A stretch of DNA of 64,000 bases from contig NC_045139.1 of the NCBI RefSeq assembly GCF_008831285.2, positions 35,251,706 to 35,315,705 on the forward strand, written 5' to 3'. Source of the stretch: Nymphaea colorata. Its lineage: Eukaryota; Streptophyta; Magnoliopsida; Nymphaeales; Nymphaeaceae. Positions 1 to 64,000 of this stretch are shown piece by piece; position 1 is the stretch's first letter, and each line of letters opens with the position of its first letter. A model generated the notes under the pieces. The model was not told the DNA's origin and searched no databases. It saw nothing but the letters and a program-made list of their open reading frames with translations. The position numbers were made by a program, and so were the translations under genes.

Positions 1-786
1 GACCTGACCAAGACAAATAAAGAGTCAGGCTTAGGGTAGGTCACAGCTCGTGACTGTGGTCTGAGTTGGGCCCTGACACCCGAAACCTGAGTTTGGGTTT
101 GGGCCCTGCCCTGCTCTATTAAAATAAAAATTATTTATTTTTAATATAAAATAATATATAAATATAATTAATCACAATAAAAGATATATAATTATATATA
201 ATAATAAAAATAATATTAAAAAAACTTGTTGCGATGAATCGAACACAGTAGAGCCAACCCGGTTCAGCCTGATAAGTTATAAAACATTAAAATGCAATGT
301 GTGACAAAACTTTCCTTTCCAAGTAAAAGTTCACCAATAATTTAAAACGTGAGCTGCTTCAAATCAATGCATATCAGCAATGCACATCTAGTTTAAATGA
401 GAAGGTTTTTCTTGGATATAATATAATAACTTAAAAGAAAAAAAATACCGTAAAATTTTTAAAAAAATTTAAAGATTAAAAAAATGACAAACTAATAAAA
501 CAATATAAAAAATAAGTAGACAAGGGAAAAAATAAAAATTGAAGGACAAAAACAACAGTTTGGCGTCAAAAGAATGTGAAAAAATGCCTAAAACGAAAAA
601 AAGGCAAAAAAAAAAAGCGTTGAAAAGACAAAAAAACAGCATTTTTGGCCTTTTTCGACAGATTTATTTTTCATGTTTTAATGCTTTTTTTTTTCATTTT
701 TATGACGACGGTTGAAAGAAACAGCCAATATCCTTTTTAAATGACTGCTACTTGGGGAGAATTCTTTGCGCTTTGGTAATTATCTC
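1..786. other. AT-rich intergenic DNA with possible repeat remnant
   Basis: No gene is visible. The first 120 bases are GC-rich and contain repeated GGGCCCTG-type words; from about 120 to 230 the sequence is almost pure A/T. The same pairing of an AT-only block with a GC-rich gggctcg-like block recurs at about 30000-30170, which suggests fragments of one dispersed repeat. Bases 430-690 are A- and T-rich low-complexity sequence with several homopolymer runs. Confidence 0.5.
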
Positions 787-1159
787 AGAATGTCAACTGA
801 CTGGCCGTAAACTTTACCATATCCAGTCACATATTTGGATTTGAATTCGGATTCAAATTCAAAATAAACAAATAGCTATATCACATCTGAATCCAAATTC
901 GGCTTTGAAGCACACAACCAAATTTGGATCACACCATGATATTTATGATATGTTAATTAAAAGTCAACTTGGACAATGTATGGGCATTAGACGTAGGATA
1001 TTTATTTAAAATTGAATATGATCAAGTATTTAATAAAATTGTATCCCGATCCAAATCCCATTCTTAAATCCGAATTATTTTTTTTGTATATGTAACTTTT
1101 CTAAAGCAGTTCAATTCGTTGGATATCCTATCCGAATCCGATCCATATATTGACATTCT
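787..1159. mobile_element. MITE-like element with perfect 10-bp terminal inverted repeats
   Basis: AGAATGTCAA at 787-796 is matched exactly in inverted orientation by TTGACATTCT at 1150-1159. The interior carries inverted GGATTTGAATTCGGATTC-like and ATCCGAATCCGATCC words, so much of the 373 bp can fold on itself. There is no coding capacity. Related elements with TGTCAATATAT-like ends and the same GGAT/ATCC interior lie at 4902-5268 and 58209-58611. I could not settle a target-site duplication, so the superfamily is unassigned. Confidence 0.6.
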
Positions 1160-1678
1160 ATTGTTATCTTTGGATTTGACGTTTTAATTCTTGAATTGAA
1201 GGAAGATGAAATCAATAGGACAACTTAAAACATGATAAATGTGCACCTCCCAAGTCAATAGGTTTTACAAGTCCATGGTTTTCATTTATTGGGAACCAAA
1301 ATCATTGTGGTCACATCTTTTGAAGGTGGAATAGAATGAGAACATCCCAACCAAAAATTTCCTTCAATTTCTTTCAATCTTGTAGACTACCATAGGTGAA
1401 TATGTTGTTATTAATTAGTTTTTTGTGCCAATTTGTACTAGATTTGATTAGAACCAATTTTTTTAATCACTGATTCTATCATTACAGTTGTATTCTTAGT
1501 GTATTTGGGTATTTTTCTGATCCCCCATGCATTAGAATTTGATCAGCCTGTGTAAAACAAGATGAACATATCTGACATATTGGTCAAGAATTCAACCTAA
1601 CCAAGAATGATGAGAGATAAACTGTTTCGAGGTTCAGGTGACCGAAAAAATCTATTGCTTGACAGAGAGTTGAAGCTC

Positions 1679-1802
1679 ATACCCGACTCCTTGTCTACCC
1701 TAAAGGCTGTTTGGCATTAAAAACATAGTGTAAGTATTCCATACCCGACTCCTTGTCTACCCTAAGGGCTGTTTGACATTAGAAACATAGTGTAATTATT
1801 CC
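1679..1802. repeat. 62-bp tandem duplication
   Basis: Two adjacent 62-bp copies, 1679-1740 and 1741-1802, both begin ATACCCGACTCCTTGTC and end in a run to ATTCC, differing at only a few positions. Each copy holds a GGCTGTTTG(G/A)CATTA(A/G)AAACAT word, and 1840-1860 carries its inverse (ATGTTTCTAATGTCCAA). One arm of a small palindromic element was therefore probably duplicated. Confidence 0.85.
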
Positions 1803-3204
1803 ATGAACGAAACTTTATAGAACACTCACATGATGTTTCTAATGTCCAACGAAACCTTATAGTAGAAAGCCTTCTTTTAGTGCTTTTGGGTTCTTTCAGT
1901 CCTTTGATGCCATCATGTGGAATAGTTAGAGCTGACTAAACTCATAAAGTTGTAAAGATAGGAAGATATGAGTTTAGCAACTTGTATAAAATAATAAATT
2001 AATGTTTGCCGGAGTGAGGAAAACCCCTACACTCTTTGATCAAGGGAATACAACCATAGAAAAGTATTAAATACACCTAGTGTAAAAACCAAACCAAGTA
2101 CCGAAATACCATACAAACAGGAATATATGATCCTTTTGTTATGGGAAAAAGGAAAGAGACTAGACTGCTTGGGAAGATCAATATTCATGTGATTCTAAGT
2201 CACTGGACTCTTCTATTTTACTATCGCACTAGAGTCCGCATCGAGTCGGGTGCGTACCGAACATGGGTGCACACCAGACAAGGAAAGATTCTAGAGTGCT
2301 CACCAGGCCATTGATGAGTAACCCCAAAGCCGTCAACCTTCACTAAGGCCGTGGGATTAACTTCTCGCTCACCCCAAACCTGTTGATGAATGAAAAGAGA
2401 AATATAATACACAATCCTGGAAACATATGTTAAAAACGAGCCTTAGGAATCCAAGAAGCAATAAATGTTTATAAAATAATAATGTAAAAATAATTGCAAA
2501 CAGCAGCACAAAAGAAATGAACAAATCAGAAAACAAGAGAATATGTTTAGAAAATTAACACAAAGGTCAACAACATTATCATTGTAGAACTCGTAAGAAA
2601 AAATAAATAAATTAAAAAACTACGTACGCATTTCCAAGGCAACGAGAAAAACGAGAGACTCATTTCCACAGATGAGAAATGAGTTCCACCATGTTTTCGC
2701 CTCTCAAGCAAGAAATCCTCGAAAAGGCGACTTCTAACCTTTCAGGTAGAAGTCATTGACAACTACAACGTAGAAAAATCGCCAAGCCCACTTAATAGAT
2801 AAGACATATTTATGTGTCGAAAAGTTTGGTGGTGGCATCAAAAACGCCGAGTAAGGCCAATCTTGCCCCATTGGCAGTGCGGCGTTTGCCAGTTGCCTAA
2901 GTCAAAAATGTCGATGCAGCGCAATCTGCGACAAGGTCGCTCACATCGAACGAATCCGAAGTTTAATCATTGTCGGACTCTGGTGGGTTACTACTTGACA
3001 TTGTAAACAGTGGTAAGGTGCGACACTCAAGTTGAAAGATATACAATATTAAAGACAAATGGGTCTGACCATACAGTTGGTTTTATGCTAAAGGAGGTTT
3101 TTCGTAACTAAAACATTAAAAAAATCATGTAAATTGCATTTTTGTGGTTAAATGGGTAAGGTTCTTGTTCCTTACCAAACTTAGCACATGGACATGACGA
3201 AGTT
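1803..3204. other. Intergenic, no gene seen
   Basis: Only short open frames are present (at most about 64 codons), with no recognisable protein similarity, splice structure or RNA gene. The sequence is AT-rich and unremarkable. Confidence 0.5.
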
Positions 3205-3322
3205 GAGGCCACAGAAGGAACTGGTCAAATGACCCATGTGATACTTTTGGAGATTACTTGTTTGAGGCCACAGAAGGAACCGGTCAAATGACCCATGTAA
3301 TACTTTTGGAGATGACTTGTTT
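3205..3322. repeat. 59-bp tandem duplication
   Basis: Copies at 3205-3263 and 3264-3322 both start GAGGCCACAGAAGGAAC and differ by about four bases. A short open frame crosses the copies on each strand, but this follows from the repeat and is not evidence of a gene. Confidence 0.85.
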
Positions 3323-3368
3323 GAATTCCACAACAAGCCAAGTCGGTCAAGACGAAACCTTCCACACA

Positions 3369-3422
3369 ACATGTGGACTTGTGCGGGCAGTAGTAACATG
3401 TGGACTTGTGTGGGCAGTTGCT
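3369..3422. repeat. 27-bp tandem duplication
   Basis: ACATGTGGACTTGTG(C/T)GGGCAGT occurs at 3369 and again at 3396, giving a 27-bp period, only about 50 bp downstream of the 59-bp duplication. Confidence 0.8.
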
Positions 3423-3550
3423 CGCCGGGGCCCATATTTGTTTCTTTGTAGCGTCTCCAGGAAATTATTATGTATTTGAAGGGTTTAGTACCCTCTGTAT
3501 CTAGTCCTTTATTTCTTGATAATAAAAAGGTTGAGGGGCCTCTGACTCGT

Positions 3551-3556
<6 letters not shown>

Positions 3557-3616
<60 letters not shown>
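3557..3616. repeat. (AT)n microsatellite, about 60 bp
   Basis: An uninterrupted alternating AT tract lies between TTGTTTT and GAATTAAATGG. Confidence 0.95.
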
Positions 3617-3619
<3 letters not shown>

Positions 3620-3760
3620 TTAAATGGTAACAGGTAGGGTCAGCCCACCTACCACCCGCGGACCATTATCTTGCTTGAGAAGAATTATCCAAATCATGAG
3701 CCAAGTCAATGTTTTTTTTTTTCTCAGGTCATCGCAAAAATCAGGTGACTTGGTGGTAGG

Positions 3761-3965
3761 GGTGGAGCCACATGAGAGCATGTGTGGGCAATTGCCCACA
3801 CAGTATTCCACCAAACTGTTTATTTACATATTAGTTGACCCAGCATATTTGTGTATTTTTTATGCTAGTGCCCTTTAGTCATTTACCTTTTTACATATAG
3901 TGACTTTGGAGGGTCCAGAATTTTTTGAATGATCACTTCTTCGGCCACAACTTTCTGGCTCCACC
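3761..3965. mobile_element. Short element flanked by GGTGGAGCCA / TGGCTCCACC arms
   Basis: GGTGGAGCCA at 3761-3770 has its exact inverse, TGGCTCCACC, at 3956-3965. Inside are a GGGCAATTGCCC palindrome and an AT-rich spacer. Similar GGCTCCACC / GGGCAAxTGCCC words recur near 49810, 56538-56790 and 58100-58680. I infer one dispersed non-coding repeat family, or remnants of the ends of a larger element. No open frame of note is present. Confidence 0.5.
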
Positions 3966-4901
3966 TCATCTCGGTAGATAATGTCTTCGGATGGGGTTAA
4001 GGGCTTTGTCCAACAAGTCCGACACAATTTGGTTGGTTCAATTTGAACCGCTTTTTTCCAATTTTTTATTTATTTTTTATTGTGATTTTATCATAAGGGG
4101 TGAAATTATGATTCAAAAATTTTAGAATTTTTTCGTCTTTAATTAGGACACATGTAGTGTTGGCTTTACTTCATCAATTCTAAAATTTTAATTCTTATTT
4201 TATCAAACGCATCATTTTCAATTCTTGAATCAAAATTTCAACTAAACGCAAAAACAAACACAAAAACCAAAATTTTCATTTCAATGCCAGCCGAGTGGAA
4301 TTTTATTTTCACGATTTTAATTTTAAAATCAAAATCCAAAGCCATCAAGCATCCCCTTGGAGAGAGGAGAGGGGGGGGGGGGCGCCTAGGCCATGGCCCC
4401 ACCCCGGCTAATGAAAAAAAAAATTACATTAAAAAAAATAAAATTTTTTAATTGTGCCATGTATTTTTTGGATTTGAATTCAGTTGGCCCTACCCGGATT
4501 CAGATATTAGACTGCCGGCCCGCCCCTAAAGAAAATCCTAGCTCCGCCCTGCCTCAGAGTACTTGTGTCATGGATTAATTTTTCTTTGTTTATATATGGT
4601 CGAGGGCTATTCTCCAAGCCTTCAACTGCTATATATTCTTTTTAGTTGAGCGAATTTTGTCCTTATACATTCAAAAAAGTAGCACTCTCCAAAAACCAAT
4701 AAATCGTCGCAAGAAGATTTCTTAGATGGAACTCCCAAAGGCAATCTGACCAGCTATGCTATGCTAATCCAACTCGCTAAATCTCAAAATCATGGATTTC
4801 CTCCCTTTGTGGAAAATTTGAGTTTTGTTAATACCTTCAATTTACCGTCAAATCTACAGCTATCATACATAGCTTAATTGTAATTGGGTGAATATATAAT
4901 T
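3966..4901. other. Intergenic, no gene seen
   Basis: This stretch contains a G run at about 4371-4381, AT-rich DNA, and GGCCCCACCCC / GCTCCGCCCTG words at 4390-4555 that resemble the GGTGGAGCCA repeat family. CCAGCTATGCTATGC at about 4751 resembles an inverted tRNA-type A box and may be a SINE scrap. Confidence 0.4.
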
Positions 4902-5268
4902 AGGTATGTCAATATATTCATTTTGAATCGGATATCCAACTGAACCGATCTGAAAAAATTGGATATGAAAAAACATTATTAAGAAAACAAATCGGATTTG
5001 GATTTAATAAGTGACATCCAATCGGATTCAGATCAAATTCATTTTTAAACAGATATCTTGTATTTAATGCTTTTATAGTTTGAAATTTGACAAAATTCTG
5101 TTTAAAATTCGGATTTGGTGAATATAAAAATCAGATTCAGATTGTAATTGCTTTTTGAGTTTGGATATGACTTTTTTTTATTCGCATTCGAATATGAGTA
5201 TGTGAATATCCGAAAAGCGGATATGATTAAGGGTATATCCGATCTGAATCAAATCAGTTTACATCTTT
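4902..5268. mobile_element. MITE-like element, relative of 787-1159
   Basis: The left end AGGTATGTCAATATAT is followed by GAATCGGATATCCAA. The right end has inverted words (GGTATATCCGATCTGAATC, then TTTACATC). The interior repeats GGATTxGGATTT motifs on both strands. No coding frame is present. The ends have diverged more than in the 787-1159 copy. Confidence 0.5.
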
Positions 5269-5980
5269 ATGTATAATTCTATTTGCTTACTCTGGTTAGA
5301 CAAAGTCTCTTCTTAATAACAATAGTTTCAAACTCTTTTCTGTTGTACATGTGCAATAGATCTCATAAAAATATTCTTATCATCAAAAGATAATAAACTG
5401 ACATGTTTCCATTGTCTCTAATTTGTCATGCTTCTTTCATGTTTGTCCAAATTATAGACTTTGTAGATTCGATAAGCGGTTCTATATTGTAGAGAGACTA
5501 GACTGTGTGTGTGTTCAAATATTTTGAATTGCATAGTTGAAGTTTCTTTTTTTTTTTCCTCATTACGTTGTTTTTGAGTTTGATAGACTTTTTAACCCGG
5601 TTAGTTCGTTTAGATACATGACAAAAACAGGTTTCGACCAGTGCATTGAGTTAGCGGACCCTAAAACTCTCATTTATCACTATATAACATTATATAACAC
5701 TATAATGCATTTTAGCATCTCAGTTGATAACAATGCGCCGATTTCTAATAAGATAACATGAACTTTTAACATTTCATAACTTTATTTTATATTTTAATTA
5801 TGGTAAATATTTTTTAAGAGAAAAGATTCACGACCGATTCAGATGAATCGCGGAATCCGATTCGGTATCGGGGACCGAGTCTTGACCCGGGGTCCAGATC
5901 GTTTGTCATGAAGCGGCGGAATGGAGTCGGCAAGGGAAGTCGGCGTGGCCAGGGTTTTTTCCCTCCGCGGTTCTTTCCGG
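5269..5980. other. Intergenic DNA leading into the JAZ gene
   Basis: The sequence is AT-rich up to about 5820 and then becomes abruptly GC-rich. The shift marks the gene-proximal region upstream of the JAZ coding start at 6256. Overlapping open frames on both strands here (5.8-6.5 kb) result from high GC and are not separate genes. Confidence 0.5.
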
Positions 5981-6098
5981 CACGTGTCGAATACGGAGCC
6001 CGAGGAAAGGTACACGTGACTGAATTTGTAAGGAGAGAAGTAGGGATGTGGTTTCTGGGCGCGTGGGCCCCGCCGCTCGTACCTTCTTCCTTCACGTG
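5981..6098 (+). promoter_or_regulatory. Three G-boxes (CACGTG) upstream of the JAZ start
   Basis: Perfect CACGTG palindromes lie at 5981-5986, 6013-6018 and 6093-6098, which is 275, 243 and 163 bases before the ATG. G-boxes are the known binding sites of MYC2-type bHLH factors, the same proteins that JAZ repressors inhibit. The layout therefore suggests the usual jasmonate feedback loop, in which MYC activates JAZ transcription. No canonical TATA box is obvious; TACAAAAG near 6141 followed by a pyrimidine-rich stretch is a weak core-promoter candidate. Motif presence is seen; function is inferred. Confidence 0.75.
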
Positions 6099-6255
6099 TT
6101 TCGCGCGGCCCTCTCCTCTTCTTCGCTGGCTTTGCTTGCTGTACAAAAGGCGAGGCGGAGCGCCTGCTTCTCTTCATTCCCTTCCTCTCCAATCTTCTCG
6201 CTTGCTTCTTTCCTTCCTTTACCGTGGATTCTCTGTTACGGATTCTGCTGCAAAG

Positions 6256-8574
6256 ATGACGAGGGAGATCGTCGAGGTTGATTTCTTCGCCTCCAGATCG
6301 GCGCCGGCTGCCGCTGCGACTCTGGATGCTCCCATGTCTCGTGCGTTCTTGATTCTGTTTTCTCCTCTTGGTTCTTTCTTCGCTTTTAGAGTTTCCTTTT
6401 TTTTGATGGTTCGATTTGTTTTGCTTCTTGGTGTTCAGGATTTCAGAGAACCGTGTCGAAGATCAACGCGCAGGCGCTGAGGAATGTGCTCTCTGTACAG
6501 CACAAGGACGCGATGGCCGATCGATGGCTGTCCGAGGATCAGTTCAGGCCGGCAGCGAGCAGCCGGCCGATCAACTTCTCGTTGCCCGTGTTCAGTTCGG
6601 CTGCTGGGTACGTGGGGATCTGAAATCTGATCCTTCCTTTTCTCTCTTTTTCTTTTACCATTTTCGTTTCAAGGAAGAAGATATCGGAAGTGGGTTGCTA
6701 ATTTCGCGATTTCTCCGTGTTTTCTTTTACCCTTTTGGGGGTTTAGGGGGATGTCGTCTGATGGCCCTCCTGGCACCGCTCCGCTGACGATTTTCTATAA
6801 CGGGACGGTTAGCGTCTTCAACGTTCCGTCTGATATGGTAGATCGAAACTCTCTCCTCCCATTTTTCTTGTTTTTCCATTGGTTCTGGGATCGTTTTTTC
6901 TAACGGAACCTGGTGCTCTGCAGGCCGAGAAGCTCATCAAACTAGCGGCAAATGGGAAAAGCACGCCGGCGGAGCCCCCGGCAGTTCCGGCAAGATCGAC
7001 GCCTCCCGGATCTGCGCCTGCTGCGCAAGCGGATGTCGGCAACACGCTTAACAAATTAAGCCAAGGTGAGTCTTGCCATCTCTTACCTGTTTCCCTGAAG
7101 ATGGTGGTTATGGCTGGGTTGGGATCTTGTTGGACTTTAAAGCCGATTAACGTTTTCATATCATGGCTTACCATGAAATTAAGATTTCACATTCCATAGT
7201 ACGCGCGTTTGTACCTGCTGTTTCTGGGGAATTTTCAGTCCAACTCTGTCGTAATGGCTCTTCTCGGCCTTTTATGGACATTTGATGAAATTGGACTGTA
7301 ATCCTTCTCTTCTAACAAAACTAGACACGCTTAAGAGGAAAGGGGGCGTTGGTTTGTGGTGATTCAAGAACAAACATCTTTCTGTTAATTGTACAGGAAA
7401 AGAGAAGAAAAAGGCCCCTTGGGCTTTCTGCTAGGGAAAATAAGTTTTCCTGATTTGTTTATTGGCATATGGTCTCAAACTTCTTTGAGGCTGATTCTGT
7501 GAACCACCGAATCCATCTCTCTTGCAAAAGAATCAGGAGGCAGTTTCCTTTTCTCTTCTCCTTTCCCTTTCGTTAAATTTTTTGGAACATTGAGAGGAAA
7601 TCCTGAGTTCCATGGATCCCTTTTCCCTGCTTTTAGATGTTGGTATATAAGATTATCAACCCCATGGAATCATTTCTTACAGATAGAAATATGGGAGATT
7701 CAAAAGAATTTCAATGTCGAAGTCTTTTGCCATAACAAATCTTATTTCTTGTTTGATTCTCAACTTCCTAGTTCTATATCACCATATATGCTCGCCTGTA
7801 CTAATATACAGGTCCACTCGTTGATGCAGATCTTCCCATTGCGAGAAGAAAGTCACTACAGAGATTTCTGGAGAAGAGGAAGGACAGGTGATTGTGCGTT
7901 CGATCCCTCCTTCTTATGCTTGTTTAGTTCTGTCTGTCAAAACACGTTGCCTAAGGTTCGATGGCCAATGCTCGTTTGAAACATTCAACTGCAGTTAAAG
8001 CCTTTCTGGCACCCATCTCCGCGAACTTTTAACTACCCTGCCAAAGGTCTGCACCATGGTCGCCCTCCTTGGCAGGCGTTAGACCTCATCGTGCAGAAAT
8101 AGGAATTTTCCATTCTTGCCCTACCCTGTCTTCTGCAGAAGATTCATGGCATGCCCCATTTATAAGTCCTCCCTCTCTGTGATCAAGAGTTCTCTTCTGT
8201 AAATAGAGTTGAATGCTTTGACTGTACAAAAGGGGGAGATTACATGATCCGATACCTCATGATGTGAGCCAGTTATCTGTACACCATTTTTCGACTTCAG
8301 TATCAATAAAGATCTTTAATTTCTTTTCCAGGAAAAAGGTGCATCGAGTATGACTGATCCTTTCAAATTAGACGGTTATGACCTAGATCTTGCTATGATC
8401 AACTAGACAAATCTCCCCAGCTCCTTTTAAAGTGTGCTGGTCAATGGAAGAAATAATGATCCTATTGACTATAAGGTTTAACTCATTAAAGCACATTTCA
8501 GTGTACAGTCACCCTTGAACAACAAAAAGAAGACATTGTAGGCAGAAGGCAGAAGAGACTGTTCAACCTTTCTG

Positions 8575-8646
<72 letters not shown>

Positions 8647-9198
8647 GCTTTAAAATGATGGTGCGTCATTCTCGTGTTTATTTGACTTCTTCCTGATAAA
8701 ATTAATGAATTCACGCGTTCTTAGCGGTAGCGATGCATGTGGGTCTTTATTGTCGTCAAGGAGAGTGAATCTTCGGGTGAACCCTGTGTTTTTTATATGC
8801 ACAAGGTACTCGTGGGACATTTTGAGGCCCACACATACGCGCACACGCAAGGACACATATACGCACATACCGAAAGGAAAATAAAACACATCTTTTACTT
8901 GGTAGATCTATTTTTGCTGGAGCTGCATAAGTTGGTGCTTGTCACTAGTGGAGGAGGGAGACATCTCACCCACCAAGCACTTTGCATTAATCTCCTCCCT
9001 ATCTGCCCTCTTATTGGGTACATGTCTGCCACATACGGACTGTGTTTTTTGCATGTTCATACTCCCTGTCAAACCAGTCGGCTGTTGGGCCCCAGTAACT
9101 GAGCTTCCTTCTCCTTTCTCAGGCTGTCTTCCACCTTGCCATACGAGCAACCTGCCGATGAACAGGACAAGAAGTTATCGGGCACCCCCCACTCGTAG
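6256..9198 (+). CDS. TIFY9: JAZ/TIFY jasmonate-signalling repressor, JAZ10/TIFY9 type, six exons
   Basis: Exons are 6256-6340, 6439-6607, 6747-6837, 6924-7065, 7812-7887 and 9123-9198. They total 639 nt and encode 212 aa in one frame, with GT-AG introns throughout. The N-terminus has the VEVDFF signature of JAZ10-type proteins. A literal TIFY sits at residues 99-102 (PLTIFYNGTVSVFNV), the ZIM motif used for dimerisation and NINJA binding. The Jas motif spans about 169-195, with DLPIARRKSL, RFLEKRKDR and a terminal PY, and includes the LPIARR degron core recognised by COI1 with JA-Ile. As a nuclear repressor it would bind MYC2-type factors and be destroyed on jasmonate perception. The last intron splits Arg188 in the Jas motif, at the conserved Jas-intron position; reading through it gives an immediate TGA. 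Arabidopsis JAZ10 is 197 aa, so the length fits. The family call is firm; the JAZ10 subgroup rests on the N-terminus and remembered similarity. Confidence 0.93.
7066..7811 (+). other. JAZ intron 4
   Basis: A 746-nt intron with a GTGAGT donor and an ATACAG acceptor. It is T-rich, with no repeat or nested gene seen. An open frame of about 129 codons at 7590-7979 runs through the intron and exon 5 in the wrong frame and is not a gene. Confidence 0.8.
7888..9122 (+). other. JAZ intron 5 (Jas intron), possible regulated retention
   Basis: A 1,235-nt intron between the KRKD(R) and (R)LSSTLPY parts of the Jas motif, with a GTGATT donor and a TTTCTCAG acceptor. If retained, the codon after Arg188 is TGA, giving a 188-aa protein without the C-terminal X5PY segment. 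It carries the TA/GA microsatellite at 8577-8648 and a CA/CG-rich stretch near 8825-8870. Confidence 0.85.
8577..8648. repeat. Compound (TA)n(GA)n microsatellite inside the JAZ Jas intron
   Basis: About 36 bp of alternating TA is followed by about 36 bp of AG with one GGG interruption. It is fully intronic, about 690 bp downstream of the donor. Confidence 0.95.
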
Positions 9199-10986
9199 AC
9201 ACCGGAATCCCCTAACCTCCGTTAACCTCTGTAACGCTCATTCTGCACTATGCAGCATTCTGCAGTATGTAAGTCGGATGAGGCGTCATGGTGATGAGTT
9301 GCCATTGATGAGCATAGTGTAGATTGATTAACGCATGTTATTGTTATTATTGTTATAATGCTTCTTTTCCTTTTAACTGGGATGTCCTTTTCCTTTTGGT
9401 CCTCTTTTTGCTTGTGTTCCATGTGAAATTTGGGATTTTGCACCGGCTGCCCACCGGTCTGGCTATAGTTCTATGCTTGGTTGCCGCACACTATACGGTG
9501 CTTTGTTCAGCAGCCTTGTACATTTAATATGTAACACCTACTTTCAGTATGTTCTCTCTCTCTCTCTCTCTCGCTCTGTGTGCGTGTGAGTGAGTGTGCG
9601 CGTGTGTGTATTCCACACTATTGTAGTAATGCTATCCATGGTCCATCAGTATAAATATATGCTAAATAACATAAGATATTGTTGAATACCTGCTCTAACT
9701 AAAACATGGCTCAGCTTATGATTCAAAGTTCTACTGGGTAGGCGGTGAAAAAGATGAATACCCTCTGATTTCTTGCGCTGAGAAATGGCAGCTTTGTTAA
9801 ATCTGTTTTGGCTGCATATGATTACAAGTGTCCAGAAGTTGTGACTAAGCTCTTAATGCTTCAGCAGAATAAGTTTGACCAACAAGAATTCAATATCTTT
9901 GTGTGACTGTTCCACCTAACTCCTCCCAAATAAGCCCTTAAACTAGCAGTTAGATAATGGGATTGCTTAGGATTCTCTGGTTTGAATCATACGGTTTCCA
10001 AGTTTACCAAACCTAAAAGAGATGAAGAGACAAAGAAAACCGATCTTCTGAGTTTTCTTTATTGAGACGGCTCTGACTACTTGCGCCAAGCATTTTTGGA
10101 ATAACATTCGGTAACAATTTTTTCCTGGAAAATCTCCAATATCAAGGGTTAGGAATTTGGCAATAATCAAAAGCGCAGTTCTCCTTTTGGTGTTATTAGG
10201 ACACATAGTCTGTAATATTAACAGAAAGAAAAAATAAACATACCTAAAGAATTATCATAATTGCAACAAGTTGTGTATTTTTTATGAGGCATTTGTTTGC
10301 TGCGGATTTGAGATCCAAAAGACGTCTCCTGGATTTCAGGCCAGACGCCGCATATAGAAAAGGAATAAATAAAATCAATTGAACAAGAAGCTTCATGTAG
10401 CATGGGTTTGAGATCCACGCTACTGAAATCCCTGGTTTGTTTTAACGTGAGACCTTACATGACACATCTTTTAAATCTGCCTGGGATCAGAGAGATGAGG
10501 CTGTCAAACACACACTTAATATCTTGTTTGGAGGTAAATTAAACTGATTTTCTGTCCATTAGATAATTAGTTTGATAAGAAATAAACGATATGAATCTTT
10601 TTCACAAACTAAGAAAAAAGTTAGCTCTCCTTTTTTATTATAATTAAACATTTAGATGTGTTTTGGAATTTTTTTTTTCACTATTTGGTTATTTTGCATG
10701 GGAGGTCGATTGGTAATTGGTGTAATAACAACATGCATTTGGTTGCTACCAAGAAATTCCATGTTCTGGTCTTCTACAAACTACCTTTTCAAAAGCCAAT
10801 TGCAGGTTTATTGCTTTTAAATTGTGTTTGATTTCCCACGGATCTCAGGGTCGAGGGCACCAGCCCCAGCATTGATTTCAAATCCACGTTACATTGTCAA
10901 AAGCCGGGTGTGTTGTTGTTAGGGTTCGATCCGAGCCTGATTGGCCAACTACTGGGGTAGAATCCCAAAAAGAGTGTGTGTGTATG
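9199..10986. other. JAZ 3' flank and intergenic DNA, no gene seen
   Basis: The JAZ 3' UTR should occupy the first few hundred bases; TTTAATATGTAACA near 9521 is a possible polyadenylation region. A CT tract at about 9552-9574 leads into alternating GT/GC sequence up to 9610. The remaining open frames are short and featureless. Confidence 0.5.
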
Positions 10987-11442
10987 TAGGGCTGCACACG
11001 AGCCGAGTCGAGCTCGAGCTTGCCCAGCTCGAGCTCGACTCGACTCAAAGAGCTCGAACTCGACTCGAACTCGAGTCGAGCTACCTAACACAAGCTCGAG
11101 CTCGACTCGATTAAATAAAGTCGAGCTCGAGCTCGACTCGATTAACTCGATTAGCTCGTCTAAATAAAATATGATCCTTCTTTTTAAAATATCTAGTAAA
11201 TTTCATGACGTGGGATGAAATTTGTTTACTCGTCGAGTATAAACGAGTCGAGCCGAGTATAAACGAGTCGAGCCGAGTATAAACGAGTCGAGTTCTTAAA
11301 ACTCGAACTCGACTCGTTTACTCATTCGAGTTTCATTGTAAGCTCGAACTCGACTCGTTTATAAACGAGTCGAGCTCGAGCCGAGTTTAACCGGGCGAGT
11401 TCGAGTCGAGCCCGAGCTGGCTCGACTCGTTGTGCAGCCCTA
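10987..11442. mobile_element. hAT-type MITE rich in GAGCTCGAG words, with exact 8-bp target duplication
   Basis: The left end TAGGGCTGCACACGAGCC is mirrored at the right end by a GTGCAGCCCTA terminus. The element is flanked by identical TGTGTATG octamers at 10979-10986 and 11443-11450. TAGGG ends and an 8-bp duplication are hAT hallmarks. The interior is built from inverted GAGTCGAGC / GCTCGACTC modules and a triplicated ATAAACGAGTCGAGCCGAGT unit near 11240-11290. It is 456 bp with no transposase, so it is non-autonomous. A diverged relative lies at 55091-55570. The open frames here are repeat artefacts. Confidence 0.88.
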
Positions 11443-11461
11443 TGTGTATGTGTGTGTGTGT

Positions 11462-11463
<2 letters not shown>

Positions 11464-11494
<31 letters not shown>
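11464..11494. repeat. (AG)n microsatellite
   Basis: An AG run of about 30 bp lies just beyond the MITE and its TG-rich flank. Confidence 0.9.
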
Positions 11495-11497
<3 letters not shown>

Positions 11498-11794
11498 CAT
11501 CCAAAAGAAAGAAACGTGAAAACCGGACTTTATTTTCTAGATTTGATCTTCATGGTTTACCAAATATAGGCCAGTTTCAAAAATTGTTGGGAACCAAAGT
11601 ATTTAAAAAGTAGAAAAACAATTTTACCGAATTTGCAAGACAGGGCCTAAGTTTTTTTTTTTTTTTTTTTTTTTTTTGGAGGAAAGCAGTGACATACATT
11701 CATGTTGGCCTGTTACTTCATCAGGACACACCAAAAATGGTATACTTACAAGATAATAATATGTTGACTAGATCGCCTTTTATTGAAAGTCTAG

Positions 11795-11997
11795 GAAGCT
11801 GCATGGAAGCGAGAAATCTCTCCCTCCTTCTCTAAATAGTGTATAGCATAGCTGGTCAGGCCCATAGCGTGTGAACAACGCGGATTACCAAGGTTTAAGA
11901 AGCTGCATGGAAGGGAGAAATCTCTCTCTCCCTCTCTAAATAGTGTATCGCATAGCTGGTCAAGCCCGCAGCGCGTGAACAATGCAGATTACTCTTT
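11795..11997. repeat. 104-bp tandem duplication containing an A-box-like word
   Basis: Copies begin at 11796 and 11900 (AAGCTGCATGGAAG) and continue through CTCTAAATAGTGTAT(A/C)GCATAGCTGGTCA(G/A)GCCC. TAGCATAGCTGG matches the tRNA/SINE A-box pattern. No clear B-box follows at tRNA spacing, so this is at most a SINE fragment that has been duplicated. Confidence 0.8.
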
Positions 11998-12070
11998 GGA
12001 CGGCTTGAAGAATTGGGTTGAAGGGTTGCATTAAGTGTTCCACATGAGAGAGATCTTGTTCTGTCCCTCT

Positions 12071-12101
<31 letters not shown>

Positions 12102-12960
12102 TACACACACATATATACATACAAAAGAGGCATTCAATTGCATGGAGAAGTTGTCCAGGATAAAGTTTTCCAAGATAATCTTTCCACAAATTAATGTGAT
12201 CAATAATTAAAGATATTTTACTTTTCCGTTTAAAATGTTTTGTTGTCGTACTAGTGGGGAACTCATGCACGGAAAAATGGAGTACCAAACAGAGCATCGA
12301 TGCAGGTGGTCTGATCATTGCAACTGGACAATCACTTTAAAGTATTTCCCTGACTCAGTTGTTCAAGGTAAACAAAGTCCGTCTTCATACTGCCAATTCT
12401 TGCACCTTCCAATTTTTTCCATCTCTATATTGAATTGGTCGTGGTTGGTGGGCCAAGAACCCTACGGTCACCCTTACGCGTCCGTGAACAGAGTGGTCCT
12501 ACCCAATGCAAATGATAGTGATGCCTCCCAAAAGCTTCGTCAGTGTTCCATGTGGTAGTCGCCGTATTGTCCTCAGTTTAGGCCGATCCTCGGTTGCCAT
12601 CTCATGTATGTAGAGATGGAGTTCAGAAATTTGAGGAGGAGTTCAGTCACATCATATGTGGCCTTTGTGCGTTATGGAAAGAAATTAAGATTTTCTTGGG
12701 CATTGATAGTATTCGTATTTGAGGTTCTTGGGATTTGAAAACCGTGGATTTAGAATCAGACCCTCCTCTTTCGGATCTTAAAATCTTTTTTTTTTAATGC
12801 AAAAGGGTAAAATAAAGATCTTAAGTGTGAATCCTGGGTTTGAGCTAGGATTCTTCATTAGATGAACACTTTACATGGAGCAGGCCATATGTCAGCATTG
12901 CTGTAGTGGAGAAGGTTTTTAATTTATGCAAAACTACATTAAATTGGTAACCGAACACGT
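11998..12960. other. Intergenic, CT microsatellite, no gene seen
   Basis: A CT run at about 12064-12101 ends in a CA stretch. A 107-codon open frame at 12235-12558 (+) has no recognisable domain and no supporting splice partners. Confidence 0.45.
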
Positions 12961-13155
12961 AGGGGTCGTTTGGCAGCAAGAAAAATATGTTACTGTTTCA
13001 TGTATCTGCGACAAAGATTGTGGCAGATTTATGTAAAACTTTTTCATAAATCTGTCACAATCTTTGTGGCAGATACATAAAAGATACATAGACATAAATC
13101 TACCGCAATCTTTGTGGCAGATACATAAAAGATACATAGAACATACATATGTCAC
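12961..13155. mobile_element. Palindromic MITE (GTTTGGCAGCA ends) with internal 48-bp tandem copy
   Basis: The left end GGGTCGTTTGGCAGCAAG and the word TGTTTCATGTATCTG are matched in inverted form by CAGATACATAAAAG and CATATGTCACCAAA on the right. Within it, CATAAATCT..CAATCTTTGTGGCAG..ATACATAGA occurs at 13045 and again at 13093, a 48-bp period. Relatives with the same TTTGGxA / TGTTTCATGAA theme occur at 40985-41130, 45645-45795, 55605-55735 and 57170-57300. Confidence 0.6.
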
Positions 13156-15779
13156 CAAATGTAACTCAAAATACCTCTAACCCCGACATTTCGATGCTGC
13201 ATAAAAGGTGTGTTTCTAGATATTATCAGTTTAACAGCATGGATTTTAAATCCAATCCATGAATATGTTAAAAAGCATGGATTTAAGGTCAGAGGGTTTA
13301 GGGCCAGGGAGAGACCATAAATCTGTGGATCACAGATCTTAAATCCACAGTGAAACAAACACAACCTCAAGTCTTCAAATTTTAAATTTAACCTATTAAA
13401 ATTTTCAAAAATTTTAGTTCAAACCCTATAAAAACTTTTAAAAAAAAAGGGTTGGCCCCTATTAAAAATTTACTACAAGTCCTTGCACCAACTTGAGGCT
13501 TGCATAGGACCCCTCGAGCGAGGCTTCTCCGCCAGGCTTCTCGAAGTTCTGCTTCTTGAGCAAGGAAAATTCCAAGTACAAGGAAGAGGATGTACACCCT
13601 TGCAACTCTCTGCCAAAAGTTTAGGACCTTAATATTTTCAAGCCAAATGGAGTTAGTGCCATAGGAAAATGTTTCCCAACAATAACACATTGTTGTTACT
13701 ATCCTATAATTATGGTCCACAAAAAATGGGGCAAATTCATGGCACCCTTTAACACACCGTTACACGAATCTATCGTAATTTTTTGGCACATTCATTTGAC
13801 AGCAACAGTATATTTTTTGTTGCCAAATGGTCTCTCATGGATCTCAAGAACTTACCAAATATTGTCAGTATAGACAAAAGAAAAAATAACTGGGAGAGCC
13901 TAGAAAGGGTAGTGCATGTGGTGAAAAAGTAAGTTAGTGATAGGTCCTTTTTTTGGCGGGGGGGCGGGGTGGGTGCGGATAGGATTGGCTATCAAGTGAG
14001 GAGTTAGAGTTGAAACATAAGACCCCTTGTAATTGGCTGTAGGAGAATCAAATGCTCAAACTCCCTGAAGATTTTCTTATGCAACATATGAGGTCAGATG
14101 CAGAAGTTTTCACTACATGAATTTCAGCCCCTTCGTCCCGAAAAATATATTTTCTTTGGGATACTTGAGTCCACCTGACTGGTGGTCATTTTGATTGGTG
14201 GTAGGCCCACTACAGCACAGCACATTCAATGATGGTGATGTTGAACGAATCATCAAGGGATGGCTGGGTACTTGAATTCATGGTTTGTATTCCTAATAAC
14301 TCAAATGAATGCTGAATTATTATAAACATGAGAACCAAAGATGACAACTTCATTTGCTCAATTATTAGCACTTATTTATCCATATCTCCCATTGTTAAAT
14401 ATTAGGAGTTTAGAATGTTGGGATGATCAATGTTACTGCCCTTGGGTCTAGGGCTACTTCGGGAGTAGGGTGGTCTACAGTATTTCCTTGAACTTCAATG
14501 TCATGTAGTCACCACTTGTAGTTCAGAAAAATAGCATCCATAGAAATCAAACTAAGTGTCAGTATGACTCTCAAGCCAACCAGCTATGCTATGCCCTTTG
14601 AGGCTGAACGTTGACACCTACATAATCACAATAGGAACAATAGGTGATCTCAATTCTATGAAAGATAATGGAGATAAAATAGGTCGACCTCCTAGTGAAA
14701 AATTGGGTGTTGTATTCAACAACTTGATTGCTTAATTTTTGAAACTTAACTATTGTTAAAGATGAGAAGCAGTAATACAACTGGATAACCATTTGGATGG
14801 AGATAAACTTTGTTGACATGCGAATGAATGGCTAACCAAGCACATCAGAGGTCTCTATCATATGGAATTTTCTGTCGGCCCAACTCTCAAAATGCGCACT
14901 TGAAGCCAAACCAAGCACAAATTCATTGTCTTCTTTTCTCTTTTACTCTGTTTGCATATAATATCAAAGCGTCCATATCGGATTAGCCTGTTGCCTCAAT
15001 GAGGACAGAATGTTTTTAAAATTTGCACTTCCTCTCTGATCTTATTTCTATTTCAGCTTTTACCTTTCTCTCATTTTTGAATTGAAATTCACAACACCAA
15101 CTAGGCATAATAGATCAAAAAAATAAATACTCCTTGTCATTTGTGAAGAGATTCACCTTAAATGCAGATATTAACAAAATCTTCTTTGAAGATTCTAACA
15201 CGACCCCAATGGGATTGGCGTAGAGCCTGGCTTTGATTGTTCAAGAAACAAAAAAGAAAATTTCTGAAAGTGACTTGAAAGAAAAACATGTCTCCCTCAC
15301 AATTTTGCTAGTGAAGAAGGTGCACTAGCAGTAACACCTGAAAGAGGGCTTCATATCTGCCAGTCAAAAATTTTCAGGTAAAACAGTGAAAGGCCTCTGC
15401 AAATGCCCAAATAAAAAAGTTAAAAAATCTCTACCGTCCGAAACGCCCAAACAAAAACGTTGATGTCAGAATTAAGATGGTGATATGAAAGGACCGACAC
15501 GGCTTGTACTAATATTCTCACGCGAAAGATGTGGACAACGTGGGGGTTGGGCAGTGTTCTCCACAAAAGTTAATTTCATGTACGTTTTCCTAGGAATTTT
15601 GAGTCTTTGACCGGTTTGCATTGTTCGATGCAATCTCAAATTTCACATGCCCAAAAGAGTTCGATCTAGTAGGGCAGCTCTTGACTGTTAGTTTAGGTGG
15701 GCAGCCATCCATTTTTAAAAGTTTTCACAAGAGGAGGAGAATATTTCGCTAGCAAGTGTGAGCCAAAAGTTCTCGAACG
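13156..15779. other. Intergenic, no gene seen
   Basis: Short open frames only. A diverged TTTGACAGCAACAGTAT..TTGCCAAATGGTCTC arm at 13790-13835 looks like another scrap of the palindromic MITE family. CCAGCTATGCTATGC near 14580 is an inverted A-box-like word. A G-rich GGGGGGGCGGGGTGGG stretch lies at about 13959-13974. Confidence 0.45.
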
Positions 15780-16030
15780 CACCCATGCCAGTCAAGCTAG
15801 TGATCCACCCCCTAGCAGTTAAGGTCGCCCCTTACTGTCCTTTACAAAAGGGATCGCACCCATTGCCACTCAAACCAGTGCCCGGCTGCCTAGCAGTCTG
15901 GTTACCCCCTTACTACCTTTGAAAACACCCATGCAATTCAAACCAGTGACTGGCTACCTATGAGTCAATAGTCGGAGAGGACACCCATGTCACTCAAACC
16001 AGCGACTAGCCGCTTAGCAGTCACCGATCG
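15780..16030. repeat. Four diverged direct copies of a CACCCATGxCAxTCAAACCAG unit
   Basis: The word ACCCAT(G/T)..CA.TCAA(A/G)C(C/T)AG followed by GCC(T/C)AGCAGT-like sequence begins at about 15780, 15858, 15927 and 15983. Spacing shrinks from 78 to 69 to 56 bp. The copies differ at many positions, so the array is old. It contains no open frame. Confidence 0.7.
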
Positions 16031-17316
16031 AGCCAATGTGTCACACGGGTTATTTTGATCTATGTATACTTCGATCAAAGAACGTGAGATCTTGGTTATC
16101 AAGTTTTGCTAGCTAACTCCGACAAGTATGGAGATTTTTTGATGAATTTTTCGTTACTTTTAAAATATTTTTGTGAGAAATGTTTATTAAAGCTGCCTTT
16201 CAATCTGGTTTTGGCATTTTAAGGCTTATCAGCTAAGAGTGGGCATACATATATATGGGAGCGCTGTTATATATATATATATATATATATGTCATTTCCT
16301 CATGTCTCAAAAACGTGCTTTTGAACCTCCCTTAACCAATTGGCAAGTCACATTGATATTAGAGGATCTTTCTTAACTTATCTTCACGATACTGCGATGA
16401 GCTTTAAGCTTAATTCATACTTAGCCTTATGTTTTCTCAAACAGGCGTATAAACAACGACTGCAACATAGAAAAGAAGTGAGTTGCTATACCAATCTGGG
16501 GTACTTCAGGACCAACGGCCTCTTTGCTCTCCATCTTCCAAGTCATTGCTGTAAACTCCAAAAGAATGGAAAGTATCTCATGAAAGCCCAAAAGCAAAAG
16601 AGCTTAATTAATTTGTCCAAGAAACTTCATGCAACTTGATCACATGCCTTTGCTTCAGTTTAAAGCAAATCGAAAGTGTATGGTTAATTTGCATTAATGG
16701 GTTTAACATTGAGGACTAAGAATATTTTCATGAATAAACAACAAAGAAAGAATGTTTTCTTGAGTAGAGTGCCCCTGAAGAACTGGAGGCTGTTTTGGCC
16801 TGAGATATTGTATAAAGCTTTGCAAAATACTACATATTAACCTGAATTTAGATCATTCAGAAACATTCTTCCGTACTTTGAGAATTGAGAAACACTGATT
16901 TTTTTCTGAAAAAGCACTATTTTGATATTATAAATGTTTCCAACAATTTTAATCCCCTTTGACATCGATCGGCGAACTTCCAATTACGCCACTCTAACAT
17001 TAGTTTTTTTGCTTGTACCCATTGAGCTACTGTTTGACAAGTACATAGTGGATTTCAGTAGTGCAGATAACAAATGTACACTTGAATGCAAAAGCCATGG
17101 AGTTGTAGTTTAACCAAGGGGAGGAGATCGGACAAAAGATCGGTCCATGAATCCGAGTTCAGCATAGATCTCAGATGATCTTCTTGGATCTGAAATCCAA
17201 GGCTATCAAACACAGCCTAAACTTCTTAGTTCTTAGAGAGTTCCACTTCATCAGGCAAGGAGAAAAATGAAATAGGAAAACACTTGCGAGAGATTTGGAT
17301 CATACTTATACTGAAT
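16031..17316. other. Intergenic, AT microsatellite, no gene seen
   Basis: A (TA)n tract of about 22 bp at 16269-16290. A 99-codon open frame at 16340-16639 (+) has no recognisable domain. Confidence 0.45.
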
Positions 17317-17613
17317 TCATGTCAGAAACTTTGTTTTAGCTAGCATGAAAACATGTTGCTCTTCCAATCTCATTTTCTGTTCTTTATAATTATATTCAGT
17401 TGATTCCAAGAAAGCAAAGTCGTTATATATTGTCAACTGAGTCTCCGGAGTAAAATTTGTTTGGAAGATAGATAAGACACCATGTACTGCCGAATTCGAA
17501 TTGTCTACACATGTAGAAGATGGATTCGGAATTTTTTTGTTTTTGTTTTTTTTCCTTTTTTTGGTGGATGACGTCTCACCGGTGGGGTCAATAATTGTCG
17601 GTCTGCTAGTCAT
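17317..17613 (-). other. Unrecognised 98-codon open frame, doubtful
   Basis: An ATG-to-stop frame with a lysine-rich stretch near residues 18-28 (KKRKKNKNKK, nuclear-signal-like) and a hydrophilic C-terminal half. It resembles nothing I can name, has no obvious exons around it, and the lysines come from an AT-rich homopurine tract. It could be chance or a transposon-protein remnant. Confidence 0.2.
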
Positions 17614-19810
17614 GAAAAATTGGGGTTACAAAATCTTTCTCTTATGTTTTTCTTGTCTTTTTTTTTTTCCTTTTTGTAAAAAATCTTGAGTCCGGAGACC
17701 GGCCGGAGCAGGTGGCATGCAGTACCTATCTCTTATAAACAAAGTTTTTTCACCTCTTTCCACATGGGGGCCGAGCTGGTGGAGAGATCTTTCTCCATTT
17801 GGGCACATGGCAAACCTGACCCAATTTCTCTTTCATGACATAATGGCTAATCGTGTCCTTACAGCCAAAAGGGACAACCATTTCTGTGGTGCCATTCACA
17901 CTGGGAAGGCTCAGTTGCCATGGATGACATTCTTTGTGCAAGTCCAGACTATATATCCAAAAAACATAACTCTGCTCCGAAGAAGGTCAGGTCCCGACTT
18001 GCCTCAATTTAATTATTTAAATGAAAAGTTGGGATAGAATTTGACCCTGCCTACAAATAAAAACTATTTAATTCCATCGTAGGCCATCTCATTTAAGTTT
18101 GGCATCCTTATGAGTAGCTTAATTTTGCTGTATTATTGACACCAAGTTCATTAAGGAGACACTGGATCCCGTTGTGCTGTTTAAAAACTCTTCCAGACTA
18201 ACTGTCTACTTAAAGATCCAAAGGGCTGCACGGACCATATGCACTTGTGCTCTACGCCCATTGCTCATATCAAGACTTGCTACCTCAACCATATGGATAT
18301 GCATTCATGGTAATCGACTATATTTTGAAAAGAAAAACCCCTTTTCAAAAGTTTGTGGTGGTGTGCACCTTCATTCATTCATAAGTTTTGTTGGTGTGTG
18401 CAAGGTTTAGGTTTGTCGGTGTGAGCAAGAATTAGTTCATTTATCTGTTAATGTGCTCCTGGTTTAGGTTTGCTTGTGTGACCAAGAATATGTTTCTTCA
18501 TACTCAATTATGTAGAGCAGTGTGGAGAATGTGGAAGGAGGTATCCCTTGGTTTAAAATGGAAGCAAGGAGGAAAGGGAGAAACAGAAATATGGTGGCTC
18601 ATGGGTCTGATATCCAAGAGCATCATAAAGGAGACCGCCTGGTGAGCGGGAGGGAACCCCACTGCCCACGTTAGAGACCGAAGCCCCTACTGCCACGGGG
18701 TCCAGAGCTGCATCGGGACCTGTAGCAGCAGCATGGTGGGATCACATTAGCAATTGGAATAGCAAGAAGAGAACTGTACCAGCAGCATGGTGGGATCACA
18801 TTAGCAATTGCATTGCTTACAATGCCAGAACAGTGAACACACGAGGATACGAGGCTAAATTTGCTTGAGGAACGGCTATACGTTCAGCAGCAAAAAGTGG
18901 GCATGCTTACAATCATTTCACATAACCAAAGCTGGAGACCAATGAAAGAAATTATAGAAGGAAGAAAACCCGTCCCTACAAAATGGAATGTATCAAGTAG
19001 AATATAACAAGATGGTAGTGTTCGCCGCTTCCGCCAGTAGAAGCTGGAAGGATGTTATCCGAACTGGGAGAACTGGATGGCAGAGACTATGGCGGCTGAA
19101 CACGGTGTATCATGGCTTTAGGCAGTGGACTAGTGCTAGCCAGGGCAATTTGAGGCATTTGAAATTTGGAGAGATAGGGAACTGAAGCCACAAATATTGC
19201 CAATTCAGCACCTGCATTCAAGATACAGGCTAACGGTCATGATCACAAAAATCAGCATGGGTCCTAGAAAACCCAAGTTTGTGTTACCCCAAAAACATGC
19301 ACTATGTGAAGCTCCCAGTACAACTCTCACATAACGCGAAGGATGGAAGCCAAGAAAAGTTGATGCACATCAATGACTTCTAACAAGATGTCGATATCCC
19401 ATTTCAGAAATGCACGGAGTAGTCCACAGTAGTATTGGATCTAAACAAAAAAGGTGGTCGGATAAACCCATTGACCTTCGTGACCATTCAGCTGAAAGAT
19501 GCTGGCTGTAACATCTTAATATTCTGACAAAACCCCCCTCAAAATCAGCAAAAAACTTATACTTAAAAATTGTCACTACACATAAATCAAGATTCAAGAA
19601 AAAAAAAAAGGAAAAAAATTATACTACAACAGTGGTTTCAGAGGTCTTATAACAAAAAAACTTTTCAGGATTGGAAATGTGGCAGAGTGGGGAGCGCTTG
19701 TGATCTAAAATAAAACCAACATGAGGATTTGGATGCACACACCAACGTCCTTTTCCTTCTTGCAGATACAAATCTCCGTATATTTTCTTAGGCCAACAGC
19801 TACAGTTGAG
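17614..19810. other. Intergenic, one 54-bp-period repeat
   Basis: AGCAGCATGGTGGGATCACA..AATTG occurs at 18727-18756 and again at 18781-18810, a 54-bp period. Open frames are short and unrecognised. Nothing else stands out up to the hAT target site. Confidence 0.5.
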
Positions 19811-19818
19811 ATTGTGGT

Positions 19819-22800
19819 CAATGTTGTACGTATCGTACGATAAAACGATACGATACACCCCCCGTATCGTAAAAAGGGGGTGTATCGGCCCTGTATCGCA
19901 CGATACAAGGCCCGTATCGTACGATACGGCCTAAAAACGCAAAAAGGGGCCGAGACCTACTTATTCGGCTTCTTTTTCAAATTTTTCTTCCGTTCTTCAT
20001 TTCTAACGCTTGGATAGTGCCGTGAGGGAGGGCGATCGTTCATTTTCACCGTGAAAAACTTAATTTTCATCGTCAAATCGAAGATTAAGTGGTCGATTTG
20101 TGCGTGGGTGCTTGATTTTCGTGGGAAGGAAAGGGGTTTTCTTCATTTCAGACATTTCTTCTTCGTAAGGTATGAAATCTCATGTTCTTACCATGTATTC
20201 TTAAATTTTTACCGTATAATCGTAATTTTGAAGACTTTGAGTGTTTTTCATTAAGTTTACCATAGGATTTCGTTTTTTTTTTTTTAAGATATGGATCCTA
20301 CATGGCAATGGTGCGAAAGGGTGAAGGAGAATAACCGTTTGAAACTCAAATGTGGCTTCTGTGGGAATACACTTTCAGGAGGGATTATTAGAATGAAACA
20401 CCATTTGGCAGGGACCTCCAAAGATGCGTCTCCTTGTGTTGGAGGACCAAACAAACCTTTGCCTCCATTTGTGCGTCAACAATGTTTAGATATGCTTCAT
20501 GCTTTACGTCAAAAGAGAATACAAAAAAAAATTGAAGATGCATATGTAGGCTATAATGTGCCTTTGGAAGATGAAGAAGAAGCTTATGAATGTGATGATG
20601 AAGACGATAGCAGTCTAAGAACAGATTTGGAGACCTCAAGAGGTAGAGATCGTAGAGGAAAAGGGATTATGTATGAAGGAGGTCGATTTGGCATAACATG
20701 AAGGAAGAGGAAAGGCATAAACAGATGTTAGGGCCAGGCGTGGTATGCGACCACCTAGTGGTAGAGTTCCTACTGGTAGGTCTAGTGTTGGTTCTATTAG
20801 GAGTTTTTTCCCTTCATATACCAGCCCAGGTGGTCAGCCGCAGATTCGTGCTGCTATGACATCTAAAGATATGCTATATCATGCACAAAAGCAGGTAGGG
20901 AAATAGTTTTATGATGCATGTATTTCATTCAATGCAGCTAATTCTTTTCAATTCCAAGCCATGGCAGATGCAATTGTTTCTATAGGCCCCGGATTCAAAA
21001 TGTCATCATATCATCAGTTGAGGGGTAAAATTCTTCAGGATACAGTCAAAGAAGTGTCTGAGCATTGCGATGAGTTGAAATTATGTTGGAAGGAAACAGG
21101 TTGCTCCATTATGTTAGATGGTTGGACTGATACAAGGTCAAGAACACTTGCTTCAGGATAAAGGTACAATGTTCTTGAAATCTCTTGACTTGTCTGATGT
21201 TCCTAAGACTGCTGAGATTTTATTCAATGTTTTTTATAATGTCGTACAAGAAGTTGGACCTGCAAACATTATACAGTTTATTACAGATAATGCTGCAAAT
21301 TATAGAGCTGCAGGAGATTTATTATTTCAAAAGTATAGAACATTTTATTGGAGTCCATGTGTCACTCATTGTGTTCATCTAATGCTTCAAGATCTTAATG
21401 AGATGCATGATATGAAATCAGCCATTGACCAATGTCAAGAAGTAACAAAATTTATCTATAATCATGCATATGTATTGAGTTTGATGAGAAAATTTACAAA
21501 AGGAGTTGAATTAATACGACCTACACAAACTAGATTTGCCACAAATGTATTGACTGTGCAGAGTGTGGTGAAACAAAGAACTCCTTTGAGACAGATGTTT
21601 GATAGTGAAGAATGGGCTGCATATTCACATGCTCATAAAAGAAATGTTTCTTTAGTTGTGGATATTATATTCAATAACGTATTTTGGGAATCATGTGTGA
21701 AGCTATTGAAGGTTTGTGTTCCATTAGTTAAGGTTCTCAGGTTGGCTGACAGCGAGGACAGACCTTCTATAAGGTACTTATATGAGGCATTGGACAAAGC
21801 AAAAGAGGTAATTCGAGACAACTTAAAGGAAAAGAAAAAGTTATATATGCCCATATGGAAGATTATAGATAAAAGGTGGACTGGACAGTTTCATCAACCT
21901 CTTTATGCAGCAGCTTATTATCTAGATCCTGCAATTATATTTTCTCCTACATTTAAGAAGGACAGAGAAGTCATGCATGGTTTGTTAGATTGTATTAATG
22001 TGTTAGTGGAAGATTCTACAGAACAAGATGCTCTGCACAATGAGTTTGATCTATATGATAGTTGTTTTCGGAACATGGGACTACCTGCCGCCGTTCGAGC
22101 TAGGACAACTATGCGTCCACGTAAATACATAGAAATTTTTAATTTACTTTGCATTTGTTACATTTGATTCTTTTAAAACTTTCACATTGATTTGTTATAT
22201 TTTTGTTTAGATTTGTGATGGAATAGGTATGGGTTTGATTGTCTAAACCTAGCACGTTTTGCAGTCAAAGTCCTCAGCCAGACATGCAGTGCTAGTGGAT
22301 GCGAAAGGAACTGGAGTGTGTTCCAACATATCCATAGAAAAAAAAGGAATAGGCTCGAACATAAAAGGTTGAATGACCTTGTCTTTGTTCGATATAATAT
22401 GAGGTTGAAACAAAGGTAATATAGGCATATAGCTTAATTAATGTTTACATTTTTTGTACAATATATTTATATGAAAGTATATACTAACAAATTTTCTCTT
22501 ATTTAATGTAGAGAATTAGAAAAATCATTAGCAAGGAAGCACACATCTCAGTTCGATCCTATCAGCTTGGAAAATTTTGACGATCTAGAGTCATGGATTG
22601 AAGAAGAACCAACTACAATATTTGATGATGAAGATCTTGAATGCTTCAACCTTGAAGTTGAAGCAACAGAAGGCTTTGTTGATGAAGGAGAGTCTGCTAC
22701 TGCTGGTGCTGAATATGTTGGTGAAGATCTTTCAATTCTTGACGATGAAGATGAAGAAGAAGAAGAAGATGAAGATGATGAAGATTATGAATGATGAATC

Positions 22801-23165
22801 ATGAATGAGAGTCAAGTCAAGAGTGCTTGATTGAATGTTTTAGCATTTATGACTTTATCACTTTATGGCATTATGCTTTGTTGAATGATATTGTATTATT
22901 GTTATGAATTTTAATGTTTATGAATGATGAACTCATAAGTTTATAGCAATAATAAGTCTATCGTTATCTCAAACATGTTTTCTATGAACAATTTATTATT
23001 TTTAATTTTTTTTGAATTTTTTATGAATTTTTTGAATTTTTTTAAATTTTTTCTGATTTATTAATAATTTTTTAAAAAAATTTACGATACGATTACGATA
23101 CGTTACGATACGGCGTATCTTAAAGCCCGACCGATACGGCTTACGATACACGTTTTACAACATTG
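19819..23165 (+). mobile_element. hAT-superfamily DNA transposon, nearly complete but decayed
   Basis: The ends CAATGTTGTA (19819-19828) and TACAACATTG (23156-23165) are inverted copies. The flanks are ATTGTGGT (19811-19818) and ATTGTGGC (23166-23173), an 8-bp target duplication with one mismatch. CAATG fits the hAT terminal pattern. Both subterminal regions are dense in CGTATCG / CGATACG words (19829-19935 and 23083-23155), probably transposase-binding repeats. The 3,347-bp body encodes a DUF659/hAT-dimerisation transposase in the + direction, broken by stops and a deletion. It sits about 460 bp beyond the stop codon of the CYSTM gene, in convergent orientation. Confidence 0.92.
20291..22794 (+). 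pseudogene. hAT transposase pseudogene (BED finger, DUF659, hAT dimerisation)
   Basis: The ATG at 20291 opens a BED-type zinc finger (C21, C24, H37/H38, C49), with a TGA after 136 codons at 20699. The reading resumes in another frame as a serine-rich linker and then FYDACISFNAAN, but a TAG at about 20908 falls where these proteins usually have an aromatic residue. The DUF659 core continues from 20961 through LDGWTD and breaks near 21160, where a stretch is missing. It resumes at about 21170-22120 with ITDNAANYRAAGDLL and the central RNase H-like region. After a likely intron (about 22121-22211) the dimerisation region reads CERNWSVFQHIHRKKRNRL. A second intron, 22416-22511, joins in frame to an acidic Asp/Glu tail ending at 22794. 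At least three lesions make it non-functional. Confidence 0.88.
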
Positions 23166-23624
23166 ATTGTGGCATATACGGCCCCCCAATGAACTGAAAC
23201 AATAGCTAGATTGATACCTCTAGACAAACATCTTCGAGCCAGTGTGGACGTTCATGAACTGCAGTTTTCCATGACAAAGTATGTGAAAAATTGAAGACAA
23301 CCAAAGCCCAGTCTAATTAATATGGACAAGTAACATTAATTCATTAAATAATAATTCATTAAATAAAAGAAACAGGACAGCCGCTCAACAACCCAACAAA
23401 ATGCATGAACAAATACGTAATATTAAACAGCAGGACAGCCAGTTTATCAACACAAATGAAGAATAATTACATTTGCTTGTCACAACCTCCTATGCACGAA
23501 GGACCAACTAAATACATCTTCCGTTTCACCTATGCAAAGCATGACAATCCGATGACGCTAAATGGCATGGAGATAATCGAGAGAAAACCACATTCATTAT
23601 GACGTCTGCATGCTTGAAAGTCAC
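23166..23624. other. Gap between the hAT element and the CYSTM stop; probable CYSTM 3' UTR
   Basis: After the target duplication there is about 450 bp of AT-rich DNA without a gene. Reading on the minus strand it lies directly 3' of the CYSTM stop, so the 3' UTR and polyadenylation site should fall here. Confidence 0.5.
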
Positions 23625-26600
23625 CTAAAAGCAGCAGTCCTCGAGAAGACAGCAACAGCAAAGGGCTGCCAAACTGCAACAAGAGAATGTACAACAAGCA
23701 TTAGAAGCAGAACTCTAATAGAAAGAACTGCTCTAATAGAAAGAACTGCTGCAGGTAAAGCTGGTGCTACTTTATTCACATCTGACGTTTCCCTTTTTGT
23801 TGCAGCAGTGAAAAACAATGCCATGCATATATGAAATGTTGATTACCTATAAAATTCTGCATCAGAGACACTTAGGGCACCACATGTTTTGAGACCAAGA
23901 AGAGGTGCTTATGAGACGGTTTTTATCAGGACATAAATACATTGTTTCGACATTTTTAAATTTCTGACATGTACAAAAATTTGTGAAGAAAACGCATATT
24001 CAACAGTGTCACAACACGAAGTTCAAGAACCTCAATAGCAGGTTATGAGAAACACAAATCCTATATGTTTTATTTGTTTAATAGATTCTCAATTCATATC
24101 TCCATGTGCAAAGGATTCAGACATCCATGGACAAACATCAAGCATTTGAATCATTTGGATAAAGTGATGCTCGCCACTTAAATGCATAAATTCGAGGTCT
24201 GAAAAGACAAGAAAACAGATTCTTCATGGGTGAAAGGAAGGATCGAAGACATTAGAATATAAAAGAAATATATTGGAAACACAATTTACAGTAGCAACAT
24301 TATACCAACTATGGTTCCAAGAAACGACTTGAGATTTACATATTTCTGCCTGGAGTAACCACAGGTTAAATTACATTAGATGAATAACAGATCAACAGTG
24401 ACAAAACGAATCCCTAATCCTCAAGATAGATTTGGAGATTGAATCAATAGTCAAATTTGATCCCACCACAAACTCAATCTCTTGGGTCCCAGATTCAAAA
24501 TATCATGGATCTACTAAAGCCTGTCTGAGTGGCTTACAAGAATTAGGAACCTTCACGGAGCCAACCAATTTAAAACAACTCATTCCACTTCTTTGTGCAA
24601 TGACCGTTTTGGCCACTAGTATACTTATTGCACCTAGCTGCAATGAGGCATAGTTGGCAGTTTGGCACCCGACATGTGATGAGTGTAATACCATTGCGGG
24701 CAAGATACTAGATTATTTACCATGAGATTGCAGGAATCAAATCGCTACTGCCACTCTCAGGATTGATATGTTTCGAGTAAGACAAGTGATGTGTCTTTCT
24801 TATTAGTCATATCCATACCAAAGAGGAGGTATGGAAGTGCTTCCTCGAAAGAAAACAACACATTCTGTTCTCTTATAATTTCACCAGCCAAGAAGTGATG
24901 TCTAACGAAGTAACTATGTTGTGAACATGAGCCATTTTCTTATGGGAATGAGCAAAAACAGATACTTTCTAAACTTTAATTTCGACTAAATCCACCATAA
25001 GGAAGCATATTTTAGAATGGAGAGGAAGGTGACGGGTGCTAAACAATAAGATTTTCGGATCTTCCATCTAGATCCAAAATCCAGCACGTTGAACAATGTC
25101 TCACGTCATTCTATGTCCTTGTATTTTACGTTCTTGTAAACTGTGTTGGGTATTCTATGTCCTTGTGATATGTGAGAAGTCTCCTAGGATTCTGTGATTG
25201 AAGAGTCTCTTAGGATTCAGCAATAATATGGGCCATGTAGACCATCCTGGTCAAGGCATCTTCTCCTTAGCCTCTCTCTCTGTCTCATTCTCTCTCTCTA
25301 TCTTCCTGCATGAATATAGATTTTTAGTTACACATATTGGTACCAGATTTCTATCAAAGGGTCTAATACCACCATATGTAAAACAGGCACCAGTTATTTT
25401 CTAGAAGCTTTTGTCCCTCTTTTCACTTAATTGCTATATCATTCACATTGCATGCATGACTGAACCAACATGAATTCTTGCCTGACCCGCATATATTTTA
25501 TGTTTCCACTTGCCACCAATTCACTGCATAATGACCAGAACAGGGTAGGCCCAAACGTCCAGGGATTTCCTTGCAAAACATTCCATCTTACCATCTTAAT
25601 GTCCACTTCCCTCCATAAGAAGCATGATCACTTTACAGCCAACAGCAACCCAGTTTTAACCAGAAGCTTGTAGTTCTACAGCAGTGGCTGGTTCTTAGGA
25701 AGCAAACATTCCTGGAAGCCTCAGTGGCCAGAAGATAGCATATTTTGCCACTGCTATGTCACGAACCAGTTGATGGTCTTAACGTGATCTGCAGCATGCT
25801 TTTTGACTAGAAAACCAATTTTGTCAAAATTGAAAGTCACATACAGGTCATCCAAGAGGTAAAAAAGACTAATCCGGATTAGCTGGTCCAACTCAGTCCA
25901 AGTCAATTGACTTTAAGTCTTTAACTACATAATTCATATATTTATGCATACATTTACATGAAAATAATACAGAAACATATACATCTATATAAAGGATGCA
26001 CATGTATACTTATAGATCAGAGATTAATAAGTTGATCGATGATGGAGCTGACTTACTGACTAGTCTGACCAACTAGTCATGGGTTTGAAACACAACTTAG
26101 AGGGATTTTGATAACGGAGCTAGAAGGCCTCATGAATCTTAAGGAAAACGCACACAAATAACTTAATCTGACTTCATAAAAACTGAAGAGTCTCCCAGTT
26201 AAGATGGCAGGCACCCAAACGAATCCAAATTTGTCTAGCTCCTTACAAACCAAAACCTACAAAGTTACTTGGATTCAGACCTTGAATTCACTACCCTGCC
26301 ATTAAATTATCCAGACGTATCTGGTCATAGCTAGAACACATCCACAAATCAATCCTACTGATGAAAAATTTATGAGGTCCGTGCCATTTTGTGGTTTGGA
26401 GACTACTTACTGCTCCATGAAATATTCCTCAAAGATGTACCATAATCCTAGTATTATATTTTCATAATTAACATATTATGAGACCAACATTGCTGACGTG
26501 TTGATTCAGACAAAGAGTAGGCAAACACATTGGACAAAAAGATGCCCAGGCAGAAGACCCCATGGAAAGAAGCAAGTTGATGAGTGATCAATTGATTAAA

Positions 26601-29600
26601 GGGAAGTTAAACCAAGGATAATTTCAGCCTATTGATTATTCTCTAGCTTGCTCATAGGGACGGAACATATTATATGGAAAACTGAAACAATAAATAAATA
26701 AATAAATAAAGGATGAAATTAGAAAAGATGTCATTACCACATATCTATCAAACTAGCCAACCAAATAGTGGCAGGAATATATAGTGAAAGTGGTTATATA
26801 TCTAGCTCAAAACAAAGTTCATCAGGATTATATATGTCTAAAGAAAAGGAAACATCGTAATCCAGATATACTTTTTTGAGGTCATCAGATATGAAGTGAA
26901 TAGAGAATCCATAACATTTACTGAATCACAAGTTAAACATAGATAAAGTCCAGGAAGAGTGAAGAATTACAGAACTACAAAACTGCAAACTGGGTCATCG
27001 GCCGTTAGCAATTCAAATCATTGTAATAAACTAACCTAGTCTTCCATCACTAGGCTTTTCCAGAGGAGATGCGAAGAGAATTAACAGCTCCCCTTTGTTG
27101 TCATTCATTATGCATTAATGACTGTGCCTTATGTTTCTAGAAGTATTTGGATGTGGTATTTGTAATGAGTAGATTCACGGAGGAAAGGATAGGCACTTCA
27201 AATTCTCAAAATGAGGTCCTTACTGCTGGAGCTTAATGGATACATAGAAAGAGATACCCAGATCTTCATGACATGAAATTCTAATCTTCCAAATATATAT
27301 TCACAGCATATTAAAGGATATGAGCTACATTCTGCATCTTGGAAAGAAGAATATTGGGAATGAACCAATTCATGAGATCATGAAATAAACAAAAGTATAC
27401 AACATTAATATATGATGCTGGCTTAGTAGTTAGTACTACAGTTTTCACCGGCTACCATTTTTAATGCCTCTGTTTTACATTGGTTTGAATAAAATTTGAT
27501 GCATGTGTGCTTGTTTTGCTCTCAAAACCTTTCTGACTTTCACCCTGTTTTTGAGCATTTCTGCTTGCACATGTGCAAGTCTTTGGATCTCATATTATTT
27601 TCAAGTAATAACTACTCAGTTAAACATAAGTTTGTGCATGCACATATGAGTGTCATTGCAACTAAACATATGGAGGAAATGGTAGGTTCATCTTGAGATG
27701 TTGGGCAATACGGCAAGGCAAAAACATCAAAAGCTATAATGGCTAAGAAACATTATCTGAAATGGCACTTCTTTTGATTATATCTGTTAGCAGATTTTGC
27801 AAGCAAAAAACCATGAACGCATATATGATGCATCCTGCTTTCATTCTCTGATGCCAAATGATATATGACATATTTGGTCCAAAATCATTATTGGCGTAAC
27901 TTGAAACTGGTTTGAGGGGTAACTTGGTTCTCTAGCATATTATGTGATACCAGCACAATGAAGCATTCATCATTTTCTAGCCTTTTCAAACTTTTGATAG
28001 GTCTGGTCACCTTGACCAATTAGAAACATTGGAGTTGATTGTGATGCATAACCACAGTATATTTGAGGCTTTGACACTAAATTTTGGGAGTTCTCAAAGA
28101 CAGAAATCCAGTTTTTGTTTCAGAATCCTAGGATGTGCTTTGATGTGAGGAATGGATTTTTTGCTATCAATGCAAAGGGAAGACAACATCAGGGGTCATT
28201 CTCTCGCCTAAAACTTTGTAAATAAAAATTTCATTTTGTCATCTTACTTTTTAAAGAAAATCCAGATTGCCTCCACGGACTAGCATTTGGGATGCAGAAT
28301 CTCATCAAGAATATAGACTACGTGAAGAATTTAGTCCAAATATAAACAGGAGGATCACTCCTTCAGGACTAGGGAGTTTGTTGGCTAATGCATCATTTAG
28401 CAGCTTATGTCTTGTTAGTTTGTTTCTCAGGTTCATGCACAAAGTAGTGAATGTTTTTTATATTTTTCTTGTTGCTCATGAAGATGATGCTTGATTATAG
28501 TCTTGGTTCTAGGTCCTCTATGTGGCAGCTTACTAGTTACTGTCTGTCAACGCAAAAACATATTTTGGCTTAGATAGCTGCCAAAAATACTTTATCATAT
28601 GATTTTTTTTAAATTCATCATTCTTAAAGAAAAAAAGATGAAGTCTAATTTACTATGCATTAGAATATTAAACTGCTAAAACAGTATCAATCTAAATCGA
28701 GACAATCTCTTTTCCAACCTTGATTAAAATTTCTACCCGTTTCAACTCATCTGATTCACTCTTCAAGTCATTAATATAAGATCAAGAACATATCAATAAT
28801 CAAAAGGGACAAGAAAAAGTATGGTGATGATAGAGCACAGAAAATATCATTCCTGAAGAAAGAATTGTCACAAATAAGCAACAGCACATTAAATGGATAA
28901 TGATATATCAAAAATGAAAAGAACAACAAAACCGATCATCGATAAAGCCACGCACCATCCTTCTAAAAATGAAGTATAGCTCGGCTGCCTCTGGTATTGA
29001 TAATAATAATTCTGAGGAGGGTACGGCGGAGGAGGTGGTGGATAGCCCTGGCTAAAGTAACCCTGGTAGCCTTGCTGGTAACCAGGTGGCGGTGGTGGTG
29101 GAGGCGGTGGGACTGGCTGATAACCATGGAGACATTCTTCACACGCCGGAGGAGCAGATGGATACGCCCCTTGCGGGTACCCTTTAAAGAAGCCCAATTA
29201 GTGAAGTTGAGAAATTGAATCACAACGCAATCAAGTAAATTAGAAAAAGAAAAGAATTCATGACAAACGCAAATCGACCTTCTATTCTAGAAGAAAACCC
29301 AGTTCTTCGAATCGATGCAACAACAAAACGAAAAAAAGATAAAAGGAAATAATAAGCGTTAACGTGAAAAAGGAAAGATCATATCAATCCATAGAAATGC
29401 AACCATATAGAGAAGCGAACAGAGCCCAGTTCACCAAACCGATGAAAGAACAAAACAAGACGAGGAAAAAGAAAAAGAAATTTGAGGAAACTCAACAGAA
29501 ACGCAACCTCCGTCGAACTCGACAGTATCGAATTATTCTAGCCGGCGAGACAACAAAACGGAAGGAAAATCAAAACCACATCAAAGATATGACGGCGAAT

Positions 29601-29673
29601 CGGGGGAAAAAATGAGAAATTTGAGGAGCGTACCTGGGGGAGGGTAGGCGCTGACTCTATCCTGGTAGGACAT
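23625..29673 (-). CDS. Cysteine-rich transmembrane module (CYSTM) protein, three exons, 104 aa
   Basis: Exons on the minus strand are 29634-29673, 28956-29181 and 23625-23673 (40+226+49 nt = 105 codons), all GT-AG. The start reads MSYQDRVSAYPPP. Residues 14-80 are a Pro/Tyr/Gln/Gly-rich region with GYPQG, GYQQG and GYFSQGYP repeats, nine prolines at 38-46, and an extra CxxC (C27, C30). The C-terminus is the hallmark module: FLEGCLAALCCCC (85-97), then LLEDCCF. CYSTM proteins are small, tail-anchored plasma-membrane proteins linked to stress tolerance and metal binding; role here is inferred from family. The module is split by a 5.28-kb intron inside the first module cysteine codon (TG|T at residue 89). 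A gene finder that misses the 49-nt exon would stop at 28889 and report a 110-aa protein without the cysteines. The exact frame match and perfect module make this model strong. Confidence 0.93.
23674..28955 (-). other. 5.3-kb intron 2 of the CYSTM gene
   Basis: Donor GTGCGT and acceptor TTGTTGCAG on the minus strand. It is unusually long beside the small exons. I see no nested gene: the open frames inside (for example 24432-24653, 25470-25673 and 27496-27696) are short and unrecognised. There are AT-rich patches and TAAATAAATAAA repeats near 26694-26710, but no intact transposon. If read through, it adds WCVALSMIGFVVLFIF, a hydrophobic tail, before a stop at 28889-28891. Confidence 0.85.
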
Positions 29674-31483
29674 GGACGCAGATTCTCGAGCCTCCGAGGG
29701 AGAAAAATCACGACTCACGAGAAGCCTCTCTCTCCAGAGCAGAGATCCTCCTCCCCACGCCTCCCTCTGTATCGAGTCGGAGGAGTTGGACGGGGCGAGG
29801 GAGTTGACGAAGTTTTGGGGCCGTTTGATTACTTAGAGGAGGGAGGTCTCGTCCTGGGGCCCACGCCCGCCCGTCCAGATCACGGGAACCCTTCCTCTTC
29901 TCTCCTCTTCACGCTGATTTTGCGCCGTGCTCTCATTTACTCGCACGATAAGTTGTTTCCAAACAAATAAAAGGCCTCGATTCGAAGGGATTCGATTCGG
30001 TTTGACAAGTTATTTAATATTATTTTTATTTTATTAATAATACATATATTTTATATTTAAAAATTTTTTATTTTATATTCAATTAATATTTTTATTTTGA
30101 TAAGGCCAAATTTAGGCTCGGATTTAAACATGGGGTCATCGCCCTGAGCCCGACTCTCATCGAGCTATAAGCTTGATCGATGGATTGTTAGGAAACTTAG
30201 CCGTGAGTTCTGGAAGGGCTTTGACTCATCCTGACTCACCGATTCAAGTTATTTTAAAACTCAGCCTAGTACACTAGTTAATTCCTCGAGTTAAGGAGTC
30301 AATCTATTCACGAGTTTTGCCAACTATGATTGAAGGGCATTCAAGTGTGAAGGGGGTACTCCAAGTCTACTAAAAAGGTATGATGTAACATTAGAAAGGA
30401 GGTTGGTCTGATCTTTAGATCAATAGATTTCAAATCCTAGAAATTTAAGGTCAAAGTAAATAAGAAGCAATCAAATGCTCTCTCTTAGTATCATTGTCAA
30501 TCAACCCCTTTTGCATATGCAAAACTATTAGATTAATGAATTACGGTTTATGGGAACAATTGACCCATATTTAAGCTATCGGCTAATAATAGGAAGGAGG
30601 CATTTGATTGCTCCTGATTTTAAATCATCAGGATTTAAGATCAGAATTTTCCCTTCTGATTTTTCTTAATGCAAAAAGGTAAACTAATGTTTTCATACCC
30701 AAACGTTTTCATGTTTAAGAATCCAATTGCTTATAAATTACGCTCTTCTTCCAGTTCTCTATAATACCGGTTTTCCTTTGTTTGGTTTTTTATCAAACAC
30801 CAGAAATATGAGAAATAACCTTTCTTATATCTAGTTTGTGATCTGATATTTAAGATAACCAAACATGTCTTCAGTGTCTATATAAGGCCTGATTTGAATC
30901 AATACAACATCTAGCTATAGTTTTAACTACAGTATGTCCTTTAATGTTCATTCATTCAGTGCTCATTGCATATAAAGAATTGAGTAGGGAGATAGGTACA
31001 AGAATTTAATGTCAATAGATTAGATTGACATGAAACTCACATCCGATCAAATTGCTTCAAATGAGTTCAATAAAGAAAAATTTTCACATGATCTAATTAA
31101 TAAATTGGATGGGATTTAAATTAAAAAAAAAAAAGACATTGGATCATATCAGGGTTTGGTTTTAAATAAATATTTAATTAGATTTGCGTTTGAATTCAAT
31201 TTAAAATAAATATCTATATTCGAGATCTATTCAAGCTCCATTGTTAACAAATCACAATTTGGTTTGGATACAATTTTGCATTAGAAGTCGAATTTATGTT
31301 CAAATGTAAGTTTAAAAGTCCGATTTAGTTCAAATTTGGATTGTGACTATAAGTCATATTCAAACCTGATAGAGACTTATCTTCATTATATTCGATTCGA
31401 TTTGAGTTCAAATCCAAATTTAGAAATTAAAAGAAAATGAAGGAAACGAATTTGAAAATTGACACAAGATAAGAAATCTCGAG
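29674..31483. other. Intergenic region between divergent CYSTM (-) and GEM-like (+) genes
   Basis: The first 200 bases are GC-rich and CT/GA-rich and are the likely CYSTM 5' UTR and promoter (read on the minus strand). At 30000-30170 an AT-only block beside a gggctcg-like stretch resembles the repeat at the window start. From 31110 to 31440 there are many ATTTGxATTCAAAT words of the kind found in the MITE-like family at 787-1159. No gene is seen. Confidence 0.55.
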
Positions 31484-31490
31484 TATAAAT
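31484..31490 (+). promoter_or_regulatory. TATA box of the GEM-like gene
   Basis: TATAAAT in the context CGAGTATAAATATC, 281 bases before the ATG. Transcription would start near 31515, giving a 5' UTR of about 250 nt. The sequence becomes clearly GC-richer just downstream, as expected. Confidence 0.7.
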
Positions 31491-31764
31491 ATCTCAGTGG
31501 AGCGGGGCAAACGTCACGCTCACAGGGAACCTTCTCCGCGTTGCTGTCCTATAGACCCTCCACGTCTTCTTCGGTGAGCCCACCGTCTACTTAATCCACC
31601 AGGCGGCCGACGCTGTTCCCTTCCCCATGAAGAAAACCGCCTCCCGAAGGAACTGCATGTCCCCCTTTCCTTTAAATCCCCCATGGCCACGCCTCCTTTG
31701 CTTAACGCAGAGCCCGCTTTCAGAATTTTTGATCTCCATTACTGATCCGCAAACTCCTTGATCG

Positions 31765-33376
31765 ATGGCTGCACAGCAGGCGGAACCCAGCGTTGGGGGA
31801 GACGAGCAGCTGCTGCATGGTGATCAGAGGTGGGGAACTCAGGTGATGGGTGCGCCGGCCGAACCCTCGGCGCACCCACAGAACCAGCAGGCCGCACACT
31901 GGGCGCCCACGGCCGGCGAGGACCTCCAGGAGCAGCAACAGCAGCAGCGGGCGCCGTACCCCTATGTGGTGCAGGCGCCGGTGCAGAAGCCCAACAGCGC
32001 CATGGACACCGCCCTTCATAAGTTCAACAAATGGAGCAAGAAGGCCGAGGCTCTCGCTTCCAATATTTGGCTCAACCGTACGTATACCACCTTAATTCCC
32101 CTCTTTTTTTCTTCTTTCGATGGCAGATGGCAGTGGCCAGACTGAGCGGAAACCAGCTGCTGCCGCCTGCCGGCAGTTTCTGTTGCTTTCTCTCGATTCC
32201 TGTTGCTTATCTTTTTGACGAAAATTAATGCATGGCAGTGAGGACGGCCCCGTCCATGTCGGAGGCAGCTTGGGGCAAGGTGAGCCTGACGACGAAGGCA
32301 TTAACCGAGGGAGGATTTGAGTCGCTGTATAAGCAGACCTTCCAGTCAGAAGCGGCCGAGAAACTGAAGAAGACGTTCGCGTGTTACCTGTCGACGTCGA
32401 CCGGTCCGGTCGCCGGAACTCTCTATCTCTCCAACGTGAAGATCGCCTTCTGTAGCGATCGCCCCCTCACCTTCACTGCTCCTTCCGGCCAGGAAGCGTG
32501 GAGCTACTACAAGGTAACATGCGTTTCCTGTTGGTTCGTAAACTGTTCGGACTCGGGCGCGCTACCCGATTAAACCTGAGTCCAATATTTGGTGTGTAAA
32601 GTAGGGCACTAGGGTAGAGTCGACAGTAACATCATGCTTTTTTGACATGTAATATTGAAAAATCACATATATATAATATGTGATGTAATGTCTATTATAA
32701 CAACATGAAGTGTTAAAAATGATATACATAGCAAAACTAGATTTGGTGTGCTGGTTGGGCACTTTTTTTCAGTGGATTATTCGACCCGATGGTTCACAAA
32801 GAGATGTTTTTAAAAATCTCTTATGAGTTTTTTTAGAACTTTTCCTGTTTTATGTATTAGTTTATAGGTTGTTTGGTTGTTAAGTTTACCATTTTTCTTA
32901 GTGTTTATCTTTGAAGGTGTGTCTCTTTCTAGTTAAATGCTGGATATATATATATATATATGATTTTTTAACAATAAATTTTTAAAAATCGTCCTATCCT
33001 GCAACATATTATAACTTTTTATCACATATTATGACTTTTTGGAGAATGTCCGACGCCCGTTTTGAATGGATTGATATCTTTCATTTTCTTTTAGCTTGTG
33101 GCGCGAATTAGTGATCGTTGCTTCAAGATTGATTTCTGGTAATCTTGCCTTCAGGTGGTGATTCCATTGGAGAAGGTGGAGCAGATCAATCCAGTGAGGT
33201 CGAACAAGGAAGCTGGAGGGGAGAGGTATATTCAGGTGACCGCCATGGACGGCCATGATTTCTGGTTCATGGGCTTCGTCAGCTATGACAAGGCCCTCAC
33301 CCATCTCCTCGACACCCGCTCTGAGTTTGCTGCTGCTGCTGCCGCCGCCGCCTCGCAGCAGACGCCGTCATCTTGA
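31765..33376 (+). CDS. GEM-like protein with GRAM domain, three exons, 269 aa
   Basis: Exons are 31765-32077, 32239-32513 and 33155-33376 (313+275+222 nt = 270 codons), all GT-AG. Residues 1-80 are a Gln/Pro/Ala-rich, probably disordered leader with QQQQQ. Residues 80-104 (MDTALHKFNKWSKKAEAL..NIWLN) and WGKVSLTTKALTEGG are typical of the GEM-like/FIP1/ABR family. The GRAM domain covers about 131-208: FESLYKQTF, then CYLSTSTGPVAGTLYLS, then KVVIPLEKVEQINP. The end is HDFWFMGFVSYDKALTHLL and a poly-Ala tail. GRAM domains bind membrane phosphoinositides; GEM in Arabidopsis represses GLABRA2 and links cell division to root-hair fate, and other members respond to ABA. Which of these applies cannot be told. 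The gene is divergent from CYSTM, 2.1 kb apart. Confidence 0.93.
32514..33154 (+). other. GEM-like intron 2
   Basis: A 641-nt AT-rich intron with a GTAACA donor and a CCTTCAG acceptor. It contains a short (TA)n near 32947-32962. No nested feature. Confidence 0.85.
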
Positions 33377-36300
33377 ACCAGCCGGCTAGCCGGAGGGCTG
33401 TCATCATCGTTGTCGTCGTGTTATCTAGATTTTTCTACACATTTTTTTTTCTTTGGATGAAGTGTTTCTGGTAGCACATATGTGAAAATTGTTTGGAGGA
33501 TGTTCGTCTTTTTTTCCCTATATAGGACTGTTTGATTGGCATGGAATATTTTTTTTCCGGTTTTCGGTCTTTCTCTTTTCTGCGCACATCAAACAAGAAC
33601 GATTGTTATAGAAAAGAACTTAAGATTTGAGTAGAAATCAGATCGGTTTGAAATTTAAAAACATCTGATCACATTCAAATTTCGATTCAGATATAATTTT
33701 AAATAAATGTTTGATTAAATTGGACTTGCATTTAGTTTTAGATAAATATTTTATATCTATTATTCGTGCATTTTACAAGTCGGTCGTAGCATCATAACGC
33801 AGTTCACATTTAGTTGTCAAAGTCGGAATCTAAAAGGTCACGAATTCAGATTGTGAATTTCAAAATCATATCCAAATATGGTGTAAACTTTTCTTTTCGA
33901 ATTCAAATATGTGGGCATCACATAATTTAAGACAGAACATCTGATACGAACCCAGCTATGCAGACAGCACGCGATTGAGGCTCTGATTTGAATCAATTTG
34001 AACCCAAAATCTAATTAATGTCCGATAAATGCGATTTGCTGAAGGGAATGCATTATTCAAATCCGATTTCATAACATTATAAAAGCCGACTTGAATTCAG
34101 ACTCGGTTTCGGTCCTTCTTTTTTTGTTAACTGACTGAATCCGAAGACGTATATTGTTAACGTTTGATCAGGTCGGATCCTTGTCCAAGCTCCGAAAAAT
34201 CTTGTTATGAAACGGCACAACGAACAGATGAAATTAGAAGTTGATTGGAATAGAAATACTTGTCAACTATTTTGTCATGTGTTGGTAAATACTAAAGTTT
34301 GTTATTTTTTGAATTGTGAAATATTACAAACTTTACTAAATATACATAAAAACTCGTATTATACGTTCTTCAGTTTTAATTGATGAAAAAAAGTCTCCAA
34401 AGACTTACTTCCTTGTTTTATTTATATAAAAAAAAAATGCACTATATCCGAGTCACTGAACCAATTCTCTGACCCGATGACTTAGTCTTCTCATATATTT
34501 ACCAACTTTTTAAGCGGAAATAAAAAGGAATATGTTCTGCAGAGGGACAGGCCTGCTGTTGGAATAAGAAAATGAATCTAAGTTTCAATTGATATAATTG
34601 GAATATGCATTTAACTGTTATTTGATTGCAAGAATTCAATCTCATATTTTCTTAACGGGGCAATCGGTCACAAAAACACTAACACGGTGTTGAATGAAAC
34701 TGTCTCAAATATTAGGACATATGGAACACTAGAATATCGTGTTTTATGAGTCTGTGTTAAGACTCATAAAACACTTTATTAGCATCATTTCTCCCAAACA
34801 TCCTCTAAGCGTCTCACAAGCACACATAGTTCATTAAACAAGGGATACAAAAGTATGTAGAAACTTTTTCTTTCTTTCTTTTCTCTTTGAACACCTGTAA
34901 CAAATTTGCACTGTTCAAAAAACAATATATTCTCTTTGATCAAATGAGTGGATGGGTGAACCACCCTTTGCCAAAGCTAAGACAGCCCTAAAACCCATGT
35001 GATCACCTGAGTGCGGTGCAGGTGTGGGTGCAGGTGTGAGTGTGAATGTGGGCACAAAGGCGGCTGAGTGCGGTGCAGGTGTGGGTGCTGGTGCGAGTAT
35101 GAATGTGGGTACAAAGGCGGCAATTTTTCAAAAAAAATTAGGTGGTGGTGCGACGAGGGTGTATATACATATAAATCATTTGTTACGTAGTTATTTAGAA
35201 GCACTCAGGTGACGTACCAATGTCTCCTTTGTATGCCTTTTCATCTTCTCTAATCAAACAAACTCTTAGGAGCAACATTAAGGAGTTGTTTAGCAGTAGG
35301 GAAACTTCGTGAGTCTCATGAATCTTTTAGACTCATGATGCATGGAACATTTCATGAACTTATCCCAATTCTTGAAGCAGATTTATGGGAGGCTAACAAA
35401 GTATTTCTTCTGACTACATGATCCCCTAAAGTAGGCCTATATAACTATTAATGAGTTGCACACTAGGCTCAAAGTATTGGTAAATTGGAAAGCTTTTCTA
35501 GTGTCAATGTAGTTCCTGTGAAGGAACAGTTAAACAAACAACGATATACACGAGCTACTGGGAAGATAACTCATTAAGGAAACCAAAATTTTGCCTATCA
35601 TGGAGAAAAATCTTCCAACGAAGGCAACCAAATATCAGCAGACCAAATGGTTGTGGGTAGCTTAATTATATCTCCTCGAAAACCAGATAATGGTTGGACT
35701 AATCAAACCTTTATGCAACACTCAGTTTACTCAATTCCAGAACAATCGGTTTGATATGTCATCTCCTTCTAAGCACGAGGAATACTGAACATAGAATGAA
35801 CCTATGTGGGCTTCTTCTTTGAGCTTGAATGATACATATATATGAACCATTTTGCCCGAAAAAGAGGCAGAGAATTGGAGTGTTAAATAGTCAAATAATG
35901 TAGAAATGCCCAGCTCTTCTTGGTTCTTTTGACGGCAGATTTCTTGCTGTAAAGGGGTTTCAAAGCTCTACAGTTTTATCTCTTGCTAGTCATTGCTACC
36001 TGTGTGAAACTATAGTTAAGACCTCCATGCATGCATACACTACTTTCATGTATATAATCTAAAACAATGTGGTTTTCCACAAAAAAAAAAAAGATTTGAT
36101 AGATGCATTCATCATGTAGATATGCTTAAGGATTTTTTTCTCAAAGTGTTATCGAGCTCCTTCGAGAGATGATGGATGTCAAAATTATGGTTGATGCATG
36201 GTTCACTCTTTAGTTATAAGAAACATGAGGAAAAGTAGAAACACTGCAATTCCAAAAGGTTCGAGGAAATTAAGCTTTTGTTCCCCTTCTTCATCTGCCT

Positions 36301-37325
36301 TGACCCTAAGTGTGAATCTTAGGCCTGACCTAAGATCCTTAGTTTGATAAAACTATGAATTGTATTATGGATTTTTTGCTACATCAAATCCATGGATTTC
36401 AAATCCGGAGTAATCAAACACCACCTTAGTTGATTCAGCAAAGTGTTTCTTTTATGATGGTACAGGTCGCTTTGCTAAGGCCAACCAGATTCCTTGAAGC
36501 AGGGTTTGCAATAATATTTCATTTTGGGGGAAGCTGCAAAATTGGAGGTCAGTAACAATGTGATTAATAGTTTAGTGTTTGCTTTAGAAAAACACTATTA
36601 TTGGAAGCATGTTGTCTTAGGTTTGCTTCAGGGACAGGTTCGGCATGCGGTATTCAAAATTAAACATTCATATAACTTGCATTGCCATATTAAAAATTTT
36701 AAATTACTGTACCATACACATCCATATTACCTTGAAATGAATGTAAATTATGTATCATATTTAACATGCATAAACGTCCACATGCATCATCCATGTCATT
36801 CATATTTTACTTAATATGCATGCATATGCATCTCATATGGCATTAACATCACCTCGCATGCATGTGCAACTTGTCACATGCATCCATCCATGTCGCATAT
36901 ATCACGTTTTGTAAATGTAAATTTCACATCACCTTCACGCACATAACTTTTTTGTATTATTTTTCCCATTGATATCACTCGGCATGCATTGATGCATCCT
37001 ATGGCATGATGTATAACATGTTTAACCTGCTACGTACATCTATATTTCCATACCATTATGGTTTCTTTGGGTTATCCTTGCTGTCGGGCTCAGAAGGATG
37101 AGGACACTTCCTTTCGTGCATGTGCTTGGGGATTGCTCGGTTTTGTCTGGTATAAGAAAAAATATAGACAACTTTGGAAGTATTGGCAATTCCATGAGAG
37201 GTTGAAACCGTCTTCTTTTCTCATGTTTCCGAGGTCTAAGACGGCTTTAGGACCTAAGTGGAAAGCAGGACACTCATGATCAACTATTATAGTCCACTAT
37301 TTGCTGTTTAGTAGAATAACACCAA
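33377..37325. other. GEM-like 3' flank and intergenic DNA, no gene seen
   Basis: The GEM-like 3' UTR lies in the first 200 bases. From about 33620 to 34190 there are many ATTCAAAT / GATTTGAA words like those of the MITE family at 787-1159. A GTGCGGTGCAGGTGTGGGTGC unit is repeated at about 35012 and 35067 (55-bp period). Open frames up to 96 codons have no recognisable features. Confidence 0.45.
36690..37040. repeat. CATGCAT-rich alternating purine-pyrimidine tract
   Basis: CATGCAT, ATGCATGCATATGCAT and CGCATGCATGTGCAAC occur repeatedly among CATCCA/CACAT words. RY-type CATGCA words are known seed-promoter elements, but here they are scattered over 350 bp far from any gene, so low complexity is the simpler reading. 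Confidence 0.5.
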
Positions 37326-37375
37326 CAAGAATCGAACCGATGGCTAACCTTTCACCGACCCGACCAGTTATACTA
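37326..37375 (-). mobile_element. tRNA-derived SINE fragment (A and B boxes)
   Basis: On the minus strand an A-box-like TAGTATAACTGG (37364-37375) is followed by a B-box GGTTCGATTCTTG (37326-37338) at near-tRNA spacing, inside GTCGGGTCGGTG..CCATCG. The stems of a real tRNA do not form, so this is a SINE or tRNA pseudogene rather than a tRNA gene. The copy at 59723-59783 shares the CTGGTCGG..GGTTCGATTCTT arrangement. Confidence 0.6.
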
Positions 37376-40366
37376 CGCCTCTGAAGCAACTTCGAAGCTG
37401 TTGATTTCTTACAGCTTCGAAGCCCAAAAGGATTTCTCATGTGTAGGACCTTAAACATCAAGAAATAGTTTTCCCAAGCATTTTTAGTGTCATGGAATTT
37501 CGTTCTAGTGCTGCTCACTAACTAAGTACTACATTTAAATTTATATTTGTAGAGACATTCATGGATCACTGTATTCGAAATATTAAATGCGCCCAAGCTC
37601 CCATGCACATAAACATATGGGTAGAGCAAATAAGGGCCATAAGCGTGTGTTTGATAGCTTTGGATCGAAGTTGGCCTAAGATCCATTTATATGTGTGATT
37701 CATATTATAAACGAACACCAGATTCTACCATTATCTAAACAAGAGGAATTGAGGTTCTCAATTTGTGGCTAAAACATCATATTTGAGGTCAGAAGGAAGG
37801 AAGGCTTAACGTTAAATATGTGGATCTAAAATTCTCATTGATCCCAAAGCAACTTGCTATCAAACAACCCCTAAATAATATTGAATCTTCTTAAAAGCTC
37901 ACTTTAGGGAAAAACATACATAATCCCTTGGAATCTTTAAGAATGACAAGAACCTCTCTATTCAAATATTTTGGAAAACCTTCAGAGCTCTTTAAAATTT
38001 ATGGAAAATAAGAAAGACCCTCCCCGTAAAATTTGTAAAGAACACCGACTACTTCTTCTAAATGCTTTTTGTATAGTTTGCCAATGCGCAACGGATACAC
38101 ACACAAACATATAAAACTAAGTAACAATAGTTATTATTTTAAGCAACTCAAACAATTTTGTTCGAATATTTACACATTTACTGAAAGGTAAATAAACTGT
38201 TTATCAAAATTTACTCGCTCCATGGATTAGTGTGTGTGTGTGTGACGCGCGCGCGTGAGTGGAAATGAAAACTCGACATTCTCTCTCTCTCTCGAGCGCG
38301 GGTGCGGGGCGTCAAGATTCCCCACTGATTGATATTGGGGTGTAAGTTGTTTGTTAGTGTGGCATAACAGTGACCGCATGACATGCATTGATGATGTGGG
38401 GAGACCGCGGAACAGCAGAATCTGCCTTCCCCGATGAAAGGAAGAAGATGAGAGAACACCAAGCGATCGACCGAGTCGTCCACCACCACCGCCATGGCCG
38501 TCTTCTTCACAATGATCACAACCATCATCATCTTCTGTCACCGCCACCGTCACCCGCCATGACCACATCCGCTGCTCAATCCCAAGAGTCAAACCCATTG
38601 AGCGAGAGAGAGAGAGAGAGCCGCATCAGATGTAGTAAAGCTATGTGTCGTGCTATCTTTTCACCCCACAAATGAGTTAATGCAGAGAATATTTTTGTCG
38701 GAGTCATGGGGACCAGCGCAGAGAGGGAGAGAGATGTAGAGCATATATTCTGTCATCCACATGTCATGGTCTGAGTTTAAAGCTTAAAAGGACGTCCTAT
38801 CTCTCTTTGCTCGTATTTCCTTTCGGCTCTAAAGAAGTACGAGAGAGAAGAAGCCAGGCTGCTTAACCTTAGATTGCCACATTTAACTCGATACAGTCTT
38901 CATGCTGGTGAACATTTCTAGCTCAGTCCAGTTACCTACTCCATGACCGAAGACGAAGCATCGTTCTTATTAGAGGGTCGGTTGATAGACATCACAGAAT
39001 CACTGATTCAGTTTTTGACATGATTTTAGTTAGGAATGCATCTTAGGTTGGAAGTTTAACAGACCATTTGATTAAGAAACTGAGTACGCTATGATCCAAG
39101 TTTATAGGCGCGAGTTCGATTGCAATTGTTGGTGCATATTGATGATACTTCACGGCGCTTCTTCTCTAGGAAGTGACTGCCCTTCTTAATAGAAAAGTGT
39201 CTTTAGGGCATATCCTGGTTGGTCAGGCAAAGTGGTGAAAGGTTGGTCGTTGTGGAGGCTTTTCTCCTGAACTCAAATGGCGGGTGCCCAACTCTTAGTT
39301 GATGGGCCCTGTAAGCGTGGAAGCAGTGTTTCAATATAGAACAGTTTTCACTTCATTCTTCACTAAGATTTCAAGGCAGTCTTTCCAGTCTTGCCTCTTA
39401 AAACGAAGAAAAAAAAAAGGACAGAAGCTTCCGTCTTTTCATATTATCTCCCCTCTCTTCACAAGGAAGTAAGAAACAGTGAAACCTTCACAAGGATTGG
39501 ATCGTGTCGTGTGATGCCCGATTCTGTGGCCGATAAGGTAAACAAATTAACTACAAAATTTAAGTTTTTTTTTTTCTCTTTTAGACCGATTCAAGAACAC
39601 GTACTCCACCGACAGGCATCCGTTTTTGCTTTTTAATTTTTCCATGCCGAAACCAAACAATACTTACTTATCGCTGAGATGCATCACTTTCCGTACATGT
39701 TGAAAAGCAATTTTTACAAGTCTCCCATTCAAACGCCATTTTGACAATATTTGAAATGGATATATACAGGAAGCATAAAACAAGCATGTCTTTGGTCCAG
39801 AGAAAAGCTGCTAAGGTTCTCTGCGAAATTTTACCGTATCCAAGCTTTGTCCTTTTGTATGAGGCAGGATGGTGAAAAGCAGAGGAGAGTGGGGCGGGGA
39901 GGCGACGGGAAGAGAGAGAAGAGAGGGAGAGAGTATAACATACATATGCGAGGTGCAAATAGTAGAAAGAAAGGGGAAAAGGTACTTTCGCCAAAACCGA
40001 GAACATCTCTACCTAAAAAATAACTCTGCATGAACGTAAACTCAGAACTCTCTCTCTCTCTCTCTCGTGCCTGGATTCCCTCCTGCTACTAACGAAAGGT
40101 TGATTTGTCCTCTCCACAGAGCATCCTGCCCACCCAAATGATATTCCAATCTCAGACGGCCAGCCACCTTTTCTCTCCTCTTTTTCCTTTTTACTGCAGT
40201 AATTTTCACGGGAACGCTTCGAAGCGCATGTGAATCATCCATATTTTATGTAATATGTCATTTCCTGTCCATTAAAAAGATGTATCTCTACATTAAAGGA
40301 CAACTGCATGCAACCCGTAATCAGAATCTAATGCCATTGTTGGCTGCTGCTTATCTATCGTTTAAA
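37376..40366. other. Intergenic, several microsatellites, no gene seen
   Basis: TG/CG alternating DNA at 38230-38257, CT at about 38280-38294, GA at about 38604-38619, and CT at about 40049-40067. Open frames at 38211-38675 read through histidine/arginine-rich low-complexity sequence on both strands and show no domain. TTCGATTGCAATTG near 39115 resembles a B-box. Confidence 0.45.
38230..38257. repeat. (TG)n followed by (CG)n alternating tract
   Basis: GTGTGTGTGTGTGTG is joined to ACGCGCGCGCGTG with a single break in the purine-pyrimidine alternation. Confidence 0.85.
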
Positions 40367-40403
40367 ATATGTGTGTGCGCACGCGCGTGCGTATGTGCAT
40401 GTG
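40367..40403. repeat. 37-bp perfect alternating purine-pyrimidine tract
   Basis: Every base from 40367 to 40403 alternates purine and pyrimidine, with GCGCACGCGCGTGCG in the centre. Such tracts favour left-handed Z-DNA under supercoiling. It lies about 1.9 kb downstream of the CFL1-like stop codon, with no gene nearby on the other side. Confidence 0.85.
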
Positions 40404-42262
40404 AGTGAAAACCCATTAACTTGGGCATTTTTTTCCTTTTGTTAGTACTATCGGAGGTGGAAGAAAAGGAAGAATTAGGGATACATGCTGTGCTTCTGAT
40501 AACCAGTTATATGATCTTCATTCATCTGTTAGAATCATATGTGATGATGAAAAATGAACCGATCGATGAGGCGCATGATACTTGGAGACCACATATTCAC
40601 ATCAAGGAATGAGCCAAAGCACTGTATTCAGTATTCGACAACTTGTGGAAATCAGAGACACTTTGCATCCTGATATCAGGAATTCAATCACAGATTTGGC
40701 AATTCTTAACTAAAACTTCCTTGTGCCAAAATTGGTTCTGCTATGCTAACAAGAAGGAAGAGTTCAAAAGAACAGAAAGTCATGCTTGAACGGGTCTAGA
40801 GAAACACTACAAAATACCAGAATACCCTTACTCTCTAGTGGAAGAGCAGGCACACTAGAATTTCAGGAACTTCCTGAAAGCAACACCATAATTTCTTAAA
40901 TCACTAGCCCTTCTAATAACATAGTCTTATTAATATGCAAAATGGGTTTAAGCTGAAGGAATTAACTAACCAATGATACTTAAGGACCTGTTTTACAGCA
41001 AAACGGTTTGTAACTGTTTCATGAATCTATTCTAAAAGTTAAGGTAGATTGGTTTTTAAGGTATTACATTCGTTGGGTTATATTTATGAAACAATTACAT
41101 ACTATTTGTTTGCCAAATCGATCTCTTAAAGGTAAAGATATTATTGGTAAATTCATCAACTTGGGCTAGGTTGTAAGGGAATTTTAGTTGTTTTTACTTA
41201 AATATATTACCATATAGGGAAAAAATGAGGCAGGTATATGGATCTATGAGGACCAACTTGACGCTGCCAATTTTGGCTGATTTTCATGCCTCGTTATTGT
41301 CAATATCTGTTAAACTGCAACTAGCCTAATAAATAAGGAATGAGGAAGATGCCGAGTGGAGGGACCAATCAAGTTTCATGGTCCATACGACAACTCCACC
41401 TTAGGGCAATTGCACCCCTATACCATACTTACCGGTAAGAAAAGGCCGGTTTCGGCAGAAACAAGCAAAGATTCAAGAAACGTTTAATTGTGTAAATCAT
41501 TCAGGAAACGTAGCACTAACGAGAAAGATACTTCAACGATAATGATCTAAAACTTCGTCTATATTAAGATCAAGCATGCTTCTCTTCTCCTAATGCTTTG
41601 CAAGCATGAAGATGCAAGACAAGAGAGGTGAGGTTTTACTAAGCATTCAATAACTATGGTTTCTACCGTCCATCACTTCACTTATCAGACAAACACGATT
41701 TCAAATTTCTATAGTTAGTTAAAGGCTCTCTAGACTTGAATGCGATCTGTAGATTACAAAACAAAGACATTCCAAGAAGATTGATTAATGAAGGGCACTC
41801 CAGTCATTGAGCTTCACCTGAATCTCTTCGTCTTCGATGTTATTGCTCTCTCCCAACTTCGAATTAACCGCTAACCTAACCTCCATGTATATTTTTTTCC
41901 CTTTCGACCCTGCCTTGCGAAAGAAGGGGAGAAGATAAACAAACGAAACGGAAAAGGGACACACGTCTTAATCGCCAAGTGGTTCTATTGTTCCATCTTC
42001 CATTTTGATATCCTTAGAGCTCAAATCTGTAACTTCAATGGCTATCCAAAAAAGAGAAAAGTCCAAACATCCAGAAAAATCAAACAGGAAGGAGAAGGGC
42101 GTAACAAATTATGACCAAGAAGAGATCGACCAAAAACGAAAATAGAGGAAGAAATCATCTGACCATCAAATCCATTCATCTTGTTCCTCCGATAAAAGTA
42201 TGATCCCAAAGAGATTTTGAAGATCCCTTACTCCCCACAATGATGAAACGAAACAAGCAGAT
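40404..42262. other. Intergenic DNA 3' of the CFL1-like gene; MITE at 40985-41130
   Basis: At 40985-41130 GGACCTGTTTTACAGCAAAAC..AACTGTTTCATGAATC is mirrored by TTTATGAAACAATTACATA..TTTGCCAAATCGATC, a copy of the palindromic MITE family. The last few hundred bases should hold the CFL1-like 3' UTR. Nothing else is recognisable. Confidence 0.5.
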
Positions 42263-43060
42263 TCAAAGCAAGGTGCTTTCGGATCCATTGAAGTGCAGCA
42301 ACAAACTGCTGCATTTGGGGCACTCGTCTGTGATCTTGGGAAGCATGAAGTACATGAGGCAACGCTTGCATCCGGCGACGACCAGCACGTCGTCATGTTG
42401 GATGGACCGCTCCTCCAAGTAGTCCTCGGTCGACGAGCAGGAAGACGAGCAGCTCCCATTCTCGCTCTCTCCTCCCTCATATTCTTCATCGCCTTCTTTT
42501 TCCTCTTCTACGTCGTCGCCTTCATCTGCTTCTTCTTCTTGTTCTCCTGCTTCATAGTCGGTTCCGCGATCGCCTTCTCCTCTTCTTGAGTTCTGCAGCC
42601 TCCTAGGATCGCCCTTCGACTTCCTCCCACTCCGCCAATCAATATAATATACCTCCCCCGTCTACCGACCAACAATCACAGACCAAGGAAGAAAACAACA
42701 GAAAAGCTAAAGTACCAAGAAACGGAGAACTTCTTGAACTAAGGAAAAACTCGACGGACGACGAGGCGGAGAGTGGTACCGAAAATGCTCGGATTCTATA
42801 GAAAGAAAAAGCGTGCAAAGAAGGAAAAATCGAATGGCAGCACGAGAATTTAAACTCTCTCACTCACTTTTGGTGGGTAGTGGGGAGAACAGAAGGCGTA
42901 CCTTGAGGTCGAGAAATTGCTCCCACTGATAGGGGAGGGAGAGATGCGAATTGAGTTCCAACGTAGAAGGGGCGTTATTTTCCGGCGATGAACCGGCGGC
43001 GCTGCTGGCGTCGTTGATGGAGAACGCTCGGAAGGAGCGTTCTAATGAATACGTCTCCAT
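42263..43060 (-). CDS. CFL1-like: CURLY FLAG LEAF1-like protein, WW domain plus C-terminal zinc-ribbon motif, two exons, 185 aa
   Basis: Exons on the minus strand are 42902-43060 and 42263-42661 (159+399 nt = 186 codons), GT-AG, phase 0. Residues 42-74 form an atypical WW domain: LPYQWEQFLDLK, then TGEVYYIDW, ending GDPRR. It has the first Trp (W46), the YY pair and the DPR end, but not the usual second Trp before DPR. Residues 85-125 are Glu/Asp-rich. A serine/cysteine stretch follows, then GCKRCLMYFMLP and CPKC, where C151, C154, C167 and C170 make a likely zinc site. Rice CFL1 and its Arabidopsis relative act with HD-ZIP IV factors such as HDG1 in cuticle formation; GIR repressors have a related CxxCLMYxML..CPKC end. 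Function here is inferred from family. The second exon has a long antisense open frame that is not a gene. Confidence 0.88.
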
Positions 43061-43072
43061 CCTTTGGAGTAG

Positions 43073-43092
43073 AGAGAGAGAGAGAGAGAGAA
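43073..43092. repeat. (AG)n in the 5' leader of the CFL1-like gene
   Basis: A pure AG run that reads as CTCTCT on the coding strand, 13-32 bases before the ATG. Pyrimidine-rich leaders are common in plant mRNAs. Confidence 0.9.
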
Positions 43093-43272
43093 CACGGGAG
43101 AGAAAAGGAGGAAATAACGATAACTTTGATTAATGAAAAGGCAGTTCAAATCAGAGCAGCCGAGTTTCCTTAAAAAGACTTCTTCTTTTCGAGGGGGAAG
43201 ACGGATGGAGAGACGCCTTTCTTTTGAGGTTGCCGCTGGTGCTCTTCTTTTCAAACATCTGTCTCCTCCCTC

Positions 43273-43279
43273 CTTTATA
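43273..43279 (-). promoter_or_regulatory. TATA box of the CFL1-like gene
   Basis: On the minus strand CCGTATAAAGGAGG gives TATAAAG 213 bases before the ATG, so the transcript leader would be about 180 nt and include the CT run. Confidence 0.65.
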
Positions 43280-44810
43280 CGGGATATTTACCGGCTACCC
43301 GCCTGCCGCCGGAATACTTTCCGGCCGCTAACTTCTTCCCTGCCTGCCTCGCCTTGTATACCGGTATGAGCTGATCCCCATTAGGAAAGCAATAAAAATA
43401 GACGGCCGGCCTTCCTACTTTTGACATTTTAGTAAGAATCAATCATTGTAATAGGTACAGCTAACATCATGCCCCAAAGAGAGTTTTCTAACCTTATTTG
43501 TGGGATGTGATTAATAAACTCAGTTTAGGATGTCATTCTAGCTTGAGAATAAACCCTTAGATTTAAAATCAGATCCCACTCTCAATCTGCCCTTAGTTAC
43601 ATGTAACGTGGATAAAAGCCTGTGAATTTAAGGTCCAAGTTATCGGGATCCTTTATTTGTTAAGAAAATACACCTTTTAATACAGCCTCAAATCTAAGCT
43701 AGACTTTTGTTTCACCTCCAATCAGTGCAGTGATTTGAGATTATTAAGATCTCAACTTCACGGATTTAAGGTCCGACCCCCTCTTTCTGTCTTAATGTTA
43801 AATCTATGTTACTGAAATCATAAAGATCTTCTAAAGTACACTATTTAATGCAGCCTCATATCTAAGACCCCAGACTATCAATCACAACCTTGAAATTTTT
43901 TAAGATGCACCCACATAAGTTATTGACTCTTGGCTCTTATCTTGGATTCTAAAGTTGGACGGCAGCGTGGGCCTCATGTACCGTGTAATCGGACCTTCTT
44001 GACATAGACAAAGATCTTTCTTCCATGGATACCAACAAGGAAAAGCAGAGAAAACAAGGAAGGTAGGTCTTTTGAAAATTTGAACGTCCTTTCCTAAATA
44101 CTGAGTCCCCCGGCGAAGAAAGAGGACGAAATGTGCCTTCACAGTCAATTTAAATTAAAAGCCGGCAAATGCCACAAGTGTTAGGTTTTCAATCCTACCA
44201 CCAATAGCTTCCATTGATGTCAACACGCATTATATATGAGAAAAACGTACAAACCATGGAAAAATATATGATTAAGCTAGAAAGGCAAGTTTTGGGGTCA
44301 AGCAAGTTCATGTTTTCCTTGTTGGTAGTGGCAATATAGAAGGCTGGAAATCGTGAACTTGACCAGGTTGTATATGGTGCCAAACGCACATAAACTATGG
44401 TCGTATACAAACCACCATGACTCTGATGTGTTGGCAGACATTAATTGAATGCATAACCTACTCCATGTATACTTCGTGCTTTTATATAAAATAGCTTCCC
44501 TGAAAGTCCACTGATATACTAAAGTATTTTCCTTTGATCATCATCCTATGTGTGGATTCATGCAGTAGTTGTCATGTATTTAAATTATGTATAGACGACA
44601 CCTAATAAACATTGTTTAATTGTCCAAGATGATCCTTAGTGAATGTTCTTAGTTTTAAGAGTAAAGCAATTGCCGAGGATGATGATCTGCCAGTTGGTTT
44701 TATTAATTCTCCAATTTAGCGTCTTTTTAAAGACTATTTCTAGGATCATTATGCTGTTGTTTGCATGACAACTTCAAACCAGGTTTTGCACCCAAAACAC
44801 CATTCTAAAA
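43280..44810. other. CFL1-like upstream region and intergenic DNA, no gene seen
   Basis: The first 100 bases are GC-rich with CCGGC words. Beyond 43380 the sequence is AT-rich, with short meaningless open frames on both strands. Confidence 0.5.
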
Positions 44811-45031
44811 ATGTTTGGATGACATTAAAACTGGGTTTTACTAAAACCTGGTTTTCATGAAGGGCCTGAAAAACCTGCGGCTCTTCAAGTTTTTCAAGTT
44901 AGACTAAATTCTGTCTCTAAACCAAGTTTTTCATTTGTCATTCAAACATCCTACGAAATTGGGTTTTTAATCAGGTTCTTACAAAACTTGGTTTTCAAAA
45001 ACCAAGATTTTTGAGGGTGTCATCCAAAGAC
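44811..45031. mobile_element. MITE-like element rich in AAACCTGGTTT (TTTGGATGACA ends)
   Basis: TTTGGATGACA (44814-44824) is inverted exactly as TGTCATCCAAA (45018-45028). The interior alternates AAACCTGGTTTT and its diverged palindromes. Relatives lie at 48022-48221 and 48251-48543. Confidence 0.65.
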
Positions 45032-45107
45032 TCCCTGTATATTCAACCGGCAGGTAGCGTGAGTTTGGAATCTGGACTTAAGATAGGCAGTCAAATTGGT
45101 AAGGCCG

Positions 45108-45323
45108 CGTGAAATCTACTTCAATATCTGGTAACTTAGAATGGGGTGAGCTTACTTTGAATTCCAAGTTAGGCTTCACATCCTATAACTATTTTGGTCA
45201 CTACCCATTAATTGACGTGAAATCTACTTCAATATCTGGTAACTTAGAATGGGGAGATCTCAGTTGAATTCAAAGTTGGCTCTATATCTTATAGCCATTT
45301 TGGTTACTCACCCGTCAATTTGC
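45108..45323. repeat. 108-bp tandem duplication
   Basis: CGTGAAATCTACTTCAATAT begins at 45108 and 45216; the first 39 bases of the copies are identical and the rest has diverged (for example CATTTTGGTTACTCACC against ACTATTTTGGTCACTACC). Confidence 0.85.
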
Positions 45324-47413
45324 TCGTCAAAATTTGATCAATCCATCCTCATTCACATGACGAAAGTGTATATTCATCTTGTACTGCAGATTACGCATCA
45401 ATGTCGGACGACCAACTTCACGAACTTCATTTCCCTTGTGATGCATCCTTCAGCTGGCAAATGCATTCAACTTCGGTGTCATTCAAATCGTTTATGGTAA
45501 AAAATCACGCACGCATTTCAATACCATTTGGAGAACATTGGAGTACATGTGGTTTAATTTCCGCAGGAAATATTGACCTCGCCTTTGAAATTTTGGGAGG
45601 GGGTGGAGGGATACTTTGAAGTAGGTCGAAGCCTTAGAGAAAGTTTGGCAATAAAGACATTTTGTAAGTGTCTTATGATTCTACCTCAATAATTATAAAA
45701 GGTTTATTAAACACTATAACTATTGTTTCATGAACCTTTCTCAATTTTTTGAAAAGATTCATGGAGCATTCACCTGCTGTCAAACTACCCCTTAAAGTTC
45801 AGGTTACTTTTCAACTTAGGTTGAAAGCGGTATACCTAGAGTATTACACGTGTTTGTAGTTCAAATGAGTATCAAACTAGGACTAGATTTTTATTAACCT
45901 GTCAGTCACACTATACCCTCGGGGCAAACTTTTGAAATAAATGAAAGAAATCAGATAATCGTTAATTTGTTTGGTAAGATTGTCGTATGCTGACACCAAT
46001 GAATCCACAAGAACATTCCTACCGTTTTCACTATAATCCCAAAAATAAAAAAACACACACCTAAAACGCACATCATCTGCCTCTAAAAATTGTTTAAATG
46101 ATTCAAAATGCTTTTTTTTTTAAAGATGGAATGCAAAGTCAATGAGCAACTCTCTTTTTTTTCTCTCTCTTCCTTTTCTTTGACTTGATATGAGGTTCGA
46201 GGAGACGCTAAAAGAAAATAAGAAAAGGGAAGAGAGAGAACGAGATTTAGATTTAAATTAAAAAAAAAAAAAGCTGGATGTCATGAGAAAACAGAGGGTG
46301 AAAATAATCACGGGCGTTTCTTCTTTTTTTTTTTTGTTTTCAACTTGAGGCTTTTAGAAAAAGGGAATTTCTGAGTTTCTCTGACAGCACGACTCGCTCA
46401 TTTCGCTTTCAAAGACTCGGGATTCTCTGCTCCGATACGCTGGCAGTCTGCCTTTTACGGAGCCCAAACATTCCTTTTCGGGATTTACTACGAAGCGAAG
46501 GAGAGAGCAGAAAGACAAAAGGAAAAGAAAAGGAAAAAGAGAAACAACGTCCTCTGTCATCCCCTTCTCCACTCGTCGCCATCACTGATAAATAGCTTTT
46601 GGTTCTTTCACACACACACACACACACTCTCTCTCTCTCTCTCTCTCTATCGCTTTTATATTGCAGATGGTAAAGGTAAACCACCTCTTCATACCAATTG
46701 ATCATTGACATTAAATAATGAAAGTTATTAGTAAATAGATTCTCTTTCCTTCTTTCTCTCTCTAGAAGCACAAGGACAACGGCCTCTTGACAATAAATTT
46801 AATAACAAAGTTGCTGCTGCTCTCTCTCTCTATCTCTTTCTGACTTTCTCTCTCTTTGTGTTAGAGAGAGAAAGAGAGAGGTCTAGAGAGATGAGGATGC
46901 AGCGTCCTTGGCATTTGAAATGAATGTTTCTTTTCCTTTGTTTTTTTCTTATTCTTATTTGGGGGCAGGCACACTAGCACTACACCTAAAAAGTGGCCTT
47001 TTTTTTTCCAATGCGGGCGCACTCAGGGAACATCCTGTAGTGCCTCGCTTTTTCTATGTTCCCTTCTTCAGTGGTGGGACCCACGTACCGTCCGCTTACT
47101 TCTTCCATCTCTTGCTTTCGGATCTTCATCATTTTTTTGGAACAATATTTACGATTTAAGCTCCGAAGTTTTTGCCATGGATTTTTTTTTTTTTTTTATT
47201 TACAAGTAAGTGGCGCTCAATTCCAGTTCTACTGTGCCTCCATCTCAACACCCTTCCACATCTTCTTGTTCCTTTGTTAGGAACGAGCGAGCCCCTTTCT
47301 GTCAGAAGAAATTAAAAAAGAAAAACATAGGTATTTCACGTTCAAGCCTTAATCGAGCTTGTCGAGCTTTAATCAAATCGATATATTCAACGAGTCAAGC
47401 TCAAGTTCAACAT
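45324..47413. other. Intergenic, MITE and microsatellites, no gene seen
   Basis: At 45645-45795 GTTTGGCAATAAAGACATT..CATGAACCTTTC..CATGGAGCATTC..TGTCAAACTACCCCTT is a diverged palindromic MITE. At 45865-45905 an inverted TATAGTGTGACTGACAGG resembles a SINE A-box. CA then CT microsatellite runs lie at 46611-46648, and CT/GA patches at about 46755-46885. The long open frames at 46354-46771 read through these runs. Confidence 0.45.
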
Positions 47414-47685
47414 GTAACGATGAATATCAATTCTATTCAAACGTATTTGTCGAGCCTTAATCGAGTTACGTAACGATGAATATCAATTTTATTCAAACGC
47501 GTTTATCGAACTTTAATCGAGTTGTGCTCAAGGTCAACACGTAACGATGAATATCAATTTTATTGAAACTAGTTTGCCAAGTCTTAATCGAGTCGAGCTC
47601 GAGCTCAACATGTAACGATGAATATCAATTCTATTCATACGAGTTTGTCGAGCCTTGATGGAGTTGAGATCGAGCTCGAGCTGCT
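47414..47685. repeat. Minisatellite, four copies of a 71-bp GTAACGATGAATATCAATT unit
   Basis: The unit starts at 47414, 47470, 47541 and 47612, so two spacings are 71 bp and the first is 56 bp, implying a 15-bp deletion in copy one. Each unit runs GTAACGATGAATATCAATT(C/T), then TATT..A, then a TTTG(T/C)CGAGCCTTAATCGAG(T)-type end. Flanking GAGCTCGAG words connect it to the CTCGAG-rich repeats of the hAT-type MITE family. Confidence 0.85.
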
Positions 47686-48021
47686 TCCGTCAAGCTATTC
47701 TCGAGTTCGAGCTGACTAAACTTGGGCTCGAGTCAGCTCGTGTTCACCCCTATGGATCATTAAGACTTTTTCTTTACCCTAGAAGAATAAAAAAAATACA
47801 AGAAACCATCCCCTCTTAAACATAGGGATTAAGGCAAACAGTAAGAGTTACATAAATGTCTTTACAAAATTTCACAAAAATTAGGGAAGACTATTAAGCT
47901 CAACACTTCTGCAATCGTTCCCCCAAGGTCTCCTTTTTTCTTTCTATTTCTTTTTCATTCATCTTTCTATCGAAGAAATCTGTAAGGAGGCGTTCGCATG
48001 ACACTCCAAAATGTTGGCGGC

Positions 48022-48221
48022 GTTTGGATGACTCTCCAAAACCAGGTTTTCATCTGCCATCAAAACTGAGTTTCAAGGAAAGTTAGTTTTGACAAAACCA
48101 GGTTTTGTAAAAAAGAGTGAAAAACCTGACCCCGCTGAGTCATTTATAAAAACTGGATTTTAGGTTTATATCCTAAACAAAGAAAGTGTGTTTTTGGATT
48201 AGACGAGGGTGTCATCCAAAT
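48022..48221. mobile_element. MITE-like element, second copy with GTTTGGATGAC ends
   Basis: GTTTGGATGACTCTCC at the left is mirrored by GGGTGTCATCCAAA at the right, around AAAACCAGGTTTT palindromes. Same family as 44811-45031. Confidence 0.6.
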
Positions 48222-48250
48222 GCTCTCATTATTTTACTTTCAAGACCGAG

Positions 48251-48543
48251 TTTTTGGAGTGTTCATTGCCATCAAAACTAGGTTTACAAAAAAAAAAAAA
48301 AAAAACTCTGGATTACACTTTTCATTAACCCATTCTTATAAAAACTAGGTTTTATGGGAACCAATTTTTTTTAGGAGTTTTACAAGCTTTTTTTTTTTCT
48401 TTTTGTTTAAGGGACACATCCAAAACCTCGTTTTTGAATAACTTAAAGCGACCTGAATTTTCACTCCCTTTTACAAAACCAGGTTTTGTCAAAACGGAGT
48501 TCTTTTCAAACCCAGTTTTGATGGCACCCAAACACTCCAAAAA
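48251..48543. mobile_element. MITE-like element with perfect 13-bp inverted ends
   Basis: TTTTTGGAGTGTT (48251-48263) is exactly inverted at 48531-48543, and GCCATCAAAAC (48268-48278) at 48515-48525, so the arms pair over about 28 bp. The interior again contains AAACCAGGTTTT words. It lies directly beside the 48022-48221 copy. Confidence 0.7.
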
Positions 48544-50624
48544 CCTGGTTTTAGAGGTAAAACAAAACACTCCCCTAATCTTGGCAGAAACCTAATTTTC
48601 AAAATATATTCATAAGCTTGCTTTGGTGGATTTGGTTGGAACATACGATCAAAGATTGCAAAGATGGTACTAATTACGCCGCCTGGAAACCTCATGATGA
48701 CAAAATTAAGGGACATATTGAGCCCTTTCTCAAATGATATTTGGGCCAACTTAGCCGGGTCACTTTATTCAGCTTATATTTATTATTCTTATATATTTTC
48801 ATGTTAAATTATTTCAAAATTTTATTATTCGTATATCATACTAACTAGTTCCGTATATCCTTTAGTAAAAATCCCTTGATCAGCTTTGATTTTCACATTG
48901 ACCAAACTGAGGGAAACGGTCTCGACTGAAATTATGGCAGCCGATGCTTAATCTGGATATATATTGAATTCCTGCCTTTTTCCAACCAGAAGGTTGGCCT
49001 TAAGTTCAACCCTAATCTAGTGCATGCGTGGAAGTCTTGCTAACTCTGAAAGTTAAGAGGTTATTTCATATTTCATCACTTCACATTTGAAACCCACAGA
49101 TCTGGCGTGAATGTGATGTGACATATTTTTGCTGATGTAGCAAAAGATTCGAGCTAAACTCCATGGATCGCTAAACTGATTATCTTAGGTCAAATCTAAA
49201 ATCCTTATTGTAATTTTTGATGTTGACACAGTTATGATTATTTAAGATCGGAGTGGAGGGTCTGACCTTAAATTGATGGTTATCAAATTCTGATGATTTT
49301 ATATTATATTAAGAGCAATCAAACACCTCTCAAATGTGATAATTATGCCGAAGGATAATGCAAGCAACTCCGATTTAGATGGCTAAATATATTAATATGG
49401 TTGTCTGCCAAACTCAAATCAGATTAGAGAAAAATGACTAGACGTTCTCTTTAGCTTATTTCCTTTGAAATGATGGACAATAGTGAAGTAGAAAATAAGT
49501 GCAGTGAATTGGAAAATGGGATGAAGGATTCTTGTCACCATACGCCCACAGTGGATGACAACAACGTTAAAGATGGGGACAATCTTCTCCACAGTTGGGG
49601 GTGGAAATATTAGTGCTTCCAGCAGCAACTAAGAGAATTACATGGGAGAACGTCTCTTTGATTAGTGATGTGCTGTAAGACATGACAAATGTTGCGGACA
49701 CGACATGATGGTTGAGACATATCGGTATACGAGGCCAATATATATATATATATAATAATGAATATTTAAGATTTATATTTAAAAATAAAAAAATTTTAAG
49801 AGGCTGGTGCGGGCAACTGCCCATAGAAAATACTCTGCTTGGGGGCTTGGGCGTGTGATTTTGTACAATGAACTTTCTCATATTAATTGTTTCCCTTAGA
49901 AGGCATGTGTTCCAAAATCACTTGAGGCTTGCTTCGCTGAGGTTCTTAAATTATTTCCTTTTAAAGGAAAACACAACTTTCCAAGATGCACCTAAAGATT
50001 CAACAATAACTAAAAAATCCACGATAATAAAAGAAATAACTTAATTTTCAGTATCGTTAAGAATGCACATAAGCTTTGAAATTATAAAGAGATTACCTGT
50101 TCTCAATTAGTTGTATGTTGTCACAGACTTAGGTTGAAAATGACTAAAATACCTTAAAAGAGAAAATGATTTTCAACTTATTTGTATCATTCTCTTCAAT
50201 TGTACCTAATAATGTTGTACGTGCTTAACTATACTTAATTCAGTCGGCTTCCTCATTATTTGACCATGTAGGGCAATCCACACCTATTCAAATTTATTGA
50301 AAGAGTTGGATTTAATCCAGCCCTATGGAGGAAGAGATTTTTGACACTGAAAGTAAGCTTCCAACTTCATCACTGGAGGATGATTAGAACTTAGAAGATT
50401 TATTAAGTTCTCTAACATGGTTAGCAACATATATAATATTGAACGATGATAGGCTCATTTCTAAGGGATGGTCCATCATGAAAGGTAACCTTATTCCTCA
50501 ACTTGCAAAGAGCCAAGCATACAATTTGAAGTTCCAAAATGAAACCTGCTTGGTTGTTTTTCTATAAATCTAGCAAAATGAAACAAAATTCCCACTGCTT
50601 CGATTCCCTACGTCAAATAAGGAA
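48544..50624. other. Intergenic, no gene seen
   Basis: A short TA run at 49739-49753 and a GGGCAACTGCCC palindrome at about 49811-49822 related to the GGTGGAGCCA repeats. Short open frames only. Confidence 0.45.
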
Positions 50625-52030
50625 CGAGAATGGATTGAGGTGAATCATCAAACTCCAGGGAGAGTTCTTATTTGATACAATGGGCCACTTTTGTTCAGCG
50701 TGAAGGGCAATGTTTAATTCACTCAAATTCCAAAGGCCCAATTCACACTCTTCTCTAGGACGACCACCTTCTCATCCATGATCCAATATAGTGAAAATGC
50801 CTCTTGGAATGAACTATCTACTATAAGAAACTAATCTCTTATATGCACTCCATGACATTAATAAGAGCTTGCTGACAAAGGAAGGCCGCCAACATCCAAT
50901 AAGTGAGAAGAGCTGCTAGGACTAATTTGGTGAGAATCAATCCACCTGCAAAGGATAAAATGAAGTTCATTCCAACCGTCAAGCTTCTTTCCAAATGAAT
51001 GAAGTAGAGGGCCACATCAGTCATGTGTAGCTTGCCGACAACAAGAAGAAGACCGAAGTCCCAAGTAGGTGAAGGGAGTAGCGAAAGTTGCAGGCCAGTA
51101 GTCAACTGGATTCATGGCACCCATTGTAAACATAAGAAGGGAGAACTTATTTAGGCTAATATTATGTCCAAACTTAGAATTGAATCCAGCTATCTCCTCC
51201 AAAAAATTCTAAATAGAGTGTTTACAATTGATCAGGACCAGACCCATCGTGTACCTGGCTCTAGTTTCACACCTTAGGTCCCACCTTTGCGTTTCAGTGC
51301 AGACCATGAGACCTCAACAGTGAATCCACTACAGATTTGGAGCATAGTCGAGATGAGGCACTTGTGCGTAGATTCTCAAGGTGAACCAAGGGACAATCAC
51401 GACGCGCATATAGTCCTTCGTCGGCTTAGTCTACTTGATTTATGATTTTGGATTATATATTGTTTTGGGATTCATTTTGTACTTATATTCAGTTTGTATA
51501 TGTTTGGATCCATTCAGATCCAATTTTGTTCAGGACTTACTGATACTTTCATTCATCCATATAAATGGGCGACGAACTTACTTGTCTTTAGTTGAGCTGT
51601 TGAACAAAGAAAATGTTTCTACTTTAATGCTTGTTTTTTTTTTTACTTCTCTTGTCGTTATTGCACTTTACTTTTACAACAAGTAGTTATAAGAAGGTTC
51701 TAAATTGGCATTTCTACAAGCAGAGCTTGCATCAACAATCCTATAAAAATAAAAGATAATTATTTGCAAGGAGCCATGAAATCAATGGATTCTTTAAGAG
51801 AGCAAGATAATTGCTTCAACCCTTCAGAAATGAACGTAGCCTGCCACTAATAATCTTTCAAAGAATGGGAGTCATTCTCCTTACCATGAGTTTGGTAATA
51901 GCTTTACAAACAAAATTACAAAGACTGATTCTTCGAAACTGACTTAAATTAGGAGCCCTTATCATTTATAACTCATGTTTATGAATAGGGTTGTATAAGT
52001 CATGTTTATCTTCCTTGGGTACATATCCTT
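50625..52030 (-). mobile_element. Decayed L1-type LINE fragment (reverse transcriptase region)
   Basis: Reading the minus strand from about 51960, FRRISLCNFVCKAITKL matches the conserved RPISLCNVxYKIxTK block of plant LINE reverse transcriptases. Then, at 51200-51080, an ATPFTYLGL block matches the LPxTYLG motif. At 51080-50880, LSFAGGLILTKLVLAALLTYW matches the post-RT region. At about 50720-50630, LSELNIALHAEQKW fits the zf-RVT neighbourhood. Several frameshifts and stops separate the blocks, so it is a dead fragment. An open frame further upstream (51962-52336) ends in KINMTYTTLFINM and may be the preceding part. Confidence 0.8.
51215..51700. other. Interruption between LINE reverse transcriptase blocks
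   Basis: The expected middle of the reverse transcriptase is absent here and replaced by about 480 bp that does not read as LINE protein in any frame. It contains GTATATGTTTGGATCCATTC and T-rich DNA. It may be an inserted element or simply the most decayed part; no clear terminal repeats were found. Confidence 0.4.
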
Positions 52031-55000
52031 AAGAGAGAAAACAAGCAAGAACATCATGGATACCACTAAGAACAAGGTCCCAAAGATGGTGAAAACAAAC
52101 TCCCTTGAAAACCATAGGGCATAGGCTACGCTGTATCCGTCACTACTTCTTGATATAAAACAGTAGCCACAAGGACAACATTTTCTTGGCCTCGTAACCC
52201 AAGAATGAAGGACCCTCAAGGTCTCTCTCGCTGATATTAGGTTAAAGAGAAATTTGGAAAAAAAAAAATCGCAATCACTTGTTTGCCTTTCTGATTTATA
52301 GCTACAAAACCCATCCCCACTTTCAAGAAAATCCATGAAACACTCGTTTAAATTTAGCTTGTAGCAGGGACAATATCTCGTGTTTCAATCTCCAGCAATA
52401 TTCAAGCGTTTGCCTCAATCTTCTGGATAGTGATGTGTTTAATTTCTTTCCTGAGTGACCAGTTGTAGAGAAGAGAAATCTTTTAGATTTGATCTGCACT
52501 AGGTGCAGTGGCCTTTCTAGATGGAATGGAGCTTATCTAAAATCTTTTCAAAAGGACTGCCTCTAACAGCTAGCAATACCCCACTTGTCTCGAAGACAAA
52601 GTTTCTTCGTTGAGGAAATTGCTTGATCCCCTAGTCAAAAGTGTCACTACATTTGTGAAATCACGATGTTCGATATATATCATGTTGTGCCAAGCGGGCG
52701 CAGCTATCTGGAAACTATCAAATCTTGTTTGGTTGTGAAATTAAATTCCTGAGGCACTCATTTCTTGCCTAACACAGCAACTTTTTCTCTTCGCCTGTCT
52801 CAATTTAGGCAGTGCAGCAGGAAAAAAATCATAGAGTATCAAACTCTTAAGCCCTTGCATTATCAGGATCGAAATGATTCGAGACTGCCACAGTCAGTTT
52901 TTGAAGTATTTTCAAGAGATCTCTTATTTTAGTGTTTTTTGCTGATTCACATCTGAAGCTGAATTGCTCCTGATTTGATTTTCAAACTGATTTTTACAAC
53001 ACTGTCTTCAACTTGAAGGTCTCCAATAACGAAGAGGTTTAATAATAATTAACCAAATCTGCTGCCGAGAAGCCATGATTGATCCATATGGGCAGTGGAG
53101 GGTTAGACCGAGAAAGATGTTTAGAGGAAAGGGCGCAGGGGAACAGAGTCAGGGACGCATGCATCCGCATCTGCACGTGACCAACATGGCCACATGAAGG
53201 AATTCTTGGTGCCTCTTCGGGCACATCGACTGGGAACGCGGCCAGGGTCGTGATTCTATCATTAGCATCTCTGCTAGTTGGTCATTGAAAAATTAACAGC
53301 ACAGATTTTTGGTATTCTGAAAGTGGCCACGCCTGGGCCCTGGCGTGATTTCCTATGCACTGCTTCATCTCTTCTTTGACCATTTATTAACCTCTTTTGT
53401 TCCTTTCTGCAACTGGCGTTTCAAGCTTTCAAATCTACAGTTGCAGGCCTCTTCAAATTCATAAATCCTTCGTTTGAAAATTGCATATTCATGTGTCTCT
53501 GTGCGTGTTTGGTTGCTGCCCATATCTTATCTTTTTCCCATAATGTCAATGCACTGGAGTTTGTGTCAGATGAAGGTCTTTTCGTCTCTGTCAAATTTAA
53601 CAGCAGCAACACTACTCGGGCGAGCCGGGACGTGAATGAACTGGGATTGTCAGATTACGGTCTTTTAATATCGGTTACCATGGCTGAACTAACGCCTAGT
53701 TGGGTTCAGTTAGCAGTTTCAAATCATGTGAGTTCATAAAGAAGTAGAAATCCTCACAAACAAGAGTTCCCTCCGCTTGGTTGGGAGGTTGAACAGATTA
53801 AGGAAGATAGGAAGAAAAGATTGTTGAGGAAATTGAAAACGAAATGGACATGGATTGATCAGATTTGATTAACTGAAAAAAGATTAAATAATAACAAAAA
53901 TGTACATTACAAATTAATGGAAAAAGGAATGGTACGTACCCGAATCGGTGCATCTAGTCTGTTGCTTTAAAATTGATATCGATTTTTGGGTGAGAAACAA
54001 TTTAGAAAAGAGTCAAAATTTTCACCTAACATCTTGTTCTCAGGAGATGCAGTTCTTATTTTGGTGTTTCTAGATGTCATCTCTATTGTGCTTTAACTTG
54101 TGTGTTAGTGTCTCTTTTTACAATTCAAAGAGTTGATGTCTCAAAAATTCAAAATATGAACTGAGCCACTGCCAACAACTGCCCCAACCATTGTGTCAAC
54201 TCTTTAAGACTTCAATTGGCATTATCTAAATCATTTCAAATTCAAAGCAATTTTACCAACATCGATTTTATAAATATGTCTGCAACAGGGGTGGATGCAG
54301 GTGGAACCCACTCTTGGTAACATTCATGTTGAAATTTAGGTGAACATGGGATCAGTTACATGGTGCAGCCCCACACCTCGTCATAGTTATAATTGAAAAA
54401 TTGGTAACTATAAATTTAGTATCGTGTCCGTTAGTCTGGAATATATAATCATTATAACGTTCGATAGTAGCCAAAGACTGGTTCCACATAACCAAGTACA
54501 GTCAAATCGAATGTGCGGATTGGGTTCACCGGCTACACAGTTGGGCCGGAAGCTTCCATGCAAGTCCAGGCTGAGACGTTATGTTATGGGTCAGGTGAGG
54601 TACCCAACAGAAAGCCCGAAACGTTATATGGACCCAGATATGTTATTTTCTCCATAGTATATTAAGCATGTTATAGGAGAATGTTATGCATCAAAGTTTG
54701 GTTTTCATGAGTCCAAAGCCAATTAGGAGAATGCCACTTGATCTCTTGTACGAAATGTTAAGCTAGCAAGTAACAAGAAAAAAAAAAAGTTTCAATAATC
54801 TAAAAGCCCAGAGCATGGAGATATCAATTGATTGGATTCAGATTGGACATGCGATAGAACTACTTCAAGAAGTCGGATATTGGAAAAAAAAAAAAAAAAA
54901 CTTATGATGGGGTTCAAAATAAAAAAATGGCATTCCATCTAACTGGGATTTGGAACGTTTCAAACGAATATCCTTCAAACGCATTACCCCTCACATTACC

Positions 55001-55090
55001 CTTTGGTTTGTAAAAAAGTGATTTTTTTAACTTTTCTTTTTTGTCCTTGTTACTGGAAGTGTTTTTACTTGTTTTAACTTTATTTCTCGG
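52031..55090. other. Intergenic, possible LINE 5' remnant at the left, no gene seen
   Basis: A 124-codon open frame at 51962-52336 (-) may be LINE-derived. Further right, an 82-codon frame at 53491-53739 (+) and a 77-codon frame at 54424-54657 (+) have no recognisable domain. A poly-A tract lies at about 54882-54900. Confidence 0.4.
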
Positions 55091-55570
55091 TAGGGCTGCA
55101 CATGAGCCGAGTCGAGCCTGAGCTTGGCCAGCTTGAACTCAACTCGACTAAAAAAACTAGAGCTCAAGGTCGGCTCGAACTCAAGTCGAGCTCTTTATGC
55201 CAAGCTCAAGCTCGACTCGAATACGAACTCGATTCGTTTAACTCATTTAACTCGTTCAAGCATTAGTTCATTTAACGTTAACTCGAGTAGGTCTTATCTT
55301 GTTTAATTCGTGTAAGTGTTAACTCATGTAACTCGTTTAACTCATGCAACTTGTGAAAATTTGTTTTTACCCTAAAAATTAAGACCCTATGATTTGGTGA
55401 ACTGGTTTTCGCAATATTATATATAGTACCGGTTTGTGAATCGAGTCCCTGAAACTCAAACTTGGCTTGTTTATCGTCTTGAGTATCGTTGTAAGCTCAA
55501 ACTCGCACAAGCGAGTTTTTTCAAACGAGTTCAAGTTGAGCCCAAGTTAGTTTGACTCATTGTGCAGCAC
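55091..55570. mobile_element. Diverged relative of the hAT-type GAGCTCGAG MITE
   Basis: The left end TAGGGCTGCACATGAGCC matches the 10987 copy at 17 of 18 bases. The right end reads TGACTCATTGTGCAGC and then diverges (ACC instead of CCTA). The interior carries GAACTCAACTCG / CGAGTTCAAG modules. No clean target duplication remains, so it is older. Confidence 0.75.
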
Positions 55571-55604
55571 CTTGGGGACATTTTAGTTAAGACCATTTTT
55601 AGGG

Positions 55605-55735
55605 CATGTCTAACAAAAGGAACATTTGTAACTGTTTCATGAATAAGTCTTAAAAATTAGTGTCAATTCTATCATATTTTTTTAATATATTCATGAAACA
55701 ACTATAGAGTATTTTATTACCAAATGGACCCTTAT
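55605..55735. mobile_element. Palindromic MITE (TGTTTCATGAA family)
   Basis: AACTGTTTCATGAATAAG is mirrored by ATATTCATGAAACAACTA, with GGGCATGTCTAACAAAAGG and ATTACCAAATGGACCC as degraded ends. About 130 bp, non-coding. Confidence 0.6.
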
Positions 55736-56537
55736 GAACCAAACACACAGCCTGCTTCGATCCAGACCATCTTCAATACTTGACCATCATGACTCTTCTT
55801 GGGAGTACATCCAAGAGGTAAATTGGGTTTTTGAGTGCATTAATAGTTTAAGAGAATCCTACGAAATCTTCTTTTAGTTTCCTGGGCATAAAAATAATTG
55901 TATTGCAGAGGCTATTGCATAAGATGTGGTTCATAAAATTTGATGTCATAAACATACTTGTGACTGTGCGTAGGGCCCCAAATGCAAGCTCATACCGTCC
56001 TTTTTGGTGTAGAAAGGTGAAGCCTATAGTTGGCTTCATTGTGTTAGCATTTTGGGGAGCTTAGAATATTTTTCAAGGACTTGATCATTGATTCATTGTC
56101 CATTCGCTGGATGCCAAGGAAGCTCGCGACATTGACAAGCCATGGCTACGGAGATCTGGCGGTTTATGAACGACGACTTTGTCATGAGATGAAGGCTCTT
56201 TAAATGTGCACTCCTTGTTATTGGAGATGCTTAGGATTGAAGGATCTTGAGTGTGTTCTCTCATTATTTGTTAGACTATAATTGTTGGAAACTCTTTAGT
56301 TGTGTATTTTGTATACCGAAGCTGGTTCCTGCGCATAATGATGAAAATGCCTCGATAAAGTAAATAACGAGACTTTTAGAAAGACAAAAAAGAGGATTAT
56401 GAAAATGTTAAAAAGTAAAAAAGTTATGCACTTCATACAAAATTTATAAAATATCTCCACCCCACTTCTTTTTATCTTGCGTGCATATTTATCTTATGCA
56501 CACGAGCGGAGTCAAGTAGGGCTTGCATGGACTCTGG
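55736..56537. other. Intergenic, no gene seen
   Basis: Short open frames without features. Confidence 0.45.
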
Positions 56538-56856
56538 CTCCACCTCAAATTTTTTTATATAAAAATTTTGAAAAATAATATTTTAACTTTAATTTGGCCC
56601 TCTTCATGAAAAACTTTTTGCTCCACCCCATACCCCTAGGCATGCACCACTTCGATCTAACACTAACACTGGAAATAAAGAGTATTTTGTTGGTATGAAG
56701 TACTCCACCTCAACTTTTTTTATATAAAATTTTGAAAAATAATATTTTAACTTTAATTTGGCCCTCTTTATGAAAATTTTTTTGCTCCACCCCTACAGGG
56801 GTATGCACCAATTCGATCTAACACTGGAAATAAAGAGTATTTTGTTGGTCTGAAGT
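56538..56856. repeat. Roughly 165-bp tandem duplication
   Basis: CTCCACCTCAA..TTTTTTTATATAAAA starts at 56538 and 56703. Both copies continue through ACTTTAATTTGGCCCTCTT, a GCTCCACCCC word and CTGGAAATAAAGAGTATTTT. Small indels distinguish them. The GCTCCACC words tie it to the GGTGGAGCCA family. Confidence 0.85.
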
Positions 56857-58084
56857 ATAACTACTTGAGGACATTGCAACTCACAAGGATGAACAGCTCC
56901 CTAAACCTGTTCTTCTTGGTCATTAACTTGCGCTTCCGGAACATCAGTCAAGAGTAACTTTCATTCATGAATGTGGCATTGATTAATATGTTTGATGATC
57001 GTTGTTATGACCTACTATCTCGTGGCAATATTGATAATATTTATTTAAGAAACTGTCTTTCACTTGAGAAGGATTGGTGCCCTTGAAACAATGTGACATT
57101 TCCTTCCTCTAACAAAATACTTGAAACTTGTGAGTCTCTCTAATCCCCTCTAACTGTGACCTTTTTTGGCTATTTGGTAATAGTAATAGTATGTTATTGT
57201 TTTATATATCGATCGCAACTTTTTAAAATGTTTTATAAATTTACTATAATTTTGGAAGTAAAGACGTAGAATATATTAATAACACCAAACGACCCCTTTT
57301 GTTTGTGGTTTTATCATTATGTTGCTTCTTTCTTCATCTACTATTCTGCTCTTTTCTAGTTATCTCCATTGTATAACATTTTTGGAGGATTCCGACATTC
57401 TAGTATATTGCCTTTGTTGCTTATCAAAAATTAATCCATCATGGGCAGTTGGGCACCTATATTGATCATTTGGATTTAAAGAAGCCAAGCCTTCTTGATC
57501 AATTCATGGGGAGTTGATGGGGCCTTTTCACTGACATACAATCCGCAGCGCCAGGCTTTACCAGCATGACAAAATTACTCACTTCGAGTCATATTTAGAA
57601 GCCCTTGAAAGACTTGCTAAAATTGATAATGACGATCACGAGACATGTAAATTTATATGTAAAGTTTTAAAATATTCATTTATTCTACCTAAAAATTTTG
57701 AAAAAGAATTATATTTCAGTCATTGTCAAAATTTTGAAACTATAATTCGACCTCCCTTTTACGAAAAATTTATAGTGCATGAGTATGAGTGATCGGCTCT
57801 TTCATTTTATTGCACATTGACCTCTCGGTGCATGCTTTCCTCTTTGTTTGAGATCGTGAAGACAGATAATGATGGTTGCATCCTCATGAATGTGATAGCA
57901 AGATTGCTTAATAAGTTAACAATCCCACTGTTATTAAACTACCGAAGCTGAGTAGGGCTGGGTCCTCCAAACCAGTTCAAGCCTCATCCTTCTTGCCGTC
58001 TAGACTAGAGAAACAGTTGATTAACTTAGGGAAACCTAATTCAGTGGGTATGAGGCAGGAACACCTTCATTAATTTGGGAATCT
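56857..58084. other. Intergenic, one palindromic MITE at 57170-57300
   Basis: At 57170-57300 TATTTGGTAATAGTAATAGTATGTT is mirrored by AACACCAAACGACCCCTTTT, another diverged member of the TTTGGxA family. No gene. Confidence 0.45.
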
Positions 58085-58690
58085 TTAGTCGCAGTGGAGG
58101 CATATTTAGGCTTATGTGGGCTACTGCCCACACCAGCCCAAATAGATTGTTTATTTATGCATTAGTACCACATGAACATTTTATTTATTTATACATCGGT
58201 TACCTTAAAGGTGTTAATATATCCAATTTGGATCGAAGAACCGACCAAACCATTCCAAAAAAATGGATACGGAAAAATGATTTAATATCTGATCAAAAAA
58301 TGGAATCAGATTCAGATTTAAATAGTGACACTCGATCGGATTCGGATTTAAATATACATAAATATGCCATATGGATTCAGATGTGGATTGAATTTAGCTT
58401 TAATCAAATATCCTACCAACACCCATACATTTTGAATATGAGCCATATTCATTCAAAATTAGGATTCAAATTGCAAAACTAGATTTCAGAATCGGTATGA
58501 CATTTCTTCGTTTGCATTAAAATTCGAATTTGAATCTCAACACATAAATATCCAAAAAACAATATGGTTAAGAATACATCTGATTTGGTTCTGATCCATT
58601 GACATTCCTAGGTTTTCCCTTTAAAATTTTATTGAAGTATTAGCGCCTCCTAGCTGGCAATTTCTGGCTCCGCCGCCACTATAGGCGATC
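58085..58690. mobile_element. Nested repeats: TGTTAATATAT element inside a GGCTCCGCC-type element
   Basis: The outer sequence has GGGCTACTGCCCACAC (about 58120) and GGCAATTTCTGGCTCCGCC (about 58660), matching the parts of the 3761-3965 repeat. Between them, 58209-58611 starts GGTGTTAATATATCC and ends GATCCATTGACATTCC, the ends of the 787-1159 and 4902-5268 family, with GGATTxAG and ATCxxATTC interior words. A 135-codon open frame runs through the boundary and is fortuitous. Confidence 0.55.
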
Positions 58691-59722
58691 AAATGGATGA
58701 ACTTAAGAGGTTTCTCATCATGATCCTCGTTAAGGTTGACTAGGTAGAAGTTCTCCGTATATACAGTACTTGATCTTTTTCCGAGGCAGGCCATAACTTT
58801 TACTCGAGGTATTCCGATCTCAGAGCATGAGTTCCAGCTTTGTGGTTCCCGTTAATGGACTTGATTTTGCTTCTGGTTCGAGAATGCTTTCAACTACTGG
58901 CTGGGCTTGAAATTGGTTTTGTTGCAACTACGGGCTGGCTTGGAATTGGTTTTGTTTGTACTCTTCCTCATGCATGAAGTTCTTTCTTTTGTGATCTTCG
59001 CTCTCCCTTTCTTAAATTCCTTTCTAATTATTGGTTCCTTGAACTTCAAGTTCTGATGAGCTAACCTTATTAATCCGCCTCTTTATGTTGTATCATATGC
59101 CTCAATTTCACGAACAATTGTCTGTGGTGGAAAAGGGCACTGGCAGATCCGATTTGTGTTCTTGGTTTCATCTTCAAAGGCTTTTTCCCCCCCTTCTAGG
59201 GGTGAAATTATTTCTACAAATGGTGACAAACATGGTTGCCTTAGGCTGGGCTACCAACAACAAGGTTTAACCATGAATGATATTTTGGAAAATGGAGCCT
59301 TATATCTCCTCAATCCGCTGATGGCGCCATGTACTCTGGGCTCCAAAGTTCAAAAGACTTTTAATTGAATTGCAATTGCATCAGACGCATGCATCACACA
59401 GTCAACCATAAGAGGGAGCGACGGTACGTCCAATAGACTGCTCATTTTTGGCAGCCATGGATGGATATCTCCAAGAGTGCTTGCTGATCTGATGCCATAA
59501 GGAATTTGGAAAGACCAAGTTGAGTGGGTGCTCTACAGTTTGGTACTTTCGGGTGAGCAGAAGCCACCCCAAAAAGGGCTGAAGCCTTCCTTCCTTTTAT
59601 GTTTTCGGAGTCTAGGGCTACTTAGAGACAGGAGTGACCTTGTGGTACAGCTGTCAACTAGAGCGTCACACTACCATTGCTTGCAGTCCAAATGAGTAGC
59701 ACCCACAAGGAGTAGCACCTAT
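58691..59722. other. Intergenic, no gene seen
   Basis: GGCTGGGCTTGAAATTGGTTTTGTT and a diverged copy occur in direct repeat at about 58901 and 58931. Open frames of 60-70 codons are unrecognised. Confidence 0.45.
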
Positions 59723-59783
59723 AAGAATCGAACCAACAACCGGGCCCTCATAAGCCCACCAGTCCGACCAGCTACATACACTA
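59723..59783 (-). mobile_element. tRNA-derived SINE fragment, second copy
   Basis: On the minus strand, TAGTGTATGTAGCTGG (59768-59783, A-box-like) is followed by a GGTTCGATTCTT B-box (59723-59734), with CTGGTCGGACTGGTGGGC between. The arrangement matches 37326-37375. Upstream flanks differ, as expected for dispersed SINEs. Confidence 0.55.
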
Positions 59784-61189
59784 TGCTCCTCAATGCAATC
59801 AGTTTGGCACCTTAGCACAAGCAGAGCACAATGAAAATTGATTGCCACATACATAGCCACTCCATACTTCATTACTTTGTCTCAAAAAACATTACCTTTG
59901 TTCTTAATTGTCGTATTGAGAACGTCACATTTTTAATTGTTCCCGCAGCCACAATGATCTTACGGTTTAACTATGAAACTGAACTTTGCCTCATTTGGAT
60001 AAATGCATGGACTGCTGGTGGGATTTGCTTGTTCCCTGGACCAACAAATCACCTCTTGTTTTCCTTTTCAAGCAAAGATAAACAGCGCCTCCCACACCAA
60101 TCCCGTAGCAATGGCTGCTAAAAGTTATTAAAGTTTTCTCTTGTAATACTGAAAAAACTATCCACCTTTTTTTTCTTGTTTTTAATGGAATATTGAAAGG
60201 CCATCAAGAAGATGCAACAGTGTAAAAAATAGCACCTGTCAAGAATTTCACGAAACGAAGGGGCTAGCAGCAGATGAGAGGTTTTTTATCCTTGGCCTTT
60301 TTTTTTAAGGGAAAAAAAGGAAGAAAAAAGTTGTCCTCTTTTAGTATAAATATGAGACATGGCTGATTTCAAACCCTTCCCATTCACCTTGAAGCCACAA
60401 GTTCAACTTTCTAGCCAAGTGAACCAGGCTCTCGATCAATTAAATTAAGTTTTCTAATTTAAAAGAAAAAAATTTCTGACGGCCTTCAAGGGGTTGCGTG
60501 ATCACCTGTATTCTACTATGGTCTCAGGATGCTCAAATGCAGATACCCATAAATTTAATTCAAACCAGACCCTTCTCTCTTCACGTTAGATCAGATCTTT
60601 TGGCCGTGTAAAACAGCAAAATGGGGACCTCAAGTATCGGACTTTAGTAAGGTTCTAGGTTTTCTTGACCAGGGGTTGTCGATTTGGTGATGATCTCTGG
60701 CCGCATCAACAAAGTCGTGCCACATTAAATCCACACTTAAAATGATTTGCTCTCAAAGACGCACTAAACGATTTAAATTCAAGCAAGTTGCTTCCTCCAA
60801 CGAGTAGTTTTGGCAATTAAGAACTGCAGATCCAACCTGGGCCCACCAGCTTAACATTCTTTTATTGGTAGAATCAATTTGGCACATATTTCAAGTTCAT
60901 AAGCAGTCCCCGCAGTTCTGGGCCGTATATATGGAACAAATCTAAAGAATCCTCGAGGCGTCAAGAAAAACATGGAAAAAAATTTTGCTCCTAAGCAACC
61001 TTTTGGTCAGCTAGTATCTTTTTGTTCCTTCCATCTCCCTTGTGGTGACCAAAATTAACAAAGCACAGAAGATTCAGAGGTCATAGACTAACCATGGTCT
61101 ATCATAATATGATAATTTCACATTAGCACTTACAGAAATGACCAGGGAAGCCATCGAGATAACCTCAACAACTGCTTTCAACGCTTTTC
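59784..61189. other. Intergenic; likely 3' flank of the minus-strand gene at 61.2 kb
   Basis: A 96-codon open frame at 59831-60121 (+) has no recognisable domain. The 200-300 bases below 61190 should be the 3' UTR of the neighbouring minus-strand gene. Confidence 0.45.
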
Positions 61190-61937
61190 TTACTTGATTT
61201 CACTGCACCGGATCTCGATGGGCTCATTCTTCACATAACCAGACAACCCAACAATCAAGAGTACTGACACAAGCGACCCGTACTCAGCTAACAGTACCTG
61301 CACGAAAGAAATTGCCAAGCATGAGACGCACATACTGAACATTGACCTTCTCAAAGGAATATAGCATTACCATTCTCACCTTGGCCTGAGAAATTTCAGT
61401 TGTTCCAGCAAATAAAGATTGACCGAAGGAAACATGACGGTTAAGAACAAAATTAGCGTCATATATGCCACAAAACAGAGACATTAAAACAAGGGTAAAA
61501 TTCAAACCAAGTAGCTAGCTCAGTTAAAAAGAATCATACCCATTTAAACTTCTGCTCTGGAAGTTGCTCTGCAAGGATATCCAAAGGCTCAATGGCAGTT
61601 GAATAGGCTTCCTAGAAACCAAATTCAGTTTGAGTCAGATAATTGGAAAAAAACTCACACAAGGTGCTCCTAAGGGGAACCAAAGCATACCCTGTAGAAC
61701 TGCCTTTGAAGGCACCCAGAATTTAACCACTGCTGGAGCACCATAGAAAACACCTTTGCCTTTCGATTCTAGTATGAAGCAGTGAGAGACAGCATACAAA
61801 CACAATCTCAGAAGAATGTTTATCACAAAAGAACTTACGCATTGAGCTGTTCCCAGGATTTGGAAGATCTACCCACGACAACATCAAATAAGTCTTTTGT
61901 CCAAGTGTCATCATCAAGACTTACATCATATGCAGTC
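61190..61937 (-). CDS. 3' exons of an unrecognised plant gene with a C-terminal hydrophobic segment (partial)
   Basis: Four consecutive exons read on the minus strand. 61839-61937 carries TAYDVSLDDDTWTKDLFDVVVG..SWEQLN. 61691-61768 carries NRKAKVFSMVLQQWLNSG. 61540-61611 carries EAYSTAIEPLDILAEQLPEQ. 61190-61297 carries VLLAEYGSLVSVLLIVGLSG and the stop. The last three join in phase 0 with GT-AG introns. The final exon has a hydrophobic stretch of about 14 residues that could be a membrane anchor. The join between the first two is a problem: the strong GTAAGT donor leaves phase 2, while the next exon is open only in phase 0. A GC donor, another acceptor or a frameshift is possible. I do not recognise the family. 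Upstream exons should lie above 61937. Confidence 0.6.
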
Positions 61938-64000
61938 CTGCAATTGTCAAAATAGTAAGTCAAGCAGAGTACAGACAAACACGAAAATAATGATGAATTC
62001 AGATATCAGGTAATCTGAATTAGTTTCAAATTTTCAATAACTCTCCTCCAAAAAAGGATAGCTACAATAAACTAAACGTCTTAAAATGGTATGTTGATAT
62101 TCACAAGATTGGAGGATAAGTTGGATGATTGGATCACGCTCATGGACCTGAATAATTTTGGAAAGTGCATCTGTTCACAAGTTAAAGGAAAGGAAAAATT
62201 TTAACAAATACACCCAAGGTTTCACCATAATCAAAAGATAAACATACATAGGATTTTTCTGTGGTTAACCAAAAGGTCCAAATATAAAGTTCGCTGTTAA
62301 CTGGGTGGTAAAAGTACCTGTTCACCATACAAACGATTAAGGCTTTATGAGGTAAAAAAAAAAAGATTAAAATCTACCTGTTTAACTTTGAACTGTGGAT
62401 GATATATGATGTACAAGCATCATTGAATTACTATAGGGGTACAAAAGTTGAGAGAAGAAAATAAGAAATATTTGAATCCGAAACAACACAAAGAAATAAG
62501 TCTAATTTGAGAAGTATTTCAGTCATTTTGGCTCGTGGACTTATCTTGCATTTAAACAACCAACGTTAATCTGATTAAATGTGCATTTGGTTAACACATA
62601 ACAGTGCAAAAACTTGGGTGTGCTTTTACCAAGATTGAAATCTTATGCATGTCTTTGATTGATACCAAAACATTAAAAGTGTGTGCGCATTTGTGCATGC
62701 ATGTGTGTGTGTATGTAATGTGTTTCTTACTCTAAGGAAATTAACAAGTAGTCCAAGCAATAATTTCTAAGGGACTTTTCTCAAAATGAAAACATTAACG
62801 AAAACAATCCAAAAAGAAGGTAAAGCATAAGGAAAGAAACTGTGATTTATGCAGGGGACTTGGATCTGGTTGCAGACTTGGCAATTCTGAAGTTCCATAT
62901 TAGCAGTTTGGCCAGATCGTGGACTTGTGGATCGCCTAGAAGCCCACTTGCATCCTTCAGGACAGAAGGTTGAGAAGGTGCAGGTGTAGAAAAAGTGAAG
63001 GTATGCAGGTATAGTGCTTCAGGAATGTGAGAAGAACAGACAGATTGCTTGCTTAACAGTGTTGGATAAAAACATTCAGCAGTTAGATTAACTTTTCTAG
63101 ATGCATTTGCCTTAGAAATTCCTTTGATAGAACGTTTCCGACCAGATCTGGACCTTCATCAAAAACTTTACTGAATTGTACATCTGGAACAGGAAACAGT
63201 ACAATGTATTAGGATGTGACGCATAACTCCTTACTACCAAGTACCAACCATTCTCCTTTGGTCCTTTATCTTTAAACGTGTCACGAGCGTAAAAACCCCC
63301 CATGGGTGCACATGTTGCCATAGGACCATAAGCTACACATATGTTACTGACCAAAGCTTTCTGACAAAGTAAGGATGTCTGGGGACCTAAACATGTGCCT
63401 ATAGGTCAAAATAGAAGTGCCTGGTATGGTTGTACATCTAAAAGTCAGTATCAAGTGAAGAAAGACTAGTAGCATAACCCAGTAAGATCACAGTGTTTGA
63501 GAGTGCATAAAATGAGTCATCTTAATTGCCAAACAAAAGTAACAGTTTGGTGAAATGCAAACTGAAGAACCTTCCACCAGAAAAGAAGAGATTTTTCATG
63601 CTTTTCTGACGTTTTTGCTTGACCACTATTATTTTCATGTTACTTTTAGTTATTGACATGAATGTTTGATTTTGTGCTACTTTAGCACATATGAACCTTT
63701 CAGGCAACAACCTTTTATTTTATCCCTCAAACATTCAAGCAACTCCTTGGCTAGCTCATTTGCACATCTGTGTTGAACATGCCACGTGAACCACTTAGGA
63801 ACTATGTCCTTTGATACATTTATATGAACTTATGAATTATTTTGCTTCAAGTTTTCTGGATCATATATATATTATGTGTGAGTGTGTTAATGTTTATCCT
63901 TGTTGTACCCTATACTCTTATCTTCTAAAATTGTGATATCCAAACCCATATCACTGTACCCACACCCAGCCCCGTATACACACCCATGTGATTTATCAAG
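61938..64000 (-). other. Probable upstream part of the right-edge gene, or a second gene; exons unresolved
   Basis: Two stretches on the minus strand look protein-like. At about 62080-62170, following an AACAG acceptor-like site, the frame reads DALSKIIQVHERDPIIQLILQ. At 62847-63155 a 102-codon frame without an ATG reads through KRSIKGISKANASRK and SVLKDASGLLGDPQ to a TAA at 62847-62849. Neither has a phase that fits the 61937 acceptor by simple splicing. The remainder, 63160-64000, is AT-rich with no gene seen. Confidence 0.3.

Follow-up and report, generated by a model that had tools for sequence, protein, structure and literature searches.

Described CYSTM genes

CYSTM proteins are short, with an N-terminal part that is rich in proline, tyrosine and glycine and a cysteine-rich core in which a run of cysteines lies close to the C terminus. 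In pepper, Bs5 (Ca_CYSTM1) is described as a tail-anchored CYSTM protein of 92 amino acids encoded by three exons, and the bs5 allele carries a 6-bp deletion in the third exon that removes two transmembrane leucines (PMC10030403). In Arabidopsis, PCM1-PCM5 are reported at the plasma membrane and PCM6-PCM8 are nucleo-cytoplasmic, with defence effects upon overexpression (PMC8049917), and WIH genes of the CYSTM family are linked to germline formation (PMC12812228). Finally, fragments of Arabidopsis CYSTM1 (AT1G05340) labelled exon 1 and exon 3 are given in Table A1 of PMC13205671. The exon 1 fragment covers 31 nt from the ATG and ends in phase 1 (phases computed by us), and the exon 3 fragment, 46 nt long, gives xLAAMCCCCALDICF and a stop only with two bases brought in from the preceding exon. 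Literature searches on missed terminal exons, and on other Arabidopsis gene numbers, found nothing useful.

A predicted three-exon CYSTM gene in Nymphaea colorata

The window, that is the whole stretch of 64,000 nt of Nymphaea colorata DNA that was analysed, carries a probable gene of this kind, which we read on the minus strand over window positions 23000-30400. Its parts are as follows (here and below, a slash marks an exon border):

29634-29673, minus strand: coding part of exon 1, 40 nt; MSYQDRVSAYPPP and the first base of a Gly codon, phase 1
29182-29633, minus strand: intron 1, 452 bp; GT-AG, phase 1
28956-29181, minus strand: exon 2, 226 nt; rich in proline, tyrosine and glycine, ending in SFLEG and then TG, the first two bases of the codon for the first module cysteine
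23674-28955, minus strand: intron 2, 5,282 bp; GTGCGT...TTGTTGCAG, GT-AG, phase 2
28889-28955, minus strand: read-through frame of intron 2 to its first stop; tail WCVALSMIGFVVLFIFDISLSI; intronic in the best reading, no CYSTM match
23625-23673, minus strand: coding part of the 3'-terminal exon, 49 nt including the TAG; T/LAALCCCCLLEDCCF and stop

Joined as 29673-29634, 29181-28956 and 23673-23625, the coding parts would give a protein of 104 amino acids ending SFLEGCLAALCCCCLLEDCCF; the full spliced translation, with each piece located exactly, is MSYQDRVSAYPPPGYPQGAYPSAPPACEECLHGYQPVPPPPPPPPPGYQQGYQGYFSQGYPPPPPPYPPQNYYYQYQRQPSYTSFLEGCLAALCCCCLLEDCCF and then the stop. This short protein has a proline/tyrosine/glycine-rich N-terminal part containing PPPGYQQGYQGYFSQGYPPPPPP, and a cysteine run near its C terminus, CLAALCCCCLLEDCCF, just before the stop.

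The observation made in an earlier note on the same DNA is confirmed. The unspliced exon-2 frame closes, as the note had it, at a stop codon ending at 28889, and splicing from the donor GGATG/GTGCGT (last exon base 28956) to the acceptor TTGTTGCAG/TTTGG (first exon base 23673) has both the coordinates and the exact phase match, in phase 2, that had been given for it. Joining the exons likewise finds the proposed division of the first module cysteine codon, TG/T, at the start of CLAALCCCC. The note's reading of this splice, that it yields a CYSTM module, is very likely right as far as the sequence allows it to be judged, and is supported because of the module results and an intron position common to the relatives described below. 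Its "49-nt exon" holds for the coding part, TAG included, and not for the exon itself, which should be longer since a last exon must also carry the 3' UTR; the 49 nt would then be the coding part of a 3'-terminal exon and no micro-exon. Within 500 nt after the stop no AATAAA was found and AATGAA occurs at three places, the nearest AATAAA past the stop lying at 23062. The splice sites and junctions given here are predictions.

The spliced protein aligns to the whole length of the Pfam CYSTM profile PF12734, columns 1-37 of its 37 (E 1.7e-4), although the score of 22.1 bits lies below the curated cut-off of 25.2. The unspliced reading has no CYSTM match in Pfam, its sole match being to PRIMA1 (E 0.098, 12.9 bits, cut-off 38.6). 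Searches of NCBIfam and of solved structures with the window gene returned nothing.

We favour, with a probability of roughly 0.94, the reading that the window holds an intact protein-coding plant CYSTM gene with a C-terminal cysteine-rich membrane anchor and one long intron. Its predicted exon anatomy, splice-site dinucleotides, phases and module, and an intron position shared with three relatives, can be read directly from the DNA. The spliceosome would remove the 452-bp and 5,282-bp introns and so restore the TG/T cysteine codon, the terminal exon would supply most of the module together with the 3' UTR, and the product, by analogy with pepper Bs5 and Arabidopsis PCM1-PCM5, may be a tail-anchored plasma-membrane protein. 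A gene model that stops at 28889 would lose the module, the terminal exon being 5.3 kb away from exon 2.

The published genes have a comparable layout. Pepper Bs5 also has three exons, with the transmembrane deletion of bs5 in the third, and differs in length, 92 amino acids as against 104 (PMC10030403). Exon 1 of the window gene ends in phase 1, as do the 31-nt Arabidopsis CYSTM1 exon 1 fragment and the first exon of one relative in the same genome, and the Arabidopsis exon 3 fragment, like exon 3 of the window gene, opens with the base that completes the module cysteine codon (PMC13205671). Taking the fragment ends as exon borders, we infer that Arabidopsis CYSTM1 has the same TG/T split; its tail, CLAAMCCCCALDICF, is one codon shorter than that of the window gene.

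Relatives in the same genome

We searched the N. colorata genome (407.8 Mb) for the start of the terminal coding part, using the pattern T followed by NTN GCN RCN NTN and four TGY codons with no acceptor demanded. This pattern occurs at four sites, the window gene included, and its reversed control at 0, while a looser pattern demanding AG found the same four sites and had one control match. GCAG stands directly before T-YTN-GCN-GCN at 4/4 of these sites, the window gene and three relatives. Both patterns are limited to members that have this core and a T at the end of the split codon, and others may exist. The shared split gives a search pattern, GCAG and then T-YTN-GCN-GCN-NTN-TGY-TGY, for such exons in other plant genomes.

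The three relatives encode proteins of 100, 93 and 77 amino acids, also with a proline/tyrosine/glycine-rich N-terminal part, and have introns of 110, 251 and 301 bp, all in phase 2, at the position of intron 2 in the window gene. The relative on C4 (C4:9763387-9763411, L012), which is possibly WIH-like, scores 48.5 bits against PF12734 and is predicted to have coding exons of 55, 202 and 46 nt separated by introns of 161 and 110 bp in phases 1 and 2. Like the window gene it thus has three coding exons, the same two phases and a CLAALCCCC tail, with the donor GGATG/GTGTGT, but its intron 2 is only 110 bp long and it ends in LLDACF without the extra cysteine. The two relatives on C3 (18480784, L010, 48.4 bits; 18514992, L011, 55.4 bits) would each have a single intron in the coding part, of 251 and 301 bp, in phase 2 and at the same place before an LAALCCCC tail; unlike the window gene, their coding part is without intron 1 and the split codon is CT/T or GT/T. 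The members of this pair lie about 34 kb apart, and with Leu or Val at the split codon they have a cysteine earlier, in GCFE.

A comparison of intron positions, which the earlier note had put forward as a check in related plants, comes out in favour of the model within this genome, the phase-2 intron being kept in three relatives from the same genome, with Arabidopsis CYSTM1 fitting by inference. This intron in the codon before LAA is present in the window gene and in the plant members compared (in Arabidopsis by the same reasoning), and it forms part of no published CYSTM definition. What finds no support is the surprise that the note implied about the layout: a short coding end sits in the last exon of every relative read, and the intron is merely longer here. 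The 5.3-kb distance reflects a single long intron in this copy, and the arrangement is not new. Most likely the window gene is an ordinary representative of a known plant family, with its intron where the relatives have theirs.

A protein search of the genome listed five places, namely exons 2 and 1 of the window gene and three weak matches (E 0.18-1.2; L014-L016) whose printed frames show no CYSTM module, and the three pattern-found relatives were absent from its list. The PF12734 search gave no match in this genome and is uninformative because its control was silent too, matching in 0/14 genomes.

Chance and conservation at the terminal exon

We then asked how far exon 3 stands out from its surroundings, scoring the tails read from sites in the required phase against that of Arabidopsis CYSTM1 exon 3 as published. 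The acceptor at 23673 scores 68 and the next of the 3,766 minus-strand AG sites 25, while the best of 3,836 AG sites on the plus strand scores 21. In 60 Markov-simulated downstream regions of the same dinucleotide make-up as the real one, AG again being required, the maxima had a mean of 22.7 (sd 4.6) and the highest was 38. When AG is not required, the best other minus-strand scores are 41, reached one codon further into the exon-3 stretch itself, and 38, at 28899. Exon 3 is thus more than a chance match, given the distance of its score from both the next site and the best simulation.

The changes within the exon are of the kind expected of coding sequence. In a count restricted to the 10 whole codons that follow the split codon, comparison of the window gene with the C4 relative shows 7 synonymous and no amino-acid-changing differences, and comparison with each C3 relative 6 synonymous and 1 amino-acid-changing; the same residue is encoded at 10 and 9 codons, respectively. 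This mostly synonymous change is as expected of a coding exon. Beyond these codons the end of the exon varies, reading EDCCF in the window gene against DACF, EACF or EACL in the relatives; the window gene has one codon more, and two residues of its exon-3 end differ from the C4 relative.

When each of the 1,626 AG sites that lie downstream of the donor is joined to it and translated, a spacing of C, CC and CC within the first 60 residues is found for two of them, 23673 and 23712, which is in frame. The latter, 39 nt upstream, might be used instead of 23673 or as well, adding 13 residues to the module, and the added stretch is in frame, without a stop and cysteine-rich. Such use is nonetheless exceedingly improbable: the site has a poor context (TTCTATTAGAG as against TTCTCTTGTTGCAG) and borders an 18-nt tandem duplication, the protein it would give finds no match in Pfam, and the GCAG of the relatives stands at the place equivalent to 23673. 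The duplication is exact, covers 23713-23748 just upstream of the exon-3 acceptor, and adjoins 23712.

Readings of the long intron

In length, intron 2 exceeds its counterparts in the three relatives 17.5- to 48-fold, and one could imagine a decaying gene in which the exons are intact and no longer joined efficiently since the intron has grown. The length itself, and the score of the protein below the Pfam cut-off, would fit such a history. However, the frames are intact, the GT-AG sites are present, exon 3 has changed mainly synonymously over its first 10 whole codons, and introns of about 5 kb are not rare in plants, so that we consider decay highly improbable and retain the reading of an intact gene. 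A repeat search of the intron that scored 40/540 first-look candidates and passed over very common words, so that other repeats may be missed, found one feature:

25031-25368, minus strand: interspersed repeat of about 340 bp, about 6% of intron 2 (intron positions 3588-3925)

At least 51 genome matches besides intron 2 itself are listed, some of them pieces of one copy, and all fall on this repeat, whose TGATAG...AGCA ends suggest a solo LTR. No border was found in seven copies with one exact 15-mer. Growth of the intron by transposons was considered; with 40 of the candidates scored, the matches listed fall on a single repeat that makes up 6% of it, and the rest of the intron need not be unique. 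Rfam at gathering scores and a tRNA scan with the bacterial code gave no match in the window.

A different possibility is that the start of intron 2 is retained and the gene ends at the 28889 stop; the product, whether the sole one or one of two isoforms, would be tail-anchored and lack the cysteine module. Its read-through tail is strongly hydrophobic, with a best 19-residue mean Kyte-Doolittle value of 2.45 against 1.68 for the spliced tail. Tails as hydrophobic as this make up 396 of 10,166 open simulated tails of intron composition (about 4%). Among the 566 open readings at GT[AG]NG sites in the window, 3 reach this level, the 28956 donor site itself probably being one of them. The read-through of the C4 relative also starts EGWCV and stays open for 33 residues, but it is weaker (1.24), and in both C3 relatives read-through meets a stop immediately, formed by the donor itself. 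Hydrophobic frames are moreover natural in T-rich introns, and intron 2 is free of the six poly(A) hexamers tried for its first 490 nt, the earliest being AATATA at 28464 and TATAAA at 28462. The read-through tail also loses the CYSTM match, and the conserved exon 3 argues for its own use. A cysteine-poor membrane-tail isoform made by intron retention is therefore weakly supported, and that the gene ends in this way is very unlikely. It is also highly doubtful that intron 2 acts as a switch, with retention or early polyadenylation leading to the cysteine-poor hydrophobic tail and splicing to the CYSTM form; were this so, the long intron would set the ratio of two membrane anchors.

Neighbouring sequence

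At 20288-22794 on the plus strand, hAT-type transposase-like sequence lies in separate frames, with Pfam matches to a BED zinc finger (21.5 bits, cut-off 20.6), to DUF659 in two pieces and to the hAT dimerisation region; the acidic frame at 22507-22794 on the plus strand had no Pfam match. Upstream and on the opposite strand from the CYSTM gene, the frame at 31762-32145 gave no match and is followed by a likely GRAM-domain gene at 32229-33376 (plus strand), in which two frames match successive parts of GRAM at 32.7 and 19.3 bits (cut-off 23.6).
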